Source of the DNA: Luteolibacter flavescens
Lineage (GTDB): Bacteria; Verrucomicrobiota; Verrucomicrobiia; Verrucomicrobiales; Akkermansiaceae
Assembly: GCF_025950085.1 (NCBI RefSeq)
Contig: NZ_JAPDDS010000005.1
Span: 124,001-188,000, forward strand
Reading direction: 5' to 3'
DNA length: 64,000 nt
The translations under genes were made by a program, and so were the position numbers. Shown piece by piece: positions 1-64,000 of this stretch. Under the pieces are notes generated by a model. The model was not told where the DNA came from. It saw only the letters and a program-made list of their open reading frames with translations, and searched no databases. How positions within the stretch are numbered: the stretch's first letter is position 1; each line of letters opens with the position of its first letter.

Positions 1-420
1 CAGCCCGAGGCCGTGGGTGTTCAATTCCTCGCGCAGCGATGCCTCGATGCCGGAGAAGTAGAGCGGCGTCTGAAAGTAGCCGAAGAGCAGCGCATCCGCG
101 GGGACATCGAAGACGCGCGGGTCGAAGGCATGGTCATCGTCCCGCTCCGTGAATCCCGGGATGCCGCGCAATTGCCAGCGGTGCTTTCCCGTGGCCTTCC
201 GCAGCGCGCGCGATGCCAACGTGAGCGGACGTACGATGCGGGCCTTGCCCGAGGCCGGGCCGGGCAGGTCGCGCAGGCACTTCACCTCGCCCCAGCCTTC
301 GGCATTGAACCACGACGCATCCATCACCAGCGGCACGCCATGCTTTTCCGACAGCACCCGCCCCAGCGCATACTGGAAGAGGTTGTTGCCGAGGCGGCCG
401 AGCATCACGACGCGGATCAT
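1..420 (-). CDS. Alpha-1,2-fucosyltransferase, GT11 family (3' end cut by window edge)
   Basis: Only the first 140 codons are inside the window; the gene continues past position 1. The N-terminus carries the GT11 hallmark GRLGNNLFQYALG at residues 8-20, the family's G-x-LGNQ-x-FQYA signature. The enzyme would transfer L-fucose from GDP-fucose to a galactose-type acceptor on the cytoplasmic side. The family's conserved H-x-R-x-D-type motif lies beyond the edge and cannot be checked. The start is an ATG sharing ATGA with the stop of the gene upstream, so translation is probably coupled. The GDP-fucose genes at 44.5-46.7 kb would supply its donor. Family assignment is good; linkage and acceptor are inference. 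Confidence 0.8.
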   Translation of the reverse strand, partial: MIRVVMLGRLGNNLFQYALGRVLSEKHGVPLVMDASWFNAEGWGEVKCLRDLPGPASGKARIVRPLTLASRALRKATGKHRWQLRGIPGFTERDDDHAFDPRVFDVPADALLFGYFQTPLYFSGIEASLREELNTHGLGL

Positions 421-1679
421 CCTTGTGTCGCCTTTCGCGATGGAATCGCCAGCCATGCCGGAAGCGTGCGGCCGAAGAGGAACATCAGCCCGAGGAAGAC
501 CGCCCAATTCGCGCCCTCGTCGATCACCACGCTGGCCTGGCTGCCATGGGGGATGCCGCGCAGCACGCCCCAGATCCCGATGGACCAGCAGGACGCGAGG
601 ATGCAGGCGAGCATCAGCAGGGATGACCACTTCACCACCGGAGACGCCTGGCGGCACATCGCCGCGAGCAGAGGGATCGTGAAGGCGAGGAACATCAGCC
701 GGTAGTCCCAATTGCTGCCGAGCAGGAAGGTCCCGCAGTAGATCATCGCCCCGGCGCGGAAGGCGGTGATGGCGCGTGCATCCGCGCCGATGCCTTCACG
801 CTTCCCGGTGAATGCGCCGAGGGCCAGTAGGCCGATCCCCACGGCGGTCATCGCGTGGGAGCCGATGCGGGCCGCATTCGCGAGGTGTGGCAGCTCCTCC
901 GCCACGCGCAGCGCGGTCACGTCCCGGCCATAGGATGCGGCGATGCCGACCGGCGTGGTGCTCTTGATCCGCTGGAGCTCGCCAAGCTGCGTCCACCCGT
1001 AGATGCCCGTGCCCAGCACGAGGATGGCGCAGAGCCACAGGCACAGCCGCTTCCGGAAGCCGAGGATAGCCGCGAGCCCGAAGGCCGGGAACATCTTCAG
1101 CACGAAGGCCGCGACAATGGCCGAGACGCCGGCGACCTGGGCCGCCCCGCGCGAGTGCGAGATCCCCACGATGCCCAGCGCCACGAGGAAGAACATGAAC
1201 TGGTCGATATTTCCCGCCTTCACCCCCATCATCACCGCGGGCGACATCATCACCAGCAGCAGGCAGATCGCGGGGAACCACCCGGTGCGCCTGCCGGGGA
1301 AAACGAGGAAGCCGAGGAAGAGCGATGCCGTGAGCCAGAGCGCCAGCTCACCGGTGCGGGATTGGTCGAAGCCGAATTCCCCGAGCGCGAGCCAGACGAG
1401 CGGGTAGTTGAAGGGGCGTCCCCATGGGTCGCGCGGATTCGCGACGGTGGGGTCGATGCCTTCCCGCACGCTCTCGATCGCGGAGGTGATGCTGCGCGCA
1501 TCCTCGAAGTCGGGCGTGTGGACATTCAGCCCCCACGCGCCGAAGACACGCACCTGTCCGGACACCTGCAGCGCGATGGCGAAGAGCAGGATCGCGGGTA
1601 TCGCGAGCAGCCACCACTTCCAGCCGCCACGCTGCCGCGTCACGGTCGCGTCGATCCCGTCATCCTTCATCTGCTGCAC
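417..1679 (-). CDS. Polytopic membrane glycosyltransferase-like protein (GT87/DUF2029-like)
   Basis: The 420-residue protein has about ten hydrophobic segments after a short basic N-terminus. An acidic stretch (DFEDARS, about residues 57-63) lies in the first extracytoplasmic loop and an NYPLVW motif follows near residue 92. This is the layout of GT-C fold, polyprenyl-phosphate-sugar-dependent transferases of the GT87 type. Such enzymes add a sugar on the outer face of the membrane. It lies 3 nt after the gene to its right and overlaps the fucosyltransferase start by 4 nt (ATGA). The family call rests on topology and motif position only; a Wzy-like role is a possible alternative. Confidence 0.55.
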   Translation of the reverse strand: MQQMKDDGIDATVTRQRGGWKWWLLAIPAILLFAIALQVSGQVRVFGAWGLNVHTPDFEDARSITSAIESVREGIDPTVANPRDPWGRPFNYPLVWLALGEFGFDQSRTGELALWLTASLFLGFLVFPGRRTGWFPAICLLLVMMSPAVMMGVKAGNIDQFMFFLVALGIVGISHSRGAAQVAGVSAIVAAFVLKMFPAFGLAAILGFRKRLCLWLCAILVLGTGIYGWTQLGELQRIKSTTPVGIAASYGRDVTALRVAEELPHLANAARIGSHAMTAVGIGLLALGAFTGKREGIGADARAITAFRAGAMIYCGTFLLGSNWDYRLMFLAFTIPLLAAMCRQASPVVKWSSLLMLACILASCWSIGIWGVLRGIPHGSQASVVIDEGANWAVFLGLMFLFGRTLPAWLAIPSRKATQG

Positions 1680-1682
1680 AGC

Positions 1683-2573
1683 TTACGAGGGTTTCGTCCA
1701 CGTGATGAGCGTCACGCCGCCGAGGTGGTCGCTCGGGCCGAGCAGGTCGCTGGCGGGATCGAGCCTGGCGGGGATGCCTGCCGCGTGCAGCGCCGCGACG
1801 AGGGCATTGTCGTCACGGCCACCGATGGAGCGCGCGAAGACATTCGCATTGCTGACGATCATGCCCGAGGTGGATGCCCGGAGATAGCGACCGATGTAGT
1901 GGTCCTGCAACTCGCCGGTCAGCTCGGTGAAGGCGTAGTTCGAGATCACGCAGTAGTCACCGTCGGGTCCGCTGTCGGTGGCGGGTGTGGCAAATTCCGC
2001 GAGACCGTTTTCGCCCAGCATCTTCATGGCCGCCTCCGTCACCGGAGGCAGGTCCGCGAGCGTGGTGCGGGCACCGGAGACGATGGCATTCATCGCGGCG
2101 AGCCCGCCGTAGCCGACGCCGATCTCCACGATGGTGCCGCCTTGCTTCACCAGGCCGTGATCGCGCAGCCACAGCGCGTGGGAGAGGTAGCGCAGCGTGG
2201 TGGGGCTGTAGGGTGCGGGCGTGCCCAGCAGCAGCGCGGGCCACAGCACCGGATCTCCCCACGAGTTCACGGCGCGCACGCGCGGATCGCGGAGCAGTTC
2301 CGGAGCGGCTGTTAGAATCCTCCGCGCATGGTAGCGGCCATCGCTGGGGCCCAGCGTTTCCACCACCTCGCGCACCGCACGCTCGCGGCGGAAGCCCCGG
2401 CTGGTACCGCCGCCGCGGGCGAGCACGGCGCAGGCATCCGGCCACGCCATGGTGCCGGAGACACTGCCTTCGCGTCCTGCTTGGCCGGACTCGCCGAGGG
2501 TGTCCGTGGTCTTGCGCGAGCTCCACTCCAGCCAGAGGCGGTCGTGCAGCCTGTCGATGAATCTTCTTTTCAC
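1683..2573 (-). CDS. Putative sugar O-methyltransferase (TIGR04371-like)
   Basis: This is a SAM-dependent methyltransferase of about 296 residues. The nucleotide-binding motif IVEIGVGYGG is at about residues 148-157. It is preceded by the SWGDP and SPTTLRYLSHA blocks that I recall as typical of the putative sugar O-methyltransferase family of polysaccharide loci. The reading frame is open further upstream, but a GTG at 2573 overlaps the preceding stop as GTGA and fits the tight packing of this operon, so I chose it. The protein would methylate a hydroxyl on a glycan or nucleotide sugar; the exact substrate is unknown. Confidence 0.7.
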   Translation of the reverse strand: MKRRFIDRLHDRLWLEWSSRKTTDTLGESGQAGREGSVSGTMAWPDACAVLARGGGTSRGFRRERAVREVVETLGPSDGRYHARRILTAAPELLRDPRVRAVNSWGDPVLWPALLLGTPAPYSPTTLRYLSHALWLRDHGLVKQGGTIVEIGVGYGGLAAMNAIVSGARTTLADLPPVTEAAMKMLGENGLAEFATPATDSGPDGDYCVISNYAFTELTGELQDHYIGRYLRASTSGMIVSNANVFARSIGGRDDNALVAALHAAGIPARLDPASDLLGPSDHLGGVTLITWTKPS

Positions 2574-3343
2574 GGGGATGTGCGGATGGCGCAGAGGATG
2601 CCGACGCCTGCCTGGCAGCCGTGGTGATTCCGCGCTGCTTCGGACTGCCAATCGACCTCCGGGTGCAGGCGCGTGGCGTCGTCCACCACGGCGAAGCGCT
2701 CGATCTGCCAGCCGTCGCGGAACCATCCGGTCACGGTGGAGGCGGCGAAGATGCGGTGGGCATTGAATTCCACGCGCTCCGGTCCGATGGGGGTGGAGAG
2801 GTAAAAGCGCCCGCCCGGCTTCACCATGCGCTTGAGTTGCTCGAGGCCCTTCAGGTGCCCCAGCGGATCGATGTCGTCACCGTAGCGGCCGAGGCCGAAG
2901 TGCTCGATGGTGTGCAGGCAGGAGAGCGAGTCCGTGCAGGCGATCCACTCGGGCGGCAGCTCCGCGGAAAGGTCCACCTGGTGGAAGCGCACATTCGGCA
3001 CCGCCACCGGCTGCGGGCGGATGTCCAGCACATCGACCTCGCGGAAGACGGCCAAGTGGCCGATGAAGCCGTCGAGCCGCGAGCCGACATCCACGTGGCG
3101 CTGCGGCTGATCTGTTAGAATCCACTTTGCGACTTGCAGGTCCTGGAAGAAGTAGGCGCCGAGGTGACCGGAGGACTCGCCGAATTCCGTCAGCATCGGC
3201 AAGTCATCGCCCAGCGGGATCGCGTCCGCTCCGGGCATGCCGCGATAGCGCTCGCGGTCGCGCGTGAAGCGCTGCCAGCCTGACACGGCGGTGGGAAAGC
3301 GCCGCGGGTCGAAGCCGGCGGCCCTGAGGATGGCTCGGATCAT
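2570..3343 (-). CDS. DUF268 family protein, methyltransferase-like
   Basis: The 257-residue protein matches the DUF268 pattern: YFFQDLQVAKWI, HVDVGSRLDGFIGHL, VDVLDIRP, SLSCLHTIEHFGLGRYGD, then a KPGG-RFYLSTPIG segment. The glycine-rich GSRLDGF and the LKRMVKPGG block resemble a degenerate Rossmann methyltransferase fold. The family is common in O-antigen and exopolysaccharide clusters, with no firmly established reaction that I know of. The ATG at 3343 overlaps the upstream stop (ATGA), so the longer in-frame extension into the upstream gene is rejected. It lies between a double glycosyltransferase and a sugar O-methyltransferase, suggesting glycan modification. Confidence 0.75.
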   Translation of the reverse strand: MIRAILRAAGFDPRRFPTAVSGWQRFTRDRERYRGMPGADAIPLGDDLPMLTEFGESSGHLGAYFFQDLQVAKWILTDQPQRHVDVGSRLDGFIGHLAVFREVDVLDIRPQPVAVPNVRFHQVDLSAELPPEWIACTDSLSCLHTIEHFGLGRYGDDIDPLGHLKGLEQLKRMVKPGGRFYLSTPIGPERVEFNAHRIFAASTVTGWFRDGWQIERFAVVDDATRLHPEVDWQSEAARNHHGCQAGVGILCAIRTSP

Positions 3344-5694
3344 GATCGTCGGTGGGTGCGGGCCAGCTCGTGGAAGACCGTGACCATGTGGTCCGCCACG
3401 ACGCGCGCGGAGTATCTTTCCCGCAGTGCCAGGCCCCATGCGCGCACTTGCTCCGGTGGCAGCGCGAGCACCTCGTCCAGCGCGCTGAAGAGGCTGGCCG
3501 GTTCGTCGAGACGGATGCCGCCGCGGCTTGCAGCATCGCCCAGCACTTCCTCGATCGAGGTGCCCAGCGTGAAGCAGACCGGCGTGCCGAGGAAGTAGGC
3601 CTCCACCGCGGGCAGGCCGAAGCCCTCGATCTCCGACGGGAAAATCAGCGCGCGCGCCCGCTCGAATTGCTGCTGCAGCTCCGCGTCATCGAGGAAGGGC
3701 AGGCGCTCCACCTGCGGGCAGGTTTTCGCGAGCTCCACCACTTCTTCCGGCATCCTGCCCACCACGTGCAGCTTCGGCAGGTCGGTGCGGGTGCGCGATG
3801 CCTCGGCCCACTGGCGGATCAGCCAGGCGGTGCGCTTGTGCGGCTCGCGCGAGCCGAGGTGCAGGACGTAGTTTTCCTTCTCCGGCGCGACCGGCTGTGG
3901 GACGCCCTCGTAGGTGCAGGGCTCGTAGGTCACGGTCACCGGCTTCGCGGGGATGCCGTGGCGCTCCATGAATCCCAGGATCTGCTCGCGCGCCGCTTCC
4001 GAGATCGTGAGGATGCCATCGGCGTGCCGCAGCGTGTGCTTCAGCATGTTCGCCCAGTAGCGGTACTCCATCTCCGTCCGCCACTCGGGATAGTGGTCCG
4101 CGTAGTACTGGATGATCGTGTCGTGGATGGTCACCGCGGACGGCGTGGCCATGGCATGCAGCCGCGGGAGGAAGCCCTTCGGGAAATAGAAGACACCCGG
4201 CGGATGGTCCTGCTGCCACAGCGGATGCAGGTGATCGGTCACCACCCGGGAAAATTTCCCGCGCGTGGTCCACGGCACCATCAGGGTCTCGGTGCCCGCC
4301 GGCATCTGCACGGACGAGCGCGAGGTGATGCCCTTCAGCCACAGGTCGCCGCGATCGGCCAGCTCCTTCAGCAGCACCTCGGTCATGCGGGAGATGCCGA
4401 GGCTTCGTCCAAGCTTCGGATTCTGGTCCGCCAGATAGACCTGCACGGTGAGCTTCGACGGAGCTTTGCGGACGTGGCCCGGGCCTTCCGCTAGGGACTC
4501 CAGCGTGGAGGTGATCGAGCGGCAGAAGTCCTTCCTGCCATAGCGGCTCAGGAAGGTCCCGCGGAGTTCCCGGTGGATCTCCATCCCGTCTCCGGCGAGG
4601 AGCGCGTCACAGCACCTGCGGAGCGCGTCGGAGAGAGCGGGCGCGTCGGCGACCGGGGCGAGGAATGGATAGCGCTCCGGCAGCACGCCCTGCACGCCGT
4701 CCGATGCCGCGGCCACGACCGCGAGCCCGGAGGCCATCGCCTCAGCCACCGTGAGGCCGAAGCTTTCCCAGCGGCTCGCTGCGATGAAGAGGTCGTGGCT
4801 CGCGAGGCAGTCGATCTTCTCGGCGCCCGTCACATAGCCCCTTTGCGTCACCGTCAGGCGCTGCGGGAAATTCCGCTCCAGCGATTGCAGGCGCTCGTCA
4901 AAGGACGTGCGGCACGCCGGCAGGATGCCGCCTGCGATGGTCAGGTCCATTTCCCAGGTCTGCGGCGCGGCGGCGAGGAAAAGCCCCACCGCATCCAGCA
5001 TGTCGAAGAGGCCCTTCTCCACCGTGCCCACCGACATGTAGAGCGCGCGGAAGCGCGGGCTCGACTCGCCGACCAGCTCACGGGTGCGCACCTCGCGCTC
5101 GGCGGCGATCTTCTCCGCTGTCGCCTCGCACGGGTCCTCAATCCCGTTGTAGATCAGCTCCGAGGACTTCGAGTCGATGACCTCGGCGTCCTTCGTGGAA
5201 TGTGGTGTCAGGACGATGGACAGGGCGGGCGACTCCAGCACCCGCGCGCTGATCCGCCGGGCGATCCGGTCCAGCCACTTCGGCCCCGGCAGCTTCAGAC
5301 GATCCGAGCCGTGCGCCCATTCGCCATGTCCGATGGCGTGCCAGTGAAATGCGACCTGATGGTAAAAGGGCCGCAGGCAGCCGAGCACCAGCCAGTCCCG
5401 CAGCACCGCGCTCCACCGCACCGGGCCGGGCACGTAGTAGAGCACCCGCGGGCGGTGGCGCATCCAGAGGTAGAGCGCGCGCGTGATGAAGTCTCCCAGG
5501 CGCGCGAACTTCGTCCAGTTCGTGCCGCCGATGTCCTCCATCGTATCGGAGAAGCGCGCATTCACGTGATGCACCTCCAGTTCCGGTGTCTCCTCGCGCA
5601 GGCCATCCAGCATGAGCTTCACCATGCGGCTCTGCCCGTGCTCCGGCGGTGGGACCTGGGCGAAGACGACGATGCTGGGTGACTCGGACGGCAC
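3340..5694 (-). CDS. Double glycosyltransferase (two GT4 domains fused)
   Basis: The 784-residue protein has two consecutive GT4 (GT-B fold) units. The first, about residues 1-395, begins IVVFAQVPPPEHGQSRM and ends with the donor-site block SRWESFGLTVAEAMASG. The second, about 410-784, begins VQVYLADQNPKLGRSLGISRM, has VLHLGSREPHKRT as the start of its C-terminal lobe, and ends with the donor-site block SEIEGFGLPAVEAYFLGTP. Each E-x7-E type motif looks intact, so both halves may be active and add two sugars in succession. Typical single GT4 enzymes are 350-420 residues. It overlaps the DUF268 gene by 4 nt. Donors and acceptors are unknown. Confidence 0.85.
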   Translation of the reverse strand: MPSESPSIVVFAQVPPPEHGQSRMVKLMLDGLREETPELEVHHVNARFSDTMEDIGGTNWTKFARLGDFITRALYLWMRHRPRVLYYVPGPVRWSAVLRDWLVLGCLRPFYHQVAFHWHAIGHGEWAHGSDRLKLPGPKWLDRIARRISARVLESPALSIVLTPHSTKDAEVIDSKSSELIYNGIEDPCEATAEKIAAEREVRTRELVGESSPRFRALYMSVGTVEKGLFDMLDAVGLFLAAAPQTWEMDLTIAGGILPACRTSFDERLQSLERNFPQRLTVTQRGYVTGAEKIDCLASHDLFIAASRWESFGLTVAEAMASGLAVVAAASDGVQGVLPERYPFLAPVADAPALSDALRRCCDALLAGDGMEIHRELRGTFLSRYGRKDFCRSITSTLESLAEGPGHVRKAPSKLTVQVYLADQNPKLGRSLGISRMTEVLLKELADRGDLWLKGITSRSSVQMPAGTETLMVPWTTRGKFSRVVTDHLHPLWQQDHPPGVFYFPKGFLPRLHAMATPSAVTIHDTIIQYYADHYPEWRTEMEYRYWANMLKHTLRHADGILTISEAAREQILGFMERHGIPAKPVTVTYEPCTYEGVPQPVAPEKENYVLHLGSREPHKRTAWLIRQWAEASRTRTDLPKLHVVGRMPEEVVELAKTCPQVERLPFLDDAELQQQFERARALIFPSEIEGFGLPAVEAYFLGTPVCFTLGTSIEEVLGDAASRGGIRLDEPASLFSALDEVLALPPEQVRAWGLALRERYSARVVADHMVTVFHELARTHRRS

Positions 5695-5744
5695 GAGAAA
5701 CGGATTTCGGGGAAATACGGGAGCTCCCTTGCCCCCGCGGATTT

Positions 5745-6536
5745 TCAGTGAAGCCGGCGGTGCGCCATCCAGCGCTTCGCCACACGCCGCACCTGATAGA
5801 GCTTCCGCAGCCCCTTCAGCAAGGACGGCGAGCCTAGGAATGACGGCAGCTTGCGGGCGGCGATGTGCTCCCGCTGGGCGCGCAGCCCTTCCTCGATCAT
5901 CCGCTGCCAGTGCTTCTGCGTGGTGCTCTCCTCATGCCAGCGGAATCCCGCCAGCGCCTCCGGCACGTAGCGGAAGCGGAATCCCGCCCGCGTGAGACGC
6001 AGGTAGTATTCCCAGTCCATGCAATTCCGGTAGCCGGTATCGAGCAGCTCGCCCGCTTCCAGCACGCGTCGGTTGTAAAAGGTGGCGGTGGAGGGGATGC
6101 AGCAGCCCACGAAGAGGAAATCCCACTCGTCCACCGGCGTGTCGTACTTCCGGCGGATCGGCGTGCCGTCTTCCTTCACGAAAACGCAGTCGCCGTGGAT
6201 CACGTCCGCCTCGGGATGCGCGAGTGCGAGCGCTTTCACTTTCGCCAGCGCGCCGGGCAGCAGGTAGTCGTCGCAATTCAGCCACATCACCCAGTCGCCG
6301 GTGGCCTTGCGGAAGCCCTTGTTGATCCCGTCGCTCATGCCGTCATCCGGCTCGCTGGTCCACTGGAGGTGCGGGTAGCGCCGCAGCACGTCCAGCGTCT
6401 CATCGGTCGAGCCCGCGTCGGTCACGATGTGCTCGAAGTCGATGCCGTCCTGGGAGAGGACGCTTTCGATGCACTGCGGGAGGAATCGCCCCTGGTTGAA
6501 GCTCGGGGTGATGATCGAGAAAGTCATCATCGTCAT
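5745..6536 (-). CDS. Glycosyltransferase family 2
   Basis: This 263-residue GT-A enzyme shows FSIITPSFNQGRFLPQCIES at the N-terminus, TDAGSTDETL as the nucleotide-binding block and WLNCDDYLLPGAL as the metal-binding DxD-like site. A GW-x-WHEESTT-type C-terminal part (about residues 185-205, FRWHEESTTQ) is usual in WcaA-like transferases. Three ATG codons (6536, 6530, 6527) could start it. It is preceded directly by an intrinsic terminator whose U-tract ends only about 3 nt before the first ATG, so it must be expressed by read-through or by an overlapping promoter. Sugar specificity cannot be told. Confidence 0.85.
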   Translation of the reverse strand: MTMMTFSIITPSFNQGRFLPQCIESVLSQDGIDFEHIVTDAGSTDETLDVLRRYPHLQWTSEPDDGMSDGINKGFRKATGDWVMWLNCDDYLLPGALAKVKALALAHPEADVIHGDCVFVKEDGTPIRRKYDTPVDEWDFLFVGCCIPSTATFYNRRVLEAGELLDTGYRNCMDWEYYLRLTRAGFRFRYVPEALAGFRWHEESTTQKHWQRMIEEGLRAQREHIAARKLPSFLGSPSLLKGLRKLYQVRRVAKRWMAHRRLH

Positions 6537-6538
6537 AG

Positions 6539-6574
6539 AAAAAGCACGCCGGCGGGGAAGGCTTCCGGCGTGCT
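6539..6574 (-). terminator. Intrinsic terminator after the sulfatase gene
   Basis: Read on the minus strand, AGCACGCCGG (6574-6565) pairs perfectly with CCGGCGTGCT (6552-6543) across a 12-nt loop and is followed by a run of T (6543-6539). This is a 10-bp GC-rich stem with a U-tract. It lies 58 nt after the sulfatase stop and abuts the ATG of the next glycosyltransferase gene. Confidence 0.8.
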
Positions 6575-6632
6575 CGGGGCGGAGGTTTTGGGTCCTCCGG
6601 GGGAAGGTGGGCGGCGCAATGCGCCGTGATTC

Positions 6633-9600
6633 TTACGAGACTCCCGTCAGGCTCACCTTGAGCCGGAAGAAGCGGGGGCCTGGGCCCGACTGCGGGAGAT
6701 CGACGGAAAGCGGTCCCGGCACTGCTGTCTCGCCCTGCGAAGGCGGCTGGATCCGGATGGGGCCCTGGCCGGGGATGGCCTGCCACGTGCGGAGATCGGT
6801 GCTTTCCTCCACCTGGTAGTCGCGGCCCGGCCTGCCGGTCCACTGGAGGTGCACATTCCCGGCGGAAACGGTGAACTCGTCCAGCTTGAGGCTTGAGTTG
6901 ATGTCGTTCGGGTCGGTTCCGGCGATTTCCTCCACCTCGTCGGGGATGCCGTCGCCATCGCTGTCCCCGGTGGGGTTCGTCGGGACGGTCAGGAAGATGG
7001 GGCGGCTCTGGTAGAGCGACTGCACCTCGGCATCGGTCAGGGCACGGTCGAAGATGCGCACTTCATCCAGCTTGCCCTTGAAGTTGTAGCCGCTGTTGTG
7101 ATTCGACCCGCCGATGCAGGGGACCAGTGAAGCGCCGGTTGCGAGCACGCGGCCCTCCGAGGACGAGATGGGGTCGAGCCGTCCGTCCACCCAGAGCTTC
7201 GTTTCGCGGACATTCACGTCCTCGCTGCCGTCGTGGTTGTCCACGACCACGGCCACGTGGTGCCAGCGTCCGTCATTCAGCGGGGTGGTGCCGGTGATGT
7301 GGCCGGTGCCATTGCCCACCTCCAGCTTCAGCGGCTGGTCGGAGGCCACGTTCGCCTGGTTGTCGAGCCGCACGAGGAAGCGTCCGCCGGTGATATTCGA
7401 GCCGTAGCTGAAGAGCGCCTGCAATTCCGGCGTGGATCTTGATGCCGTCTTCACCCAGCAGGCGAAGGTGCGCGGCGATTGTCCCGTCGGCAGCGCCATG
7501 CCGGGGAAGTCCACGCGGGCGTCGATGCCGTCAAAGGCCAGCGCCTTGTGGAAGCGGCCCGTGGTCCAGGCCTCGGCGGTATTCGTGAATCCGGCGAGAG
7601 TCCCGGTGATCGCCGTGCTGCCACCCACGCGGTTCACGCTGGTGCCTGCACCTTCCTCGAAGGGCAGCCAGATCTCGTTGTCGAAGAGCACCGTGGCCGC
7701 CACCTGCGAGGTGTGCTGGCTGAAGTTGTCGTTCGTGGCCACGTAGGGGAATTCGTCGTAGCCGAGGACGCCGTTGCCCGGGGTCAGCTTGAGCTGGTTG
7801 CCCGCGACGCCGGTGGTGCCCAGCAGCGTGGTGCCGGTCGAGAGCAGCGTGAGCGGCACCGCGCTCGTGTCGTTCGCGAGCACGTCGTAGGTGGCTTCCG
7901 TGCCGAGGCGGGCGGTGATGGCGTCCGGGCGGAGTTCCGGCGGCTGGCCTTCCACGAAGAGCGCGGAATTCGGCACCGCTTGCATGGTGATGCCCGGGCC
8001 CGAGTAGCGCAGGTTCAGCACGGGAGTGCCGGTGCGGTGGCGGTAGAAGAGGCGGATGGGGTGAAGGCCCGCCTGCAGATAGACCGGCTGCGAGGTCTTC
8101 GATGCGGTCCACTGGAAGTCATTGTCGATCACGTTCGCGTCGTGGACCCACAGGCTGCTGCTGTCGTTGGAATCCAGTGCGAAGGTATAGGCCCCCGTGG
8201 TGGGCACCGAGAGGTAGGCGGTGAAGGCCACGCCCGCATCGGTGGTCCGGGAGAGGGCGGCGGGGGTGATGGTGCCGCTGCGGCCTTCGCGGGTGGGGGT
8301 GAGGTTGCGGAAGTCGGGCAGGTAGTACCAGGTGCCCTCGTAAGTTTTCACGTGCGCGCCATTCGTCACGGACGGGAAGGTCACGGCGGGCATCGGTGCC
8401 GTGTCATAGGGGCGGGGGGCGAGGGCCTGCGGGATCCGCGAGGAGACGGCGATCGCCTGCATGCGTGCCTGCATCTCGGGCATCTGTGCGGCGAGGTTCG
8501 TGCCTTGGCCGGGGTCGGTCACCACGTTGTAGATCTTGAAGGGCGTGGCGGCGGAGCTGACGGTCATCCGCACTCCCATGAAGTTCCCGATGCGCACGGC
8601 CTGGCTCTGTCCCGTGGCTTCCCCGCGGTGATTCGGGAATTCCGTCCAGTTCGCGGTGGAGCCACCCGTCAAGTTGTACTCGAAGTAGAGGTAGTCGTGT
8701 TCCTTCGGGTTGGGCGCTTGCGTGAGCTGGGAGACCAGCGAGATGCCGTCCGTGTAGGAGGGTGCGGGAGCCGAGGCGAAGTCGGCGAAGGTGGCCAGCC
8801 AGTCCCAGTGGCCGGAGGGATTCGAGATCTGGCGGGGAGCGGCGATCTGGTTGGTGGCCGGGATGCGACCGGGCCACCATGCGATCGTCGGGGTGCGGAT
8901 GCCACCTTCCCACAGGTCGCGCTTGATGCCTTCGAAGTTCGCGAATCCCTTGAAGAACCGGGGGTCCTGCCCGTCCTCGGCCGCCGGGCCGTTGTCGGAG
9001 GTGAAGACGATCAGCGTGTTGTTGTCGATATTCAGGTCACGGAGCGTCTGGACGATGTCCGTCACCGAGTCATCGATGCGGCGGACCATCGAGACGTAGC
9101 GGCGCTGCACTTCCGGCCAGGCCGGATTCACCGAGCTGTGGAGGTTGGCGATGTTGTCCACCTTCGCCGGGTCGTTCGTGGCCGTGTTCGCGTAGGAGGG
9201 GGCGCCGGTCCACTGGATGCCGCCGTTCAGGCCCATGCCCGCCGGGTAGTCCTTGGTCGGCGGGATCTGGTTCTTGAAGTGCGGGGCGTCGTAGGCGAGG
9301 TAGAGGAAGAAGGGCCTGTCCGGCGTCTGCTGGGTGTCCTCGATGATCGTCTTCTTCGCGTAGGCGGTGAAGACGTCGGTGGTGTAGAGGTCGACGTAGG
9401 CGTCACTGATCAGGCCGTATTCATACACCAGCTTGGCTTCCTTGTCGGTCGTGCCATTCCGCGGGTAGTGCTCGTGGGCGTGATAGTGGGACCAGTAGCC
9501 GAGGAAGCTGTCGAATCCCCGGATGAGCGGGTGGGCGGGCAGGTTCCTGGTATTGGGTTCAGTCCTGTAGATGGTGCCGGCGATCCCCGCCTTGCCGACG

Positions 9601-10154
9601 TGGACGGTGTGGTAGCCTGCCTTCTTCAGCACGGTGCCGATCGAGTGGTTCGATGGCAGCGGGTAGTTGAACTGGTTGTCGCGGATGTCCGCGTGCCCCT
9701 GATGCCGCCCCTGGAGGAGCGAGGCGCGGGAAGAGCAGCACACGGGCGCGCCCACGTAGTGGTGGGTCAGCATCGCGCCACCCGCCGCGAGGGCATCGAG
9801 CCCGGGAGTCGCGAATTTCTGCGTGCCGGTGCGCTGGTTTTGCCAGAAGCAGCCGACGTCCCCGTAGCCGAGGTCGTCGCAGTTGATGAGGATGATGTTC
9901 GGTCGCTTGACCTTGCTGGTGGCGTCAACCGGGTTCGTCCCCAGTGTCAGCTCCAGGCCGTCCGGGATACTGTCGCCATCGCTGTCCGCAACATTCGGAT
10001 TCGTGCCGGTGTTTTGTGGGGAAACATAGACGCCGGAATTGGTTTCCACGGCATCACGGAGGCCATCGTCATCAGCGTCACCCGGAATAGCGAGAAGGCT
10101 ACCGGCGGGGATGAGCAAACTGGCAACAACTAAACGAAACGGGCTGGGTTTCAT
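6633..10154 (-). CDS. Secreted multidomain sulfatase (arylsulfatase with TSP3, PA14 and LamG modules)
   Basis: The 1173-residue protein starts with a signal peptide (about 1-22) and calcium-binding TSP3-like repeats (DADDDGLRD, DSDGDSIPD; 25-66). The sulfatase domain starts near 83. NCDDLGYGD (91-99) supplies metal ligands and C139-C-S-S-R143 is the formylglycine signature, with Ser where Pro or Ala is usual. A TSDNGP block follows near residue 387. After about 600 come a PA14-like module, a cadherin-like linker, a LamG-like domain (about 850-1030), another TSP3 segment (DSDGDGIPDE) and a C-terminal beta domain ending RFFRLKV. It would remove sulfate esters from extracellular glycans. A 102-nt gap precedes it and a strong terminator follows. 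Confidence 0.88.
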   Translation of the reverse strand: MKPSPFRLVVASLLIPAGSLLAIPGDADDDGLRDAVETNSGVYVSPQNTGTNPNVADSDGDSIPDGLELTLGTNPVDATSKVKRPNIILINCDDLGYGDVGCFWQNQRTGTQKFATPGLDALAAGGAMLTHHYVGAPVCCSSRASLLQGRHQGHADIRDNQFNYPLPSNHSIGTVLKKAGYHTVHVGKAGIAGTIYRTEPNTRNLPAHPLIRGFDSFLGYWSHYHAHEHYPRNGTTDKEAKLVYEYGLISDAYVDLYTTDVFTAYAKKTIIEDTQQTPDRPFFLYLAYDAPHFKNQIPPTKDYPAGMGLNGGIQWTGAPSYANTATNDPAKVDNIANLHSSVNPAWPEVQRRYVSMVRRIDDSVTDIVQTLRDLNIDNNTLIVFTSDNGPAAEDGQDPRFFKGFANFEGIKRDLWEGGIRTPTIAWWPGRIPATNQIAAPRQISNPSGHWDWLATFADFASAPAPSYTDGISLVSQLTQAPNPKEHDYLYFEYNLTGGSTANWTEFPNHRGEATGQSQAVRIGNFMGVRMTVSSAATPFKIYNVVTDPGQGTNLAAQMPEMQARMQAIAVSSRIPQALAPRPYDTAPMPAVTFPSVTNGAHVKTYEGTWYYLPDFRNLTPTREGRSGTITPAALSRTTDAGVAFTAYLSVPTTGAYTFALDSNDSSSLWVHDANVIDNDFQWTASKTSQPVYLQAGLHPIRLFYRHRTGTPVLNLRYSGPGITMQAVPNSALFVEGQPPELRPDAITARLGTEATYDVLANDTSAVPLTLLSTGTTLLGTTGVAGNQLKLTPGNGVLGYDEFPYVATNDNFSQHTSQVAATVLFDNEIWLPFEEGAGTSVNRVGGSTAITGTLAGFTNTAEAWTTGRFHKALAFDGIDARVDFPGMALPTGQSPRTFACWVKTASRSTPELQALFSYGSNITGGRFLVRLDNQANVASDQPLKLEVGNGTGHITGTTPLNDGRWHHVAVVVDNHDGSEDVNVRETKLWVDGRLDPISSSEGRVLATGASLVPCIGGSNHNSGYNFKGKLDEVRIFDRALTDAEVQSLYQSRPIFLTVPTNPTGDSDGDGIPDEVEEIAGTDPNDINSSLKLDEFTVSAGNVHLQWTGRPGRDYQVEESTDLRTWQAIPGQGPIRIQPPSQGETAVPGPLSVDLPQSGPGPRFFRLKVSLTGVS

Positions 10155-10256
10155 GTTTCAGCCTCGTCACGATTCCGCAGTAAAGTGTTGATGTCGAGAT
10201 TGTGGCGGCCTGATTCGGCGGTAGGGATTTTCCTGACAGGGGTAAGGCAACGCCCT

Positions 10257-10934
10257 TCATCCGGTGTTCCGGTGGACCCAGGCGATCGCCCGCTGGAGCA
10301 GCTCCGGGCCGTCCTTCAGGCCGAGCTTCTCCTTGATCCGTGAGCGGTAGGTCTCGATCGTCTTGGTATCCAGGAAAAGCAGGTCGGCGATCTGGCGGGT
10401 GCTCAGGCCCTTCCCCACGAGCTCGAATACCTGGAGCTCCCGGTCGGCGAGCTTCGAGACGATCTCCAGCGGTTCGCGGGAGGCGGACGAGTTCTTCCTC
10501 ATCGAGCGCTCCAGCACCTGGTGGGTCATCGCTTCGCTCAGGTAGATGCCGCCGGAGAGCACGTGCCGGATCGCCTTCATGACGTGGCGGCTCGCCTGCT
10601 GCTTCGTGATGTAGCCGCGCGCACCCGCGTGGATGCAGCGCTCGGCGTAGATCATCTCGTCCTGCATCGAGACCACCAGCACCTTCACCTCCGGGTAGCG
10701 CGCCTGCAGGTCCTTGATGAGCTCCATGCCGAGCGAGGACTTCAGCGTGAGATCGACGATGGCGAGGTGCGGATGGACTGCGGCCACCAGATCGAGTGCT
10801 TCGTGGCGGTCCTCCGCCTCGCCGCAGACCTCGAAGTCGGCCTCGCGTTCGATGAGTTCCACCAGTCGCTCGCGGATCATCGGGTGATCGTCCACGAGCA
10901 GGATGCGGGTTTTTTCCTGGGGTATGTCCGTCAT
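10257..10934 (-). CDS. NarL/FixJ-type response regulator
   Basis: The 225-residue protein has a receiver domain with acidic residues D15-D16, phospho-acceptor Asp61 (LAIVDLTLK) and a conserved Lys near 113 (GYITKQQ). A LuxR-type helix-turn-helix lies at about 155-220 (LADRELQVFELVGKGLSTRQIADLL, given here in two parts: LADRELQVFELV and GKGLSTRQIADLL). It follows a histidine kinase gene by 4 nt and is clearly its partner. The pair is co-directional and closely spaced with a glycosyltransferase and a sulfotransferase. The regulated genes are unknown; the sulfatase immediately downstream is one candidate. Confidence 0.93.
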   Translation of the reverse strand: MTDIPQEKTRILLVDDHPMIRERLVELIEREADFEVCGEAEDRHEALDLVAAVHPHLAIVDLTLKSSLGMELIKDLQARYPEVKVLVVSMQDEMIYAERCIHAGARGYITKQQASRHVMKAIRHVLSGGIYLSEAMTHQVLERSMRKNSSASREPLEIVSKLADRELQVFELVGKGLSTRQIADLLFLDTKTIETYRSRIKEKLGLKDGPELLQRAIAWVHRNTG

Positions 10935-10938
10935 GGTT

Positions 10939-12066
10939 TCAGGCGGAGAAGGCGGCTTCTCCCAATTGGCAGGACACCACGGTTCCCCGCGGCAGGCGTG
11001 TTGAGATGCTGAATTCGGCCCCGATCAGGCGCGCGCGATACGCCATGATCCGCAGGCCCATGCCCTCGTGCTTCTTCGATCTCTCCGCGAGGCCCTCGCC
11101 ATCGTCCTCGATGGTCAGGTTCACCATGCCCGCGGTGGAGGACAGCGAGAGCAGGATGTGCATCGCCTTCGCGTGCTTCGCGGCATTCACCACCGCTTCC
11201 TGGGCGATGCGGTAGAAATGGATGCCCACCGTGGGATCGCAGGGCGGGATGGGGCTGGGGCAGTCCACTGTGCAAAAAACCTGGAAGCGCCGGCACATCG
11301 TCGCTGCCAGCTCGCGCAGCCCGAGCTCCAGTCCCTCGGTCTCCAGCCGCACCGGGTAGAGTCCGCGGGCAAGGTTGCGCGCCAGGTTGATCGACTCGTC
11401 GATCATGTCGGCGATGCGGCTGGCGTCCTTGTTCGCCTCCACGCCGTCTTCCTCCAGGCGTGCCTGTAGCATGTTCGTGCTGAAGGCGACGCTCACCAAC
11501 TGCTGGCACAGGCTGTCGTGCAGGTCTTGGCCGATGCGGATCTGCTCGCGGTCGCTGATCTCCAGCACGCTTTTTTCCAGCACGCGGTTCTCCGCCATCT
11601 GCTTCTCCAGCGCGGCGGTGCGTTCCTTCACGCGCTCCTCAAGCTGCGCATTCAGCGTGCGCGCGGCCGTCACCAGGCCGACCGCGACGAGGAAGGTCCC
11701 GCAGCGCATCAGCACGTTCCAGTACGGCGTGAAGGAATGGATCTGGCTCGTCTTCGCCGCCAGGTCCGCTGCCAGCCAGATGGAGGCCGCGAGCAGCGCG
11801 GCGGCGACCCCGGAGCGGAAGCCCGCGACGTGCGCCACCAGCATCACCGGGATAAGATAGAGCAGCGAGCCGCTCAGCTCCGGTCCCGAGATCCAACTGA
11901 AGATGCCGATGCAGGCGATGAGGAATGCGGCAAGGCACCAGACCCCCGTGACCGTCCACCCGTCCAGCATCCGCAGGCCCCGCGCCAAGAGGGGCAGTTG
12001 CAGGTCCTCCTCCGCCCGCGTCTTCGCAGGCGCGGCGTTGGCATGGTCTGGAGGAGGTGGGGACAT
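10939..12066 (-). CDS. Membrane sensor histidine kinase (HisKA_3/NarX type)
   Basis: Of 375 residues, about 40-133 form four transmembrane segments with only short loops between them, so any signal is probably sensed in or near the membrane. A coiled-coil linker (about 136-172) leads to the phospho-acceptor His183 in QDLHDSLCQQL. The HATPase part carries AKHAKA as the N-box and EDDGEG and GMGLRIMAYRA as G-boxes. The gene starts 3 nt after the stop of a GT2 gene and ends 4 nt before its response regulator, so all are probably one transcript. The ligand is unknown. Confidence 0.92.
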   Translation of the reverse strand: MSPPPPDHANAAPAKTRAEEDLQLPLLARGLRMLDGWTVTGVWCLAAFLIACIGIFSWISGPELSGSLLYLIPVMLVAHVAGFRSGVAAALLAASIWLAADLAAKTSQIHSFTPYWNVLMRCGTFLVAVGLVTAARTLNAQLEERVKERTAALEKQMAENRVLEKSVLEISDREQIRIGQDLHDSLCQQLVSVAFSTNMLQARLEEDGVEANKDASRIADMIDESINLARNLARGLYPVRLETEGLELGLRELAATMCRRFQVFCTVDCPSPIPPCDPTVGIHFYRIAQEAVVNAAKHAKAMHILLSLSSTAGMVNLTIEDDGEGLAERSKKHEGMGLRIMAYRARLIGAEFSISTRLPRGTVVSCQLGEAAFSA

Positions 12067-12069
12067 GGC

Positions 12070-12987
12070 TCAGCCGGCGATGCGCTTTCCGAAGCTCCGG
12101 AGCACGCGTTTCATTTTTTGGAAAGTGCCCGCCGGTTGGGCGAGCGCAGCCTTTGCGAATTCGCAGGCGGCGCGCACCTTGCGGCCGTTCGCCGCGGCGT
12201 TCTTCGCATTCCGCCCGTGCGTCCACGCCGCCACATCGCGGGGACGTGGTGCGGGGATCTCGTCGGGATCGAGCGGGTTTTCCAGACGCCCGTCCCGGTA
12301 GGACTGCTCGGCCGCATTCATCTCGCGCAGCATCTTGTCCCCGCTGGCATTCGTCACCGAGGACATGCGGAGCCGGTACTCGATCAGCGGGTAGCCGGTG
12401 AATCCCAGCGCGCCGACCTTCTCCATGCGCCGCACGAAGATGGGGCCGTCCGCCGAGCGATAGCCCGGATGGAATCTCGCGGCACCCTCGCGCTTGAAGA
12501 AGAAGGTGCTCGGCAGCGTCCACAGCGGCGGGTCCACCGTGGTCTCGCGGTCCCACCAGTCGTGGGAAATGTAGCGGCCCACGCGGTTGCCTGCCTCGTT
12601 GATCAGCCACGCATCGGACATCAGCAGCGAGAGCCGCGGCTCCGTCGCCGCCAGCTTGCGGAAGGTCTCCACCTGGCGCTTCAGCGTGTCCGGCAGGAAG
12701 CGGTCGTCCGAGTCGATGATGGAGATGAAGTCACCGAGGGCCACATCGATGCCCGCATTCCGCGCGCCGCTGATGCCGAGGTTCTGCGGGAGGAAGACCT
12801 TCCTCACCCTCGCATCCTTCCGCACCATCTCGTCCAGATAGCCGCGTGAGTCGTCCTTCGATCCATCGTCCACCACGATCAGCTCGAAGGCGACTTCCTC
12901 GGACGCGAGCACGCTCTCGACCGCCCCGGTCAGCCAGGGCAAGCCGTTGTAGTTGATCATGACGACACTGACCAAGGGCGGGGTCAT
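12070..12987 (-). CDS. Glycosyltransferase family 2
   Basis: This 305-residue protein has a clear GT-A domain: VSVVMINYNGLPWLTGAVES at the N-terminus, VVDDGSKDDS as the nucleotide-binding block and SIIDSDDRFLPDTL as the DxD metal site. The C-terminal third is rich in basic residues and contains no clear transmembrane segment, so the enzyme is probably cytoplasmic and membrane-associated. The gene follows a sulfotransferase by 4 nt and precedes the histidine kinase by 3 nt, which places a biosynthetic enzyme and a sensor kinase in the same transcript. Donor sugar and linkage cannot be told from sequence. Confidence 0.87.
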   Translation of the reverse strand: MTPPLVSVVMINYNGLPWLTGAVESVLASEEVAFELIVVDDGSKDDSRGYLDEMVRKDARVRKVFLPQNLGISGARNAGIDVALGDFISIIDSDDRFLPDTLKRQVETFRKLAATEPRLSLLMSDAWLINEAGNRVGRYISHDWWDRETTVDPPLWTLPSTFFFKREGAARFHPGYRSADGPIFVRRMEKVGALGFTGYPLIEYRLRMSSVTNASGDKMLREMNAAEQSYRDGRLENPLDPDEIPAPRPRDVAAWTHGRNAKNAAANGRKVRAACEFAKAALAQPAGTFQKMKRVLRSFGKRIAG

Positions 12988-12991
12988 GGGG

Positions 12992-13858
12992 TCACTTCAC
13001 GGGTGTGGGGTTGAGCACGCCTTCCGCCAGATCCCACAGCACCTTCATCTGGCGGTGGTCCGCCAGCTTCCGGGAAAGCGAGCCCAGCCATGGCAGGCGG
13101 GCGAACATCGCACGCGCGGACTCGTAGCCTGAGACCTGCGACGCGCTGAGATTCGCGATCTTCTCGTGGTCGCGGTTTTGGAAAGGCTTGTTGATCTCGG
13201 AGTGCCACGGGTTCTTGGCGGACAACTCGGCGACGCCGCTGCCGCCGGACTCCGAGCGTGCGCCGGACGAGCCCATCCACTGGATGAGATCGTCCATCTT
13301 CGAGCCGATGTCGCCATACTCCATGTGGCGCGTCCTGTCCGCCGGGTAGCCCTTGAATGCGGCCAGATAGCTCGACTCGAAAAATGCGAAGCGAGCGGGA
13401 TGGCGGTTCTTCGCCCCGAAGTGGACGCGGAACTGCGACTCGAAGACATTGAGAGGATTCCGCCGCAGGACGAGGAAGCGTCCGCCGGTCTGCGCGGCGA
13501 ACGCACTCGATCCCACGAGCCGCGTGAACTTCCACACCACGATGCGGATCTTCGACAGATCGCGCCCGGCTTTCACCGCCACCGCGGATGCCAGCGCATC
13601 CAGGGTCGCTTCCTTGTCGTCACGGATGCACTTCTCCGCTTCGTCCACCGTGAGTGGAGAGCCATCCGAGCAGCTCACCACGAAGAGCGCCGCGATCCGC
13701 CGCGAGTCCTGCCACTCCGCGGCGGTCACACGCGAAAGGGCGGCTGGGAAGAACGACTCCGGCAGGCATAGTACATCCTCCAGTTGATCGAGCAGGCGGG
13801 TGAGCAGGGTGCTCCCGCTGCGGGGGAGCGATGCGATATACAGCTTCTGGAACCTCAT
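12992..13858 (-). CDS. Sulfotransferase family protein
   Basis: The 288-residue protein begins with YIASLPRSGSTLLTRLLDQL, the 5'-phosphosulfate-binding loop of PAPS-dependent sulfotransferases. A second conserved block, RFLVLRRNPLNVFES (about 137-151), fits the 3'-phosphate-binding region. It would transfer sulfate from PAPS to a sugar hydroxyl, or to a lipid. The adenylyl-sulfate genes cysD, cysN and cysC at 39.4-42.5 kb in the same locus could supply PAPS. The gene is closely followed by a GT2 gene (4 nt). Family membership is good; the acceptor is inference from context. Confidence 0.85.
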   Translation of the reverse strand: MRFQKLYIASLPRSGSTLLTRLLDQLEDVLCLPESFFPAALSRVTAAEWQDSRRIAALFVVSCSDGSPLTVDEAEKCIRDDKEATLDALASAVAVKAGRDLSKIRIVVWKFTRLVGSSAFAAQTGGRFLVLRRNPLNVFESQFRVHFGAKNRHPARFAFFESSYLAAFKGYPADRTRHMEYGDIGSKMDDLIQWMGSSGARSESGGSGVAELSAKNPWHSEINKPFQNRDHEKIANLSASQVSGYESARAMFARLPWLGSLSRKLADHRQMKVLWDLAEGVLNPTPVK

Positions 13859-13909
13859 CGGGTGAATGTCGGCTTTGCAGGGAATGTAGGTGTCACTTCC
13901 CGTCGGGGC

Positions 13910-14551
13910 TTACCTCTTCTGTCCGATGATCAGGAAGCTCCCGTAGATGGACAGGCACGGAAAGCGGTCGCCGAATTTCCGTATCGCCTTCCCGGATCCC
14001 AGGAGGCGGACATGATTGAAGCCATGCATCATCATCCGCTGTTTCAAAAGCTTCGGATAATGTTGGGTCAGGTGTGATGCTCCCAGGACCGAGCCTTTGT
14101 TCCACCGCATTTTCAGGGAGTTCGGATTGGGCGTGGTCATCATCAGGTGACCGCCTACCTTCAGGATGCGCTGGAACTCGCAGAGCGTGGGATCGACATC
14201 GGAGGGATACAGGTGCTCGAGGAATTCCCCGGCGACGATCGCGTCGTAGGTGAGGTCGTCGGCCGGGATGCTGGTGGTCAGTCCGTGGACATTGGAAGTG
14301 TAGGCGGCGGGCAGCGCGGTGAGTCGCTCGGCCACGCAGTCGAGGCCTCCCAGCTCGATGTCCGGACGGATCTCCTTCAAGGCGACACCCCCGCGCCCTT
14401 CGGCACATCCCACATCCAGTATCTTCCTGGCGTCTGCTGGAAGGTACTTTGCGAATTGGGCATACCGCTCCGGCGTGAAGGAGTCGATCAGCGCTTCGTG
14501 CTGCAGCGCGTTCTCCTTCGAGTAGCTGTCAATTCGATCGGTGGTGGACAT
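13910..14551 (-). CDS. Class I SAM-dependent methyltransferase
   Basis: The 213-residue protein has the classic motif I ILDVGCAEGRGG (about 43-54), an acidic motif II with IELGGLDCVAERL, motif III VAGEFLEHLYP, and LKVGGHLMMTTPNPNSL (about 131-147). This is the Methyltransf_11/23 pattern. The gene stands alone between small gaps of 51 nt and 27 nt. Its base composition looks less GC-rich than its neighbours, which may mark a separately acquired gene. In this setting it probably methylates a sugar or a lipid carrier component; the substrate is unknown. Confidence 0.85.
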   Translation of the reverse strand: MSTTDRIDSYSKENALQHEALIDSFTPERYAQFAKYLPADARKILDVGCAEGRGGVALKEIRPDIELGGLDCVAERLTALPAAYTSNVHGLTTSIPADDLTYDAIVAGEFLEHLYPSDVDPTLCEFQRILKVGGHLMMTTPNPNSLKMRWNKGSVLGASHLTQHYPKLLKQRMMMHGFNHVRLLGSGKAIRKFGDRFPCLSIYGSFLIIGQKR

Positions 14552-14578
14552 GTATTGGGGAAGAGTTCGGGGTTTGGT

Positions 14579-15832
14579 TCAGGATTTGACTTGCGAGACG
14601 ACGCTTTCGCGGTAGGCGTGTTCGAGCGCCTGGTCGGTGCGATCGTAGGAAAGATACTCGGTGATGCGGGCTGCGATGGCGCGCGTCTTTTCCGGCAGCT
14701 CCGCGCGATGGCCGTGACACCACACGATGGCCTCCGTGAGTCCGGCCACGAGCCCGTCCACGGACTGGACGGGCACCGCGATGCCGCCGGCCATCCGGAC
14801 GATCTCGCCCTGCGCGCTGGTGTCCGCGACCACGGGATAGCAGCCCGCGAGGATCGCCTCCACCAGGGTCATGCCCATCGTTTCGCGGAAGCTAGGCAGG
14901 AAATACACGTCGCTGCCCTGGAGCGCGCGTACGTAGTCATCGCCGCTGAATCCCGGATGAAATTCCACATGCTGCGTGATGCCGAGCGATGCAGCGAGGC
15001 CCTGCAATGAAGGGATCTCCGGACCACCCCCGGCGATGGTGTAGTGGACCGGTATGCCTTTCGCCACGGCTCCGGCGACGGCCCTCAGTGCGAGCGCCAC
15101 TCCCTTCCTGCCCTCCATGTTTCCCCCGGCGAACATCCTCAGCGGCCCCGACGCATCGGGTACGGGATGACCGCTCGTCAGTCGCGCGATGGACTCCTGC
15201 GCCAGCGTGGTCACGGGCAGGCGGATCATCGGCGCGACCTTGCGGAAAGGCTTCAGCAGTTCCTCGGTCTCCTCATTGGCGGCGATCACCACGGCGGCCT
15301 TCTCCACGCAGTCGCGGAAGGCACGCGAGCGCATGGCGGAGCGGTTGCTGAAATCGCGCGCGAACTCGAAGGCCCGGGCCGACGGGCTCAGGATGGTGCG
15401 GAAGGCCTTCGGAATGTGCCCCGCGCCACCGACCGGACCCCACACGAAGGGCACCGGCAATTGCCATAGCGGCGACGGCATCCGCCACGAGGCGATCGTC
15501 ACCTGGTGGCACAGGTCGAAGCCGATCTCCTCATGCCACGCCCTGGCCTCGGCGAGCACCTTGCGCGTGAAGTCAGCGTAGTTCAGCCAGCTCTGCACGT
15601 GCGCGATGAAGCGGTTGGGAGGACTGTCCTTTGCCTCGCGCAGGAAGCGCACGGTGACATTCGCGGGCACCAGTCCCTCCGCCGTCGCCTTCGTCCATCC
15701 GGCGCGGTTGTGGTCGTCCGTCAGCACCCAGACATCGTGGTGCCGGGCGATGCGGCGCACGGCATTCCACCCCACGGCCTGCTCGGAGCCGCCATAGGGA
15801 TTACACGCGTAGCCGACGGCGAGGACCTTCAT
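14579..15832 (-). CDS. Glycosyltransferase family 4
   Basis: The 417-residue enzyme begins MKVLAVGYACNPYGGSEQAV, with the glycine-rich acceptor loop of GT4 proteins. The C-terminal lobe has RLPVTTLAQ, MFAGGNMEGRKGVALALRAV and the donor-site block LPSFRETMGMTLVEAILAG. The reading frame is open well upstream into the next gene, but the ATG at 15832 starts at the canonical N-terminal strand and I prefer it. The Glu-x7-Glu motif appears intact (E in RETMGMTLVEA). The donor is unknown. Confidence 0.87.
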   Translation of the reverse strand: MKVLAVGYACNPYGGSEQAVGWNAVRRIARHHDVWVLTDDHNRAGWTKATAEGLVPANVTVRFLREAKDSPPNRFIAHVQSWLNYADFTRKVLAEARAWHEEIGFDLCHQVTIASWRMPSPLWQLPVPFVWGPVGGAGHIPKAFRTILSPSARAFEFARDFSNRSAMRSRAFRDCVEKAAVVIAANEETEELLKPFRKVAPMIRLPVTTLAQESIARLTSGHPVPDASGPLRMFAGGNMEGRKGVALALRAVAGAVAKGIPVHYTIAGGGPEIPSLQGLAASLGITQHVEFHPGFSGDDYVRALQGSDVYFLPSFRETMGMTLVEAILAGCYPVVADTSAQGEIVRMAGGIAVPVQSVDGLVAGLTEAIVWCHGHRAELPEKTRAIAARITEYLSYDRTDQALEHAYRESVVSQVKS

Positions 15833-15867
15833 GAAATCAAAGGAAGAGAGGGGGGGACGTGATGCGG

Positions 15868-16674
15868 TCAGTGCCCGGCGGCGCGGTACTTGCCGAGGCA
15901 CACGTCGAGTAGCTGGCGCAGCACGGCGACCAGCCCGCCGAATCCGCGGATCTTCGTCGGTGTCTTCCCGCTGGCGGGATACACGCGCGAGACCGGGAGC
16001 TCCTTCACGCGGAATCCGCGCCGCACCGACTCGATGGCCAGGTGGTAGTGGAGCTGGTAGCGGTCGAAGCACGGGCGGAAGACCGACACGCGAGGATCTG
16101 TTAGAAGCTTCCGGCTATACGCGCGGAAGCCGTTCGTGGTGTCCGTGTAGCGGAAGCCGGAGGCGAGCGAGATCATCGGCGCGTGGAGCAGACGCACCGC
16201 GAGGAGGCGCGAGAGCGGCGTGTTTTCATGATGCCCGCCGGGGATGAAGCGCGAGCCCTGCACGTGATCCCATCCGTCCTCGAGTGCCGCGACGAAGGAC
16301 GGGATGGCGTCCAGCCCGTCCTTGCCATTGCCATCGATCACCACGATGCCCTCGTAGCCTTCGTTCATGCAGTGGTCCATCGCCATGCGCATCTGCGCGC
16401 TCAGCTTGCCGGGGCCGGTCTTCACCAGCAGCGCGGTGGCACCGGCTTCCTCCATGATGCCCGCGTCGAGCGAGCCATCGGTGCTCCCGCCGTCGGCGAC
16501 GATCAGGTCGATGATGTCGGCATGCTCCTTCATCGCGCGGAGCTGCTTGCGGATCTTTTCCCCCTCGTTGATGACGAAGACGCAGATGGCCTGGCGGTGC
16601 CGGCGCGGCCTCTGCCATGCGATGCGGTAGCGGGGTGCGCGCTCGTCATCGCCACGGGTCTCCGGCTCGCTCAT
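15868..16674 (-). CDS. Glycosyltransferase family 2 (polyprenyl-phosphate-sugar synthase-like)
   Basis: This 268-residue GT-A protein carries CVFVINEGEKIRKQL, LIVADGGSTDGSL and VVIDGNGKDGLDAIP. The last two correspond to the nucleotide-sugar and metal sites; the usual D-x-D reads D-G-N, as in dolichol/undecaprenyl-phosphate mannose synthase relatives. The C-terminal part contains the TNGFRAYSR motif common in DPM1-like enzymes, and no membrane segment follows. It may charge a polyprenyl phosphate with a sugar for the GT-C enzymes of this locus. It overlaps the next gene by ATGA. Confidence 0.78.
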   Translation of the reverse strand: MSEPETRGDDERAPRYRIAWQRPRRHRQAICVFVINEGEKIRKQLRAMKEHADIIDLIVADGGSTDGSLDAGIMEEAGATALLVKTGPGKLSAQMRMAMDHCMNEGYEGIVVIDGNGKDGLDAIPSFVAALEDGWDHVQGSRFIPGGHHENTPLSRLLAVRLLHAPMISLASGFRYTDTTNGFRAYSRKLLTDPRVSVFRPCFDRYQLHYHLAIESVRRGFRVKELPVSRVYPASGKTPTKIRGFGGLVAVLRQLLDVCLGKYRAAGH

Positions 16675-17678
16675 GGTGCCGGATCGTGGGATGAATCATC
16701 GGACCTCCCGAGGATGCTGGACTTCACCGTGTCCTCCAGCAGCACGGAGCTGTTGGCCTCCTCCGCCACGAAGTAGCGCGGCCTGCTGCGCACCTCGCCG
16801 AGGATGGTGCCGACATACTCGCTCAGCACCGCGAGGATGAGGCAGACAAAGAAGAACATGCCGCTTTGCTGGAGCGAGAGCGTCGTCCAGCCCTGGGCCA
16901 CATCCGGCTTCGTGAAATAGATCGTCACGACGTACACCGCGTAGAGCAGGTTCAGCCCCGCGCCGAGTAGGCCGGCCACCGTCACCAGTCGCAGCGGGTG
17001 CCGCGTGTTCGCCGCCAGCAGGTCGATCGCCGTGGCCACGTCATCGCGCCAGGAGCTCTTTCGCTCGGAGCCCGGGCGTGAGGTCAGATCGTAGGGGAAG
17101 AACTCGTGGTGATAGCCCAGCATCAGCGTCAGCACACGCAGGTAGCGGCTCTGCTCGCGCACCTGCAGCAGCGCATTCACGGCTTGGCGGCTCATCACGC
17201 GCAGGTCGGAGACGCCGCGCTTGATATCCACGCCCAGGCGCTTGCGGCAGTAGTTCCGGAAGAACTCACCGATCCACTCGCGCGGCATCGAGCGCGTCAC
17301 GGGATTCGCCGCGATGCCATGGACCACGCCGCCCGTCTTCCGGCACACGGCGATCATGTCCGGCAGGGGCGCCACCGGATCCGTGCGCGGATCGAGAGTC
17401 ACCACGTAGTCACCGATGGAGGACTCGATGCCCGCGGACAGCGCCACCTCGCGGCCGAAGCTGCGCGACAGCCGCAGGTAGCGCACGCGCTGCGTCCGCT
17501 TCAGCATCTCCCTCACCACCGTCGTCGTGCCATCGGTGGAGCCATCGTCCACCAGCACGATCTCGTAGAAACGGAACGAGGCCGACAGCGTCGCATCCAG
17601 CTCGCCGGTGAATGCATCGACCAGCGCGGCATCCTGATGCAGCGGGACGATGATGCTGATGACGGTGTTCGGTTCCAC
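16671..17678 (-). CDS. Membrane-anchored glycosyltransferase family 2 (GtrB/ArnC-like)
   Basis: Of about 335 residues, the first 230 form a GT-A domain with SIIVPLHQDAALVDAF, VLVDDGSTDGTTT and VTLDPRTDP. The latter stands in for the usual DxD block. Two transmembrane helices follow near the C-terminus (LRLVTVAGLLGAGLNLLYAV and FFFVCLILAVLSEYVG). This is the layout of polyprenyl-phosphate glycosyltransferases such as GtrB. A GTG at 17678, 10 nt after the upstream stop, starts exactly before the first beta strand, so I chose it over an ATG that overlaps the oxidoreductase gene by about 70 nt. Confidence 0.85.
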   Translation of the reverse strand: MEPNTVISIIVPLHQDAALVDAFTGELDATLSASFRFYEIVLVDDGSTDGTTTVVREMLKRTQRVRYLRLSRSFGREVALSAGIESSIGDYVVTLDPRTDPVAPLPDMIAVCRKTGGVVHGIAANPVTRSMPREWIGEFFRNYCRKRLGVDIKRGVSDLRVMSRQAVNALLQVREQSRYLRVLTLMLGYHHEFFPYDLTSRPGSERKSSWRDDVATAIDLLAANTRHPLRLVTVAGLLGAGLNLLYAVYVVTIYFTKPDVAQGWTTLSLQQSGMFFFVCLILAVLSEYVGTILGEVRSRPRYFVAEEANSSVLLEDTVKSSILGRSDDSSHDPAP

Positions 17679-17688
17679 GGCGTGCCGG

Positions 17689-18819
17689 TCAAGCGGCGGT
17701 GGCGGATCGGGCGGAAAGCAGTCCGGCCAATTCGTCCTCCACGTCGAAAATGTTGTCAATCTTCCCCCCCATCACATGGATGACGGACGGGAGCACGGGG
17801 TCCCTCTGGAAAAGGATGGGCCTGCCATCGTCGGTCTCGGTCTGCGGCAGCAGCGTCTTCACCGCCCAGATCGATTCGCGGTAGGTCGCGTCGCGCAGCG
17901 CGGGAAGGTAGCGCGAGGCATCGGCCAGCATGAGCTGCTGGTGCGACTCCTTCGCCAGCGTGTCGAAGCGCCGGTAGGGATCGCCGGTGCCCTCGCGCGT
18001 GTTTTCGTACCACTGCGCGTGCGGCGTGTAGCGCACGTGGCTCAGCGAGGTGAGCCCGCGCGCCGGGTAGGGCATGAATGAGAAGAAGGGCCCGCACATC
18101 ATCGTCACGGAGAGGTCCTTCAGCTCGCCGGGCAGCTCGATCAGCGCCAGCTCGGTCAGCTCGTGCTTCAGCGGCACGACGGGGAGGCCGGAGCCGGAGG
18201 TCAGCAGGTTGAGGCCCGCATAGGTGGCATTGACGACGAGGCGGCAGGGGATCTCCGCTCCGCCGGATAGTCGTGCAAGCGCCCCGTGCGGATTCGATTC
18301 GGCGGCGATGACTCGTTCTCCGAAACGCATGCCGACGCCTGCGTCTTCCAGCTCGCGCCTCAACTTTTCCCGCAGGATGGAGTGGTCGAAGGCGCACTCC
18401 TCGGCGATCCAGCACTTCTCGGTAAGCGCGGGGTTGAAGAGCCGCGCGATGGATGCGGGTGCCTCCTCGAGCGGCGCGCCGATGCGCTTCATGAACATCT
18501 CGAACTGCCCCGCGGTCACCTTCGAAAAGTAGCGCCCTACCGCATAGACCTTCGTGAAGCGATCGACGATGGCCTCGCGATACTTCTCGCGGAAGCGTTC
18601 GTAATTCCGCCGCGACCGGTAGGCCGTCATCAGGCTGCGCGGGTAGTGGTAGCCGCCGTGCACGCGGGCCTGGTTCACTTGCGAGGCGCGCGTCAGCAGG
18701 TCGTCGTTTTCCTCCACGATCACCGGCTGCCAGCCGCGCTGCCGCAGCATGAGCGCGATGGAGCAGCCGAAGAAGCCTCCTCCGGCGATCACGATCTGGC
18801 GATCTTCAGCGGAGGCCAT
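17689..18819 (-). CDS. FAD-dependent oxidoreductase (DAO fold)
   Basis: The 376-residue protein begins with the dinucleotide-binding motif IVIAGGGFFGCSIALML (about 8-24) and VIVEENDDLLTRAS. A QARVHGGYHYPRS segment follows near residue 49, which I recall in oxidoreductases found in O-antigen and exopolysaccharide clusters. The ATG at 18819 gives the expected spacing to the FAD motif and overlaps the upstream gene by 14 nt. It is grouped with a TIM-barrel isomerase, an NAD-dependent epimerase and GtrB-like GT2 genes; a role in making an unusual sugar is plausible, but the reaction is unknown. Confidence 0.8.
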   Translation of the reverse strand: MASAEDRQIVIAGGGFFGCSIALMLRQRGWQPVIVEENDDLLTRASQVNQARVHGGYHYPRSLMTAYRSRRNYERFREKYREAIVDRFTKVYAVGRYFSKVTAGQFEMFMKRIGAPLEEAPASIARLFNPALTEKCWIAEECAFDHSILREKLRRELEDAGVGMRFGERVIAAESNPHGALARLSGGAEIPCRLVVNATYAGLNLLTSGSGLPVVPLKHELTELALIELPGELKDLSVTMMCGPFFSFMPYPARGLTSLSHVRYTPHAQWYENTREGTGDPYRRFDTLAKESHQQLMLADASRYLPALRDATYRESIWAVKTLLPQTETDDGRPILFQRDPVLPSVIHVMGGKIDNIFDVEDELAGLLSARSATAA

Positions 18820-19618
18820 AGTTCGATCTGACAGCTTCGACTGCTTCCCCCACCGCGGCCAGTCCATCCGCCTGCGCGCGCATCTCGATGGAGACGCTGC
18901 CTTCATAGCCGATGTCCGTGAGAATGGATGCGAGCGGCCCGTGAATGGGATGCGGATCTGCGAAGGATGCGAGGTCCGGTTGGCTGGCGTGGACGTGCTT
19001 CAGCAGCTTGCCCGCCTGCCTCAGCACGGGCTCGAAATCCTCGCCGCTCACGGCCATGCCGCCGGCATCCACATGCAGCGCGAAGCCTGGCGAGCCAGCC
19101 GCGTCCACCAGTTCCGCCGCCTCTTCCAGCCGCGTGCAAAAGTCCGCGCCGTAGGCTTCCGGATTCGCCTCGATCAGCAGGCAGGTGCCGCACGCGGCGC
19201 ATGCATCGCCCACTTCGCGGAAAAAGTCCGCGGCCTGCCGGATCGCTTCCGCGTGCGGGAGATCGTGGCGCAGCCGGTTCTTAGGCGAGCCGAAGACCAT
19301 GGCACCCGCTCCCGCCCATCCCGCGACCCGGCCGGTGGCGATGAGCAGTTCCTTCAATGCCTTCCTCGAATCTTCCGTGCCGAAAAGCTGCAATCCCTCC
19401 GTGCCGAAAAGCAGCGCCTGGAATGCCGCGATGCCGAAGCCCTGCCCGCGATACCACGCCGCACGCTCCCGCACCTCGCGCTCGGTGGCCGCGAGCGGAT
19501 TCCCGAAGGCCCGCACCGGAGCGACTTCGATCTCCGTGACGCCGAGCCCGCGCAGGAAGGTGAGTGCCTCCAGTTCGTCCCCGGGTGGCCACGCGATATG
19601 TGAGACGCAGAGATTCAT
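18806..19618 (-). CDS. Sugar phosphate isomerase/epimerase-like TIM barrel (AP endonuclease family 2 fold)
   Basis: The 270-residue protein has the xylose-isomerase-like TIM barrel pattern: NLCVSHIAWPP at strand 1, GVTEIEVAPVRAFG at strand 2, MVFGSPKNRLR, a LLIEANPEAYG metal-ligand Glu at about 153, FALHVDAGGMAVSG, KHVHASQPDLASF with metal-binding His, and VSIEMRAQ. These Glu, Asp and His positions fit a divalent-metal site for isomerisation or epimerisation of a sugar. The ATG at 19618 overlaps the upstream stop (ATGA). Its place between an oxidoreductase and an epimerase suggests a joint pathway. Confidence 0.8.
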   Translation of the reverse strand: MNLCVSHIAWPPGDELEALTFLRGLGVTEIEVAPVRAFGNPLAATEREVRERAAWYRGQGFGIAAFQALLFGTEGLQLFGTEDSRKALKELLIATGRVAGWAGAGAMVFGSPKNRLRHDLPHAEAIRQAADFFREVGDACAACGTCLLIEANPEAYGADFCTRLEEAAELVDAAGSPGFALHVDAGGMAVSGEDFEPVLRQAGKLLKHVHASQPDLASFADPHPIHGPLASILTDIGYEGSVSIEMRAQADGLAAVGEAVEAVRSNYGLR

Positions 19619-20382
19619 GCCTGCGGTTTCCCTGATGAAAGCCAGTCGCCCAGATCGGCGAGCACCTGCTCCTGCGTGTAAAGATAGCCGCCCGACCCGC
19701 CCCATGCTCCGGCGTGCTTCGAGAGCATGTCATACCCCGCGGGTGCCGGGCCGCTTCCTCCCGGCTCCTTGCCGGGGAAAAAGCGGTCGCGGATCTCCCC
19801 GGTGCCGAGCGGAGCGGTGCTGACATTCAGGATGGGACATCCCAGTGCCCAGGCCCGGTCGATGTCGTCCGCCAACCTACGAAGGTCATAGTACTGGAAG
19901 ACGCCGCCGGGGTGGACCTGGTGGAGATTGTTGTCGTGGATCAGGTCGTAGATGACGTTCTTCTTCAGGCCGGGTCCGAAGAGGCCGGGCAGGCGCACGA
20001 TCATCACCTGCGGGAACATTTCCGCGATCCGCTCCTCCACCATCAGCCGGTGCAGCCCGTAGGCGTGGTGGCCGTCTTTCGCGACGGGCGAGTCTTCGTC
20101 CACGCCGCGCGGCGCGGGATAGATGTCGATGGTGGAGATGAGCGTGAATCTCTCCGCACGGACTTCGGAAAGCGGCTCCAACAGCTTCTCGATGCCCGCG
20201 AGGTCTTCCGCCGGGTGAAGGTTCGCCCACCACTTCATCGCTTGCACCCCAGCACATACGACGTGCGCGAAGTCCCGGCCACGGATCGACCCGATGTCGG
20301 ACGAGCGGTAGAGGGCACCATACTCCCGGCGTGCGAGGAGGTTCCCGCCGACGAAGCCGCTGTGGCCGATGAGTGCGTCCAT
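19615..20382 (-). CDS. NAD(P)-dependent epimerase/dehydratase-like protein with YxxxR
   Basis: The 255-residue short-chain dehydrogenase-like protein begins MDALIGHSGFVGGNLL, with a G-x-x-G-x-x-G NAD loop (6, 9, 12). STIDIYP supplies the Ser/Thr of the active site. The catalytic pair, normally Tyr-x3-Lys, reads Tyr108-G-L-H-Arg112, so Lys is replaced by Arg. VRLPGLFGPGLK is the usual substrate-binding segment. At 255 residues it is shorter than most extended SDRs (about 310-340). The ATG at 20382 follows the upstream stop by 14 nt. It likely acts on a nucleotide sugar, although the substitution may change or weaken activity. Confidence 0.78.
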   Translation of the reverse strand: MDALIGHSGFVGGNLLARREYGALYRSSDIGSIRGRDFAHVVCAGVQAMKWWANLHPAEDLAGIEKLLEPLSEVRAERFTLISTIDIYPAPRGVDEDSPVAKDGHHAYGLHRLMVEERIAEMFPQVMIVRLPGLFGPGLKKNVIYDLIHDNNLHQVHPGGVFQYYDLRRLADDIDRAWALGCPILNVSTAPLGTGEIRDRFFPGKEPGGSGPAPAGYDMLSKHAGAWGGSGGYLYTQEQVLADLGDWLSSGKPQA

Positions 20383-20396
20383 GTCGGTCGGTCGGA

Positions 20397-21236
20397 TCAG
20401 GGGTTGAGGGCCTTCCTCAGCGACCTCACGGTGCGCGAGGCGCTGGGCGCGGCCATGTGGACGCCATCGGTCAGCACGACCCATTCGCTGCTGGCCTCGG
20501 TGCCGAGGTCCCACCATTCCGAGCCGCTTTCCGCGATGAGCGTCGCCATCCACGGGGCCAGGGGCGAGCCGTCCCCGCGTCCGGGCGGCAGCCAGGCGAA
20601 GACGATGCGGCAGCCCTTTGCCCGCAGGCGCTGGATCAACGGGACCAGCTCGCCGATGAGGTTATGCTGGTTTTCCAGAAGCACCGTCACCGGAGCCTCG
20701 GTCATAGCGGGCATGCTGGTCACCTGCAGGTCCTCGTCCGCCGCAGGATCGCCGAAGCCGCCGATCTTCTTCGCCAGCAGGAAGGAATAGGCGAATGCCG
20801 ATGGCCGCGCATACGAGCTGATGGATGGCGTGCGCATCCCGGCCTGGAACCATGCCTTCTCCATCGCGGCGCCCACTTCGGAGGGCTTGCCGGAGAGCGC
20901 AAGGTGCAGGGTATTCGCCTCGATGACCAGCACCGGCGCGGTGGGCAGGAAGCCGTGGTCCATCGCGCGCAGCGCATCCACCGCGCTGCCGCCATCGCAG
21001 CCCATGTTCGCGAATCCTTCGAAGCCCTGCGAGCGATCCGGCAGGCGGCCGGTGATCGAGGAGCCGAGCAGCATCACCTGCGGCGTCCCGACGGTGCCCG
21101 CCTGGATGCGGCCGAGGGAGGAGAAGTAGTTCGACTCGCTCTTCGAGGTCCTGCCGCCCATGGCATGCAGGCCCAGCGCCTGGATGCCGAAGCACGCGGC
21201 CAGCGCGAGGACGAAGGGGATGAGATAGGCGAGCAT
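20397..21236 (-). CDS. SGNH-type partner of an MBOAT acyltransferase (AlgX/AlgJ-like role)
   Basis: The 279-residue protein begins with one membrane anchor (about 1-22). The SGNH nucleophile motif MLLGSSITGR is at about 55-64, with Ser59 as the likely nucleophile. The C-terminal VLTDGVHMAA supplies the D-x-x-H dyad. It starts 16 nt after the MBOAT gene. In alginate-type systems an SGNH protein receives acetyl groups from the MBOAT protein and moves them onto the polysaccharide outside the membrane. I infer the same division of labour here. It is a distant homologue, so the exact subfamily is unsure. Confidence 0.7.
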   Translation of the reverse strand: MLAYLIPFVLALAACFGIQALGLHAMGGRTSKSESNYFSSLGRIQAGTVGTPQVMLLGSSITGRLPDRSQGFEGFANMGCDGGSAVDALRAMDHGFLPTAPVLVIEANTLHLALSGKPSEVGAAMEKAWFQAGMRTPSISSYARPSAFAYSFLLAKKIGGFGDPAADEDLQVTSMPAMTEAPVTVLLENQHNLIGELVPLIQRLRAKGCRIVFAWLPPGRGDGSPLAPWMATLIAESGSEWWDLGTEASSEWVVLTDGVHMAAPSASRTVRSLRKALNP

Positions 21237-21252
21237 CGGTCGCTGCGTGGCT

Positions 21253-22740
21253 TTAGAATTGGAAGTAGATGAAGCCGCGCGGCGCACCCGGATTCGTCAC
21301 GATGAGGAAGACCATCACCGCGTGCAGCACCGGCTCCAGCGGCGAGCGCAGCAGCTTCTGGGAGAGCGTCTCACGATGCTCCCGCAGCCAGCCCCACGCA
21401 TGGTAGAGGACCACCGCGGTGCCGTAGAAGAGCAGCGAGAATGCGGGCGGTCCGGAGAAGCCCGTCTTCCCGCTGAAGACGCCCTTGAAGAATCCCGCGA
21501 TGCTCGCCATGTCCGGCATCAGGAAGGTGAGCCACAGCAGCGTGACGGCGTGAAAGGTCAAGAACCACGCGCAGCACGCGCGCAGCGTGGTGAGGATGCC
21601 GCGTGCCGGTGCTTCCGTAGTTTTGTCCGCGGCCTTCCTTCTTCCCGCCAGCCGCTCCAGCGCGAGCAGCAGGCCGTGCAGCGATCCCCACAGAGCGAAT
21701 TTCCACTCCGCGCCGTGCCACAGGCCGCCGAGGAACATCACGAGGAAGAGATTCACATACGTGCGGCCCGGCCCCTTGCGATTCCCGCCCAGCGGGATGT
21801 AGAGGTAGTCGCGCAGCCATGCGGAGAGCGACATGTGCCAGCGCCGCCAAAATTCCGTGATGCTCGTCGAGAGGTAGGGGAAGTTGAAGTTGATCGGGAA
21901 GCGGTAGCCGAACATCGACGCCAGCCCGATGGCGATCAGCGAGTAGCCCGCGAAGTCCGCGAAGATCTGCAGCGAGTAGGCATACAGCAGCGGCACCAGG
22001 TTCAGCGGTCCCGTCGCGGCGAGAGCATCCGGACCGATGACCAGCGCGGTCGTTTGCTCGGCGAGATTGTCCGCGACGAAGACCTTCAGGAAGTAACCGG
22101 CGACCAGCGCGCGGATGACCTGCCGCCACGGGATGTCCTCGATGCGCTTCGAGACGATCTGCGGCCAGAATTCCTTCGCCTTGACGATGGGACCGGCGAC
22201 GAGCTGGGGGAAGAAGAGCAGGTAGAAGCCGATGTCGCGGACTCCCTTCGCGAAGCGCCCGCCCTTTGACATGAGCGCGTCGCCCTCGCGCGTCACCTCG
22301 CCGCGCGCCACGTCCACGATCATGCTGATGCCGTGGAAGGTGTAGAAGGAGATGCCGATGGGCAGCGGGATGGCCTTCAGCTCCTCCACCCACTGCTCCG
22401 GGAGGAAGGGCATCATCCCGGCGAGGAAGGGCAGGTACTTGAAGAAGCCCAGCAGCGCGAGATTCATCACCACCGCGAGGCGCGTCCACTGCCTCACCTT
22501 CGCCTCGTCCCCGTTCACCTTGTGCAGGATGATCCTGCCGGTCGCGAGGCTGTTCCCCACGCACGAGATGGCGAGCAGGCCGACGAGCTTCGGGTCCTCC
22601 CAGCCGTAGAAGATCACGCTGGCGACCAGCGCCAGCGTCACCTGCCACGCCTTGCCATGGCGGCCACGCGACCACGGCGCATAGTACAGCGCGAAGGTGA
22701 CCGCGAGGAGGAAGAGGAACTCCCAGGAATTGAAAAGCAT
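21253..22740 (-). CDS. MBOAT O-acyltransferase (AlgI/DltB family)
   Basis: The 495-residue protein has about eleven membrane segments and begins MLFNSWEFLFLL, as AlgI homologues do. The family's catalytic His is in GGLWHGAEWKF (about residue 320), and FYTFHGISMIVDV, FPQLVAGPIVKA and FWRRWHMSLSAWLRDY are further signature blocks. It would carry acetyl groups from cytoplasmic donors across the membrane to a polysaccharide, with the SGNH protein encoded just downstream. It resembles the MBOAT at 35.1-36.6 kb in layout but is clearly a separate gene. Confidence 0.92.
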   Translation of the reverse strand: MLFNSWEFLFLLAVTFALYYAPWSRGRHGKAWQVTLALVASVIFYGWEDPKLVGLLAISCVGNSLATGRIILHKVNGDEAKVRQWTRLAVVMNLALLGFFKYLPFLAGMMPFLPEQWVEELKAIPLPIGISFYTFHGISMIVDVARGEVTREGDALMSKGGRFAKGVRDIGFYLLFFPQLVAGPIVKAKEFWPQIVSKRIEDIPWRQVIRALVAGYFLKVFVADNLAEQTTALVIGPDALAATGPLNLVPLLYAYSLQIFADFAGYSLIAIGLASMFGYRFPINFNFPYLSTSITEFWRRWHMSLSAWLRDYLYIPLGGNRKGPGRTYVNLFLVMFLGGLWHGAEWKFALWGSLHGLLLALERLAGRRKAADKTTEAPARGILTTLRACCAWFLTFHAVTLLWLTFLMPDMASIAGFFKGVFSGKTGFSGPPAFSLLFYGTAVVLYHAWGWLREHRETLSQKLLRSPLEPVLHAVMVFLIVTNPGAPRGFIYFQF

Positions 22741-22771
22741 GGATCGGGGGCCGGTGGCGGTGCGTTAGCCG

Positions 22772-23674
22772 TCAGTAGCTACGATACCACTCGGTGGTTT
22801 GCTCGAAGACATCGAGATCCCGCTCGTGGAAGCAGGCGACATCGAGGTTGCTCACATTGCCGGCCACGCCGGCGGTCACCACCTTCATGAGGTAGCGATG
22901 AAGTCCTGCCACGGCGGACAGTTCCGACGTGGAGAGCAGGTGATAGCCCGCCGCGTCCCAGATGATGAAATGTTTGTAGCCGGCACCGTGGAGGCTCTCC
23001 ATCAGCGCATCGGCTGCGGTGAGGTCTTCCGCGTTGCGGATCTGGCTCTCGAACAGCACCACCGGCTTCTGCGATGCGAGCCAATCCATCGAAGCCCCCA
23101 GGATCTTGAAGTCGTGGCCGTCCGTGTCGGACTTCACGAAGCAGACTTCGTCCGGCGTGACGTCGGACAGCCTGACCGTCTCGAGGCGTGGGCCGGTCGC
23201 CGATTCCTTGAACTCCGCCGTTCCGCCCCAATGCTGCAATTCCCCGGAGATGGGACTTCCATCGGAGATCAGCACCTTGCGGACGACACTGGGATTTGGC
23301 AGGCGCTTCGCGTTTTCGGACAGGTAGTCGAAGAAGAAGTCGCTGCCCTCGATGAGCACCAGCGGGTTCCTGGAATGTGCCGCCAGTATCGCGGCGGTGT
23401 CCCCCACGTTCGCGCCGATGTCGATGATTGCCTTGCCCGGATACTTCGCGGAGATGAATTTCGCCACGATCCCGATGCAGAGATCCCGGTAGGGTTGGGC
23501 GGCGACAAGGCCGGGAAGGGGATGCCGGTCCGGAAGACCAAGACGTATCCCGTGGAACTCAAAATAACCGGTCTTCTGCTTTTTGAAGCGGTCATTCTTG
23601 TAGTTTTCCCATAGCGGGGAGAATCGCTTGAGAGCGCTTGGCGGGATGACTCTTTTGAGAAGCTTCTTGAGCAT
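22772..23674 (-). CDS. FkbM family methyltransferase
   Basis: The 300-residue protein has motif I IIDIGANVGDTAAILAAHS (about 94-112), followed by LVLIEGSDFFFDYL and a later segment CFVKSDTDGHDFKILGA. The latter is the FkbM signature, with D-T-D-G-H-D replacing the more common D-V-E-G-x-E. These SAM-dependent enzymes O-methylate sugars or polyketides; in this cluster a sugar is the likely substrate. Its GC content seems lower than that of the neighbouring MBOAT gene. A 31-nt gap separates it from that gene. Confidence 0.82.
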   Translation of the reverse strand: MLKKLLKRVIPPSALKRFSPLWENYKNDRFKKQKTGYFEFHGIRLGLPDRHPLPGLVAAQPYRDLCIGIVAKFISAKYPGKAIIDIGANVGDTAAILAAHSRNPLVLIEGSDFFFDYLSENAKRLPNPSVVRKVLISDGSPISGELQHWGGTAEFKESATGPRLETVRLSDVTPDEVCFVKSDTDGHDFKILGASMDWLASQKPVVLFESQIRNAEDLTAADALMESLHGAGYKHFIIWDAAGYHLLSTSELSAVAGLHRYLMKVVTAGVAGNVSNLDVACFHERDLDVFEQTTEWYRSY

Positions 23675-23727
23675 GAGCGTGGTTTTTCCGGATTATCGGG
23701 CTGCTTTGGTCGCGGCGATCTTGCCTC

Positions 23728-25002
23728 TTATCTCATACTCGCCCGCAGGTCCCAGTAGCGGGACGTGAGCGCCACACGGCTCTGGCGATAGATCCCATGC
23801 GCGCGTGCAGCGGCATATCCGCCGGATCTTTCGAGGATGTCCCACTCGCGCGCGTGGAACTCGCGGGTCATGAAGTTCATCCACGCGTCGTGGCGCTCCT
23901 TCATCACGTCGCCGCGCTGGCCGGTCACGACGAAGTGCATCACGTCCTCCAGCAGGTCGGTCTCCTGTGAGAGATCGGAGAGCGTCTTCACCCGCGCTTT
24001 CGCTTCATCTCCCATCCGGCGCCGGAGTGCCGGGTCGGCGGCGAGCAGCCCGAGTGCCTTTGTCATGCCCGCGATGCCGCCGCAGACGTAGCCGGTCTTG
24101 CCGTGCTCGATCAGTTCGACCTGCGCATTGTCCGCCCACGGTGTCGTGCGCGTGATGATCGGCAGCCCCTCGCGCATGCCCTCGGCGAGCGTGTAGCCGT
24201 AGCTTTCCCCGAAGCGGCTCGCATGGAGCATCACGTCGGAGAGGCGGTAGAGCGCGTCGATGAAGTCCTGGTCGGAAGTCGCCTCCAGCACATGGATGCC
24301 CTCGCCATGGCGACCGTCCCGGATGGATTTCTTCAGCGAATCCGTGGGCTCCATCAGGATGAGCCGCAGGTGCGGATGGGCAGGCTTCGCGCGGCGGTAG
24401 GCCTCGCACTCCCACTCCGCCCACTTGTGCCCTGGCCGCCCGACGCGGACCAGCACGCACGCATCGTCCGGGATGCCCAGCGAGGCGCGGCTGACCTTTG
24501 GTGCTGCCGCAGGTGCAGCAGTCTCGTGCGGCAGCGGATTGTAGAGCACCGTGTGGCGATCGGGAGAGGGCGGTCCCTTGTAGATCCGCGGACGGCGGAA
24601 GGCCTGGCAGCCGCTCGCCATGGACACGAACATCCGCATGTCCACGCGATCGCCCTCCCATGCGTCCTTCAAGCGTCCGAAAACATTCGTCTCGATGAGG
24701 CGTGGTCGCGACGTGCCGAGGCTGTCGAGCGCGTGGTACAGCGCGCGATGATCGGCGTAGCCCGAGGTGTGATTGTGGACCACGTCCGGCCGGGCCTCGC
24801 GCAGGTAGCCCTCGAAGCCCTCGCGCGTCAGGCTGATCTCGCGGATCTTCACCCCGGCTTCCAGCAGCGAGCTCACCCGGCAGCCGTTGGCATCGGTCAG
24901 CGCTTCCACTTCATGGCCGCGGCGTGAAAGCTCTGCTGCGAAAAGGTAGGCCGCCTTCTCGGTACCTCCCATCCCACCGCCCGCGATGACAGCGATTTTC
25001 AT
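23728..25002 (-). CDS. Glycosyltransferase family 4
   Basis: The 424-residue enzyme begins MKIAVIAGGGMGGTEKAAYL with the acceptor-site glycine loop. The C-terminal lobe has VLVRVGRPGHKWAEWE and the donor-site block HASRFGESYGYTLAEGMREG, with the usual two glutamates. The ATG at 25002 shares one base with the upstream stop (TGATG), and the long in-frame extension upstream lies inside the next gene and is rejected. It is the last of three consecutive, tightly coupled GT4 genes. Substrates are unknown. Confidence 0.88.
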   Translation of the reverse strand: MKIAVIAGGGMGGTEKAAYLFAAELSRRGHEVEALTDANGCRVSSLLEAGVKIREISLTREGFEGYLREARPDVVHNHTSGYADHRALYHALDSLGTSRPRLIETNVFGRLKDAWEGDRVDMRMFVSMASGCQAFRRPRIYKGPPSPDRHTVLYNPLPHETAAPAAAPKVSRASLGIPDDACVLVRVGRPGHKWAEWECEAYRRAKPAHPHLRLILMEPTDSLKKSIRDGRHGEGIHVLEATSDQDFIDALYRLSDVMLHASRFGESYGYTLAEGMREGLPIITRTTPWADNAQVELIEHGKTGYVCGGIAGMTKALGLLAADPALRRRMGDEAKARVKTLSDLSQETDLLEDVMHFVVTGQRGDVMKERHDAWMNFMTREFHAREWDILERSGGYAAARAHGIYRQSRVALTSRYWDLRASMR

Positions 25003-26207
25003 CAGGCTGATAGCAGGTTGGATTTCCCGGTCATCTGCATTTGTTCGAGCAGGCTCCGCACGACGGACCCCGCATACAGCCGGCGCGACCACGTTCCTGC
25101 GATGGCATCGGGATCGCGGGCACCTTTTTCCCACTGGTCCGTCTCTGCCTCGAGTGCGGCTGTCAAAGCGCCGCGCGTGCGTTCCGGCGCGAGCGTGCCG
25201 GACTGCTCCGTGGTGAACCACCCGGTGGACGCGAGCAGCGGATGATCCGCCACCACGACGGCGCACCCGCAGCACAGGGCCTCGCCCGAGCTGATGTGAA
25301 AGGACTCGAATCTCGACGGGCAGAAGATGATGCGGCTCGTCGCGTAGTGTTCCGCCAGCTTGGCGCGGCTCATCGGTGCGAGGAAGGAGACGCGGGACCT
25401 TGCATCCTCGCTCCACCCGTCACATCGCCCGGCCAGTGTCTCGCTGTCGCGACCGATGATCTCGACGCGCCACTCCGGCCGCTGCGGCAGGAAATCGCCG
25501 AGCACCTGCATCAGCATCTCCGGGTCCTTTTGTCCCGTATCGATCGATGTCCATCGGCCCACCACGATGATCTTCCGTTCCTTCGGACGACCGTCCGACT
25601 TCATCAGCGGGCTTACGGGGTGGGGGACCACGATCACCTTGTCCGAGACTTCGGGAAAGCCGAGCGACTCCGCATAGCGCCGCACCGATGCCGCCGCGGG
25701 CGGGGAGACCGATGCCACCTTGTCCGAAGTATTGATCATCTTCAGCCGGCTCTTCTCGAAGGCGGCGGGGATAAAATCGCGACCGGCCTTGCCGATCATT
25801 TTCACCCGGCTTCCCGGGGGCTGCGGCATGCCCAGCATCGCGGCGAAGGACAGCCACCACTCGCGGGTGTCGCCGTAGGGCGTCGTCAGGCCTGCGGTGT
25901 CGAGGCTCTGCACCAGCTTGATACCCGCATCGCGGATCGCCGTGGCCACCTTCATGAAGCGCGGGTCCCCCCACGCGTAGAGCAGCACCAGCTCCACCTC
26001 TAACAAGCGCCACCAACCCGCGTCGGACAGCTCGTCCATCGTCACCCTCACTTGATCCGCGGGATCATCCGCGCGGCGGGCACCCGGCATCACCGACACG
26101 CAGCTCACGCCGATCTCCTGGAATCCGCGGCACATGAGCCCGGAGTCCCGGCCGAAGAAATGCTCGTCCGCGGCGAAATCGACCGGCGTGCAGGTGGCCA
26201 CCTTCAT
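25002..26207 (-). CDS. Glycosyltransferase family 4
   Basis: The 401-residue protein has a GT-B layout. The N-terminal lobe contains LVQSLDTAGLTTPYGD; the C-terminal lobe has IIVVGRWTSIDTGQKDPEML and the donor-site block CPSRFESFHISSGEALCCG. The second motif keeps the two key glutamates (E in FESFHISSGEA). The start ATG at 26207 overlaps the upstream stop (ATGA) and its stop overlaps the next start, so three GT4 genes in a row are translationally coupled. The specificity is unknown. Confidence 0.85.
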   Translation of the reverse strand: MKVATCTPVDFAADEHFFGRDSGLMCRGFQEIGVSCVSVMPGARRADDPADQVRVTMDELSDAGWWRLLEVELVLLYAWGDPRFMKVATAIRDAGIKLVQSLDTAGLTTPYGDTREWWLSFAAMLGMPQPPGSRVKMIGKAGRDFIPAAFEKSRLKMINTSDKVASVSPPAAASVRRYAESLGFPEVSDKVIVVPHPVSPLMKSDGRPKERKIIVVGRWTSIDTGQKDPEMLMQVLGDFLPQRPEWRVEIIGRDSETLAGRCDGWSEDARSRVSFLAPMSRAKLAEHYATSRIIFCPSRFESFHISSGEALCCGCAVVVADHPLLASTGWFTTEQSGTLAPERTRGALTAALEAETDQWEKGARDPDAIAGTWSRRLYAGSVVRSLLEQMQMTGKSNLLSA

Positions 26208-27367
26208 CGCGGGCCACCTCCCTTCGCGAGTTCCCGGTAGATGTCGGCGAAGCCCTTCGCCGTGCGCTCCGCGCTGAGATAGTCGCGGTCTTCCTGATGG
26301 CGACCGTGGCCCAGGGCAATGGCCCGGTCATGGGACGACATCACGTCGGTGAGTGCTTCCGCCAGCGATTCATCGGTCAGCGGATCGACGAGCCTGCCAT
26401 TCTCCCCGTCCCGGATGTAGCCTGCCTGTCCGCCGTGGCGCGAGGTGATCACCGGCACGCCGATGACGCGCGCTTCCTTCACGGAATTCGGGCTGGTATC
26501 GCCGCGGGTGGGCAGCACGGAGGCCCATGCTCCGCGAAGCTGCTTTTCCATTTCATCCCAGGCCAGCAGGCCCAGGCACTCGACATCCTTCAGGCCGCGT
26601 CGCTCGACTTCCGCGCGCATCGCATCGTCCCCGGCGAGCCTCAGCTCCCACTTCCGGTCGGGGATGTGTGCCAGCGCATCGAGCAGCAGGTCGAAGCCCT
26701 TCCGCGTGCCGGTGCCACCCACGTAGAGCACGTAGGGTTTCGCGGCATCCGGTTGCCATGGCACGTCGAAGAAACGGGGATGCACGCCATACTCCACCAT
26801 GCGGCAGTGCGCGGTCGGCACCACTTCCTTCACCTTCGCCATGCCCCAGCCGGACTCGCAGGTCACGATGGTCGCCGAGCGGATCATCGCGGCCTCGCCT
26901 GCGATCATACGCCGCCAGCGCCAGTCATCCGGCAGCCCGCCGATGCGCTTGTATTCCGTGAGCACGCCCTGCATCGACAGGATCGTCGGCCCCTTGAAAT
27001 CGCGCAGCGCCACGGGATAGATCGACTCGGTGCCCCACGCATGGACAATGTCCGGCTTCAGCGCGCGGAGATACTTCCGCATCGTGCGCCGCGTCGGCAG
27101 GCAGCCGAGCGCCAGATCGACGCTGACCGAGGTCCCCTTCAGCCGCACGAAGTGCTGTCCGTATTTTCTAACAGACTCCCCGCCCGCGCCGCGACGGTCC
27201 AGCGAGATCCAGTGGATCTCCAGGTCCGGATGGCGCTCGAAATTCTCCGCGAGCTGCGGCAGCCAGGTACAGCCCTGGCCTCCGCCCCGCCCGGTGGCAC
27301 TCCCGTCGAGCGAGGCCCACGGGAAGTCGGCGATGATAGCGATGCGCAGGGGCATGGAGGCTGTCAC
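26204..27367 (-). CDS. Glycosyltransferase family 4
   Basis: The 387-residue GT-B enzyme begins LRIAIIADFPWASLDGS and has the N-lobe block PDIVHAWGTESIYPVAL. Its C-lobe carries VLYVGGTGTRKGFDLLLDAL and LPTRGDTSPNSVKEARVIG, where the usual E-x7-E donor motif is replaced by D-T-S-P-N-S-V-K-E, a known GT4 variant. An alternative ATG lies four codons in. It begins a run of three overlapping GT4 genes. A copy of the 10-mer TCTGTTAGAA lies inside it at about 27170. Confidence 0.85.
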   Translation of the reverse strand: MTASMPLRIAIIADFPWASLDGSATGRGGGQGCTWLPQLAENFERHPDLEIHWISLDRRGAGGESVRKYGQHFVRLKGTSVSVDLALGCLPTRRTMRKYLRALKPDIVHAWGTESIYPVALRDFKGPTILSMQGVLTEYKRIGGLPDDWRWRRMIAGEAAMIRSATIVTCESGWGMAKVKEVVPTAHCRMVEYGVHPRFFDVPWQPDAAKPYVLYVGGTGTRKGFDLLLDALAHIPDRKWELRLAGDDAMRAEVERRGLKDVECLGLLAWDEMEKQLRGAWASVLPTRGDTSPNSVKEARVIGVPVITSRHGGQAGYIRDGENGRLVDPLTDESLAEALTDVMSSHDRAIALGHGRHQEDRDYLSAERTAKGFADIYRELAKGGGPR

Positions 27368-27424
27368 GAGGATATGCGATGGCGGGCCGCCCGCGGGTGA
27401 ATCAGGTGGCAGGAAACGGAACCG

Positions 27425-28171
27425 TCAGAGGTCTTCCTTGCGCAGCAGGGTATGGTTGCTGCCTCCCTTGTGGATCAGCCGGTAGCCGCTCTTGTACATC
27501 TTCCAGAGCATGGCGATGGTGCGGCTCCGGGGAATGCCGGGTAGCACGCCGTTGTGGAATTCCACCGCGATCTGGCGGACCGGCAGGTTGTCGGAGAGTA
27601 GTGAATCCAGCACGCCGTATTCCGCGCCTTCGATGTCGATCTTGAGCAGGTCGATCTTCGTGTGGCCGAGGCGCTTCATCAGGCTGCCCACGGTTTCGCA
27701 GGGGACGCTCACGGTCGGGCCGGTCGCGACGGGGCCGTCCGAATCGGACTCGAGGGACATCCACGATCCCTCCGCGGCATCGCCCGGCGGGCCCAGCTCG
27801 AGGGTGCCGCTGTAGCCGGCGAGAGCCATCGGGTGGAAGACGAACTGCGGACGCTGGTTCTCGGGCAGCTGCATCGTAGCCAATCCCGTCGGGGAAGGAT
27901 CGAGCAGGTGAACCACCGGTCCGAAGCCATCGGCGATGGCATGCTCGAAGGAGATATCGCGGCCGACACCGGCGCAGTAGACCACGCTGTCCGGCTTCAG
28001 GTCACGGGTGAGGATGGTCCAGTTGCACGAGTCCTTCGGATCCCCCAGATCCTCCAGCCCGGAGATTGGCCGATGGAGCAGCGAGTAGAAGAAGTCGTGC
28101 CGGAATCCTGCCATCAGGGCGCGAAGGGAGCGCGGGAAGGAGCTTGAGGTGATTGATTTGTCGAAGGCCAT
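27425..28171 (-). CDS. FkbM family methyltransferase
   Basis: The 248-residue protein has VVYCAGVGRDISFEHAI as a modified SAM-binding motif I (about 63-79) and IDLLKIDIEGAEYGVLDSLL (about 173-192) as the FkbM signature. ATVSVPCETVGSLM precedes that signature, as expected. It probably O-methylates a sugar residue. It belongs to a stretch (27.4-34.1 kb) whose base composition appears less GC-rich than that of the genes on either side. Confidence 0.82.
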   Translation of the reverse strand: MAFDKSITSSSFPRSLRALMAGFRHDFFYSLLHRPISGLEDLGDPKDSCNWTILTRDLKPDSVVYCAGVGRDISFEHAIADGFGPVVHLLDPSPTGLATMQLPENQRPQFVFHPMALAGYSGTLELGPPGDAAEGSWMSLESDSDGPVATGPTVSVPCETVGSLMKRLGHTKIDLLKIDIEGAEYGVLDSLLSDNLPVRQIAVEFHNGVLPGIPRSRTIAMLWKMYKSGYRLIHKGGSNHTLLRKEDL

Positions 28172-28213
28172 GGGGTGGCTGGGGAAAATTTGCAGGTCGG
28201 GATAGCGGAGAGG

Positions 28214-28789
28214 TCAGGACCCCGGCGGGGACGGGGAGAGTTCTTTCAAAACGGAGGCGGGATTTCCCCCGGCGAGCGTTCCGGCGGGGATGTCCTTGGT
28301 CACCACCGATCCGGCGCCGACCACGGCACCGTCTCCGATGGTGACGCCCTTGAGGATGATGCAGCGGGCACCGATGAAGACTCCGCGGCCGATCTTGATC
28401 GGTGCCATCGCCACCGGCTTGCCGGAGCCGAGCGGCACCTCGTGCATGTCCGAGTCGCAGAGGAGGCAGCCCGCCCCGATCATGGTATCCTCACCGATCT
28501 CGATGGACCGGTTCGCGATGATCTGTGAGGAGGAGACGCCGCAGCCGCGCTTCAGCACCAGTCGTGCTCCCGGCTCGGCGCTCAGCATCATGGAGCCGGA
28601 GGTGCCCAGCCAGTTGGCCCACCGGGCGGAGTTGATGGTCACCCCGTCCTCGAGGATGATCTCGCCGTCGCCCTTCCTGCGGACGGCCGGGGAGCCATTG
28701 ATGATCGTGCCGGCACCCAGCTTGCATCCACGGCGTTTCATGCCGGCTGCCGCCAGTGCCCGGATGATACCGAGGACGATTGCTTTCAT
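28214..28789 (-). CDS. Hexapeptide-repeat acyltransferase (WcaF/LacA-like)
   Basis: The 191-residue protein shows left-handed beta-helix repeats with the I/V-G-x-x-x-x periodicity ([40 protein letters not shown] in several turns, then [19 protein letters not shown]). The catalytic His of this family is probably the one in [10 protein letters not shown]. It would O-acetylate a sugar, using acetyl-CoA in the cytoplasm. It stands between two FkbM methyltransferase genes. This is one of four acyl-transfer functions in the locus. Confidence 0.87.
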
Positions 28790-28831
28790 GATACCGTGCT
28801 TGCTTGTGGCCGGGCTGCGCGCGAGGCGGCG

Positions 28832-29656
28832 TCATGCGCGCACTGCCCACAGCGCGCCGAACTTCGTCATCCACTTGTCCTCGACGATCTTCAGCCCGGA
28901 CCTCACGAGGTGATCCCGGCAGGATTCGTGCAGCTCGGGTGAATGCGTTTCGATGAAGATGACCCGGATGTCTCCCATGGACCGGGACATGCCCTCGAGC
29001 ACGGAGAGTTCGGCTCCCTCGACATCGATCTTGAGGTAGCAGGGGCAGGGCCGCCCTTCTTCATGCACCATCTCGTCGATGCTCGAGACCTGGACCTGGC
29101 GGACCTGTTCCCCGCTCGCGCCTTCGTCCGCCAGCTTGCCGCCACGGATGTCCGTGCCGCAGGTGAAGTTCATGACGCCCCGGGTGTTCGACACCGCGCG
29201 TTCCAGCAGGGTCGCCCTTGGCTGGCCCTCGAGGTTCCGGCTGGCGATGGCGTAGTTCCCGGGCTCGGGCTCGAAGGCGACGACCTGCGCCTGTGGGAAA
29301 TGATTCAGCAGATACAGCGTGGAGATTCCGATGTTTGCCCCCAGGTCGTAGATGGTCTGCGGCTCGAAGTCGTGGTGGAGCTTCGGATTCAGCTCCCCGC
29401 CCGGCAGGATCTCCAGGACGGTGTAGATATCGAGGCCATTGTCGCGGATGAAGATGTCGCTCGCATTCCCGCCGGAGAGGACCCTCAGTTTGATGATCTC
29501 CGCAGGATCATGCTTGCCGAGGTTTCGCGCGCAGAGCGATGGCTTCACCGCCCCCCAGTAGAAGATCTTCAAAGAGTCCCCTGGGGAAGCGCCCAGTTGG
29601 AAGGAAGACTTGAGAAGGTTCCGGTATCTCCGGATTGCGTTGGTGATCGAAGCCAT
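28832..29656 (-). CDS. FkbM family methyltransferase
   Basis: The 274-residue protein shows IYDLGANIGISTLYLLNHFP (motif I, about 99-118), VVAFEPEPGNY, and YLKIDVEGAELSVLEGM (about 207-223), the defining FkbM block. The ATG at 29656 starts MASITNAIRRYRNLL. A longer in-frame reading overlaps the next gene and is rejected. Likely substrate: a hydroxyl on a glycan residue. It is the third FkbM protein in the locus, suggesting several different methylated positions. Confidence 0.88.
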   Translation of the reverse strand: MASITNAIRRYRNLLKSSFQLGASPGDSLKIFYWGAVKPSLCARNLGKHDPAEIIKLRVLSGGNASDIFIRDNGLDIYTVLEILPGGELNPKLHHDFEPQTIYDLGANIGISTLYLLNHFPQAQVVAFEPEPGNYAIASRNLEGQPRATLLERAVSNTRGVMNFTCGTDIRGGKLADEGASGEQVRQVQVSSIDEMVHEEGRPCPCYLKIDVEGAELSVLEGMSRSMGDIRVIFIETHSPELHESCRDHLVRSGLKIVEDKWMTKFGALWAVRA

Positions 29657-29670
29657 GGGGATCTGAGAGG

Positions 29671-30852
29671 CTATCTTGAAATGCGGAGGGAGTATTCCTC
29701 GAGCAGGCGCTTGGTGTAGTCCGCCCAGGTATTCGATTTCCCGCCGGCGATGTAGGAGGCATCGCCCATGGCGAGGTTCTCCTCCTTGTTTCGCGCCATC
29801 CGGAGCATGGCCTCGGCCAAGCCGTCCACGTTCCGGGGGTTGAGGATGAATCCTTCCACGCCATCGCGGACCACAGTCGAGGCCCCGCTCTCGTAGCTTG
29901 CAAGGATCGGCAGTCCGACAGCCATTGCCTCGGAGAGCACCCGCGCGAACCCTTCCTCCAACGAGGGCAGGACGAAGGCGGTGCTCTTCGCGAGCATCTC
30001 CGCCAGCCTCGTGTGGGGAACGTTGTCGAAGTGCTCGAAGCGGCCCTGCCACTTGGCCATCTCCTTCTTGAAATCCGGCCTCATCCCGCCGACGCAGACC
30101 AGTTGTGCGTCGGGCAGTTCCTTCTTCACCTTTTCAAAGGCCTGGAAGAGATATTGCTGGCCCTTCCGCACGGTCAGCGACCCCACGGAGATGAAGGTGG
30201 GGCGCTCCGGCAGGAGCTCGCGCTTCCTGAAGATCTCAGTGTCCACGCCGAAGTGAGAGACGAAGCATTTCTCTGGCGCGATGCCATTCAGGACCATCGT
30301 GTCGCGGACGAAGTTGCTCGGGCAGAGCACCAGGTCCGCGGCCTCGATTTCGCGGTTGATTCTCGAGCGCACCCACTGGGCAACGGGCAGCTTGTAGCTT
30401 GAGTGAGCATACAGGTCGCATTCCCGCTGCCAGTATCCGAATTGGCTCGTCGGGTGACTGTTCGGGGAGTCGAAAACCTTCAGCACCTTCCGCCCGCTCC
30501 TGTCGGCCAGGCGGAAAAGCGCTTCACAGGATCCCATGGGGCCGTGGACCACGTTCACACCGTCCGGCAGGGTCTGCCGGGAGATCCAGGCGTCGTAGAA
30601 GGGGAGATTGTTCCACCGCATGCGCTCCTCCAGATCCACGAAGGGGAGGTGGTAGAAGGCCTTCTGCGCCAGATGGTAGGGCCAGATTCGCTTGTAGAAG
30701 CTGCGGTCCACTCCCTTCGGGCAAGCGCTTCCCATCCAATAGCCGCCCAGGCTGCCGAGTTTTCCCGCCTCGCGTGCCGTGTGGTTGATATACCAGGGCA
30801 CCATTCCGGAGAAGAGTACGCGGGGATCGGTGCCGGTGCTTGGTTGCGTCAT
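29671..30852 (-). CDS. Glycosyltransferase family 4
   Basis: The 393-residue GT-B enzyme contains NVVHGPMGSCEALFRLADRS in the N-lobe and FISVGSLTVRKGQQYLFQAF at the start of the C-lobe. The donor-site block LPSLEEGFARVLSEAMAVGLP carries the E-x7-E motif intact, followed by a conserved DGVEGFILNPRN segment. It follows the flippase gene by 67 nt and precedes the FkbM gene by 14 nt. Substrate unknown. Confidence 0.9.
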   Translation of the reverse strand: MTQPSTGTDPRVLFSGMVPWYINHTAREAGKLGSLGGYWMGSACPKGVDRSFYKRIWPYHLAQKAFYHLPFVDLEERMRWNNLPFYDAWISRQTLPDGVNVVHGPMGSCEALFRLADRSGRKVLKVFDSPNSHPTSQFGYWQRECDLYAHSSYKLPVAQWVRSRINREIEAADLVLCPSNFVRDTMVLNGIAPEKCFVSHFGVDTEIFRKRELLPERPTFISVGSLTVRKGQQYLFQAFEKVKKELPDAQLVCVGGMRPDFKKEMAKWQGRFEHFDNVPHTRLAEMLAKSTAFVLPSLEEGFARVLSEAMAVGLPILASYESGASTVVRDGVEGFILNPRNVDGLAEAMLRMARNKEENLAMGDASYIAGGKSNTWADYTKRLLEEYSLRISR

Positions 30853-30919
30853 GTAGGGATTGGAATGGATGCGCCCCCCTTTTCCCGGGAGATGGGCGAG
30901 GTGCCGTCGTCCGCGTGGT

Positions 30920-32476
30920 TCACGGATCCGCGGGAAGCATGCGCCTCTTGGCCCGGAACCGGCGGATGGGCTTCAGCGCCATGGCGAAGAGCTCGCTTCG
31001 CACCTCCGAGGAGACCCCCAGATAGCCGACCATCGGCAGGCCGACGAGGCAGGAGAGAGCGATGGACAAGGAGAGTCCGAAGTAGCCTGGCAAGGAAGCC
31101 GCCAGATGGGCGATACCCAACGAGCAGACGAGAACAAGCGGCACCACCAGCAGGGGCCTGCCGATCGAGGAGATGAAGAGTTTGACGGGATTGTGGGAAG
31201 TGATCTTCCCGAGGTAAATCATGCCGGCGATGCCCATCCCCAGCAGGTAGCTCAGCGAGGCGAAGGCGATGATGCCCCCGCTGCCGGTCTTCCCGGCGAG
31301 GAGCATCGCGCCGCCAGCCACCACGAGGACCTGCAGGACAGGCACGAAACCGGTGAAGCCAAACTTCTTGTTGAAGCCGATGGGGCCGAAGGTGAGCCCG
31401 GCGACGATTTGGCACAGGGCGAAGAACGCGATGTTCACGTGCATCAGCGGGCCCCAGCCGGTCTGCAAGCCGGACCACAGTTCGACGAAACGGGCGTTGT
31501 TCGCCGCCGCGACCGCGATGGCCAGGCCGGAGGAGGCCATCACGAGCTGGGAGACATGGGCCCAGCGTCTGGCCACGAGCGCGGTATCCCCGCGGACGAA
31601 GAAGCTCAGCAGCATGGGCAGCGCAATGGCGAACGGCTTGAAGGTGAGCTGGCGCAAGATGCCGAAGACGCGCGTGCAGACCGTCCATTTACCCGCCGCA
31701 TCCAGACCGACGAGCGATGAGATCAGCAGTTGCGGCAGGCCAGCCACGACGACCACTCCCATCTGCACGCCGAAGGTCTTCAGCGAGTAATTCCACACGT
31801 CCACGAACTCCTTCCGGGTGGGGAGCGAGCGTGACCAGAGGTTTTTGAAATATCCGCTGCGCTGGCAGGCGACAGTATAGAAGGCGATGATCCACAGGAT
31901 GCCGGCCATCTGGTTGATCAGCATCGAGTAGATGCCATATCCGGCCCGGAAGGAGAGATGCAGCGCGACGTAGTAGATGGTGAAAAGACCGATCTGCGAG
32001 ATCTGGAGGAGATCCTGGCGGTGATTGATGATCAGGGGGACGCCGATCACCCGGGCGATCATGTTCAGCGAGGCGATGAATGCCTGCCCGAGCATCACCA
32101 GCATGAATTCACGGCGCAGTTCCAGCGGGATGTCGAGCAGGGGGGCTGCGATGTTGGCCATCAGGATCCCTGCTCCCAGGACCACGAAGGCTGCCACTCC
32201 CATCGAGAGGGCGCTCGCAGTGAAGAATCTTCCGAGACGGGAGTCGTCCTTCGCTTCCTTGCACTCGAAGAGATGACGGATGAAGGACTCCGTCATGCCG
32301 AATTCCGCCATCATCAGGTAGGAGGTCACCGTCGTGATGACCCCGAACATCCCGAACTCCGCCGTCGAGAGGTGCGAGAGCGCGAGCGGGATGGACGCGA
32401 AGGAGTAGATGATCTGCGCCGCCAGCGCTCCATAGCTGAAGACAACACCCCGGACCAGCAGTCGCTTGTGGTTCAT
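30920..32476 (-). CDS. Wzx-like oligosaccharide flippase (MOP superfamily)
   Basis: The 518-residue protein has 12-14 predicted membrane helices. It begins with RGVVFSYGALAAQIIYSFAS and STAEFGMFGVITTVTSYLMM, a typical first pair of helices in polysaccharide export flippases, followed by the EFGMTESFIRHLF segment. It would translocate undecaprenyl-linked repeat units to the outer face of the membrane. Its neighbour is a Wzy-like protein, as expected for the Wzx/Wzy pathway. GC content appears lower than at the ends of the locus. Confidence 0.82.
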   Translation of the reverse strand: MNHKRLLVRGVVFSYGALAAQIIYSFASIPLALSHLSTAEFGMFGVITTVTSYLMMAEFGMTESFIRHLFECKEAKDDSRLGRFFTASALSMGVAAFVVLGAGILMANIAAPLLDIPLELRREFMLVMLGQAFIASLNMIARVIGVPLIINHRQDLLQISQIGLFTIYYVALHLSFRAGYGIYSMLINQMAGILWIIAFYTVACQRSGYFKNLWSRSLPTRKEFVDVWNYSLKTFGVQMGVVVVAGLPQLLISSLVGLDAAGKWTVCTRVFGILRQLTFKPFAIALPMLLSFFVRGDTALVARRWAHVSQLVMASSGLAIAVAAANNARFVELWSGLQTGWGPLMHVNIAFFALCQIVAGLTFGPIGFNKKFGFTGFVPVLQVLVVAGGAMLLAGKTGSGGIIAFASLSYLLGMGIAGMIYLGKITSHNPVKLFISSIGRPLLVVPLVLVCSLGIAHLAASLPGYFGLSLSIALSCLVGLPMVGYLGVSSEVRSELFAMALKPIRRFRAKRRMLPADP

Positions 32477-32586
32477 CAGCTACGGAAAGCGTCGCTTTGG
32501 ACGGGATGGAGGCAGATGCCTACCGCTGGGAGGAGTGGCGCTCCGCCGGCACGAGCTGAGCTTGCCATGGCATGATCCCGGCGGGA

Positions 32587-34119
32587 TCAGCCCGGATTCG
32601 AGGCGCCGATGGCGTTACGGCGGCTGAGCGGCACCCACGGTTCCGGCACGGCCTTCTTCCACTCCGGGAGGGGAAGGTTCCGTTCCATCAGGCGTACCAT
32701 GGCGAAACCAAGGAAGACGAGGGAGGCTGCCTGCGAGAATTCCCCGAAGACGAACGTGAAGAAGATGGGAAGCACGAGCAAAGGAATACCGAAGAAGTAG
32801 GCGACAGGCTCCCACTCCGTGCCCCGGCAACGCCGGATCTGCCGGTGGGCATGTACGGCAAGCCGGACCATCGCGAAGAGGAAGACCGCCAGGCCGACAT
32901 AGCCCACGGTACGGATGGTCTGCACCGGTCCGCTATGATAGCCACCGGTCAGCATCATGTTTTCCTGCTGGATGGTCAGGCCGCCGGCTCCCGTCCAGGA
33001 GTCGCGTCCGCCAGCGGAGAGGGATTGCAGGCGGCGGAGTTCCTCTGCGGTCATGCCCAGGCCATCGCCGAGGTACTTGTTCCGGATCCAGTCGTCGGTG
33101 AGCAGTGCGGCCTTCCACATTTCCACACGCCACTCGGTGGAGTTCTCGGCGTCCTTCACGTGTCGCTCTTCCCACGAGCCGGGCAGGGGGGAAAGCGCGC
33201 GCTGGATATTGCCCGGCAGGGGGGCTGCGATGTTGTAAAGGGCCAGAGCCCCCAGGAGGATGCTTCCTGCGATTGTCGAAAGCAGCGCCGCACCGAAGCC
33301 ACTCCGGTAGATCACCCCCAGCATGTAGGTCAGGCCGACCGTGGCGACCGCATTGCGGTATCCCGACGCGGCTGCTATCCCCAGGCTCACGACGAGCACG
33401 AGCCCCCACTTCGGGCTCAGGACCGCGCGAATCGGCGAAATATAGGAAACCACCAGCCGGGAAAGAATTTCCGCCAGCCGTGCGAAGAGGGGAATACGTG
33501 TCGATCCTCCGGCTTGGTTGACCATCGAGATGGAGCCCATTTCACCGACCTCGCCTCCTCCGAACCGGTGCCGGATGAAGGAAATCGGAAGGCCCACGAA
33601 TGTCCCGAGCAGCGTGAGCCGCATCGCCCAGCGTAACTCGCTCGCTGGGAGCTTGATCCACGAGAGAAGCCAGCCGCTGCAGAAAGCGAGGCCGGCCACG
33701 AAGTACGGCTTCGCACCCACCGTGGAACCGCCGAACATGTTCAGGCCCACCGGGTTTCTCAGGTAGGCCTGGGCGATCATCACGCCCACCAGCATGATCC
33801 AGACCTCCAGTTCGGTCACCTTGAACTGCAGGTGCAGGCGGCGGATCGCGATCAGCATCAGGCTGAAGCCGATGAAGAGCACCTGCCCGAGCTGATCGGT
33901 GCCGAAGCCCCGGATAAGGGGGACCTGCATGGCGGAAAGGAAGATCATCGCCAGCCACACGCGCTTGCCCAGCAGCACGCAGGTGATCAGCAGGCCGGCA
34001 CCGCCCACCTTGATCAGGGTTTCCATCTGGTCGGTGACCACGGCCACGCCGAGCCACGCGGCCATGACGGCCACCACGATGACGATGATGATACTTTGGA
34101 TGGAACGTGAGTCCGTCAT
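32587..34119 (-). CDS. Wzy-like polymerase / O-antigen ligase-family membrane protein
   Basis: The 510-residue protein has about ten to twelve membrane segments with a large soluble loop (about 300-400, containing RALSPLPGSWEERH and GDGLGMTAEELRRL). That layout is common in Wzy and WaaL proteins, which have little sequence conservation. The position next to a Wzx-like flippase favours a polymerase. No initiating transferase is near. A GT-C transferase role is a weaker possibility. Confidence 0.7.
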   Translation of the reverse strand: MTDSRSIQSIIIVIVVAVMAAWLGVAVVTDQMETLIKVGGAGLLITCVLLGKRVWLAMIFLSAMQVPLIRGFGTDQLGQVLFIGFSLMLIAIRRLHLQFKVTELEVWIMLVGVMIAQAYLRNPVGLNMFGGSTVGAKPYFVAGLAFCSGWLLSWIKLPASELRWAMRLTLLGTFVGLPISFIRHRFGGGEVGEMGSISMVNQAGGSTRIPLFARLAEILSRLVVSYISPIRAVLSPKWGLVLVVSLGIAAASGYRNAVATVGLTYMLGVIYRSGFGAALLSTIAGSILLGALALYNIAAPLPGNIQRALSPLPGSWEERHVKDAENSTEWRVEMWKAALLTDDWIRNKYLGDGLGMTAEELRRLQSLSAGGRDSWTGAGGLTIQQENMMLTGGYHSGPVQTIRTVGYVGLAVFLFAMVRLAVHAHRQIRRCRGTEWEPVAYFFGIPLLVLPIFFTFVFGEFSQAASLVFLGFAMVRLMERNLPLPEWKKAVPEPWVPLSRRNAIGASNPG

Positions 34120-34171
34120 TTGAAGGAAAGTTCAGGAAGCAGCCGGGCTGCGGGAAATCCAAGAGATACGC

Positions 34172-35122
34172 TCAGGGCGAAGAAAGCAGCAATTTGAGCG
34201 CGGGGGCCAAAGTCCGGGACCTCGCCTCGGACCCTGCCGCGGTGAGGTGCTGGGGCGTATCGGAGAAAAATGACGCATCCGTGGCCACCCCGTTCGTCCC
34301 GTCATCGACCACCTCGATGATCTGGCCGATGTCCCGGAGCAGGGCGGCATTTGCCTCGCGCGAGGCCGCGGCGTCCTCGGGCAGGGTCCAGCGCCACGGC
34401 ATCGTGTAGCAGAGGCGCACGCCCCGCTTGTCGGCGGCTGCTTTGATGCCTTGGAGGAGCTTCCTGCCGGATTCCGCCAGCCGCACCTCGCCTTCCAGCT
34501 TCAGCGGGGGCATGCCTTCCTCCTTCACCGGCGTCTCCATGCGCCCGTGGTAGCGGTAGTCTTCCGGCGTGTAGCGGTAGCCCTTTCCGGAGGCACTGCG
34601 GTAGAGCAGGGTGACCAGATACTTCGGCCCGGGCCTCGCCATGGTCATGTATTCCGGCAGGGAGAGGGAGTTGCCGAAGGTGTCGCCGCCGACGGTCGCC
34701 GAGGGCTGGCCGTCGAGCACCGCGAGGCCGAAGGCGAGCGAGCCCGCGGGATTGTCCGACTCGTAGGCGAAGAAATCCGGCTCCAGCCCGATCACGAGCA
34801 CGTCCCCGCTTTTCGTCTGCTCCAGCGCCTGGTGCAGCAGGTAGTGGGCACCTGCGGAGGCGGGCAGGGCGAAGTTGAAGGCGGGCATCCCGCAAGTCCC
34901 CTCGATGATCGCCGGGTCGATGGAGAAGGCGGTGCTCGATCCGCCGGTGAAGAAGATGACCGGGCGATCCGGTGACTTCGCCCGCACTTCCGCCAGCTCC
35001 GCCTTCCGCCGCTGGTCGACGCCCTGCCACACCCGCAGCTCGGGATTCGCCGGCACCGTGAGGACGAAGCCCAGCACATAGGCCGCCACCGCGCTTGCCA
35101 GGAGTGTGAGGAAATACCGCAA
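34172..35122 (-). CDS. SGNH-like partner of an MBOAT acyltransferase
   Basis: The 316-residue protein has an N-terminal anchor or signal (about 1-24), a nucleophile-type motif VIFFTGGSSTAFS (about 55-67) and a C-terminal DTPQHLTAAG that supplies Asp and His. It starts 3 nt after the second MBOAT gene, the same arrangement as the pair at 20.4-22.7 kb. It would act in the periplasm to place acyl groups on the glycan. Sequence similarity to characterised AlgX or AlgJ proteins is not obvious by eye, so this call rests on motif plus context. Confidence 0.65.
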   Translation of the reverse strand: MRYFLTLLASAVAAYVLGFVLTVPANPELRVWQGVDQRRKAELAEVRAKSPDRPVIFFTGGSSTAFSIDPAIIEGTCGMPAFNFALPASAGAHYLLHQALEQTKSGDVLVIGLEPDFFAYESDNPAGSLAFGLAVLDGQPSATVGGDTFGNSLSLPEYMTMARPGPKYLVTLLYRSASGKGYRYTPEDYRYHGRMETPVKEEGMPPLKLEGEVRLAESGRKLLQGIKAAADKRGVRLCYTMPWRWTLPEDAAASREANAALLRDIGQIIEVVDDGTNGVATDASFFSDTPQHLTAAGSEARSRTLAPALKLLLSSP

Positions 35123-35125
35123 GGG

Positions 35126-36550
35126 TCAGAAATTGAAGTAGATGAACGACGACTCCTCGAGCGGTGCGAGCAGCACGATCAGGAAGACGAGCACGACACC
35201 GGCGACCGGCTTCCGGCCGAAGTGATAGGGCTCCAGATCACGCCGCACGCCAAGGCCCTCGATCGCCAGCGCCACCGCGGCCAGCGCGAGGATCACCGCG
35301 CTCACCACCATCTCGCCGGGACCGGTGAAGACCTGCTGGAGGTGGCGCAGATTTGGCAGCGAGTAGGCACCCGGCTGGACCAGCGAGGCGGCCTTTTGCC
35401 ACAGCACGGTGGCATCGCGCTCCAGGAAGAAGAGCCAGGTGGCCGTGGTGTAGGCGAAGGTGAGCAGCCAGCGCAGCGGGGCAAAGGGGATCCAGCGGTC
35501 CTTGCTGATCGAGCACACGGCCACGCCGAGGCCGTGCAGCAGGCCCCAGATCAGGAAGCCCCATCCCGCGCCATGCCAGATGCCTGAGATGAGGAAGACG
35601 ATCAGCGTATTCACCGCCCACCACGGCACCCGCCGCCCGCCGAGCGGGATGTAGATGTAGTCCCGCAGCCAGGAGCCCAGCGTGATGTGCCAGTTCCTCC
35701 AGAATTCCCGCATGTCCTGCGCCCAGTAGGGGCTGCGGAAGTTCAGCGTCAGCTTCACCCCGAGCAGCAGGCCCAGGCCGATGGCGATGAAGCTGTAGCC
35801 GGAGAAGTCGAAGTAGATGCGGATCGCGAAGGCCAGGCACTCGAACCACACGTGCCACGCATTCGCGGGATCGATGCGGAAGGCCTGCGCAAATCCGCCG
35901 ATGTTGTCCGCCACGATCAGCTTGTAGCCCAGCCCGAGGACGATCCACTGCAGGGCGGTCTCCAGATTCTCGCGGTGGATGCGGAAGCGGACGGACTCGA
36001 TCTGCGGCAGCAGCGCTTCCTTCCGCTCGATGGGGCCGGCGACGATCTGCGGGAAGAAGGAGCAGAAATTCAGGTAGTCCAGGAAGCGGGGCCGCCTGCC
36101 CGGATTGCGGATGGTATCGATCCAGAAGCCGATCTTCTGGAAGGTGTAGAAGGACAGGCCCATCGGGATCAGCACGGAGGGCTTCCGCACGTCCAGCCCC
36201 AGCCACTCGTTCAGGATGAAGTCCCAGTACTTGTAGTAAAACAGCGGTGCGAGCTGCGCGCCGAGCAGAAGGGCGAAGGCCAGCCCGCCATAGATCCGGT
36301 AGGGCTTCTCGAACCACCCGCGCCCGGCCAGTAGCACGCCGATCCAGCTCAGACCGACCACCCAGAGGAAGACGACCAGCGTCAGCCAGCTCTCCACGCC
36401 GAGCAGGATGAGCCCGGTGGCGGCGAGGCACCACTTGCCCGTGTCCGGCTCGTGCCGCGGGGCGAGCCTCGCGACCATGGCGATGATCAGCCGCGAGCCG
36501 AGGAAGCAGAAGAACAGCGTTCTCCAGAATTCGTAAGAGGCGAAATTCAT
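35126..36550 (-). CDS. MBOAT O-acyltransferase (AlgI family)
   Basis: The 474-residue polytopic protein has FYTFQKIGFWIDTI, FFPQIVAGPIERKEALLPQI, FWRNWHITLGSWLRDYIYIP and the catalytic-His block SGIWHGAGWGFLIW. These are all MBOAT/AlgI landmarks in the expected order. The ATG at 36550 begins MNFASYEFWRTLFFC. It is followed after 3 nt by its SGNH partner. It belongs to the unit headed by the VTT gene. The acyl group is probably acetyl. Confidence 0.92.
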   Translation of the reverse strand: MNFASYEFWRTLFFCFLGSRLIIAMVARLAPRHEPDTGKWCLAATGLILLGVESWLTLVVFLWVVGLSWIGVLLAGRGWFEKPYRIYGGLAFALLLGAQLAPLFYYKYWDFILNEWLGLDVRKPSVLIPMGLSFYTFQKIGFWIDTIRNPGRRPRFLDYLNFCSFFPQIVAGPIERKEALLPQIESVRFRIHRENLETALQWIVLGLGYKLIVADNIGGFAQAFRIDPANAWHVWFECLAFAIRIYFDFSGYSFIAIGLGLLLGVKLTLNFRSPYWAQDMREFWRNWHITLGSWLRDYIYIPLGGRRVPWWAVNTLIVFLISGIWHGAGWGFLIWGLLHGLGVAVCSISKDRWIPFAPLRWLLTFAYTTATWLFFLERDATVLWQKAASLVQPGAYSLPNLRHLQQVFTGPGEMVVSAVILALAAVALAIEGLGVRRDLEPYHFGRKPVAGVVLVFLIVLLAPLEESSFIYFNF

Positions 36551-36566
36551 GCGTGCTGCTGGAGAG

Positions 36567-37139
36567 TCACGCCCCGCCTCCCGCATCGGAGCCGGGCTTC
36601 GCCTGCCGCGAGCGGATCAGGCGCATGGCGATGGCCGCCGCGGCGAGCAGCGCCACGCCGGAGATTGCCAGGCCGAGGCGACCGTCGAAAATCGCGCCGC
36701 CCGTGAGGACGAAGCCGCAGGTGTAGAGTGCCACGATCGGCAGCGCGGTCAGCAGGGAGAGGCGCAGTGGCACGCCGAGGGCACCCAGCGCGTAGTTTTG
36801 AAGGAAAAGCGGGACCCCGGGAGTCACCCGCAGCAGCCAGGCGACCTTCATCAGGTCCGTCCGCGGCAAGTCCAGCCACGGTTGCAGCCGCGGACCCATC
36901 CACCGGACGATGCGCCTGCGGGCCAGTCCTGCAGCGAGGCAGTGCGTCCATGTCACATTCAGGAGGATGCCCGCCAGCGCGAGCAGGCAGGTGGAAGGCT
37001 GGCTCCCCCACACCACGCCTGCCAGCAGTAGCAGGACTCCGGCGGGAAAGCCGAGGCCGGGCAGGATGACCAGCGCTACGAAGAGGACCCATGGGTACTG
37101 GCTGCCGTAGTCGGCCACGAGTTGCTTGAGGGCCTGCAC
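36567..37139 (-). CDS. VTT-domain (DedA/TVP38-like) membrane protein
   Basis: The 190-residue protein has about five hydrophobic segments. It contains the VTT landmarks FVALVILPGLGFPAGVLLLL, a W-x-H-type loop and RVTPGVPLFLQNYALGALGV, which matches the conserved F/R-x-x-P-G loop of DedA and TVP38 proteins. Members include polyprenyl-phosphate and lipid flippases, so recycling of undecaprenyl phosphate is plausible here. The start is a GTG at 37139. It is the first gene of the second unit, 32 nt downstream of the ops-like leader element. Confidence 0.75.
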   Translation of the reverse strand: MQALKQLVADYGSQYPWVLFVALVILPGLGFPAGVLLLLAGVVWGSQPSTCLLALAGILLNVTWTHCLAAGLARRRIVRWMGPRLQPWLDLPRTDLMKVAWLLRVTPGVPLFLQNYALGALGVPLRLSLLTALPIVALYTCGFVLTGGAIFDGRLGLAISGVALLAAAAIAMRLIRSRQAKPGSDAGGGA

Positions 37140-37170
37140 GGTCGGGAAGCGGCGGGGAGCCGGACTGCGG

Positions 37171-37206
37171 CCAAGCTACCGCCCTTGGTCGGAAGCGGGG
37201 ACTTCC
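37171..37206 (-). promoter_or_regulatory. Tandem hairpin with ops-like element in the leader of the second unit
   Basis: On the minus strand a small hairpin (GGAAG/CTTCC, 37206-37191) is followed by CCGACCAAGGGCGG (37192-37179) and TAGCTTGG. The second part can fold as CCAAG / CTTGG with loop GGCGGTAG. GGCGGTAGC is identical to the core of the enterobacterial ops site read by RfaH. A 21-nt stretch here (37172-37192) matches 52077-52097 at 19 positions. It lies 91 nt after the operator and 32 nt before the VTT start. Confidence 0.65.
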
Positions 37207-37261
37207 ACCATTGATCGCCACGGCTTGGATGGAAGGCCCGGAGGCATTCTCGTCGTGGCGG

Positions 37262-37303
37262 AAAATGAACAGTCGCCCCTATGTGTTCAAATAAAAATGA
37301 ACA
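37262..37303. promoter_or_regulatory. Operator for the GbsR-like regulator (full palindrome plus extra half-site)
   Basis: TGTTCA-N8-TGAACA spans 37284-37303 with an A-rich spacer. An extra half-site, AAAATGAACAGTC (37262-37274), is identical to 13 bases at the 52-kb operator. The site lies about 145-180 nt upstream of the VTT gene, in the only sizeable gap (37140-37403, about 264 nt) in this part of the locus. Apart from these sites and the leader hairpins I see nothing else in the gap. Confidence 0.65.
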
Positions 37304-37403
37304 ATCGGGCCGCGGGGACTTCGTCGCTTCCGTCTCACTCCCGCTCATCATCGCGGGGAAGATCGGCTGTAAGCCCATATCCCGGTCCACAGACCGTTAG
37401 AGA

Positions 37404-38402
37404 TCAACGTCCTCCCGTCAGCAGAAGCAGTAGCTTCGGGGAAATGCGCCTCATGAGATGATAGATCCCGAGGCTGACTGCGAAGATCAGCAGCGGAACG
37501 AGCAGGTTGGTGATAACCGTGCCGAATCTCGGCCACGCGAGCTTCTCCCAGACCTTGAAGATGATCGTCTGCAGTGGTTCGTGGATGGCGAAAGCCAGGA
37601 AAGTCATCGGCCCCCAGGTCGCGATGTGCCCCCCTCCGGGACCGCGGCTCACGAGGGTGGACAGCGAATACAGGAATACGGTGCCGAATATCTGGTAGGC
37701 AGCGCTCGGGATGGAGAGCAGACCGTTGGTCGCCGCGATGCCGACGGCGATCCACCCCGCACCGAAGATCAGGGATTTCCCAAGATCCCATCGATCGGTC
37801 AGGGATTGCCGGCCTCCGATGGAAATACCCACCAGAAAGAGCCCCAAGGATGGAACGAAGGGCAGGGGGATCAGAAGAAGCAGCCAGCCGATGATCGATG
37901 CCTGAGGCAGCGCCCGGCACAGGAAAAATGCGATGAAGCTCACGATGATCAGGTCCCGGAGAAACCAGAACTGATAGACGATCGGGCTCCGTCCGATGCC
38001 GAAGATCGCACAGGTCATCGACCATGGCTCGAAATCGACACCGAAGTAATTGCCGTTTCCCAGCGAATCGGTGCCGGGGATGAAGGTCTTCAGGATAAGA
38101 ATGGCCGCCAGGACCAGTACATTCCAGATGAGGTAGGGCACGATCAGCGTCCTGAACTTCTCCCGGAAGAAATCGCGCGGCCGGTGATCCCGGTCCGCAA
38201 TTTTCCGTGCGGAAAGGTAGCCTGAAAGGATGAAGAAGGCCGGGACGCCCGCGGTGGCCATGTAGTGCTTCAGGAAGGTGGTGACGCCATCCACACCCTT
38301 CGGGGTGTGAACCATCATCACGCAAATCATCGCCACCACCCGGAGGACGTCGAGAGCGGGGTCCCGGAGGGTGGAGCGGGAGGGGCTGGCCGCCGGAGAC
38401 AT
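37404..38402 (-). CDS. Acyltransferase family 3 (OatA/WecH-like membrane O-acetyltransferase)
   Basis: The 332-residue protein has about ten membrane segments. Near the N-terminus it shows LDVLRVVAMICVMMVHTPKG, with the family's essential His in an RVVAM...H context, and the block AGVPAFFILSGYLSARKI. I prefer the ATG at 38402, which has GGGAGGG about 10 nt upstream; an ATG at 38465 would add 21 residues of no clear character. It would O-acetylate a membrane-linked glycan. Its GC content appears lower than that of cysN and the methyltransferase to the right. Confidence 0.85.
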   Translation of the reverse strand: MSPAASPSRSTLRDPALDVLRVVAMICVMMVHTPKGVDGVTTFLKHYMATAGVPAFFILSGYLSARKIADRDHRPRDFFREKFRTLIVPYLIWNVLVLAAILILKTFIPGTDSLGNGNYFGVDFEPWSMTCAIFGIGRSPIVYQFWFLRDLIIVSFIAFFLCRALPQASIIGWLLLLIPLPFVPSLGLFLVGISIGGRQSLTDRWDLGKSLIFGAGWIAVGIAATNGLLSIPSAAYQIFGTVFLYSLSTLVSRGPGGGHIATWGPMTFLAFAIHEPLQTIIFKVWEKLAWPRFGTVITNLLVPLLIFAVSLGIYHLMRRISPKLLLLLTGGR

Positions 38403-38552
38403 GGGATACGACTCCCTCCCTGGATCAGGGCCTGTCTGGATGGTGCTGGTAAAGCCTTTTTCCATGGATGCGGGTGAAGCCGGGGTATCGGGCAGATGGG
38501 GGCCTGCGCCTGAGGAGGCACACGACCGGGGGTTTCCGTCGAAAATGGCGGC

Positions 38553-39311
38553 CTACTTCCGCAACTCCCACTTGTCGTGGCGGTGGCGGATCACGACGCC
38601 GGTCTCGCCCGCGAAGCGCTCCACGGCGAGACGCACGCCGTCCCACGCCCAGTCATCGCCGAAAAGCACGCCACCCGGACGCACCAGATCCCAGTAGGAG
38701 ACGAGGTCCTGATAGACATCCTCCTCCTCGTGGCTGGCGTCCACATAGATCATGTCCGCCCGGATGCCCTTCAGGGCAAACCACTGGGCAGCAGTGAATG
38801 ACGGCAGCGGTAGAGGGGTGACGCGCCCTTGGTGGCCTGCCCGGCAGACATTCGCGAGGAAGCGGTAGTAGAGCGTGGGGTAGCCGTGCTTCAGCCCCAG
38901 CGCGCCGTGGCGGATGGGGTCATCCAGATCCGTCCACATCTCCAGCGCGCCCAGCCACGTGTCCACGCAGATGATCTCGCAGTCCAGGCCGAGCCGCGAG
39001 ACGTGTCCTGCCAGATTCAGCGCCGAGCCGCCCTTCCACGTCCCGACTTCCAGGATGCGTGTCGGGCGCAGCTCCTCGACCAGCTCGCCAAAGGCCGGCG
39101 AATCCGATCCCCAGCCCGCCGCATCGTCCGGCCAAGCCGCCGCGTCGAAGCCCTCGTAGGGGTCCGTGCGATGCAGCAGCGGCCGCACCTTTCCGGTGAA
39201 GTCACCGGCGATGGCGGTTGCCGCTTGAGCGGACCGCAGGCGCTTCAGGCTGAAGCCGAGACGATAGGCCAAGCCCTTCGCAAGGCTCTGCGCGTGACGG
39301 GAGAGGGACAT
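38553..39311 (-). CDS. Class I SAM methyltransferase (Methyltransf_24-like)
   Basis: The 252-residue protein has motif I ILEVGTWKGGSALNLAGHV (about 85-103), CEIICVDTWLGALEMW, and a catalytic-metal type segment MIYVDASHEEEDVYQDLVSYW followed by PGGVLFGDDW. This is the pattern of cephalosporin-hydroxylase-like and Methyltransf_24 O-methyltransferases. A strong terminator ends 3 nt upstream of its ATG at 39311, so its expression requires read-through or an overlapping promoter. Confidence 0.8.
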   Translation of the reverse strand: MSLSRHAQSLAKGLAYRLGFSLKRLRSAQAATAIAGDFTGKVRPLLHRTDPYEGFDAAAWPDDAAGWGSDSPAFGELVEELRPTRILEVGTWKGGSALNLAGHVSRLGLDCEIICVDTWLGALEMWTDLDDPIRHGALGLKHGYPTLYYRFLANVCRAGHQGRVTPLPLPSFTAAQWFALKGIRADMIYVDASHEEEDVYQDLVSYWDLVRPGGVLFGDDWAWDGVRLAVERFAGETGVVIRHRHDKWELRK

Positions 39312-39313
39312 GT

Positions 39314-39342
39314 GAAAGAAAAGCGGGCGCGTCCGCCCGCTT
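39314..39342 (-). terminator. Intrinsic terminator after cysN
   Basis: On the minus strand AAGCGGGCG (39342-39334) pairs perfectly with CGCCCGCTT (39329-39321) across a 4-nt loop and is followed by TTCTTTC. It lies 13 nt after the cysN stop. The U-rich tract runs to within 3 nt of the next ATG, as at 6539-6574. Confidence 0.8.
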
Positions 39343-39355
39343 CCTGTGGATCAGA

Positions 39356-40600
39356 TCAGATGATCATCCCCGCGGCGACCGTTTCATTGGTGCCGGGATC
39401 GACCAGGATGAAGGAACCGGTCTGGCGGTTCCGGCGATACGAGTCGTGGATCACCGGCTGCGCGGTGCGCAGGGTGATGCGGCCGACGTCGTTCATCGCG
39501 AAGGTCTCGGCACCCTCGATCTTGTGCAGCGTGTTGATGTCCACGAGGTACTTCACCTCGCTGATGATCGCCTGCATCTCGCGGGAGGTGTGGCGCAGGA
39601 TCACCTTGGCACGGGAGGCCATCGGCTTGTTCGAGAACCAGCAGATCATCGCCTCGATGTCCTGCGAGCTCTGCGGCGGGTTGTTCTTTTTGACGATCAT
39701 GTCGCCGCGCGAGATGTCGATCTCGTCGGTCAGCGTGAGCGTCACGCTCTGGGGGGCGAAGGCTTCGTCGATGTTCCCGTCGGCGGTGTGGATCGTCTTG
39801 ATCCGCGAGGTGAAGCCGGAGGGCAGCACGGTGATCTCGTCGCCGGGCTTGAAGACGCCGCCGGCCACGCGGCCGGCATAGCCGCGGAAATCGTGCCACT
39901 CGTCGCTCTGCGGGCGGATCACCCACTGCACGGGGAAGCGGGCATCGACGTGGTTTTCCTCGCCGCCGACATAGACGTGCTCGAGATGGTAGAGCAGCGA
40001 GGGGCCCTGGTACCACGGCATGCTCGTGGACTTGTCCACCACGTTGTCGCCATTCAGCGCGGAGATCGGGATCGGCGTGATGTCCACGATGTTGTCCAGG
40101 CGCGAGGCGAATTCCTGGTAGTCCTTGATGATCTTCTCATAGACCTCCTCGGAGTACTCCACGAGGTCCATCTTGTTCACCGCCACCACGACGTGCTGGA
40201 TGCGCAGCAGGTTCGCGATGAAGCTGTGGCGCTTCGTCTGCTCGATCACGCCCTTGCGCGCGTCGATCAGGATGATGGCCAGGTTTGCCGTCGAGGCACC
40301 CGTGACCATGTTCCGCGTGTACTGGATGTGGCCCGGGGTATCGGCGATGATGAACTTGCGCTTCGGCGTGGCGAAGTAGCGGTAGGCTACGTCGATGGTG
40401 ATGCCTTGCTCGCGCTCGGCCTTCAGGCCGTCCGTCAGCAGTGCCAGGTCCACGTGGCCGTCACCGCGGCGCTTCGAGGTTTCCTCGATGGCCTCGAGCT
40501 GGTCCTCGAAGATCGACTTGGAATCATAAAGCAGGCGGCCGATGAGCGTGGATTTGCCGTCGTCAACGGAGCCGGCGGTGGTGAAACGGAGAAGGTCCAT
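39356..40600 (-). CDS. cysN: Sulfate adenylyltransferase subunit 1, GTPase
   Basis: The 414-residue protein has the EF-Tu-like GTPase motifs: G1 GSVDDGKST (10-18), G3 DTPGH (about 91-95) and G4 NKMD (about 146). Later come the beta-barrel domains ending TGSFILVDPGTNETVAAGMII. It activates sulfate to APS with CysD at the cost of GTP. It lacks a fused APS-kinase domain, and cysC is encoded separately nearby. A palindromic repeat separates it from cysD, and a terminator follows. Confidence 0.96.
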   Translation of the reverse strand: MDLLRFTTAGSVDDGKSTLIGRLLYDSKSIFEDQLEAIEETSKRRGDGHVDLALLTDGLKAEREQGITIDVAYRYFATPKRKFIIADTPGHIQYTRNMVTGASTANLAIILIDARKGVIEQTKRHSFIANLLRIQHVVVAVNKMDLVEYSEEVYEKIIKDYQEFASRLDNIVDITPIPISALNGDNVVDKSTSMPWYQGPSLLYHLEHVYVGGEENHVDARFPVQWVIRPQSDEWHDFRGYAGRVAGGVFKPGDEITVLPSGFTSRIKTIHTADGNIDEAFAPQSVTLTLTDEIDISRGDMIVKKNNPPQSSQDIEAMICWFSNKPMASRAKVILRHTSREMQAIISEVKYLVDINTLHKIEGAETFAMNDVGRITLRTAQPVIHDSYRRNRQTGSFILVDPGTNETVAAGMII

Positions 40601-40615
40601 GGAAGGAAAGGCAGG

Positions 40616-40750
40616 GTGCCGGGTGATCGGTGAGCAGTGATCAGTGGCAGAAGGTTGAAATGATTCGGGCGAGGGACGTGTGTTCGGTCGAAGAAAGTGC
40701 AGCGGAATCGGAGCTCAAACACTGATCACCGATCACTGATCACTCGGCAC
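40616..40750. repeat. 135-bp palindromic element with 31-bp terminal inverted repeats
   Basis: Positions 40616-40646 and 40720-40750 are inverted repeats, 27 of 31 matching, built from GTGATC/GATCAC units (the right arm contains GATCACC GATCACT GATCACT). The 73-nt core has no coding sense. The element fills the cysD-cysN gap almost exactly (cysN starts at 40600, cysD ends at 40753). It looks like a REP/MITE-type element and could form a long RNA hairpin in the cysD-cysN transcript. Its origin is inference. Confidence 0.75.
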
Positions 40751-40752
40751 TT

Positions 40753-41658
40753 TTAGAAGTATCCCTCCTTCTTCCGGTCCTCCATCGCGGTTTCGGAGCG
40801 CTTGTCGTCGGCGCGATTGCCGCGCTCGGTCTGGCGGGCGGCGGCGACTTCCTCGATGATCTTTTCCATCGTGTCGGCGGTGGATTCCACGGCGCCGGTG
40901 ATGGTGGCGTCACCCATGGTGCGGAAGCGGATCACCTTCTTCTCGACCACCTCGCCATCGCGCGGTTGGACGAATTCGCTCACGGCGAGGATGGTGCCGT
41001 TGCGGGTCACGGTCTCGCGCTCGTGGGCGTAGTAGAGGCTCGGCAGCACGATGCCCTCGCGGTGCATGTACATCCAGATGTCCATCTCCGTGAAATTCGA
41101 CAGCGGGAAGACGCGGAAGTGCTCGCCCGGGTGCTTGCGGCCGTTGAAGAGATTCCACAGCTCGGGGCGCTGGTTCTTCGGGTCCCACTGGCCGAAGTCG
41201 TCGCGGTGGGAGAAAAAGCGCTCCTTCGCGCGGGCCTTTTCCTCGTCGCGGCGGCCGCCGCCGAGCAGCGCGTCGAATTGATACTCGGCGATGGTGTCGA
41301 GCAGCGTCGTCGTCTGCGCGCGGTTGCGGGAGGCATTCGGTCCCTTCTCTTCGACCACGCGGCCGTCATCGATGGACTTCTGTACCGAGCCGACCACCAG
41401 GCGGGCATCCAGCTTCGCGGCGAATTCGTCGCGGTAGGTGATGGTCTCCGGGAAATTGTGGCCCGTATCGACGTGCACCAGCGGGAAAGGCATGCGTGCG
41501 GGGTGGAAGGCCTTGCGGGCGATCCAGGCCATCACGATCGAGTCCTTGCCGCCTGAGAAAAGCAGGCCGGGATTCTGGAACTGCGCCGCGGTCTCGCGGA
41601 GGACGAAGATCGCCTCGGCTTCGATCTGGTCGAGGTGGGAGAGCTGGTAGTTGGGCAT
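40753..41658 (-). CDS. cysD: Sulfate adenylyltransferase subunit 2
   Basis: The 301-residue PP-loop protein has SGGKDSIVM (35-43) for ATP binding, LVHVDTGHNFPET, and the GGGRRDEEKARAKERFFSHRD and FNGRKHPGEHFRVFPLSNFT blocks of CysD in the usual order (first block quoted as GGGRRDEEKARAKER). Its C-terminus (RKKEGYF) is the conserved CysD end. With CysN it forms APS from ATP and sulfate. No sulfite-making reductase genes are nearby, so the APS is probably meant for PAPS and sulfation. Confidence 0.97.
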   Translation of the reverse strand: MPNYQLSHLDQIEAEAIFVLRETAAQFQNPGLLFSGGKDSIVMAWIARKAFHPARMPFPLVHVDTGHNFPETITYRDEFAAKLDARLVVGSVQKSIDDGRVVEEKGPNASRNRAQTTTLLDTIAEYQFDALLGGGRRDEEKARAKERFFSHRDDFGQWDPKNQRPELWNLFNGRKHPGEHFRVFPLSNFTEMDIWMYMHREGIVLPSLYYAHERETVTRNGTILAVSEFVQPRDGEVVEKKVIRFRTMGDATITGAVESTADTMEKIIEEVAAARQTERGNRADDKRSETAMEDRKKEGYF

Positions 41659-41759
41659 CGGGCGGAACGAAAAGCCGTGGTTTCAGGGTGCTGCGGGCTG
41701 CCGGTCGTCCGGCTCGCCTTCGCGGGGCGGGGAGAAAAAGGCCGGCCCGAGGGGGCAGG

Positions 41760-41821
41760 CAAGAAACAATTACTTAGTTGAGCAATTTGGTAATATATAA
41801 AGGTCCCGACTGACAGTCAGC
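41760..41821. promoter_or_regulatory. AT-rich candidate promoter region upstream of cysD
   Basis: The 224-nt gap between cysC and cysD contains an unusually AT-rich stretch (41767-41800, with TAATATATAA) beside an 11-bp palindrome CTGACAGTCAG (41810-41820). Nothing else in this part of the locus is so AT-rich. An internal promoter for cysD-cysN, perhaps under sulfur control, is plausible, but I cannot assign -35 and -10 boxes with confidence. Confidence 0.35.
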
Positions 41822-41882
41822 GAGCGAACGCAATCCGGTGCCGTCAACCGGCCAAGATCTCGTCTCGGCCGGGCTCTCGAAA

Positions 41883-42491
41883 TCAAGCCTGACCCGCCAG
41901 ATCCGCGGCTGGAACGCCCCTCGTGCTGAGAAACTCCAGCACCTCGCAGACGGCGTCTTCCACGGTCAGCTTCTCGGTATCGAGGACCAGTTCGGCCTGC
42001 TGTGGCTCTTCGAATCCGCTGTCGCGGCCGGTGAAATTCGCCACCTCGCCCTTGGCTGCCTTGGCGTAGAGACCCTTCACGTCGCGGGCCTCGCAGGCCT
42101 GATAGCTGGCCTTCACGTAGATCTCGGCGAAGTCGTCGCCGAGGATGCCGCGGGCCAGATCCCGGTGGATGCCGCGCGGGGTGATCAGCGAGCAGAGGAC
42201 GATCGCGCCATTCGTGGAAAGGATCTTCGCCACCTCGGAGGTCCGGCGGATGTTTTCCAGCCGGTCATCATCGGAGAAGCTGAGATTGGCATTCAGGCCG
42301 GTGCGCAGATTGTCGCCATCCAGCCGGACGGTGTAGCGGCCCTGATCGTGCAGCACGCGCTCGACGCCACCGGCGATGGTCGATTTCCCGGAGCCGGAAA
42401 GCCCGCAGAACCAGAGCACGATGCCGCGCTGGCCGAGAAGCGTTTCCTTGTCCTGCCGGGGCAGGGTGGCGTGCGGATGGATATTCGACAT
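41883..42491 (-). CDS. cysC: Adenylylsulfate kinase
   Basis: The 202-residue kinase has the P-loop CGLSGSGKST (29-38) and the family segments LDGDNLRTGLNANLSFSDDDR, ICSLITP-type strand (VLCSLITPRGIHRD) and FAEIYVKASYQACEARDVKG (first block quoted from LDGDNLRTGLN). It phosphorylates APS to PAPS, the donor for sulfotransferases. It lies before cysD in the transcript. Its presence, without a PAPS reductase in the window, supports a sulfation role. Confidence 0.96.
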   Translation of the reverse strand: MSNIHPHATLPRQDKETLLGQRGIVLWFCGLSGSGKSTIAGGVERVLHDQGRYTVRLDGDNLRTGLNANLSFSDDDRLENIRRTSEVAKILSTNGAIVLCSLITPRGIHRDLARGILGDDFAEIYVKASYQACEARDVKGLYAKAAKGEVANFTGRDSGFEEPQQAELVLDTEKLTVEDAVCEVLEFLSTRGVPAADLAGQA

Positions 42492-42525
42492 GACGGGATG
42501 AAACTAGCAGGGAAAGGGTGCGGGG

Positions 42526-42921
42526 TCAGGGAGATTCCACGGCAAGGGTGGCATCCAGTCCTTGGAAATCGGATTGGTTCAGGGTGAGCAGAAGCGAGCA
42601 ACTTGCCTTCCGCGCGGCAACCGCGTGAAGCCAATCGTGGGTGCGCCCACCGCGGACACCCAGCGATTTCGCAGCGGCTAGGGCCTCCAAGGTTTCCTCC
42701 GCGGAAAGCTCGATGAAGTGAAGCCGGGTGCCGAGATCCTTCACCAGTGCCGCCGCGGTGCCCGGATCGACGCGATAGCCGAGACGGCCGCCGGTAAGCG
42801 TGGAAAAGGTCTCCGCCAGCGCGTGGGGACGTGTCCACTGGTTCCCCGACTCGAGGCGAGCCCGGATGGCAGGATCGACCACACTGGATATCAATGCGGA
42901 GCTGTCCCAATAGGCACTCAT
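42526..42921 (-). CDS. PIN-domain toxin (VapC-like)
   Basis: The 131-residue protein begins MSAYWDSSALISS, with the first catalytic Asp at position 6, has an ALAETFSTLTGGR stretch with the conserved Glu, and THDWLHAVAARK with the third acidic residue. This is the fold of VapC ribonucleases. The ATG overlaps the upstream gene's stop (ATGA), which is typical of toxin-antitoxin pairs. It lies between cysC and the WecG-like gene. RNase targets are unknown. Confidence 0.8.
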   Translation of the reverse strand: MSAYWDSSALISSVVDPAIRARLESGNQWTRPHALAETFSTLTGGRLGYRVDPGTAAALVKDLGTRLHFIELSAEETLEALAAAKSLGVRGGRTHDWLHAVAARKASCSLLLTLNQSDFQGLDATLAVESP

Positions 42922-43157
42922 CGTTCGTCCCGCTCGGCCCGGATGGCGTCGCGAATGGCATCCCGATCAAAAGGACGATCCACGAACAACTTCCCGTCAC
43001 GCTCGATCACTCCCGCGACCGGAACATCGGCAGATTTCAGGAGCCGGAAGACCACGCGGTCGGCAGTCACTTCTTCCTCCACGAAGACGTCTCCGGGGGA
43101 GTAGCGGTCGGGAAAGGTGACCCGGCGCCGCGAATCGAGCTTCCGGACTTCATTCAT
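42918..43157 (-). CDS. AbrB/SpoVT-like antitoxin
   Basis: The 79-residue protein starts MNEVRKLDSRRRVTFPDRYSP, close to the R-G-R-V-x-I-P swapped-hairpin motif of AbrB-type antitoxins, with a GDVFVEEEV strand next. The acidic/basic C-terminal tail would wrap the PIN toxin. The operon order, antitoxin first and toxin overlapping, is standard. The assignment rests on this motif and the partner gene. Confidence 0.65.
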   Translation of the reverse strand: MNEVRKLDSRRRVTFPDRYSPGDVFVEEEVTADRVVFRLLKSADVPVAGVIERDGKLFVDRPFDRDAIRDAIRAERDER

Positions 43158-43188
43158 GATGGGAATTTCCCACGAAGGGGCGTGAGGG

Positions 43189-43965
43189 TCAAGGAAGCCG
43201 GTTCGTCTTCCCGCTCATCCGGTCGCGCAGGGTATACCAGACGAAGAGCGAATTGTAGGTGAAGTAGCGGCGGAAGAGGCGGCGTGGCTCGGCGGCGATG
43301 CGGTAGGCCCATTCCATCCCGCACCTCTGCAGGAAGGCGGGTGCCTGCGAGACCTCGCCGGCGTGGAAGGCGAAGGCGGCCCCAATACCGAAGTAGACGC
43401 CGGGTGGCAGCCGGTCCTTGTGGCGGGCGATCCAATGCTCCTGCTTCGGGCAGCCGAGGCCGACCCAGATGAGATTCGCTCCGGATTCGCGGATCTTCGC
43501 GGTCATGCGCTCGAATTCATCCTCAGGCCACTCGCCGAAGGGTGGCGAATAGGCCCCCGCGATCGCCACGCCGGGAAAGCGCCCGGCGAAGACGGACTGG
43601 AGTTTCTCCAGCGTGGACTCCTTTCCCCCGAGCAGGAAGTGGCGGAACTCTGGCTTCCCCGTGGTGCCCTCCAGTGTCTCCAGCATCAGCGTCGGGCCAT
43701 AGACGCGGTCGGTCAGGCGCTCGGCGGGTGGCAGGGCGGCATTCAGCGACCAGACCAGCGGCATGCCGTCGGGCACGATGAGGTCGAAGGCGCGCATCGA
43801 CTCGCCAAAGGCCGCGTCGCTCCTGGCAAGCGCGGCGACGTGGGTATTCGCAGCTTCTACTGCGACCGCCGTACTTGAAGTAGCGGCCTTGTCGAGGATC
43901 CACGCGACTGCTCCGGCGTAGTCCGTGCAGGCGAGCGGCAGGCCGATGACGGGGACGGTGCGCAT
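43189..43965 (-). CDS. WecG/TagA/CpsF family glycosyltransferase (GT26)
   Basis: The 258-residue protein has VAVEAANTHVAALARSDAAF, FDLIVPDGMPLVWSL, a KPEFRHFLLGGKES segment and NLIWVGLGCPKQEHWIARHK. These are the defining blocks of GT26. Members transfer ManNAc, ManNAcA or glucosyl groups from UDP-sugars to lipid-linked GlcNAc, often as the second step of repeat-unit assembly. The nearby UDP-HexNAc-type dehydrogenase could make its donor. Two toxin-antitoxin modules flank it. Confidence 0.93.
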   Translation of the reverse strand: MRTVPVIGLPLACTDYAGAVAWILDKAATSSTAVAVEAANTHVAALARSDAAFGESMRAFDLIVPDGMPLVWSLNAALPPAERLTDRVYGPTLMLETLEGTTGKPEFRHFLLGGKESTLEKLQSVFAGRFPGVAIAGAYSPPFGEWPEDEFERMTAKIRESGANLIWVGLGCPKQEHWIARHKDRLPPGVYFGIGAAFAFHAGEVSQAPAFLQRCGMEWAYRIAAEPRRLFRRYFTYNSLFVWYTLRDRMSGKTNRLP

Positions 43966-44023
43966 GAGTGGGTCGAGGGGGCGGGCTGAGACGCCATACC
44001 CGAGTGGAGCCGGGTGGACCGGT

Positions 44024-44206
44024 TCAGTAATGATACCGCGCCTGTGCGAACAGGATGCGGTCGTCCTTCACGCGATACACCAAACGGTGCTCTTGCGTGA
44101 TGCGCCGTGACCAGATGCCAGCCCCCAGGTGGCGGAGGGGCTCCAGCTTGCCGAGCCCGTCGAGAAAGTCCCGGTCGAAGTTGAGTAGCCGCTCCGGGTC
44201 ACTCAT
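44024..44206 (-). CDS. YoeB-like toxin, N-terminally truncated
   Basis: The 60-residue protein matches the C-terminal two-thirds of E. coli YoeB: GLGKLEPLRH, IWSRRITQEHRLVYRV and the terminal RYHY. The counterparts of catalytic Glu46, Arg65, His83 and Tyr84 are all present. About 25 residues corresponding to the first strand and helix (as in YoeB 1-25) are missing, and nothing upstream in any minus-strand frame restores them. The ATG overlaps the antitoxin stop (ATGA), so the deletion keeps perfect coupling. It may be inactive. Confidence 0.75.
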   Translation of the reverse strand: MSDPERLLNFDRDFLDGLGKLEPLRHLGAGIWSRRITQEHRLVYRVKDDRILFAQARYHY

Positions 44207-44472
44207 TCCACCTTCGCGGCGAGAGCTTCCATGGACAGCACTTCGCCTTCGCCGCTTTCGAGCCGGTTCAGGGCGGCCAAGAGTCGCCGCGCATTGGCCG
44301 GAGAGCGGAGCAGGTGGCCGGTTTCCACCAGACCCTCCCACTCTCCCTCCGGCACCAATACCACGGACTCGTGGCCGCGTCTTTCGATCCTCACGGACTC
44401 GCGAGCCGACACAGCCTCGTCCCAGACGCTGGCGAGCCGGTCGCGGGCTTCCGTATAGGATATGACGTTCAC
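44203..44472 (-). CDS. YefM/Phd family antitoxin
   Basis: The 89-residue protein starts with a GTG and reads VISYTEARDRLASVWDEAV, IERRGHESVVLVPEGEWEGL, ETGHLLRSPANARRLLAALNR. This is the standard YefM pattern, with the N-terminal DNA-binding fold and a toxin-binding tail. It should repress its own operon and neutralise YoeB. The upstream gap (44473-44513) holds an imperfect inverted repeat, GGCAGGA...TCCTGCC, which may be its operator or the gmd end signal. Confidence 0.82.
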   Translation of the reverse strand: MNVISYTEARDRLASVWDEAVSARESVRIERRGHESVVLVPEGEWEGLVETGHLLRSPANARRLLAALNRLESGEGEVLSMEALAAKVE

Positions 44473-44513
44473 TTTGGCAGGATAACCTGAACGCGGTTCC
44501 TGCCTGAGAACTA

Positions 44514-45629
44514 TTACTCCTTCGACACGGACACGTGGTGGCCGTGTGCCTTGAGCAGGGCGTGGCGCTTGGCGGTATCCACGTCGGAGGCGACCATCTC
44601 GGCGCACATTTCCTCGACGGTGATTTCCGGGATCCAGCCGAGCTTTTCCTTCGCCTTGGTCGGGTCGCCGAGCAGCGTTTCCACTTCCGCGGGGCGGAAG
44701 TAGCGTGGGTCCACCTTCACGATCACGTCGCCGACCTTCACTGCCGGGGCAGCTTCGGCATTCACGGCGGTCACGGTGGCGATCTCATCCACGCCGGTGC
44801 CGGTGAATTCCACCTCGATGCCCGCTTCCTTGGCGGACATGCGGACGAATTCACGGACGGAGATCTGCTTGCCGGTGGCGATCACGAAGTCCTCGGCCTG
44901 CTCCTGCTGGAGCATCATCCACTGCATGCGGACGTAGTCCTTCGCGTGGCCCCAGTCGCGCAGCGCGTCCATGTTGCCGAGGTAGAGGCAGGTCTCGAGG
45001 CCCTGAGAAATGTTCGCGATGCCGCGGGTGATCTTGCGCGTCACGAAGGTCTCGCCGCGGCGCGGGGACTCGTGGTTGAAGAGGATGCCATTGCAGGCAT
45101 ACATGCCGTAGGACTCGCGGTAGTTCACCGTGATCCAGTAGGCATACATCTTCGCCACGGCATACGGGGAGCGCGGGTAAAAGGGTGTGGTTTCCTTCTG
45201 CGGGATCTCCTGCACCAGGCCGTAGAGCTCGGAGGTCGACGCCTGGTAGAAGCGCGTCTTCTTCTCCATGCCGAGGAAGCGGATCGCTTCCAGCAGGCGC
45301 AGCGTGCCGATCGCATCGACGTCCGCGGTGTATTCCGGGGCCTCGAAGGACACCGCCACGTGCGACTGCGCGCCGAGGTTGTACACCTCGTCCGGCTGCA
45401 CTTCGGAAAGTATGCGCGTCAGGTTCGAGGTGTCGGTGAGGTCACCGTAGTGCAGGCGGAAGCGGGCGTGCTCCACGTGGGGATCTTCATAGATGTGATC
45501 CACGCGCTGGGTATTGAAGAGCGAGGCGCGGCGCTTGATGCCGTGGACCTCGTAACCTTTTTCCAGCAGGAATTCCGCGAGATACGAACCGTCCTGGCCG
45601 GTGATGCCGGTGATAAGAGCTTTCTTCAT
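44514..45629 (-). CDS. gmd: GDP-mannose 4,6-dehydratase
   Basis: The 371-residue SDR begins [20 protein letters not shown] with the NADP loop GxxGxxG. It contains [39 protein letters not shown] and the catalytic [12 protein letters not shown] (Tyr-x3-Lys), then [18 protein letters not shown]. These are textbook Gmd landmarks. It makes GDP-4-keto-6-deoxymannose, which Fcl next door turns into GDP-L-fucose. The ATG at 45629 matches the family start. Confidence 0.97.
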
Positions 45630-45716
45630 GGCGACTGTAAGGGGGAATGTTTCGAGGGAGAGCGGGGAGGGTAGGGAATCGGGGGCCAATCCCCAATTAC
45701 GTGATAAGGTGGGAGA

Positions 45717-46655
45717 TCAGAGGCGGGCGGCGCCGGTTTCGAGGGTGGCGAGGAGGTCCTGGTAAGCACCGGCGAGGCCATCGCGGAATGCGATTTCCGG
45801 GGTCCAGCCAGTGCCCTTGATCTTCGACACGTCCATCAGCTTGCGCGGAGTGCCGTCCGGCTTGGTCGGGTCGGTGAGGATCTCGCCGGTGTAGCCGACG
45901 GTCTCCGCGACGAGCTGCGCCAGCTCCAGGATGGTCACGTCGTCGCCCACGCCGACATTTACCCAGTCCGGCGGGCTTTCCAGGCCGAGCAGGTGGAAGC
46001 AGGCGGCAGCGAGGTCGTCCACGTGGAGGAATTCGCGGCGCGGTGTCCCGGTGCCCCAGATCGTCACGCTCGGTGCGCCCGCCACCTTCGCCTCATGGAA
46101 GCGGCGGATGAGCGCGGGAATGACATGGGAATTCTCCGGGTGGTAGTTGTCGCCGGGACCGTAGAGATTCGTCGGCATCGCCGAGTGATACATGAGGCCG
46201 TGCTGCGCGCGGTAGTGCTGGCACAGCTTCAGGCCCGCGATCTTCGCGATGGCGTAGGCCTCGTTGGTCACTTCCAGCGGGCTCGTCAGCAGGCAATCCT
46301 CGGGCATCGGCTGGGGAGCCATCTTCGGATAGATGCAGGAGGAGCCGAGGAAGAGCACGCGGGGGACCCCGGCGCGGCGGCTGCCCTCGACCAGATTCGA
46401 GGCGATACTAAGGTTCTCGTAGATGAAATCCGCCGGGTAGGTGGCGTTCGCGTGGATGCCGCCGACTTTAGCTGCGGCGATGATCACGATGTCCGGCTTC
46501 TCCGCCGCGAGGAAGTCGAAAACCGCCTGCTGGTTCAGCAGGTCCAGCGTGTCGCGGCCCGCGGTGATGACCTCGTGGCCGCCCTGCTTCCCCGCCTCGC
46601 GGACGAGTGCGGAGCCCACCATTCCGCGGTGGCCGGTGATGAAGATCTTGGACAT
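45717..46655 (-). CDS. fcl: GDP-L-fucose synthase
   Basis: The 312-residue protein has the NADP loop [55 protein letters not shown] and the catalytic [14 protein letters not shown] (Tyr-x3-Lys), followed by [20 protein letters not shown]. These are the standard Fcl/WcaG blocks. It epimerises and reduces the Gmd product to GDP-fucose. It is read just before gmd, with an 87-nt gap. The GT11 gene at the left edge would use its product. Confidence 0.97.
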
Positions 46656-46681
46656 GAGAAAGGGGGAAGGATGGAGTCGGA

Positions 46682-47167
46682 TCAGTTGGCTTCGCCCGCG
46701 CTGGCGAGCACTTGATGGATGTGAGAGGGAGAGATGAACATCCCGGCGGCGATCACGGCGTCCAAGGCAGGTTTGACCGCGGGAAGGATCTTCCGTTGCT
46801 TCGCCGCGAGGATGATTCCCAAGGTGCCCGTAACTTTCAATCCGAGAGCCTGCGCGCAGCGGCGGGCGGCCAGATCGTCAAGCACTGCAATCGATCCGGC
46901 GAGGGATTCTGCAAGGGCGATGACCGACGTCTCGCCTGCTCCCAGATCCCACGCCGCGAGAAACGGAGTGTTTGGCATGGCGGTTCTAACTAGGCAGGCG
47001 TGATTGCCAATCCAAGTTCGGGCCGGATCTAAAGGATTCTTGGCTCGGTTGATTTCGAGAGCCACTGGCTCTGGAATCACCAGCTCGGTGGCGAGATTGA
47101 GAACGATGTCCATCAGCCCAGCCTTCGATAGCACGATCAGGGGGGAGGCATTGATGACGAGGGTCAT
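46682..47167 (-). CDS. DUF3368 PIN-like toxin
   Basis: The 161-residue protein begins [19 protein letters not shown], with an Asn-Ala-Ser-Pro core that replaces the usual PIN D-x-S start, then [22 protein letters not shown] and [19 protein letters not shown]. These fit the DUF3368 PIN-like family. DUF3368 proteins are typically paired with UPF0175 antitoxins, and such a gene overlaps it here (ATGA). The nuclease role is inferred from family context. Confidence 0.8.
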
Positions 47168-47406
47168 TCCGCGAAAGCAGCAAGGTCGTCTTCCACTCCT
47201 TGGAACGGGCTGACACCGACCCGCGACATGGAAAGCAGGAATTCCTGGCGGGATTGTCCCGCCAACTCGGCTGCCCGTTCCTGGCTGAGCATGCCGGTTT
47301 CATACCATTTGATCGCGGCCATCAGGCGCATGCTCGCAGCCAGCTCTCCGGGAGCTTGGCGGAGAGCCGAGAATGCGGACTCAGGCACGTCGATTTCCAG
47401 TTTCAC
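47164..47406 (-). CDS. UPF0175 family antitoxin
   Basis: The 80-residue protein reads MKLEIDVPESAFSALRQAP, LAASMRLMAAIKWYETGMLS and QERAAELAGQSRQEFLLSMSR. This is the UPF0175 pattern, with a helix-turn-helix-like AAELAGQSRQEF. It overlaps the DUF3368 toxin by ATGA and is its likely antitoxin. The pair lies between the DegT gene and the fcl gene. Confidence 0.8.
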   Translation of the reverse strand: MKLEIDVPESAFSALRQAPGELAASMRLMAAIKWYETGMLSQERAAELAGQSRQEFLLSMSRVGVSPFQGVEDDLAAFAE

Positions 47407-47437
47407 GTCGGTAGATTATTCCTTGCGCACCGAGACT

Positions 47438-48553
47438 TCAACTCAGGAAGGATTCAAGTGCAGCCGCCACTTCATCGAGCTGGGCATCCACTAGCTCTGC
47501 GTAGACCGGGATGCTGATGACCTCGGCGGCAAGCAGATCGGATACCGGGCAGTTCGAAAGTGAATGCTCCGGCAATTTCTCGAAGCATTCCTGCCGGTGC
47601 ATCGGGACGGGGTAGTAGATCTCGCAGCCGATGCCCTTCGCCGTGAGATGGGTCTTCAATTCATCGCGGCGGCCGGGCACGCGGATCGTGTATTGGTTCC
47701 ATACGTGCCTGGCGTGCTCGTGGGCTGCGGGCAGGATGAACGAGTCACCGGCGATCGGGGAAAGACGATGGGTATAGTAGTTCGCATTGCGCGTGCGGCC
47801 CGCGGAGTACTCGCCGATGTGGCGGAGCTTCACCTGCAGCAGCGCGCACTGCAGGGCATCCATGCGGAAGTTCCCGCCGACCATCGAGTGATGGTAGCGC
47901 GGGTGCATGCCGTGGTTGCGCAGCCGCAGCATCTTTTCGTGAAGTTCGGAGCACTCCGTCGTGACGAGTCCGCCATCGCCGAAGCCGCCGAGATTCTTCG
48001 ACGGGAAGAAGCTGTAGCTGCCGATATCGCCGATGGTCCCGCAGGCCCGTCCGCGATACGTCGCGCCGAAGGACTGGGCGACATCTTCGACGACCTTCAG
48101 CCCGTGCTCCTTCGCGAAGGAAGTCATGGCATCCATGTCCACCGCCTGGCCATAGAGATGCACCGGGATGATGGCCTTCGTCTTCGGCGTGAGCTTCGAC
48201 TTCGCCGATGCGAGATCGATGCCAAAGAACTCCGGCTCCACATCGCAAAAGACCGGCGTCGCTCCCGTGCGGAAGACGCTGCCCGCGGTTGCGAAGAAGG
48301 TGAAGGACGGGCAAAGCACCTCGTCGCCCGGTCCGATGTCCAGCGCCATCAGCGCCACGATCAGCGCGTCCGTGCCGGACGAGATCGAGATCGCATGCTT
48401 CGCCCCGAGCGCGGCGGCGCATTCCTTCTCGAATGCCTCCACCTCCTCGCCGAGGATGAAGCGGCCGGAGCGCAGCACGTTTTCAAAGACCTGCTTCAGC
48501 TCTGCTTCGAGCGGCAGGTTCTGTGCGTTGACGTCTAGGAGAGGGACGGACAT
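47438..48553 (-). CDS. DegT/DnrJ/EryC1/StrS family aminotransferase
   Basis: The 371-residue PLP enzyme has SISSGTDALIVALMALDIGP, PVHLYGQAVDMDAM, VVEDVAQSFGATYRGR and the PLP-binding Lys186 in SFFPSKNLGGFGDGG. The order and spacing match sugar 3- or 4-aminotransferases such as WbpE. The ATG at 48553 (MSVPLLDVNAQN) is the usual start for this family. Coupled to the upstream UDP-sugar dehydrogenase, it could build an amino uronic acid, although the oxidised-sugar intermediates are not proven. Confidence 0.93.
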   Translation of the reverse strand: MSVPLLDVNAQNLPLEAELKQVFENVLRSGRFILGEEVEAFEKECAAALGAKHAISISSGTDALIVALMALDIGPGDEVLCPSFTFFATAGSVFRTGATPVFCDVEPEFFGIDLASAKSKLTPKTKAIIPVHLYGQAVDMDAMTSFAKEHGLKVVEDVAQSFGATYRGRACGTIGDIGSYSFFPSKNLGGFGDGGLVTTECSELHEKMLRLRNHGMHPRYHHSMVGGNFRMDALQCALLQVKLRHIGEYSAGRTRNANYYTHRLSPIAGDSFILPAAHEHARHVWNQYTIRVPGRRDELKTHLTAKGIGCEIYYPVPMHRQECFEKLPEHSLSNCPVSDLLAAEVISIPVYAELVDAQLDEVAAALESFLS

Positions 48554-48597
48554 GGAGAGACGGAAGACTTGGAGATTAAAGACGCAAGACTGGAGGA

Positions 48598-49908
48598 TTA
48601 CGCCTTCACCACCAGGCCTTCCGGCGTGTCGATGGAGGCCATGGCGTTGCGGGTGTCGATGATGAGGTCGGACCACGCGGCGAGTTCGGCGAGGTCGAAG
48701 GCGGCGTGATGCGTGGAGATGACGATGCAGTCCTGGGCGCGGATCGTTTCCTCGCTCCATGCGACGCTGCGGGATCCGGCCCAGTTCATGTGCTCGCGGG
48801 TAGGGCCCACCACCGGGACGTGGGGATCGTAGAAGGAGACCTCGGCACCCAGGCGCTGGAGGCCATCGAGCAGGGCGAAGGTGGGCGACTCGCGCATGTC
48901 ATCCACGTTTGCCTTGTAGGCGAGGCCCATGAGCAGGATGCGCGATCCCTTCACCGGCTTGCCGCGGGAATTGAGCGCCTCCATGGTGCGATGGATGACG
49001 TAGTCGGGCATGCTGCGGTTGATCTCTCCGGCCAGCTCGATGAAGCGCGTGTGGACCCCGTATTCGCGCGCCTTCCACGTGAGGTAGAAGGGGTCGATGG
49101 GGATGCAGTGGCCGCCGAGACCCGGGCCGGGATAGAAGGGCGTGAAGCCAAAGGGCTTCGTCGAGGCGGCGCGGATCACCTCCCAGATGTCGATGCCCAT
49201 CTTGTCCGCGGCGATCTTCAGCTCGTTGACGAGGCCGATGTTCACCGCGCGGTAGATGTTTTCCAGCAGCTTGGTCAGCTCCGCCACCTTGCAGGAGCTG
49301 ACGGGCACGACTTGCTCGAAGGCAGCTTCGTAGAGTGCGACGCCAGCCTCCAGGCAGCCCGGCGTGACACCGCCGACCACCTTCGGAATGTTCGTCGCGG
49401 AGAACTTCGGATTGCCCGGGTCCTCGCGTTCCGGCGAATAGACGACGTGGATGTCCGTGCCGACCTGGAAGCCAGCCTTCTCCACGCGGGTCACGACTTC
49501 CTCGTCGGTGGTGCCAGGGTAGGTCGTGCTTTCCAGGCTGAGCACCTGGCCCGCCTTCAGGTGGGGCACCACGGCCTCGACCGTATTCACCACATAGCTC
49601 AGGTCGGGCTCGAAGTGCTCGTCGAGCGGTGTCGGCACGCAGAGGATGATCGCATCCAGCGTCTTGATGATCGAGAAGTCGGTGGTCGCTTCCAGCTTTC
49701 CGGACGCCAGTGCTGCGGCGACTTCCTCGCCTGGGATGTGCTTGATGTAGCTGCGACCGGCGAGCAGTGCTTCCGGCTTGCCCGCATCGATGTCGATGCC
49801 CACGGCGCGGAAGCCCGCCTTTGCATAGGCCAGCAGGAGCGGCAGCCCGACGTAGCCGAGGCCGACGACGCCGATGGAACCTTGTTTCGATTTCAGCTTT
49901 TCAAGCAT
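48598..49908 (-). CDS. UDP-N-acetyl-hexosamine-type 6-dehydrogenase (WbpA-like nucleotide sugar dehydrogenase)
   Basis: The 436-residue enzyme has an NAD loop IGVVGLGYVGLPLLLAYAK (12-30), VPTPLDEHFEPDLS, the central helix block VAELTKLLENIYRAVNIGLV (208-227) and the catalytic Cys268 in GPGLGGHCIPIDPFYL. The WbpA/WecC type is favoured over UDP-glucose dehydrogenase by this spacing. It oxidises C6 of a UDP-HexNAc to a uronic acid. It overlaps the upstream UGM gene by 8 nt. Whether its substrate is UDP-GlcNAc or UDP-ManNAc is open. Confidence 0.9.
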   Translation of the reverse strand: MLEKLKSKQGSIGVVGLGYVGLPLLLAYAKAGFRAVGIDIDAGKPEALLAGRSYIKHIPGEEVAAALASGKLEATTDFSIIKTLDAIILCVPTPLDEHFEPDLSYVVNTVEAVVPHLKAGQVLSLESTTYPGTTDEEVVTRVEKAGFQVGTDIHVVYSPEREDPGNPKFSATNIPKVVGGVTPGCLEAGVALYEAAFEQVVPVSSCKVAELTKLLENIYRAVNIGLVNELKIAADKMGIDIWEVIRAASTKPFGFTPFYPGPGLGGHCIPIDPFYLTWKAREYGVHTRFIELAGEINRSMPDYVIHRTMEALNSRGKPVKGSRILLMGLAYKANVDDMRESPTFALLDGLQRLGAEVSFYDPHVPVVGPTREHMNWAGSRSVAWSEETIRAQDCIVISTHHAAFDLAELAAWSDLIIDTRNAMASIDTPEGLVVKA

Positions 49909-51082
49909 GCGGGGCCGGTGAGTAGCGGGCGATCAGGCGGTCGGCCTCGGCGAGTGCCATGCCGGTGACCTGGTCCATGTTATAATAACGATAGGTGGCG
50001 AGACGGCCGATGAAGCTGACATTCTCCTCCGCCGCGGCCAGATCGGCATAGCGGCGGTAGGCGGTCTTCGCATCGTCCGCGGGCACGGGGTAAAACGGCT
50101 CCTCCCCCGGTGTCCAGTTCCGCGGATACTCGCGGATGATGGTGGAGGTGTCGATCTTCTGCCCCGTCACGTGCTTGATCTCCACGATGCGGGTGTAGGG
50201 AACGTCCGCGGAGGGGTAGTTCACCTGCACCGCCGGTTGCCAGAAGCCGGGCTTGCCGGAGACCGGCTCGCGGGCCCGCAGTTGGTCGGCGGTGAAGCTC
50301 TCGTGCTCGAAGCTCAGCGAACGGTAGGGCAGTGCCCCGTAGCGGCGCTGGAAATATTCGTCCACCGGCCCGGTGAAAATCAGGTGGCGGTGCCGCCAGC
50401 GCCTGCAGGCCTCGTCGAAATCCACGCCCAGATGAAGCTCCACCCCGGGAGATGCCTCGAGCATCTGCTCGAACATCGCCGTGTAGCCCTTCTTCGGCAG
50501 TGCTTGGAAGGACTCGCTCAGGTAGCGGTCATCGCGGTTCGTCCGGATCGGGACCCGTCCGCAGACGCTGGTGTCCAGGTCGCGCGGGTGGCGCTGCCAT
50601 TGCTTGAGCGTGTAGCCTTCGTAAAAGCGGTGATAGAGCTCGCGACCGACCTTTGAGAGGATCAGCTCCTCCGAGTTCCGAGGCTCATCCACCGGCACCC
50701 GATGCTGCTCGATCCACGCCTCGAATTCCTCCGTGGTCGCAGCGTGGCCCACGATTTCCTCGTAGGTGTGCAGGTTGATCGGGAAGCTCCAGTAGCGGCC
50801 GTCCGTGTAGCTCTTGATCTTGTAGTCCGCGTCCTGCCAATCGGTGAATTTCCCCAGATACTCGACGATTCGCGGCGAGTTCGTGCGGAAGTAATGCGGG
50901 CCGTATTCGTGGACCAGCACGCCCGCCGCGTCGACTCGATCGTAGGCATTCCCGCCGAGGTGGGGGCGCTTGTCCACCACCACGCAGCGGAAGCCGGCAT
51001 TGGATAGCCGCTCCGCCGTGACGAGCCCGGAGAACCCGGCTCCTACGATCAGGAAATCGACGCTGGCGTCAGGAGACGGCAA
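49901..51082 (-). CDS. glf: UDP-galactopyranose mutase
   Basis: The 393-residue flavoprotein has FLIVGAGFSGLVTAERLS (10-27), HLGGNAYDRVDAAGVLVHEYG, FRTNSPRIVEYL and SSGKIDTSTII-type C-terminal parts, with GYTLKQW and RIPIRTNRDDRY-like blocks (here RVPIRTNRDDRYLSESFQAL). All are landmarks of Glf. It makes UDP-galactofuranose, which implies a Galf residue in the glycan. It ends 8 nt inside the next gene and starts 3 nt after UXS. Confidence 0.95.
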   Translation of the reverse strand: MPSPDASVDFLIVGAGFSGLVTAERLSNAGFRCVVVDKRPHLGGNAYDRVDAAGVLVHEYGPHYFRTNSPRIVEYLGKFTDWQDADYKIKSYTDGRYWSFPINLHTYEEIVGHAATTEEFEAWIEQHRVPVDEPRNSEELILSKVGRELYHRFYEGYTLKQWQRHPRDLDTSVCGRVPIRTNRDDRYLSESFQALPKKGYTAMFEQMLEASPGVELHLGVDFDEACRRWRHRHLIFTGPVDEYFQRRYGALPYRSLSFEHESFTADQLRAREPVSGKPGFWQPAVQVNYPSADVPYTRIVEIKHVTGQKIDTSTIIREYPRNWTPGEEPFYPVPADDAKTAYRRYADLAAAEENVSFIGRLATYRYYNMDQVTGMALAEADRLIARYSPAPHA

Positions 51083-51085
51083 GGA

Positions 51086-52051
51086 TCACGCGGGTTGGAG
51101 CTGGCCGCGGAAATACTCGATGGTCTCGCGGATGCCGTCGTCAAAGGAGACGACCGGCTCCCAGCCGAGGACTTCCTTCGCGCGGGTGATGTCCGGCTTG
51201 CGCACCTTCGGGTCATCCGGTGGCAGCGGCTTGGGATCGACCGTCAGCTCGATTTCGAAGACGCCGGCGATGGCTTCCGCGAACTGACGCATGCTCATTT
51301 CGTGCGGGTTGCCGCAGTTCACCGGCTCGTTGGTGGTCGAGCGGGCGAGACGCCAGATGCCGTCCACCAGATCGGAGACGTAGCAGAACGAGCGCGTCTG
51401 AGTGCCATCGCCGAAGATGGTCAGCGGCTCGCCGCGGAGGGCCTGGCCGATGAAGGCGGGGACCACGCGGCCGTCGTCCAGTCGCATGCGCGGGCCGTAG
51501 GTATTGAAGATGCGGACGATCTTCGTGTTCAAGCCGTGGGCGCGATGGTAGGCCATGGTGGCGGCCTCGGCGTAGCGCTTCGCCTCATCGTAGCAGGAGC
51601 GGACGCCGATGGAGTTCACATTGCCCCAGTAGCTTTCCGGCTGCGGGTGGATCTCGGGGTCGCCGTAGATCTCCGAGGTCGAGGCCACGAGGTAGGTCGC
51701 GTTTTTCCGCAGGGCGAGATCGAGGGAGTTGTGGGAGGCGTAGGAGCCTGCCTTCAGCGTCTCGATCGGGATCTGGACGTAGTCGATCGGGCTGGCGGGC
51801 GAGGCCATGTGGAAGACGAAGTCCACCGGCCCCTCGACATCGAAGGGCTCGGAAACATCCTGCTGGATGAAGGTGAAGTCAGGATTGTTCTCGAGGTGCG
51901 CGATGTTGCGCGCGTGCCCGGTGACGAAGTTGTCGAGTGCCACGACTTTCAAGCCGTCTGCCAGCAGTCGGTCGATCAGGTGGGATGGAACGAATCCGGC
52001 ACCGCCCGTCACGACGGCGGTCTTGCCTTTGAGGTCTTCGATGGGAGTCAT
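51086..52051 (-). CDS. UDP-glucuronate decarboxylase (UDP-xylose synthase-like SDR)
   Basis: The 321-residue SDR has [60 protein letters not shown] (catalytic Tyr-x3-Lys) and [18 protein letters not shown]. These blocks are diagnostic of UXS. The N-terminal [10 protein letters not shown] carries Pro22 in place of the third Gly of G-x-x-G-x-x-G, an oddity. It is the first gene of the first unit, 25 nt after the ops-like leader. No dedicated UDP-glucose dehydrogenase is nearby, so UDP-GlcA must come from elsewhere. Confidence 0.92.
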
Positions 52052-52075
52052 GGAATGTATAAAGGGGAGGAGAAA

Positions 52076-52114
52076 ACAAGCGTCCGCCCTTGGTCGGCCG
52101 TCCGAAGCACGGAC
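52076..52114 (-). promoter_or_regulatory. Tandem hairpin with ops-like element in the leader of the first unit
   Basis: On the minus strand GTCCG/CGGAC (52114-52100, 5-nt loop) is followed by CCGACCAAGGGCGG (52097-52084) and ACGCTTG. The latter can fold as CAAG / CTTG around GGCGGACG. It shares 19 of 21 bases with 37172-37192 and lies 107 nt after the operator and 25 nt before the UXS ATG. The arrangement matches the 37-kb leader. Confidence 0.65.
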
Positions 52115-52204
52115 AGGACCAGCAGCGGCTTTTGGAAGATATTGATTTCAGGCGGGTTCATCGGTCTCGCCCAACGGGCGGGATGGATCAAAAAATCCGC
52201 TCTC

Positions 52205-52227
52205 CGTTCAATCCAAAATGAACAGTC
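52205..52227. promoter_or_regulatory. Operator for the GbsR-like regulator upstream of the first unit
   Basis: CGTTCA-N8-TGAACA spans 52205-52224, one base off a perfect palindrome, with the A-rich spacer seen at the other two sites. Bases 52215-52227 (AAAATGAACAGTC) are identical to 37262-37274. The rest of the 192-nt gap (52052-52243) holds the leader hairpins and an AT-rich run, and no gene. Confidence 0.65.
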
Positions 52228-52243
52228 CGAAGTGGCGGGGTCG

Positions 52244-52786
52244 TCATGGAAGGGGTTTGCGGGGAAGCAGCAGGGAGAAAAGATCCACCTCCACCACCTG
52301 CTCGCGCCCCAGGAATTCCAGCAGCACGCGCACCCGCTCCCGGGCAGGCAGCACCTCCACCACCGTGCCCTTCACACCGCCGAGCGGTCCGTGGGCCAGC
52401 TCCACCTCTTCTCCCTCCGTGATGCGCGGGCCCACGGTCAGGACCTCCTTCTGCCCCTGTTTCGCGACTTCCTCGCGCAGGGCAGCGACAAATTCATCCG
52501 GAACCGGTGGCACCTCCCCGCCGAAGCGCACCAGGCCGCGCACGCCTTGGCTGTACATCACCGCTCGTTCGTCGGTGCCGAGCCGGAAACGCGCCAGCAG
52601 GTAGCCGGGGAAGAGTGCCTCCACCCACCACACCTTGCCGCGGCGGGTCGCCTTGCGATAGCGCAGCATCGGGCAAAAGACTTCCACGCCCTCCAACTCC
52701 CGGAGGTGCGTTGCGGCGATGGCTTCACGCTTCGTCTGCGCCTTCAGGCAATACCATGCCGGTTCACTGGGGGGAGAGTCGCTCAT
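52244..52786 (-). CDS. NusG-paralogue transcription antiterminator (RfaH/UpxY/LoaP-like)
   Basis: The 180-residue protein has an NGN domain (PAWYCLKAQTKREAIAATHL, about 9-28; FPGYLLARFRL, about 59-69) and a C-terminal KOW domain (about 120-165, EELAHGPLGGVKGTVVEVL as EVELAHGPLGGVKGTVVEVL). Specialised NusG proteins of this size head polysaccharide operons and bind early leader elements to suppress termination. It follows the GbsR-like gene by 9 nt. It should act at the two ops-like leaders; that link is inference. Housekeeping NusG would be encoded elsewhere. Confidence 0.9.
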   Translation of the reverse strand: MSDSPPSEPAWYCLKAQTKREAIAATHLRELEGVEVFCPMLRYRKATRRGKVWWVEALFPGYLLARFRLGTDERAVMYSQGVRGLVRFGGEVPPVPDEFVAALREEVAKQGQKEVLTVGPRITEGEEVELAHGPLGGVKGTVVEVLPARERVRVLLEFLGREQVVEVDLFSLLLPRKPLP

Positions 52787-52795
52787 TTATCTAAC

Positions 52796-53311
52796 TTATT
52801 CGCCGAGAACCTTTTGCAGGAGGGGTAGGACGATCCGTGCCCTTCCCACCCAGTATTCGAGCTGCTGCACCCGGGACTGGAAAAAGACCCGCATCTCCGG
52901 GTCCGTCTCGTTGCCCGCGATCTCATTCAGCCGCGCGACCTTCGTCTGCCCGCTTTCCAAATGGGGGCTGACCTGCTCGCGGATGAAGCCGCCGACTAGG
53001 CGCTTCAGTTCCGTATCCGCCTGATAGTGGCAGCGGCGGGAGCCCTCGAGCTGGATCTCTCGGACGGCACCGAGGGTTTTCAGCGCGCGCAGGCCCTGGC
53101 TCGCGGAGCCCTTGCTGATGCCCAGCCGCTCCACGAGGTCATCCAGTGAAAGCGGCTCCGGCGAAATGAAAAGCAGCCCGTAGATTTCCCCGATCGACCG
53201 GGGCAGTCCGAGCACCTTCCCGCCATCCACGAAGACCTGGATGACCTGCGCTTCCAGTGGCCCGAGCGACGGGAACTCACGGATGTCTTCCTCTTCGCGG
53301 ACCGGCGGCAC
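52796..53311 (-). CDS. GbsR/MarR-like transcriptional regulator
   Basis: The 171-residue protein has a winged-helix region: LPRSIGEIYGLLFISPEPLS, DDLVERLGISKGSASQGLRA, LKTLGAVREIQLEGSRR. This is the GbsR family pattern. A C-terminal helical part (about 110-171) would dimerise. No ATG lies downstream of the operator, so I chose the GTG at 53311. Its own candidate operator (53340-53359) is 28 nt upstream, suggesting autoregulation. It probably shares its transcript with the NusG paralogue. Confidence 0.82.
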   Translation of the reverse strand: MPPVREEEDIREFPSLGPLEAQVIQVFVDGGKVLGLPRSIGEIYGLLFISPEPLSLDDLVERLGISKGSASQGLRALKTLGAVREIQLEGSRRCHYQADTELKRLVGGFIREQVSPHLESGQTKVARLNEIAGNETDPEMRVFFQSRVQQLEYWVGRARIVLPLLQKVLGE

Positions 53312-53338
53312 GCGCCCGGGATACCTGCCCGTGGCCGA

Positions 53339-53360
53339 TTGTTCAATCTGAAATGAACAA
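53339..53360. promoter_or_regulatory. Perfect palindromic operator upstream of the GbsR-like gene
   Basis: TTGTTCA-N8-TGAACAA is a perfect inverted repeat with 7-bp arms. It falls between the methyltransferase stop (53376) and the regulator's GTG (53311). Near-identical palindromes stand at 52205-52224 and 37284-37303. It is the best candidate for an autoregulatory site. Confidence 0.7.
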
Positions 53361-53375
53361 ACGTCCAGGAGCCGC

Positions 53376-54821
53376 TCACAGCACGATTCCCCGCTCCGCC
53401 AGATGCGCGACCCACCGGTGGAAATCCAGCTCCGGGAAATCCGCATGTGCTTGCTCCGCCAGATCCTCGTAGGAAAGCGTGCCGTCCATCTTCGCCATCA
53501 GGCCTTGATGCCCGTCCGGGTAGCGGCAGGGGAAATGGCGTGCATCCACTACCGGCCTGCCCTGACCGGCGAAGTGCAGGTTCAGCGGGGACAGCCTCGG
53601 CGTCGGCATCGTCTGGCCGCGGATGGACAGAGGCTCGGCCCTCAGCTCGATCCCTCCGAGCCGTGCTGCCTGATAGATCCACTTGGCTAGCTCCCGAGAG
53701 TGAACCGCCGGTTCCCAGCCGCCGCCCAGTCGCTCCGCCGTCCGCTCCATCAGTGCTTGCACCGGGACGCAGGACGGCGAGGCATCCGCTACCAATTGGC
53801 GGAACAAGCTCACCACCGGGTTGTCCACGGGCGGCAGCTCGACCGGGCCGGGTCCCGCGGCGAAGTGCATCACCACCGCCGTCGTGACGCCTTCCTCCAT
53901 CGCTGCGTCCACCCGGCAAAAGAGGCTGTTGCGGTGCGTCCGTCCGGACAGCAGGTCCAGCGTTTGCTGGAGCAGCACGGGGTCTGCCGCCAGCGGTGCC
54001 AGCTTGTGGTAGGCCTCCGGCGAGATACCGTCCGGCAGATTGTCTTGCAGGCGCGCCTCGCCCAGATAGCGCAGCCCGCGCTCGGCCGCCCATTTCGCGA
54101 ATTCCGTGAAATAGACCGCGTCGCAAACCGGCGCGAAATCGTCAAAGGGCAGCACGGTCGGTCCCTTCCGCATCATGTCCCGGCAGATCGCCTGCACGTT
54201 TGCGGTGTGTGCGGTGGTCCCGCCGGCCATTTCCGCCAGCGAGGCGGCCACGGATTCCACTGTGTCGCCGAGACCGGCTGCCACGGGATTGCCCGCCAGT
54301 GCTTTCACCAGCGGCACCAAGTCGCGGCGCAGGGACCAGCCGGGGAGGGTATTGTAGGAAATGCACACCACCCCGTTGTCCGAGAGCACCTGGCCGCAGA
54401 GGTCCAGCACCCGCGTTTTCACCGAGTCCGGCACCCAGGAAAAGATCCCGTGCACGATCAGGTAGTCGCACGGGTGGGAGGGCCGCCAGTGCTCCAGATC
54501 CGCGGCCTCGAAGCGTACGTTCTGGAGCTGCGCCTCGTAGGAGGCCTGCCGCGCCTTCCGGATCGCCGTGTCAGAGAAGTCCAGCCCGGTGAAGTCGCTC
54601 TGCGGATACCGCTCCGCCATCGGCAGCAGGTTCTGCCCCGCCGCGCAGCCGAATTCCAGCACCCGGCAGTGCGAGGGCTCCGCCAGGCGTCCCAGCCCCG
54701 CGACCCGCGCGCTCACCCACAGCCGTGAGATGTCCGTGACCGGATGGCTCAGGTCCGGATAGCGCCGTTCGGAATACAGCTCGCGGACCGGGTCATTCAT
54801 CGTGGCATCCATTGCAGGCAT
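53376..54821 (-). CDS. Methyltransferase with regulatory domain (MethyTransf_Reg)
   Basis: The 481-residue protein has a class I SAM domain (RVLEFGCAAGQNLLPMAERY, about 53-72; FEAADLEHW; SDNGVVCISYNTLPGW) followed by a long C-terminal part. The latter fits the methyltransferase regulatory domain family. The N-terminus has three candidate ATGs (54821, 54812, 54800). It borders the polysaccharide locus and its stop lies 17 nt from the operator palindrome. The substrate is unknown. It diverges from dapL across a 200-nt gap that has no obvious other feature. Confidence 0.82.
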   Translation of the reverse strand: MPAMDATMNDPVRELYSERRYPDLSHPVTDISRLWVSARVAGLGRLAEPSHCRVLEFGCAAGQNLLPMAERYPQSDFTGLDFSDTAIRKARQASYEAQLQNVRFEAADLEHWRPSHPCDYLIVHGIFSWVPDSVKTRVLDLCGQVLSDNGVVCISYNTLPGWSLRRDLVPLVKALAGNPVAAGLGDTVESVAASLAEMAGGTTAHTANVQAICRDMMRKGPTVLPFDDFAPVCDAVYFTEFAKWAAERGLRYLGEARLQDNLPDGISPEAYHKLAPLAADPVLLQQTLDLLSGRTHRNSLFCRVDAAMEEGVTTAVVMHFAAGPGPVELPPVDNPVVSLFRQLVADASPSCVPVQALMERTAERLGGGWEPAVHSRELAKWIYQAARLGGIELRAEPLSIRGQTMPTPRLSPLNLHFAGQGRPVVDARHFPCRYPDGHQGLMAKMDGTLSYEDLAEQAHADFPELDFHRWVAHLAERGIVL

Positions 54822-55021
54822 TTCCCGTGCCTTGGAAATCCTGAATTGAGGCAGCCGTCACTCCTTTTTCATCAAGGATTTATCGCTATTCACAGCCGCC
54901 TGATCATCAATGGCCTCGCTCCGGCCTCCGCCAGCGATCTCCCGGACCCCCGATCCAGCGGCATCCCGCGCCGAGGAAGGCCTTGCCCCGGCTACGGGCG
55001 GCGTCTAAACCACCCGCCGCC

Positions 55022-56254
55022 ATGGCCTCGATCAATTCGAACTTCCTCAAGCTCAAAGCCGGTTACCTTTTCCCCGAAATCGCCCGCCGGGTGAAGGCCT
55101 TCTCCGATGCGAATCCGGACAAGTCCGCCAAGATCATCCGCTGCGGCATCGGTGACGTGACCGAGCCGCTGCCCGCCGCCGTGCGCGCCGCGATGCACGA
55201 GGCCATCGATGAAATGGGCGTGCGCGAGAGCTTCAAGGGCTACGGCCCGGAGCAGGGCTACGAATTCCTCCGCCAGGCAATCGTGGACAATGAGTTCGCG
55301 GGCCTCGGCATCTCCGCCGACGAGGTCTTCATCTCGGACGGCTCGAAGTGCGACACCGGCAACATCCTCGACATCTTCGGCAAGGGCAACGTGATCGCCA
55401 TCACCGACCCGGTCTATCCCGTCTACGTCGATACGAACGTGATGGCCGGCAATACCGGAGACGCCGACGAAAAGGGTGCCTACGGCGGCCTCGTCTATCT
55501 GCCCTGCACCGCGGAAAACGGCTTCGTCGCCGACCTGCCGAAGGAGCGCGTGGATCTCGTTTACCTCTGCTTCCCGAACAACCCGACCGGTGCCGTCGCC
55601 ACCCGCGAGCAGCTCGAGGCCTGGGTGAAGTACGCGAAGGAAAACGATACCGTCATCTTCTTCGACGCCGCCTATCAGGCCTTCGTCCAGGACGCCTCCA
55701 TCCCGAAGTCGATCTTCGAGATCGAGGGCGCGAAGGACGTTGCCATCGAGTTCCGCTCCTTCTCGAAGAACGGCGGCTTCACCGGCGTCCGCTGCGCCTA
55801 CATCGTCATCCCGAAGACCGTCACCGGCAAGGCGGACGACGGCACGCGCGTCCCGCTGCACCAGCTCTGGAGCCGCCGCCACAGCACGAAGTTCAATGGC
55901 GCGAGCTACCCCGTCCAGAAGGGTGCCGCAGCCGTCTTCTCCGAGCAGGGCAAGGCCGAGGTGAAGGCGCTCATCGAGCACTACATGGGGAATGCCAAGC
56001 TGCTCGTCGAAGCCGCAAAGGCCGCCGGCCTGCAGGTCTTCGGCGGTGAAAATGCCCCCTACGTCTGGGTCGGCTGCCCCGCCGGTCTCGGCTCCTGGGA
56101 CATGTTCGACAAGATGCTGAACGAAGCCCAGGTCGTCATCACTCCCGGTGCAGGCTTCGGTGCTGCGGGCGAAGGCTGGTTCCGCATCTCCGCCTTCAAC
56201 TCCCGCGCGAATGTCGAGGAAGTCTGCCGCCGCCTGGCAGCAGTGCTCGGCTGA
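55022..56254 (+). CDS. dapL: LL-diaminopimelate aminotransferase
   Basis: The 410-residue enzyme begins with [19 protein letters not shown] and [16 protein letters not shown]. It has the PLP Lys249 in [12 protein letters not shown], the segment [17 protein letters not shown] and [10 protein letters not shown]. These are the DapL landmarks. It converts tetrahydrodipicolinate to LL-DAP in one step, the lysine and peptidoglycan route known from Chlamydiae and Verrucomicrobia. An ATG at 55022 is chosen because the frame upstream has no family match. A strong terminator follows. Confidence 0.96.
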
Positions 56255-56268
56255 CGCTTCCTCTTGCC

Positions 56269-56314
56269 ACCGGGGAATTCCTCCTTTTGCAAAGCGGAAT
56301 TCCCCGGTAGTTTT
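56269..56314 (+). terminator. Intrinsic terminator after dapL
   Basis: ACCGGGGAATTCC (56269-56281) pairs perfectly with GGAATTCCCCGGT (56296-56308) across a 14-nt loop, followed by AGTTTT. The 13-bp stem lies just after the dapL stop. The T-tract ends only 5 nt before the next gene's ATG. Confidence 0.8.
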
Positions 56315-56319
56315 CCTCC

Positions 56320-56535
56320 ATGAGCCTCGCGGAAATCGAGAAGCAGGTGGCAGCGCTGCCTGTCGAAGAACGTGCGGCATTGGCCAGCTTCCTCCTGCAT
56401 TCGTTGCCGGAACCGGATCATCACGTGTCGGACGAGGAGGTGTCCGAGCGTGTCCGGCAGGTGAAGGAAGGAGAGGCGGAACTGATCTCCTTCGAGGAAT
56501 TGCGCCGCGGGGTGTTCTCTGACCGCGCCCGCTGA
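56320..56535 (+). CDS. Addiction-module antitoxin (Unstab_antitox-like), toxin partner missing
   Basis: The 71-residue protein reads MSLAEIEKQVAALPVEERAA, LASFLLHSLPEPDHHVSDEE and RVRQVKEGEAELISFEELRR. This is the pattern of the small unstable antitoxin family paired with RelE/ParE toxins. Downstream, an ATG overlapping its stop (TGATG, 56535) opens a frame of only about 34 codons starting MPSFHPQVRV, which could be a decayed toxin start. The gap 56536-56674 (139 nt) shows nothing else. Confidence 0.72.
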   Translation: MSLAEIEKQVAALPVEERAALASFLLHSLPEPDHHVSDEEVSERVRQVKEGEAELISFEELRRGVFSDRAR

Positions 56536-56674
56536 TGCCCTCGTTTCATCCCCAGGTCAGAGTATCTCATTTCTTCCGGTCATTGCCGGAGAACATACGG
56601 GAGACTCCCGGTTCGAATTCGCCACCGAGTTTACATTAGCGCGGTCGCGGTATTTCGGTTAGATACATGGCACC

Positions 56675-57400
56675 ATGTCCGTTCCACCTGCCTTACCTGC
56701 CAAGAATCCTGCTGAAAGCCTGCAGGAGTTCGTTTCCCGCACCGCCCAGCAAGACCTCGGCCACGGGGTCTTCGAGCTGGAGTCGCCCCGCTTCCTTGAG
56801 GTGAACCTGAATGGCCGGATGAATACCAAGACCGGCTCGATGGTCGCCTATCATGGCGAGATCAAGTTCACCCGCGAGGGCATGCTCGACCAGGGTGTCG
56901 GCAGCCTGCTCAAGCGCGCCATCTCCGGCGAGGGCATGCGCCTGACCTACGCCGATGGCCAGGGGAAGCTCTACCTCGCCGACCAGGGAAAGAAGATCAT
57001 CATCCTGAAGCTCCAGAACGAGAGCCTCATCGTGAATGGCAATGACGTCCTCGCCTTTGAGGGCAGCCTCCAGCACAAGATCACCATGATGAAGAAGATC
57101 GTCGGCATGATGGCCGGCGGCCTTTTCAACGTGCGCTTCGACGGCAGCGGACTGCTCGCCATCACCAGCCACTACCAGCCCCTCACGCTGCGCGTCCAGC
57201 CGGGTCGTCCGGTGATGACCGACCCGAATGCCACCATCGCGTGGAGCGGCAATCTGACGCCCGAGCTGAAGGCCGACATTTCGCTGAAGACCTTCCTCGG
57301 CCGCGGCTCCGGAGAGTCGATGCAGATGCGCTTCGAGGGTGATGGCTTTGTCATCGTGCAGCCCTACGAGGAAGTTTACATGCAGGCCTCGGGCGGTTGA
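56675..57400 (+). CDS. AIM24 family protein
   Basis: The 241-residue protein shows SGSMVAYHGEIKFTREG-like (here TGSMVAYHGEIKFTREGML), GEGMRLTYADGQGKLYLAD and GSGLLAITSHYQPLTLRVQP, blocks of the AIM24 / TIGR00266-like double-beta-helix family. No signal peptide is seen, so it is probably cytoplasmic. Bacterial members are of unknown function. It stands alone on the plus strand. Confidence 0.85.
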   Translation: MSVPPALPAKNPAESLQEFVSRTAQQDLGHGVFELESPRFLEVNLNGRMNTKTGSMVAYHGEIKFTREGMLDQGVGSLLKRAISGEGMRLTYADGQGKLYLADQGKKIIILKLQNESLIVNGNDVLAFEGSLQHKITMMKKIVGMMAGGLFNVRFDGSGLLAITSHYQPLTLRVQPGRPVMTDPNATIAWSGNLTPELKADISLKTFLGRGSGESMQMRFEGDGFVIVQPYEEVYMQASGG

Positions 57401-57444
57401 TCCGTCGCCCTATCACGGCTGACAGAAACGTGTGTGAAATTGCT

Positions 57445-57512
57445 TGATCATTTGAACACATGTGATCATTTCGCACCCGATCAATGCGTGTCCGCCCGCC
57501 GGACACGCATTG
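57445..57512. promoter_or_regulatory. Two palindromes upstream of the secreted-protein pair
   Basis: TGATCA-N12-TGATCA (57445-57468) is followed by a perfect 13-bp inverted repeat, CAATGCGTGTCCG (57482-57494) with CGGACACGCATTG (57500-57512) around a 5-nt loop. The second ends 17 nt before the ATG at 57530. No T-run follows, so a translational or transcriptional control site is more likely than a terminator. I cannot name a binding protein. Confidence 0.5.
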
Positions 57513-57529
57513 CTTTCCCCTCCTCGGTC

Positions 57530-58234
57530 ATGCGTTCCCTTATATTTCCTCTCGTATGCTTGTCCCTCTGGGCCGGCGGCTCCGTCCGCGGCGAGGGAGT
57601 CCTGGTTTACAAGAACCAGACCTTTCACCCCGACCAGTCGGCTCCTGCGATCCGCTACGACCGGATCGAGGGCGAGGGCTTCGTGAGCTGGGTCTTTGTC
57701 GGGAAGGAGAAGAAGCGTTTCGAGAAGACGCAGTTCCACCTCTGGCTGGAACTACCGCAGGACCTGCCCCATGACGTCACCAGTGACTACGACCTGAAGG
57801 CGATCTCTCTCCGGAAGGACGAGATGGAGAAGTTCACGAAGCGCTTCCCGAATGCCGCGCCCATCGCCAAGAAGAGCCTCGATCTGCACATCGAGTGGTG
57901 TGCGAAGATCAAGGAAGGCATGGTCCGGCACGGCGGCGAGTGGATGCCGAAGAAAACCTACCTCGACCTCCAGGCGAAGATCGCCGCCGACGAGCAGGCC
58001 GCGAAGGATTTGGCCGAACGGAAGAGCAAGGAACTCGTGGAGTCCGAGATGCAGCGGAAGCTGGCAAAGGAAAGGGAGGTGCGGCGCATAAAAGAAGCCG
58101 CCCGCGCTGCCACCGTGGACCGTCACAAGGCCAAGCTTCGGAAACTGCAGGACGAAATCGCTGAAATCGAAGAGTCCACGGATCGTCTGGTAGGTGAACT
58201 CAAGACCCTCGTGGAGAAGGAGAAGCAGCCATGA
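57530..58234 (+). CDS. Secreted protein of unknown function with C-terminal coiled coil
   Basis: The 234-residue protein starts with a signal peptide (MRSLIFPLVCLSLWAGGSVRG, about 1-21), has a middle part of unclear fold (about 30-145), and a long charged helical region (about 145-234, EQAAKDLAERKSKELVESEM and more) likely to form a coiled coil. The ATG at 57530 is chosen because it starts the signal peptide. It overlaps the next gene by ATGA. I do not recognise a family. Confidence 0.75.
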   Translation: MRSLIFPLVCLSLWAGGSVRGEGVLVYKNQTFHPDQSAPAIRYDRIEGEGFVSWVFVGKEKKRFEKTQFHLWLELPQDLPHDVTSDYDLKAISLRKDEMEKFTKRFPNAAPIAKKSLDLHIEWCAKIKEGMVRHGGEWMPKKTYLDLQAKIAADEQAAKDLAERKSKELVESEMQRKLAKEREVRRIKEAARAATVDRHKAKLRKLQDEIAEIEESTDRLVGELKTLVEKEKQP

Positions 58235-59187
58235 TCGCAAGATTTCTTTCCACCGCCGTCCTCGCGGCATCGGTGCTTCTGACGGGCTGCCTGAAGCCCG
58301 GAGCCGAGGCCGAGAAGAAGCAGGCCGAGGTCAAGGGCCAGGTTTTCGTCGTCCAGCGGAACGGCCAGACCGTGAAGCTGGGCGGTGTCGATGTTCACTA
58401 CATCTCCCGTGAGGTGGTCGAGGCGAAGTGTCGTCAGATCGGGGAGCGGATTCCGAGACTGCTGGAGGTTGCCGAATATCAGGACAATCTGAAGTATGTC
58501 GATGTGAAGATCGAGGCCGCCTATCGGGAGAAGCCATCCGCGGGAGTCAGGGCGTTCCTTTCTTCTGCCAAGGATCTCCAGTCCGATGCTTGGAAGCGAT
58601 TCAGGGAACCACAGACTCTGGCGGATGATCTGGCACTGCTCGCCTTCGTAGAGGAAAACCGCGACTCATTTGAAGATGCGGGATTCGGCCGGAATGAGAC
58701 GGACCGCTGTGCCTTGGCATCATTGATCACTCTGGTGAAGGACGAGAACGTGATCACGACCCAGACCGATGCGGACGGGAACTACAGCCTCAGCGTTCCG
58801 GCACCTGCTGATGGATACGTTTTCGCCGAGTCATCACGGCAGTTGGGCAAGGACGACACGGAAATCTATTACTGGATCCAGCCGTTGACCGTTTCCCTCA
58901 CCGGTCCTCTACATCTTAGCAGCCCGAACCGCTTCAACGTCCACATGTTGGACGAGATGATTCGTCCGGTGCCGAGGGAGAAGAAGGAAAGTGGAGCGCT
59001 TGCGATCGAGGAGGAGTACAAGCTTCGCAATCCCTACTGGTTCGCCGCGGCGGAAAATTTGCTGAAGCGCATCAAGAGCAACGAGTCGGAGGTCAAGGAG
59101 CTCCGGGACAGTGTCTATGATGTGGAAGCCGCCATCGAGCGGGCGAAATACGAAGAGGTCGGGGACGAGGCAGGCGAGGACGAGTGA
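58231..59187 (+). CDS. Lipoprotein of unknown function
   Basis: The 318-residue protein begins MIARFLSTAVLAASVLLTGC, with a lipobox (LLTGC, Cys20), so it should be lipidated and exported. A DADGNYSLSVPAPADGYVFA segment (about 180-199) resembles a carboxypeptidase-regulatory-like or transthyretin-like beta fold. The C-terminus (about 270-318) is strongly charged and helical. Its start overlaps the previous gene (ATGA), so the two probably act together. The function is unknown. Confidence 0.8.
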   Translation: MIARFLSTAVLAASVLLTGCLKPGAEAEKKQAEVKGQVFVVQRNGQTVKLGGVDVHYISREVVEAKCRQIGERIPRLLEVAEYQDNLKYVDVKIEAAYREKPSAGVRAFLSSAKDLQSDAWKRFREPQTLADDLALLAFVEENRDSFEDAGFGRNETDRCALASLITLVKDENVITTQTDADGNYSLSVPAPADGYVFAESSRQLGKDDTEIYYWIQPLTVSLTGPLHLSSPNRFNVHMLDEMIRPVPREKKESGALAIEEEYKLRNPYWFAAAENLLKRIKSNESEVKELRDSVYDVEAAIERAKYEEVGDEAGEDE

Positions 59188-59281
59188 GCGGGCCGGGCCG
59201 GCCGGCGCGGCCCCGTCATCCCCGCTCCCACGGCCTTTTCCTTGACAATCAAGGCTCTCCCCGGACACTGGCCCCACAATC

Positions 59282-59503
59282 ATGAAAGGGGGACGCGTGG
59301 AAAGCGAGCTGTTGCACACGGAAAAGATCCTGGCTGACCGGAAGACATTCTTCCTGGATCTCAAACAAAACTCCCGCGGGATGGTGGTGAAAATCACCGA
59401 GGACGTGGGCGGCAACCGCGACACCATCATGGTGCCGGCCGAGATTCTGGGCGATTTCATTGCCGCCCTGAACGACATCAAGGAGACGGCTGACAATCAT
59501 TGA
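59282..59503 (+). CDS. Pur-alpha-like nucleic-acid-binding small protein
   Basis: The 73-residue protein reads ESELLHTEKILADRKTFFLD, KQNSRGMVVKITEDVGGNRD and IMVPAEILGDFIAALNDIKE. This is a single beta-beta-beta-helix PUR repeat like those of bacterial Pur-alpha proteins. It would bind single-stranded DNA or RNA as a dimer. An in-frame GTG at 59297 has AAAGGGGG just upstream and may be the true start, removing five residues. The upstream 94-nt gap includes a TTGACA (59242) with no convincing -10. Confidence 0.62.
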   Translation: MKGGRVESELLHTEKILADRKTFFLDLKQNSRGMVVKITEDVGGNRDTIMVPAEILGDFIAALNDIKETADNH

Positions 59504-59681
59504 TTTGCGGGCGTCGCGACGCCGGGGGAAACTACTTAAAACACCCTCGTTTTCGGCCTTTGCGATGGGAAGGGGTGGATTTCCTCCCTGTTTTCGGCTT
59601 CAATCGCGGGCAGTGGTAGCCCCCTTGAGTTTCTTCAAATCCGTTTCAAAGCGCCCTTCCGCCCCTCGTCGCGGAGGGCTG

Positions 59682-61418
59682 GTGCGATCTCTGGTCTGGG
59701 GTTTGGCGCTCGGCCTGGCCAGCGCAGCCGCTGCCGCCGAGACCGTCTGGCAGCCGGTCACCGATTACTCGATTTCCTTTCCGGGGGATCGCGCGGATGC
59801 CGCCCCGACGATCAATCCTTTCGACAATTTCACCCACTTCGGCACCGACTTCGGCTGGATGGGTCCGGGCCAGGCCCGGCTCGAGTCGAGATCCGGGGCC
59901 ATCCGGACCAAGGCGGACGGGGAGTGGACCGGAGCCTGGCACTCGCTGGCTGGTCTGGCGGTGGAGCCGCAGCGGCTCTTCGACCCCACGGATGTGACCG
60001 GCCTCGGCGGTCCGCAGGAAGTCCGCGCCGGGGTGGTGGCCGTGACCGTGGATGCCCGCGGCCAGGGCGAGCTGCGCGTGGAGCTGTCCGATCCGGGGAA
60101 GATGGTGAAGTGGTCCCAGACCATGATCCTCCAGCCGGGCGAGCGCACCCGGCACCGCTTCGAGATCTCGGCGGCGGATCTGGGGCCGGTGAAGTATTTC
60201 AACTGGGTGGCAGAGCCCGGTAGCTCGGTCGAGGTGTCCGCCATCGGCTTCGATATCGCAAAGCCGGCCATCTCCGAGGAGGAGTGGATGGTGCGCGTCT
60301 CGCTGGGAAAGCTGCGGCGCTGCCACGATCCCGAGGGCGGCCTGACGCGTGACCGCGCGCATCTCCCGGCCGGGGTCTTCGACTCCATCAGCTCCACCGG
60401 CCTGCACGCGCTCGCCAGCGCGACCGCGGCGGCGGAGGGCTGGCTGGACCGGGAGATGGTGGCGGGCGAGCTCCGCCGGACCACGCGCGCCTTCCTCGGC
60501 ATCCAGAAGGCCGCGGGCTTTCTCCCCCACTTCACCCAGCGCGGCCCGGACGGTCAGCCGGTGATCCACCCCGGCACGGAATTCAGCACCGTGGACACCG
60601 CCATCGCCCTGATCAGCATGCGCCTCGCGGGCGACGTGCTGGATCTCGTCGACGTGGAGGACGCCATGGGCGTGTTGATCGCCGACCTCGACTTCGACCT
60701 CGCCAGCACCAGCGACGGCTGGATCAGCCACGGCTTTGCCACGGATGGTACCACCCCGCTGGCCAGCCAGTGGCGCGACTGGGGCGGCGAGACCGCGCTG
60801 GTGATGATGCTGGAGGGCATGGTCCATGGGCGGGAGCCGCGGGGGAAAATGGAGCCCGGCGGTCATGTTTTCCGCGGCGTGCAGTTCATTTCAGAGATCC
60901 AGAGCCTGTTTTACCCCGACTTCGACAGCGGCACCCCGGATCTGGCGACGGGCACCGTCTGGCCGGATGCGCGGCGGGCGCTACTGGAGCGCCAGGCTGG
61001 CTACGTGCAGAAATATTGGCCGGACTCCCGTGCCGCCCATGCCGGCATCTTCGGCCTTTCCGGTGGCGAGGCGGGCATGCCGGGCGATGGCTACACGGCG
61101 AATGGCGTGGACCTGCCGGACCTCCGCTGGCTGCACCCGCACGCCATGCTCATGGGCCTGGCGCTCAGCGGCGGCGACCGCTACTCGGAGGGCGTGCGCC
61201 ACCTCGCCCAGGCAGGGATGCTCTTCCCCCAGGGCCTGCCGGAGACCGTGGAGATCGGCCTAGAGCGGCACAATCCCATGCAGGGATCGCTCAATGCCGG
61301 CTTCGAGGCGCTGGCCGCCTATCACGGCCTGCGGCGCTCCGGAAACGACCTCATCGACCAGTCCAGCAGGCGTGATCCGCTCCTCCGGGCAGGGGTGCGG
61401 CGCTTCTATGCGGAGTAA
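59682..61418 (+). CDS. Secreted alpha/alpha-barrel-like protein (glucoamylase-like, unknown substrate)
   Basis: The 578-residue protein starts at a GTG with GGAGGG 5 nt upstream. It has a signal peptide (to about residue 22), a beta-rich N-terminal domain (about 25-205) and a helical C-terminal domain. In the latter, GFLPHFTQRGPDGQPVIHPG followed by EFSTVDTAIALISMRLAG resembles the STVDTA-type block of glucoamylase-like proteins. The frame is open for about 59 codons further upstream without a signal peptide, so I rejected that start. Carbohydrate binding or hydrolysis is plausible. The exact family is uncertain. Confidence 0.68.
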   Translation: MRSLVWGLALGLASAAAAAETVWQPVTDYSISFPGDRADAAPTINPFDNFTHFGTDFGWMGPGQARLESRSGAIRTKADGEWTGAWHSLAGLAVEPQRLFDPTDVTGLGGPQEVRAGVVAVTVDARGQGELRVELSDPGKMVKWSQTMILQPGERTRHRFEISAADLGPVKYFNWVAEPGSSVEVSAIGFDIAKPAISEEEWMVRVSLGKLRRCHDPEGGLTRDRAHLPAGVFDSISSTGLHALASATAAAEGWLDREMVAGELRRTTRAFLGIQKAAGFLPHFTQRGPDGQPVIHPGTEFSTVDTAIALISMRLAGDVLDLVDVEDAMGVLIADLDFDLASTSDGWISHGFATDGTTPLASQWRDWGGETALVMMLEGMVHGREPRGKMEPGGHVFRGVQFISEIQSLFYPDFDSGTPDLATGTVWPDARRALLERQAGYVQKYWPDSRAAHAGIFGLSGGEAGMPGDGYTANGVDLPDLRWLHPHAMLMGLALSGGDRYSEGVRHLAQAGMLFPQGLPETVEIGLERHNPMQGSLNAGFEALAAYHGLRRSGNDLIDQSSRRDPLLRAGVRRFYAE

Positions 61419-61429
61419 GCTGACCTAAC

Positions 61430-61460
61430 CGATGCGGTTTTTCTTCATTGCCGCATCGGG
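61430..61460. other. Hairpin downstream of the secreted alpha/alpha protein gene
   Basis: CCGATGCGG (61430-61438) pairs perfectly with CCGCATCGG (61452-61460) across a 13-nt loop that contains TTTTT. No T-run follows the stem in either direction that would clearly make a terminator. It fills much of the 75-nt gap before the kinase gene. Confidence 0.4.
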
Positions 61461-61493
61461 AAACCCGGCTTCAAAGTATGGAAAGCCCTTTGC

Positions 61494-62783
61494 ATGGAGG
61501 AACGATATGAGATTCGCGGGAAGCTCGGCCAAGGCGGTCTGGGTGCGGTTTACCGCGCTTGGGACCACGCCTTGAAGCGCGAGGTGGCGGTGAAACGGAT
61601 CGTTTCCGGTGACGATGACGTCCATCGCGACGAGGCGACGAAGCAGATGGAGAAGGAGACCGGCGCCCTCGCCGCCCTCCAGCATCCGAATATCGTCACC
61701 ATCTACGACGTCGGCTCGGATGAGGACGGCCCCTTCGTCGTCATGGAGTTGCTCACCGGCCAGACGCTGGATGAGATCGTGGAAAAAGCGCCGCTGACGT
61801 GGCCGGATTTCCGCGAGCTGGTCCTCCAGATCCAGGAGGCGCTCGTCGCCGCCCAGCACCTCGGTCTCGTCCATCGCGACCTGAAGCCGTCGAATATCAT
61901 GGTGAACTGGCTGCCGTCCGGCCGCTTCCAGACCAAGATCGTCGATTTCGGCCTCGCGAAATTCAGCCCGAAGACGTCCATCGACACCATCGAGCAGGGG
62001 GACATCTTCGGCTCGATCTTCTACATGGCCCCGGAGCAGTTCGAGCGCGCGCCGATCGACTCGCGCTTGGACATGTATTCCATCGGCTGCGTCTATTATT
62101 TCACGCTGACCGGGCAGAATCCTTTCCAAGGCGAGACCGCCCATCAGGTGATGGCCGCGCATTTGGAGCACCGCGTCATCCCGCTCGGCGAGGTCCGCCC
62201 GGACATCCCGAAGTGGGCGGCAGACTGGGTGATGTGGCACATCAACCGCTACCCGGTGGAGCGCCCGGAAAATGCCCGCGAGAGCATGAAGAGCTTCATC
62301 CAGCTCGATCAGCCGATCTCCCAGGCCATCGTCCAGCCGGTGGTGCCTGCCGGTCCGCCCGCCGCCCTGCGCCCGCGCATGGCCAGCGGTGCCCCGCAGC
62401 GCCCGACCCCCGTGCCCACCGCCATGGTGGCCACCCAGGCGGTGAAGACGCACACCGCGCCGCAGCCGCTGGCCCCGCCGGATGGCGCGCCGCCCAGCCT
62501 GCACTCTGGCGCGACGGATCCCGATCCTGAGCCCGAGCCGGAGGAAGTGCCCGCAGGCCCGCCTCCGCCGGATATCCCGCCGCCGCCCTCGCCCGTGGCG
62601 GTCACCGGCCCGGTCACCACCGTGCGCCGCGCCCCCGGTGCCGGAGTGCCCGGCCCCACGATCCAGTTTTCCATGCCCGCGAAGAAAAAGGGCATGAGCG
62701 AGGGCCAGCGGAACATGCTCGCCGTGCTCGGTGGCCTGCTGCTGCTGGTCATCATCTATTTCTTCGTGACCCAATTTTCCTAG
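61494..62783 (+). CDS. Ser/Thr protein kinase with C-terminal membrane anchor
   Basis: The 429-residue protein has a Hanks-type kinase domain (about 5-275): GKLGQGGLGAVYRA (9-22), Lys34 in VAVKRI, catalytic HRDLKPSN (Asp129), DFGLAKF (151-157) and YMAPEQF. A proline-rich linker (about 285-400) leads to one transmembrane helix (about 405-425) and only a few residues outside. Sensor domains such as PASTA are absent. Signals may be received inside the cell. The gene is monocistronic between hairpin and serS. Confidence 0.94.
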   Translation: MEERYEIRGKLGQGGLGAVYRAWDHALKREVAVKRIVSGDDDVHRDEATKQMEKETGALAALQHPNIVTIYDVGSDEDGPFVVMELLTGQTLDEIVEKAPLTWPDFRELVLQIQEALVAAQHLGLVHRDLKPSNIMVNWLPSGRFQTKIVDFGLAKFSPKTSIDTIEQGDIFGSIFYMAPEQFERAPIDSRLDMYSIGCVYYFTLTGQNPFQGETAHQVMAAHLEHRVIPLGEVRPDIPKWAADWVMWHINRYPVERPENARESMKSFIQLDQPISQAIVQPVVPAGPPAALRPRMASGAPQRPTPVPTAMVATQAVKTHTAPQPLAPPDGAPPSLHSGATDPDPEPEPEEVPAGPPPPDIPPPPSPVAVTGPVTTVRRAPGAGVPGPTIQFSMPAKKKGMSEGQRNMLAVLGGLLLLVIIYFFVTQFS

Positions 62784-62830
62784 CAGGGCGATGGACGGCG
62801 GCCCGGTGATGCTCTAAGGCTCGCCGCGTC

Positions 62831-64000
62831 ATGCTCGATATCCGCGAGATCCGCGAAAACACCGATGCCGTCCGCGAACGCCTGAAGGCGCGCGGCGGCA
62901 ACCACTGGACGCTCATCGACGAAGTGCTCGCCTGCGACGAATCCCGCCGCAAGGCCGAGACCGAGAAGCAACAGCTCCAGTCCGAGCGGAAGAGCACGTC
63001 CAAGCAGATCGGCATGCTGAAGGGCAAGGGCGAGGACACCTCGGCCATCGAGGCCGCCGTGCGCGAGATCAATGACAAGATCGCCGCCCTCGACACCGAG
63101 TCGGATGCCGCAGGCACCCGCCAGGCCGAGCTGCTGATGGAGATCCCGAATCTCCCGCACCCCGCGTGCCCGGTCGGCGAGGACGAGACGGCGAACCCCG
63201 TCGTCCGCACCTTTGGCGAGAAGCCGGAGATCCCCGGCGCGCAGGACCACCTCACGCTGGCCGAGGCGCTCGGCATCATCTCGCTCGATGATGCCACCCG
63301 CATCGCCGGATCCGGCTTCGCCGTCTATCGCGGCAAGGGCGCGAAGCTCGAGCGCGCGCTGATCAATTTCCTGCTCGATCTCCAGTCCGGCGAGCACGGC
63401 TACGAGGAGGTGAATGTCCCGCACGTCGTCCTGCGCGAGTGCATGGAAGGCACCGGCCAGCTCCCGAAATTCGAGGACGACATGTACGGCACGGACGCCG
63501 GTGAAGACGGCCGGAACCAGCTCTTCCTCGCGCCGACCGCCGAGGTGCCGGTGACGAATCTTTACCGCGACACGCTGCTCCACGAGAGCGACCTGCCGAA
63601 GCGCCTGTGCGCCTACACGCCGTGCTTCCGCCGCGAGGCCGGCAGCGCGGGCCGCGACAACCGCGGGATCATCCGCATGCACCAGTTCGACAAGGTGGAG
63701 CTGGTCCAGGTGGTCCATCCCGACCACGGGCTGGAGACGCTGGAGGCCCTGACCGGCCACGCGGAGGCCGTCTTGCAAAAGCTCGGCCTGCACTACCGCA
63801 CGATCGAGCTTTGCACCGGTGACCTCGGCGCGAATTCCGCGAAGACCTACGACATCGAGGTCTGGGCACCGGGTCACGGGAAGTACCTCGAGGTCTCGAG
63901 CTGCTCGTGGTTCGGCGATTTCCAGGCGCGCCGCATGAAGCTCCGCTTCAAGGACGGGGAGGGGAAGAACCGCTTCTGCCACACCTTGAATGGCTCCGGC
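62831..64000 (+). CDS. serS: Seryl-tRNA synthetase (3' end cut by window edge)
   Basis: The first 390 codons are present; about 30-40 residues are expected beyond the edge. The N-terminal coiled-coil arm (MLDIREIRENTDAVRERLKA, then ETEKQQLQSERKSTSKQIGM) is typical of SerRS. Motif 2 appears as CFRREAGSAGRDNRGIIRMH with HQFDKVELV. The window ends in the start of motif 3 (TLNGSG). It charges tRNA-Ser. It follows the kinase gene by 47 nt in the same direction. Confidence 0.97.
   Translation, partial: MLDIREIRENTDAVRERLKARGGNHWTLIDEVLACDESRRKAETEKQQLQSERKSTSKQIGMLKGKGEDTSAIEAAVREINDKIAALDTESDAAGTRQAELLMEIPNLPHPACPVGEDETANPVVRTFGEKPEIPGAQDHLTLAEALGIISLDDATRIAGSGFAVYRGKGAKLERALINFLLDLQSGEHGYEEVNVPHVVLRECMEGTGQLPKFEDDMYGTDAGEDGRNQLFLAPTAEVPVTNLYRDTLLHESDLPKRLCAYTPCFRREAGSAGRDNRGIIRMHQFDKVELVQVVHPDHGLETLEALTGHAEAVLQKLGLHYRTIELCTGDLGANSAKTYDIEVWAPGHGKYLEVSSCSWFGDFQARRMKLRFKDGEGKNRFCHTLNGSG

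Follow-up and report, generated by a model that had tools for sequence, protein, structure and literature searches.

What is the 135-bp palindrome between cysD and cysN of Luteolibacter flavescens, a fixed structure that serves the two genes or an element that came to rest there? The initial annotation, made from the letters of a 64,000-nucleotide stretch of this genome (contig NZ_JAPDDS010000005.1, positions 124,001 to 188,000; hereafter the window), had called the palindrome MITE/REP-like and had offered both answers, a hairpin that adjusts the CysD:CysN ratio and a non-autonomous mobile element. The question was pursued by comparing the palindrome with the rest of the genome, with the same gap in the genus, and with repeats of similar build elsewhere.

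Anatomy of the palindrome

The two arms of the palindrome are inverted, measure 31 nt each as originally described, and are complementary at 27 of 31 positions, with 73 nt between them (Table 1). That they are made of heptamers was likewise confirmed: each arm consists of a GTGCCGR unit, three GTGATCR-type heptads and a final GTG, with one unit of arm 1 deviating (GTGAGCA). The palindrome had been said to occupy the gap exactly, which is nearly correct, as within the 152 bp that separate the two genes it leaves 2 bp free on the cysD side and 15 bp on the cysN side. The long hairpin foreseen for the cysD-cysN mRNA was recovered as a predicted fold of the mRNA (−) strand with an energy of -62.6 kcal/mol (z -6.84), which none of 200 shuffles equaled; the palindrome is therefore beyond chance. 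Searching positions 40300-41000 against Rfam returned two matches, both below threshold.

Table 1. The palindrome and its flanking genes (positions in the window).
Feature	Position	Strand	Description
Arm 1	40616..40646	+	GTGCCGG head and heptads; head faces the cysN start codon; 3′ arm of the predicted mRNA stem
Spacer	40647..40719		73 nt; too short for an IVP gene
Arm 2	40720..40750	-	GTGCCGA head and heptads; head faces the cysD stop codon; 5′ arm of the predicted mRNA stem
cysD	40753..41658	-	Sulfate adenylyltransferase small subunit; upstream gene; stop at 40753; NCBIfam CysD, 449 bits
cysN	39356..40600	-	Sulfate adenylyltransferase large subunit; downstream gene; ATG at 40600; NCBIfam CysN, 609 bits

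Copies of the arms in the genome and the genus

No second copy was found in the window, in agreement with the initial annotation; copies lie elsewhere in the genome. When the 135 bp were compared by BLAST with the whole genome, the arms matched at many places; the spacer, besides itself, gave only weak short matches (the strongest covering 35 nt at 77% identity, E 2.4). Thirteen places in the genome, the window among them, contain the exact double heptad; the reversed pattern, which served as control, has no match. Twenty loci, some with degenerate arrays, were inspected. Two gene-less inverted pairs were among them (the window and C5:56071-56212), and on contig C18 a further pair, whose arms start at 88574 and 89049 and are thus 475 bp apart, contains a gene. 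A regular expression called 20 arrays at the loci of this genome; after two called inside genes had been dropped, the remaining 18 of 18 lay between co-directional genes (compared with 103/145 gaps in general, p 0.004), a result that depends partly on the simple gene finder, because looser gene calls put 2 of the 20 loci (L009, L036) between divergent genes.

From other genomes of the genus, 46 arrays were sampled, of which 43 were usable once three inside genes had been dropped. Co-directional genes flanked 35 of these 43, and the head of the array was closer to a gene than its tail in 36/43 (p 9e-6); in L. flavescens, this was the case for 12/18 (p 0.24). Exact matches to GTGATCRGTGATCRGTG ranged from 0 (G004, G008) to 92 (G001) per genome of the genus, and the reversed control matched in 2 of 18 genomes (twice in G002, eight times in G016). 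Across the phylum, GTGATCRGTGATCRGTG was present in 18/288 genomes and the reversed pattern in 6/288. One genome of this set, G184, is full of GTGRCTA heptads and matched the reversed control 192 times. As a separate observation, contigs C23, C25, C29, and C35 of G001 (L120-L124) carry islands of small genes in which a composite repeat recurs many times, in one orientation per contig. This repeat reads GTGCCGG(GTGATCR)n GTGAAAGGCAT; repeats of the CGCGGAGG and CGCCAAGA types come next in the copies displayed that far.

The cysD-cysN gap in relatives

A lack of further genomic copies together with a conserved sequence in relatives had been named as the outcome that would argue for a fixed structure. 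The outcome was the opposite: there are copies, and the site differs among relatives, which argues against a fixed regulatory structure. The cysN gene was located in 17 of the 18 genomes, and 16 cysD-cysN gaps could be read (that of G011 was unreadable, and G015 gave no match). With arm classes assigned by eye, 10 of the 16 gaps contain an inverted pair, composed of GTGATCR heptads in L. flavescens, G005, G006, G013, and G014 and of other or degenerate heptads in G002, G007, G012, G016, and G017; two have a single arm (G008, G009) and four none (G001, G003, G004, G010). In L. flavescens, G014, and G006, the spacers are 73 nt long and 64-71% identical (that of L. flavescens 64% to G014 and 70% to G006; shuffled 45-48%), and the aligned arms are 84-96% identical, which suggests that the element was probably inherited in common by these genomes. 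The spacers of G005 and G013 are other sequences, of 93 and 95 nt, with 50% mutual identity (shuffled 44%). In G017, the cysD-cysN gap measures 527 bp and contains a broken IVP gene in two frames (hmm positions 10-75 and 74-131). A similar mosaic was read by eye from the atpG-atpD gap across relatives, and the mosaics at both sites render a fixed regulatory element unlikely.

The proposal of a non-autonomous mobile element is plausible. The relatives' cysD-cysN gaps were too diverged for the ends of the element to be aligned, and neither an empty site nor a target duplication could be demonstrated among those compared, so that movement itself is something we infer. A tRNA was also considered in the gaps of G001 and G003 (L052, L055), which share a stretch that, judged by eye, looks like a tRNA-Thr fragment on the opposite strand; it was rejected, as ARAGORN found none.

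Association with IVP genes

The gene inside the inverted pair on C18 lies between nrdB and nrdA and encodes a 23S_rRNA_IVP protein (S23p, PF05635; 101.5 bits), in the following referred to as IVP. It is bounded on both sides by arms of the form GTGCCGG(GTGATCR)3GTG, to which arm 1 of the window is identical at 28/31 and 29/31 positions and arm 2 at 28/31 and 27/31. IVP genes were found in 15 of 18 genomes of the genus, as opposed to none of 14 control genomes.

Thirty IVP loci were fetched from the genus, and by eye many of them show inverted heptad arms of varied sequence. Under the first rule used to set gene starts, by which 22 of the 30 could be measured, the flanks reached an inverted-repeat score of at least 13 in 20/22 loci compared with 19/181 control genes (drawn from L. 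flavescens, G002, and G016), and a lag-7 score of at least 8 in 20/22 compared with 13/181. When starts were set by the domain, which covered 29 of the 30 genus loci and 28 of 29 loci from the phylum, lag-7 scores of at least 8 were obtained for 26/29 and 24/28, respectively, and lags of 5, 6, 8, 9, and 10 reached the lag-7 score in 0-6 IVP loci. Inverted scores of at least 13 were then obtained for only 18/29 and 19/28, which is weaker than under the first rule, the one under which the 181 controls were scored. Inverted pairing at IVP loci is less constant than the 7-nt periodicity.

IVP genes were co-directional with both neighbors in 26 of 28 cases (two loci at contig edges dropped), compared with 87/175 small genes (p 7.6e-6). 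They were found between nrdB and nrdA, argD and argF, livG and livF, metK and ahcY, pheS and pheT, and gyrB and gyrA, and in a gap before cas1; the names argF, livG, and livF rest on family and context, and the score of the LivG model falls short of its cut-off. Similarity among the IVP proteins follows the site of insertion, with a median identity of 74% within and 38% between sites (22 of the 30 rows, at four sites, with the 8 others left out); on the tree, two changes are required for the nrd group. Grouping by site suggests that these insertions are mostly old. Read by eye, the arms at the nrd site vary by species, with GTGATCR, TTTTCAG, GTAGAAA, and GGAAATA types, yet stay paired.

The association is not strict. 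G009 has 42 matches to the GTGATCR pattern and no IVP match, G008 has four IVP matches and no GTGATCR match, and over the 18 genomes the two correlate with a rho of only 0.46 (p 0.053). PF05635 is similar to Avd, a protein of diversity-generating retroelements (PMC10053308), and a reverse transcriptase acting in trans was considered as a partner. This candidate was discarded: no RVT_1 match was obtained in G003, G007, G012, and G017, all of which carry IVP, and G004 has four RVT_1 matches without an IVP or GTGATCR match.

A period of seven in gene gaps

Autocorrelation of sampled gene gaps at lags 7 and 14 resulted in z values of 14.9 and 9.1 for G016 and of 5.1 and 4.1 for G002; those of L. 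flavescens were only 1.0 and 0.2, and its gaps accordingly have no peak at these lags. In G016, period-7 segments of many unrelated heptads were present in 20 of 205 gaps and in none after shuffling, and periods of 5, 6, 8, 9, and 10 were found in 3-10 gaps each. A stop codon in all frames, which a unit of seven could provide (7 = 1 modulo 3), was considered as the cause of the heptads and rejected; it fits GTGATCA, and the stop codons of several upstream genes lie within an array, but stop-free heptads (GTGCTTT, TCCGACC) are also arrayed, so the rule is not general. At one locus of G002 (L154, ∼2900-3950, on C1), a Y1 transposase gene (2863342-2863686) has long multi-heptad arrays and palindromic REP-like repeats on both flanks.

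IVP genes and heptads beyond the genus

IVP was present in 140 of 194 genomes of the phylum. Outside it, a Microcystis record contains an IVP gene between two genes (named hlyD and acrB by reading), with arms of GTGATCA and GTTATCA types. From 38 plasmid records with an IVP match, 12 loci were fetched, 10 of them cyanobacterial; the flanks had a lag-7 score of at least 8 in 9/12 and an inverted score of at least 13 in 8/12. A Calothrix locus (L416) reached neither score and has no arms, a Picosynechococcus locus (L421) reached the inverted score only, a Pseudanabaena locus (L417) has arms in the same orientation rather than inverted, and the boundaries of a Gemmatirosa gene (L419) could not be set. 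Three plasmid IVP genes (L416, L423, L424) are opposite to both neighbors, and in Nostoc edaphicum, IVP sits on the opposite strand between the genes of two ribonucleotide reductase subunits. The IVP gene of Azospirillum lipoferum is located in a 23S rRNA gene (1514 bits) and thus marks a true rRNA intervening sequence (IVS), with inverted heptad arms of 36 nt matching at 31/36 positions. In four cases (L417, L420, L421, L381), IVP was seen within CRISPR-cas runs, namely, twice between cas6 and cas4, once between cmr2 and cmr3, and once before cas1; IVP genes in cas loci have been reported earlier (PMC3936711). The exact string (GTGATCA)4 occurs in many phyla (at least 120 stretches); among 80 listed loci, only four hold an IVP gene, two of them within 400 bp of the array.

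Discussion

The 135-bp palindrome is likely to belong to a family of small parasitic elements, as a gene-less form that is either non-autonomous or decayed. Judged by the sequences compared, such an element would be composed of an inverted heptad arm, a gene for the S23/IVP four-helix bundle, and a second inverted heptad arm, which is the anatomy of the 23S rRNA IVS; its members appear to occupy short gaps between co-directional protein genes, unlike the IVS in 23S rRNA genes. The anatomy, the copies, the variability of the site, and the association with IVP were established from the DNA itself. The window copy has no S23p/IVP gene, its spacer being 73 nt long, which counts against reading it as an IVP element. 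Many known 23S rRNA IVS are without this gene.

In the mechanism envisaged, cysD and cysN would be co-transcribed, and the arms are predicted to pair into a stem within their mRNA. RNase III would cut this stem, by analogy with rRNA IVS, and the cut would render the insert harmless and separate the two messages; an effect on the CysD:CysN ratio, if any, would be a by-product. The element may once have spread with help from the IVP protein or another copier, the IVP gene would have been lost from the window copy, and the heptads presumably turn over while the two arms remain paired. The order of events could also be the reverse, with IVP genes landing in pre-existing heptad hairpins.

Three other explanations were weighed against that of a gene-less IVP element. 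A fixed regulatory hairpin, tuning the CysD:CysN ratio through mRNA processing, would account for the strong fold predicted on the mRNA strand, for the orthologous element in L. flavescens, G014, and G006, and for the inverted pairs seen by eye in most of the readable gaps. It fits poorly with the six gaps of 16 that are armless or one-armed, with heptad sequences that vary among species, and with the same arm type at many unrelated loci; moreover, in L. flavescens, one unit of the 3′ arm, TGCTCAC, is unpaired with its partner unit and uncompensated. We regard this explanation as highly improbable. Hardly more credence can be given to a classical DNA-transposon MITE, or a REP/REPIN mobilized by RAYT, unrelated to IVP. 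Terminal inverted repeats of 31 nt and copies dispersed in gene gaps as singles and inverted pairs are what MITEs and REPINs (PMC3116915) would present, the genomes contain 2-28 Y1 transposases each, and 2 of 12 Y1-transposase loci have 7-periodic flanks, which also counts against the link to IVP. On the other hand, none of the three Y1 loci of L. flavescens carries arms within 1.5 kb, for which reason the palindrome does not behave as an ordinary REP; the numbers of arrays and of Y1 genes are not significantly correlated (rho 0.29, p 0.24); no arm-flanked transposase gene was seen among the Y1 and reverse transcriptase families covered; and REP families leave unexplained why arms at different sites agree in their period of 7 and differ in sequence. 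Of the MITE/REP-like label, the dispersed inverted-repeat element thus stands; the affiliation with ordinary REPs is not supported, and the class of arms includes members that bear an IVP gene.

Slippage of the polymerase could likewise give rise to heptamer microsatellites, which would persist wherever coding and translation allow, with inverted pairs arising from fold-back copying. The many unrelated heptads in the gaps of a single genome (G016), arrays that expand, as in repeated GTGCCGA units, and the spread of (GTGATCA)4 through many phyla, mostly without an IVP gene nearby, are in line with this. However, it explains neither the inverted pairing around IVP genes nor the head-outward orientation in the genus sample, nor the recurrence at many loci of nearly identical 31-nt arms headed by GTGCCGG, and we consider it unlikely.

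A broader and more tentative reading may be proposed, for which we claim rather less than an even chance. The scattered heptamers of bacterial gene gaps (GTGATCA, GGGNATC, TAACTGA, and others) would largely be arms or footprints of one parasitic class, operon-dwelling IVS that encode the pentameric S23/IVP ring. The period of 7 would be set by the way in which the arms are read or copied by the IVP protein or a partner; the sequence of the arms could then drift freely, both arms together, and excision from mRNA would silence the insertion, opening essential operons to the elements (IVP in gyrB-gyrA, pheS-pheT, and nrdB-nrdA) or to gene-less arms (atpG-atpD, cysD-cysN). This would join two old puzzles, the role of the S23/IVP protein and the abundance of tandem heptamers in bacterial gene gaps; if IVP genes and heptad arms are one silent element of essential operons, both become testable. 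The IVP genes in cas loci (those of PMC3936711) would then be insertions into operon gaps and not parts of immunity. A parasitic element with such arms has until now been known mainly from inside rRNA genes and is little studied; our search of the open-access literature brought up no report recognized as connecting IVP genes with heptad arms in the gaps of operons, and six doubled-heptad strings of the repeats had no match there.

Comparison with known systems

The GGGNATC repeats of Xanthomonas and Nostoc (PMC4692102) resemble the arrays described here in having 7-nt units, singly or as inverted pairs, between aligned genes, and in that the G-rich strand has its 5′ end close to a gene and stop codons are overlapped. 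The arrays share the placement of these Rehm-type heptamers (tandem units of 7 nt, aligned genes, 5′ end beside a gene). The GGGNATC repeats differ in sequence and in their G4 potential, and no IVP link is drawn in the part of that report considered here; the arms of the palindrome have a GTGCC head, and their GTGATCR units contain no G-run of the GGGNATC kind and thus do not qualify for a G-quadruplex. The TAACTGA repeats of Beggiatoaceae (PMC4679880) are also intergenic heptads, located just 5′ of start codons and occurring across distant groups, but comprise 169 direct sets and one inverted set and were proposed to be protein-binding sites. REP/REPIN sequences with RAYT (PMC3116915) are similar as short units that occur singly and as inverted doublets in gene gaps and are predicted to form hairpins. 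They differ in that arms are absent from all three RAYT-type loci of L. flavescens and that the unit here is a heptad array; REP ends carry a GTAG or CGTC tag (PMC3733652), and the head of the palindrome reads GTGCCG. With MITEs, the palindrome shares terminal inverted repeats and dispersed copies.

Closest are the 23S rRNA IVS of Leptospira and Coxiella (PMC4990558), which have stem-forming terminal inverted repeats, an S23p gene in the full form, and tandem heptamers in common with the family proposed here. In that of Coxiella, the terminal stem measures 28 bp and three heptamers in tandem adjoin the S23p start; RNase III cuts this IVS in vitro (PMC4990558). The palindrome has the corresponding stem of terminal inverted repeats, and cutting by RNase III is suggested for it by analogy. 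It is located between the protein genes cysD and cysN and not in an rRNA gene, and is gene-less; because it is not a 23S rRNA IVS by location and lacks the gene, it is placed as a variant of the IVS kind.
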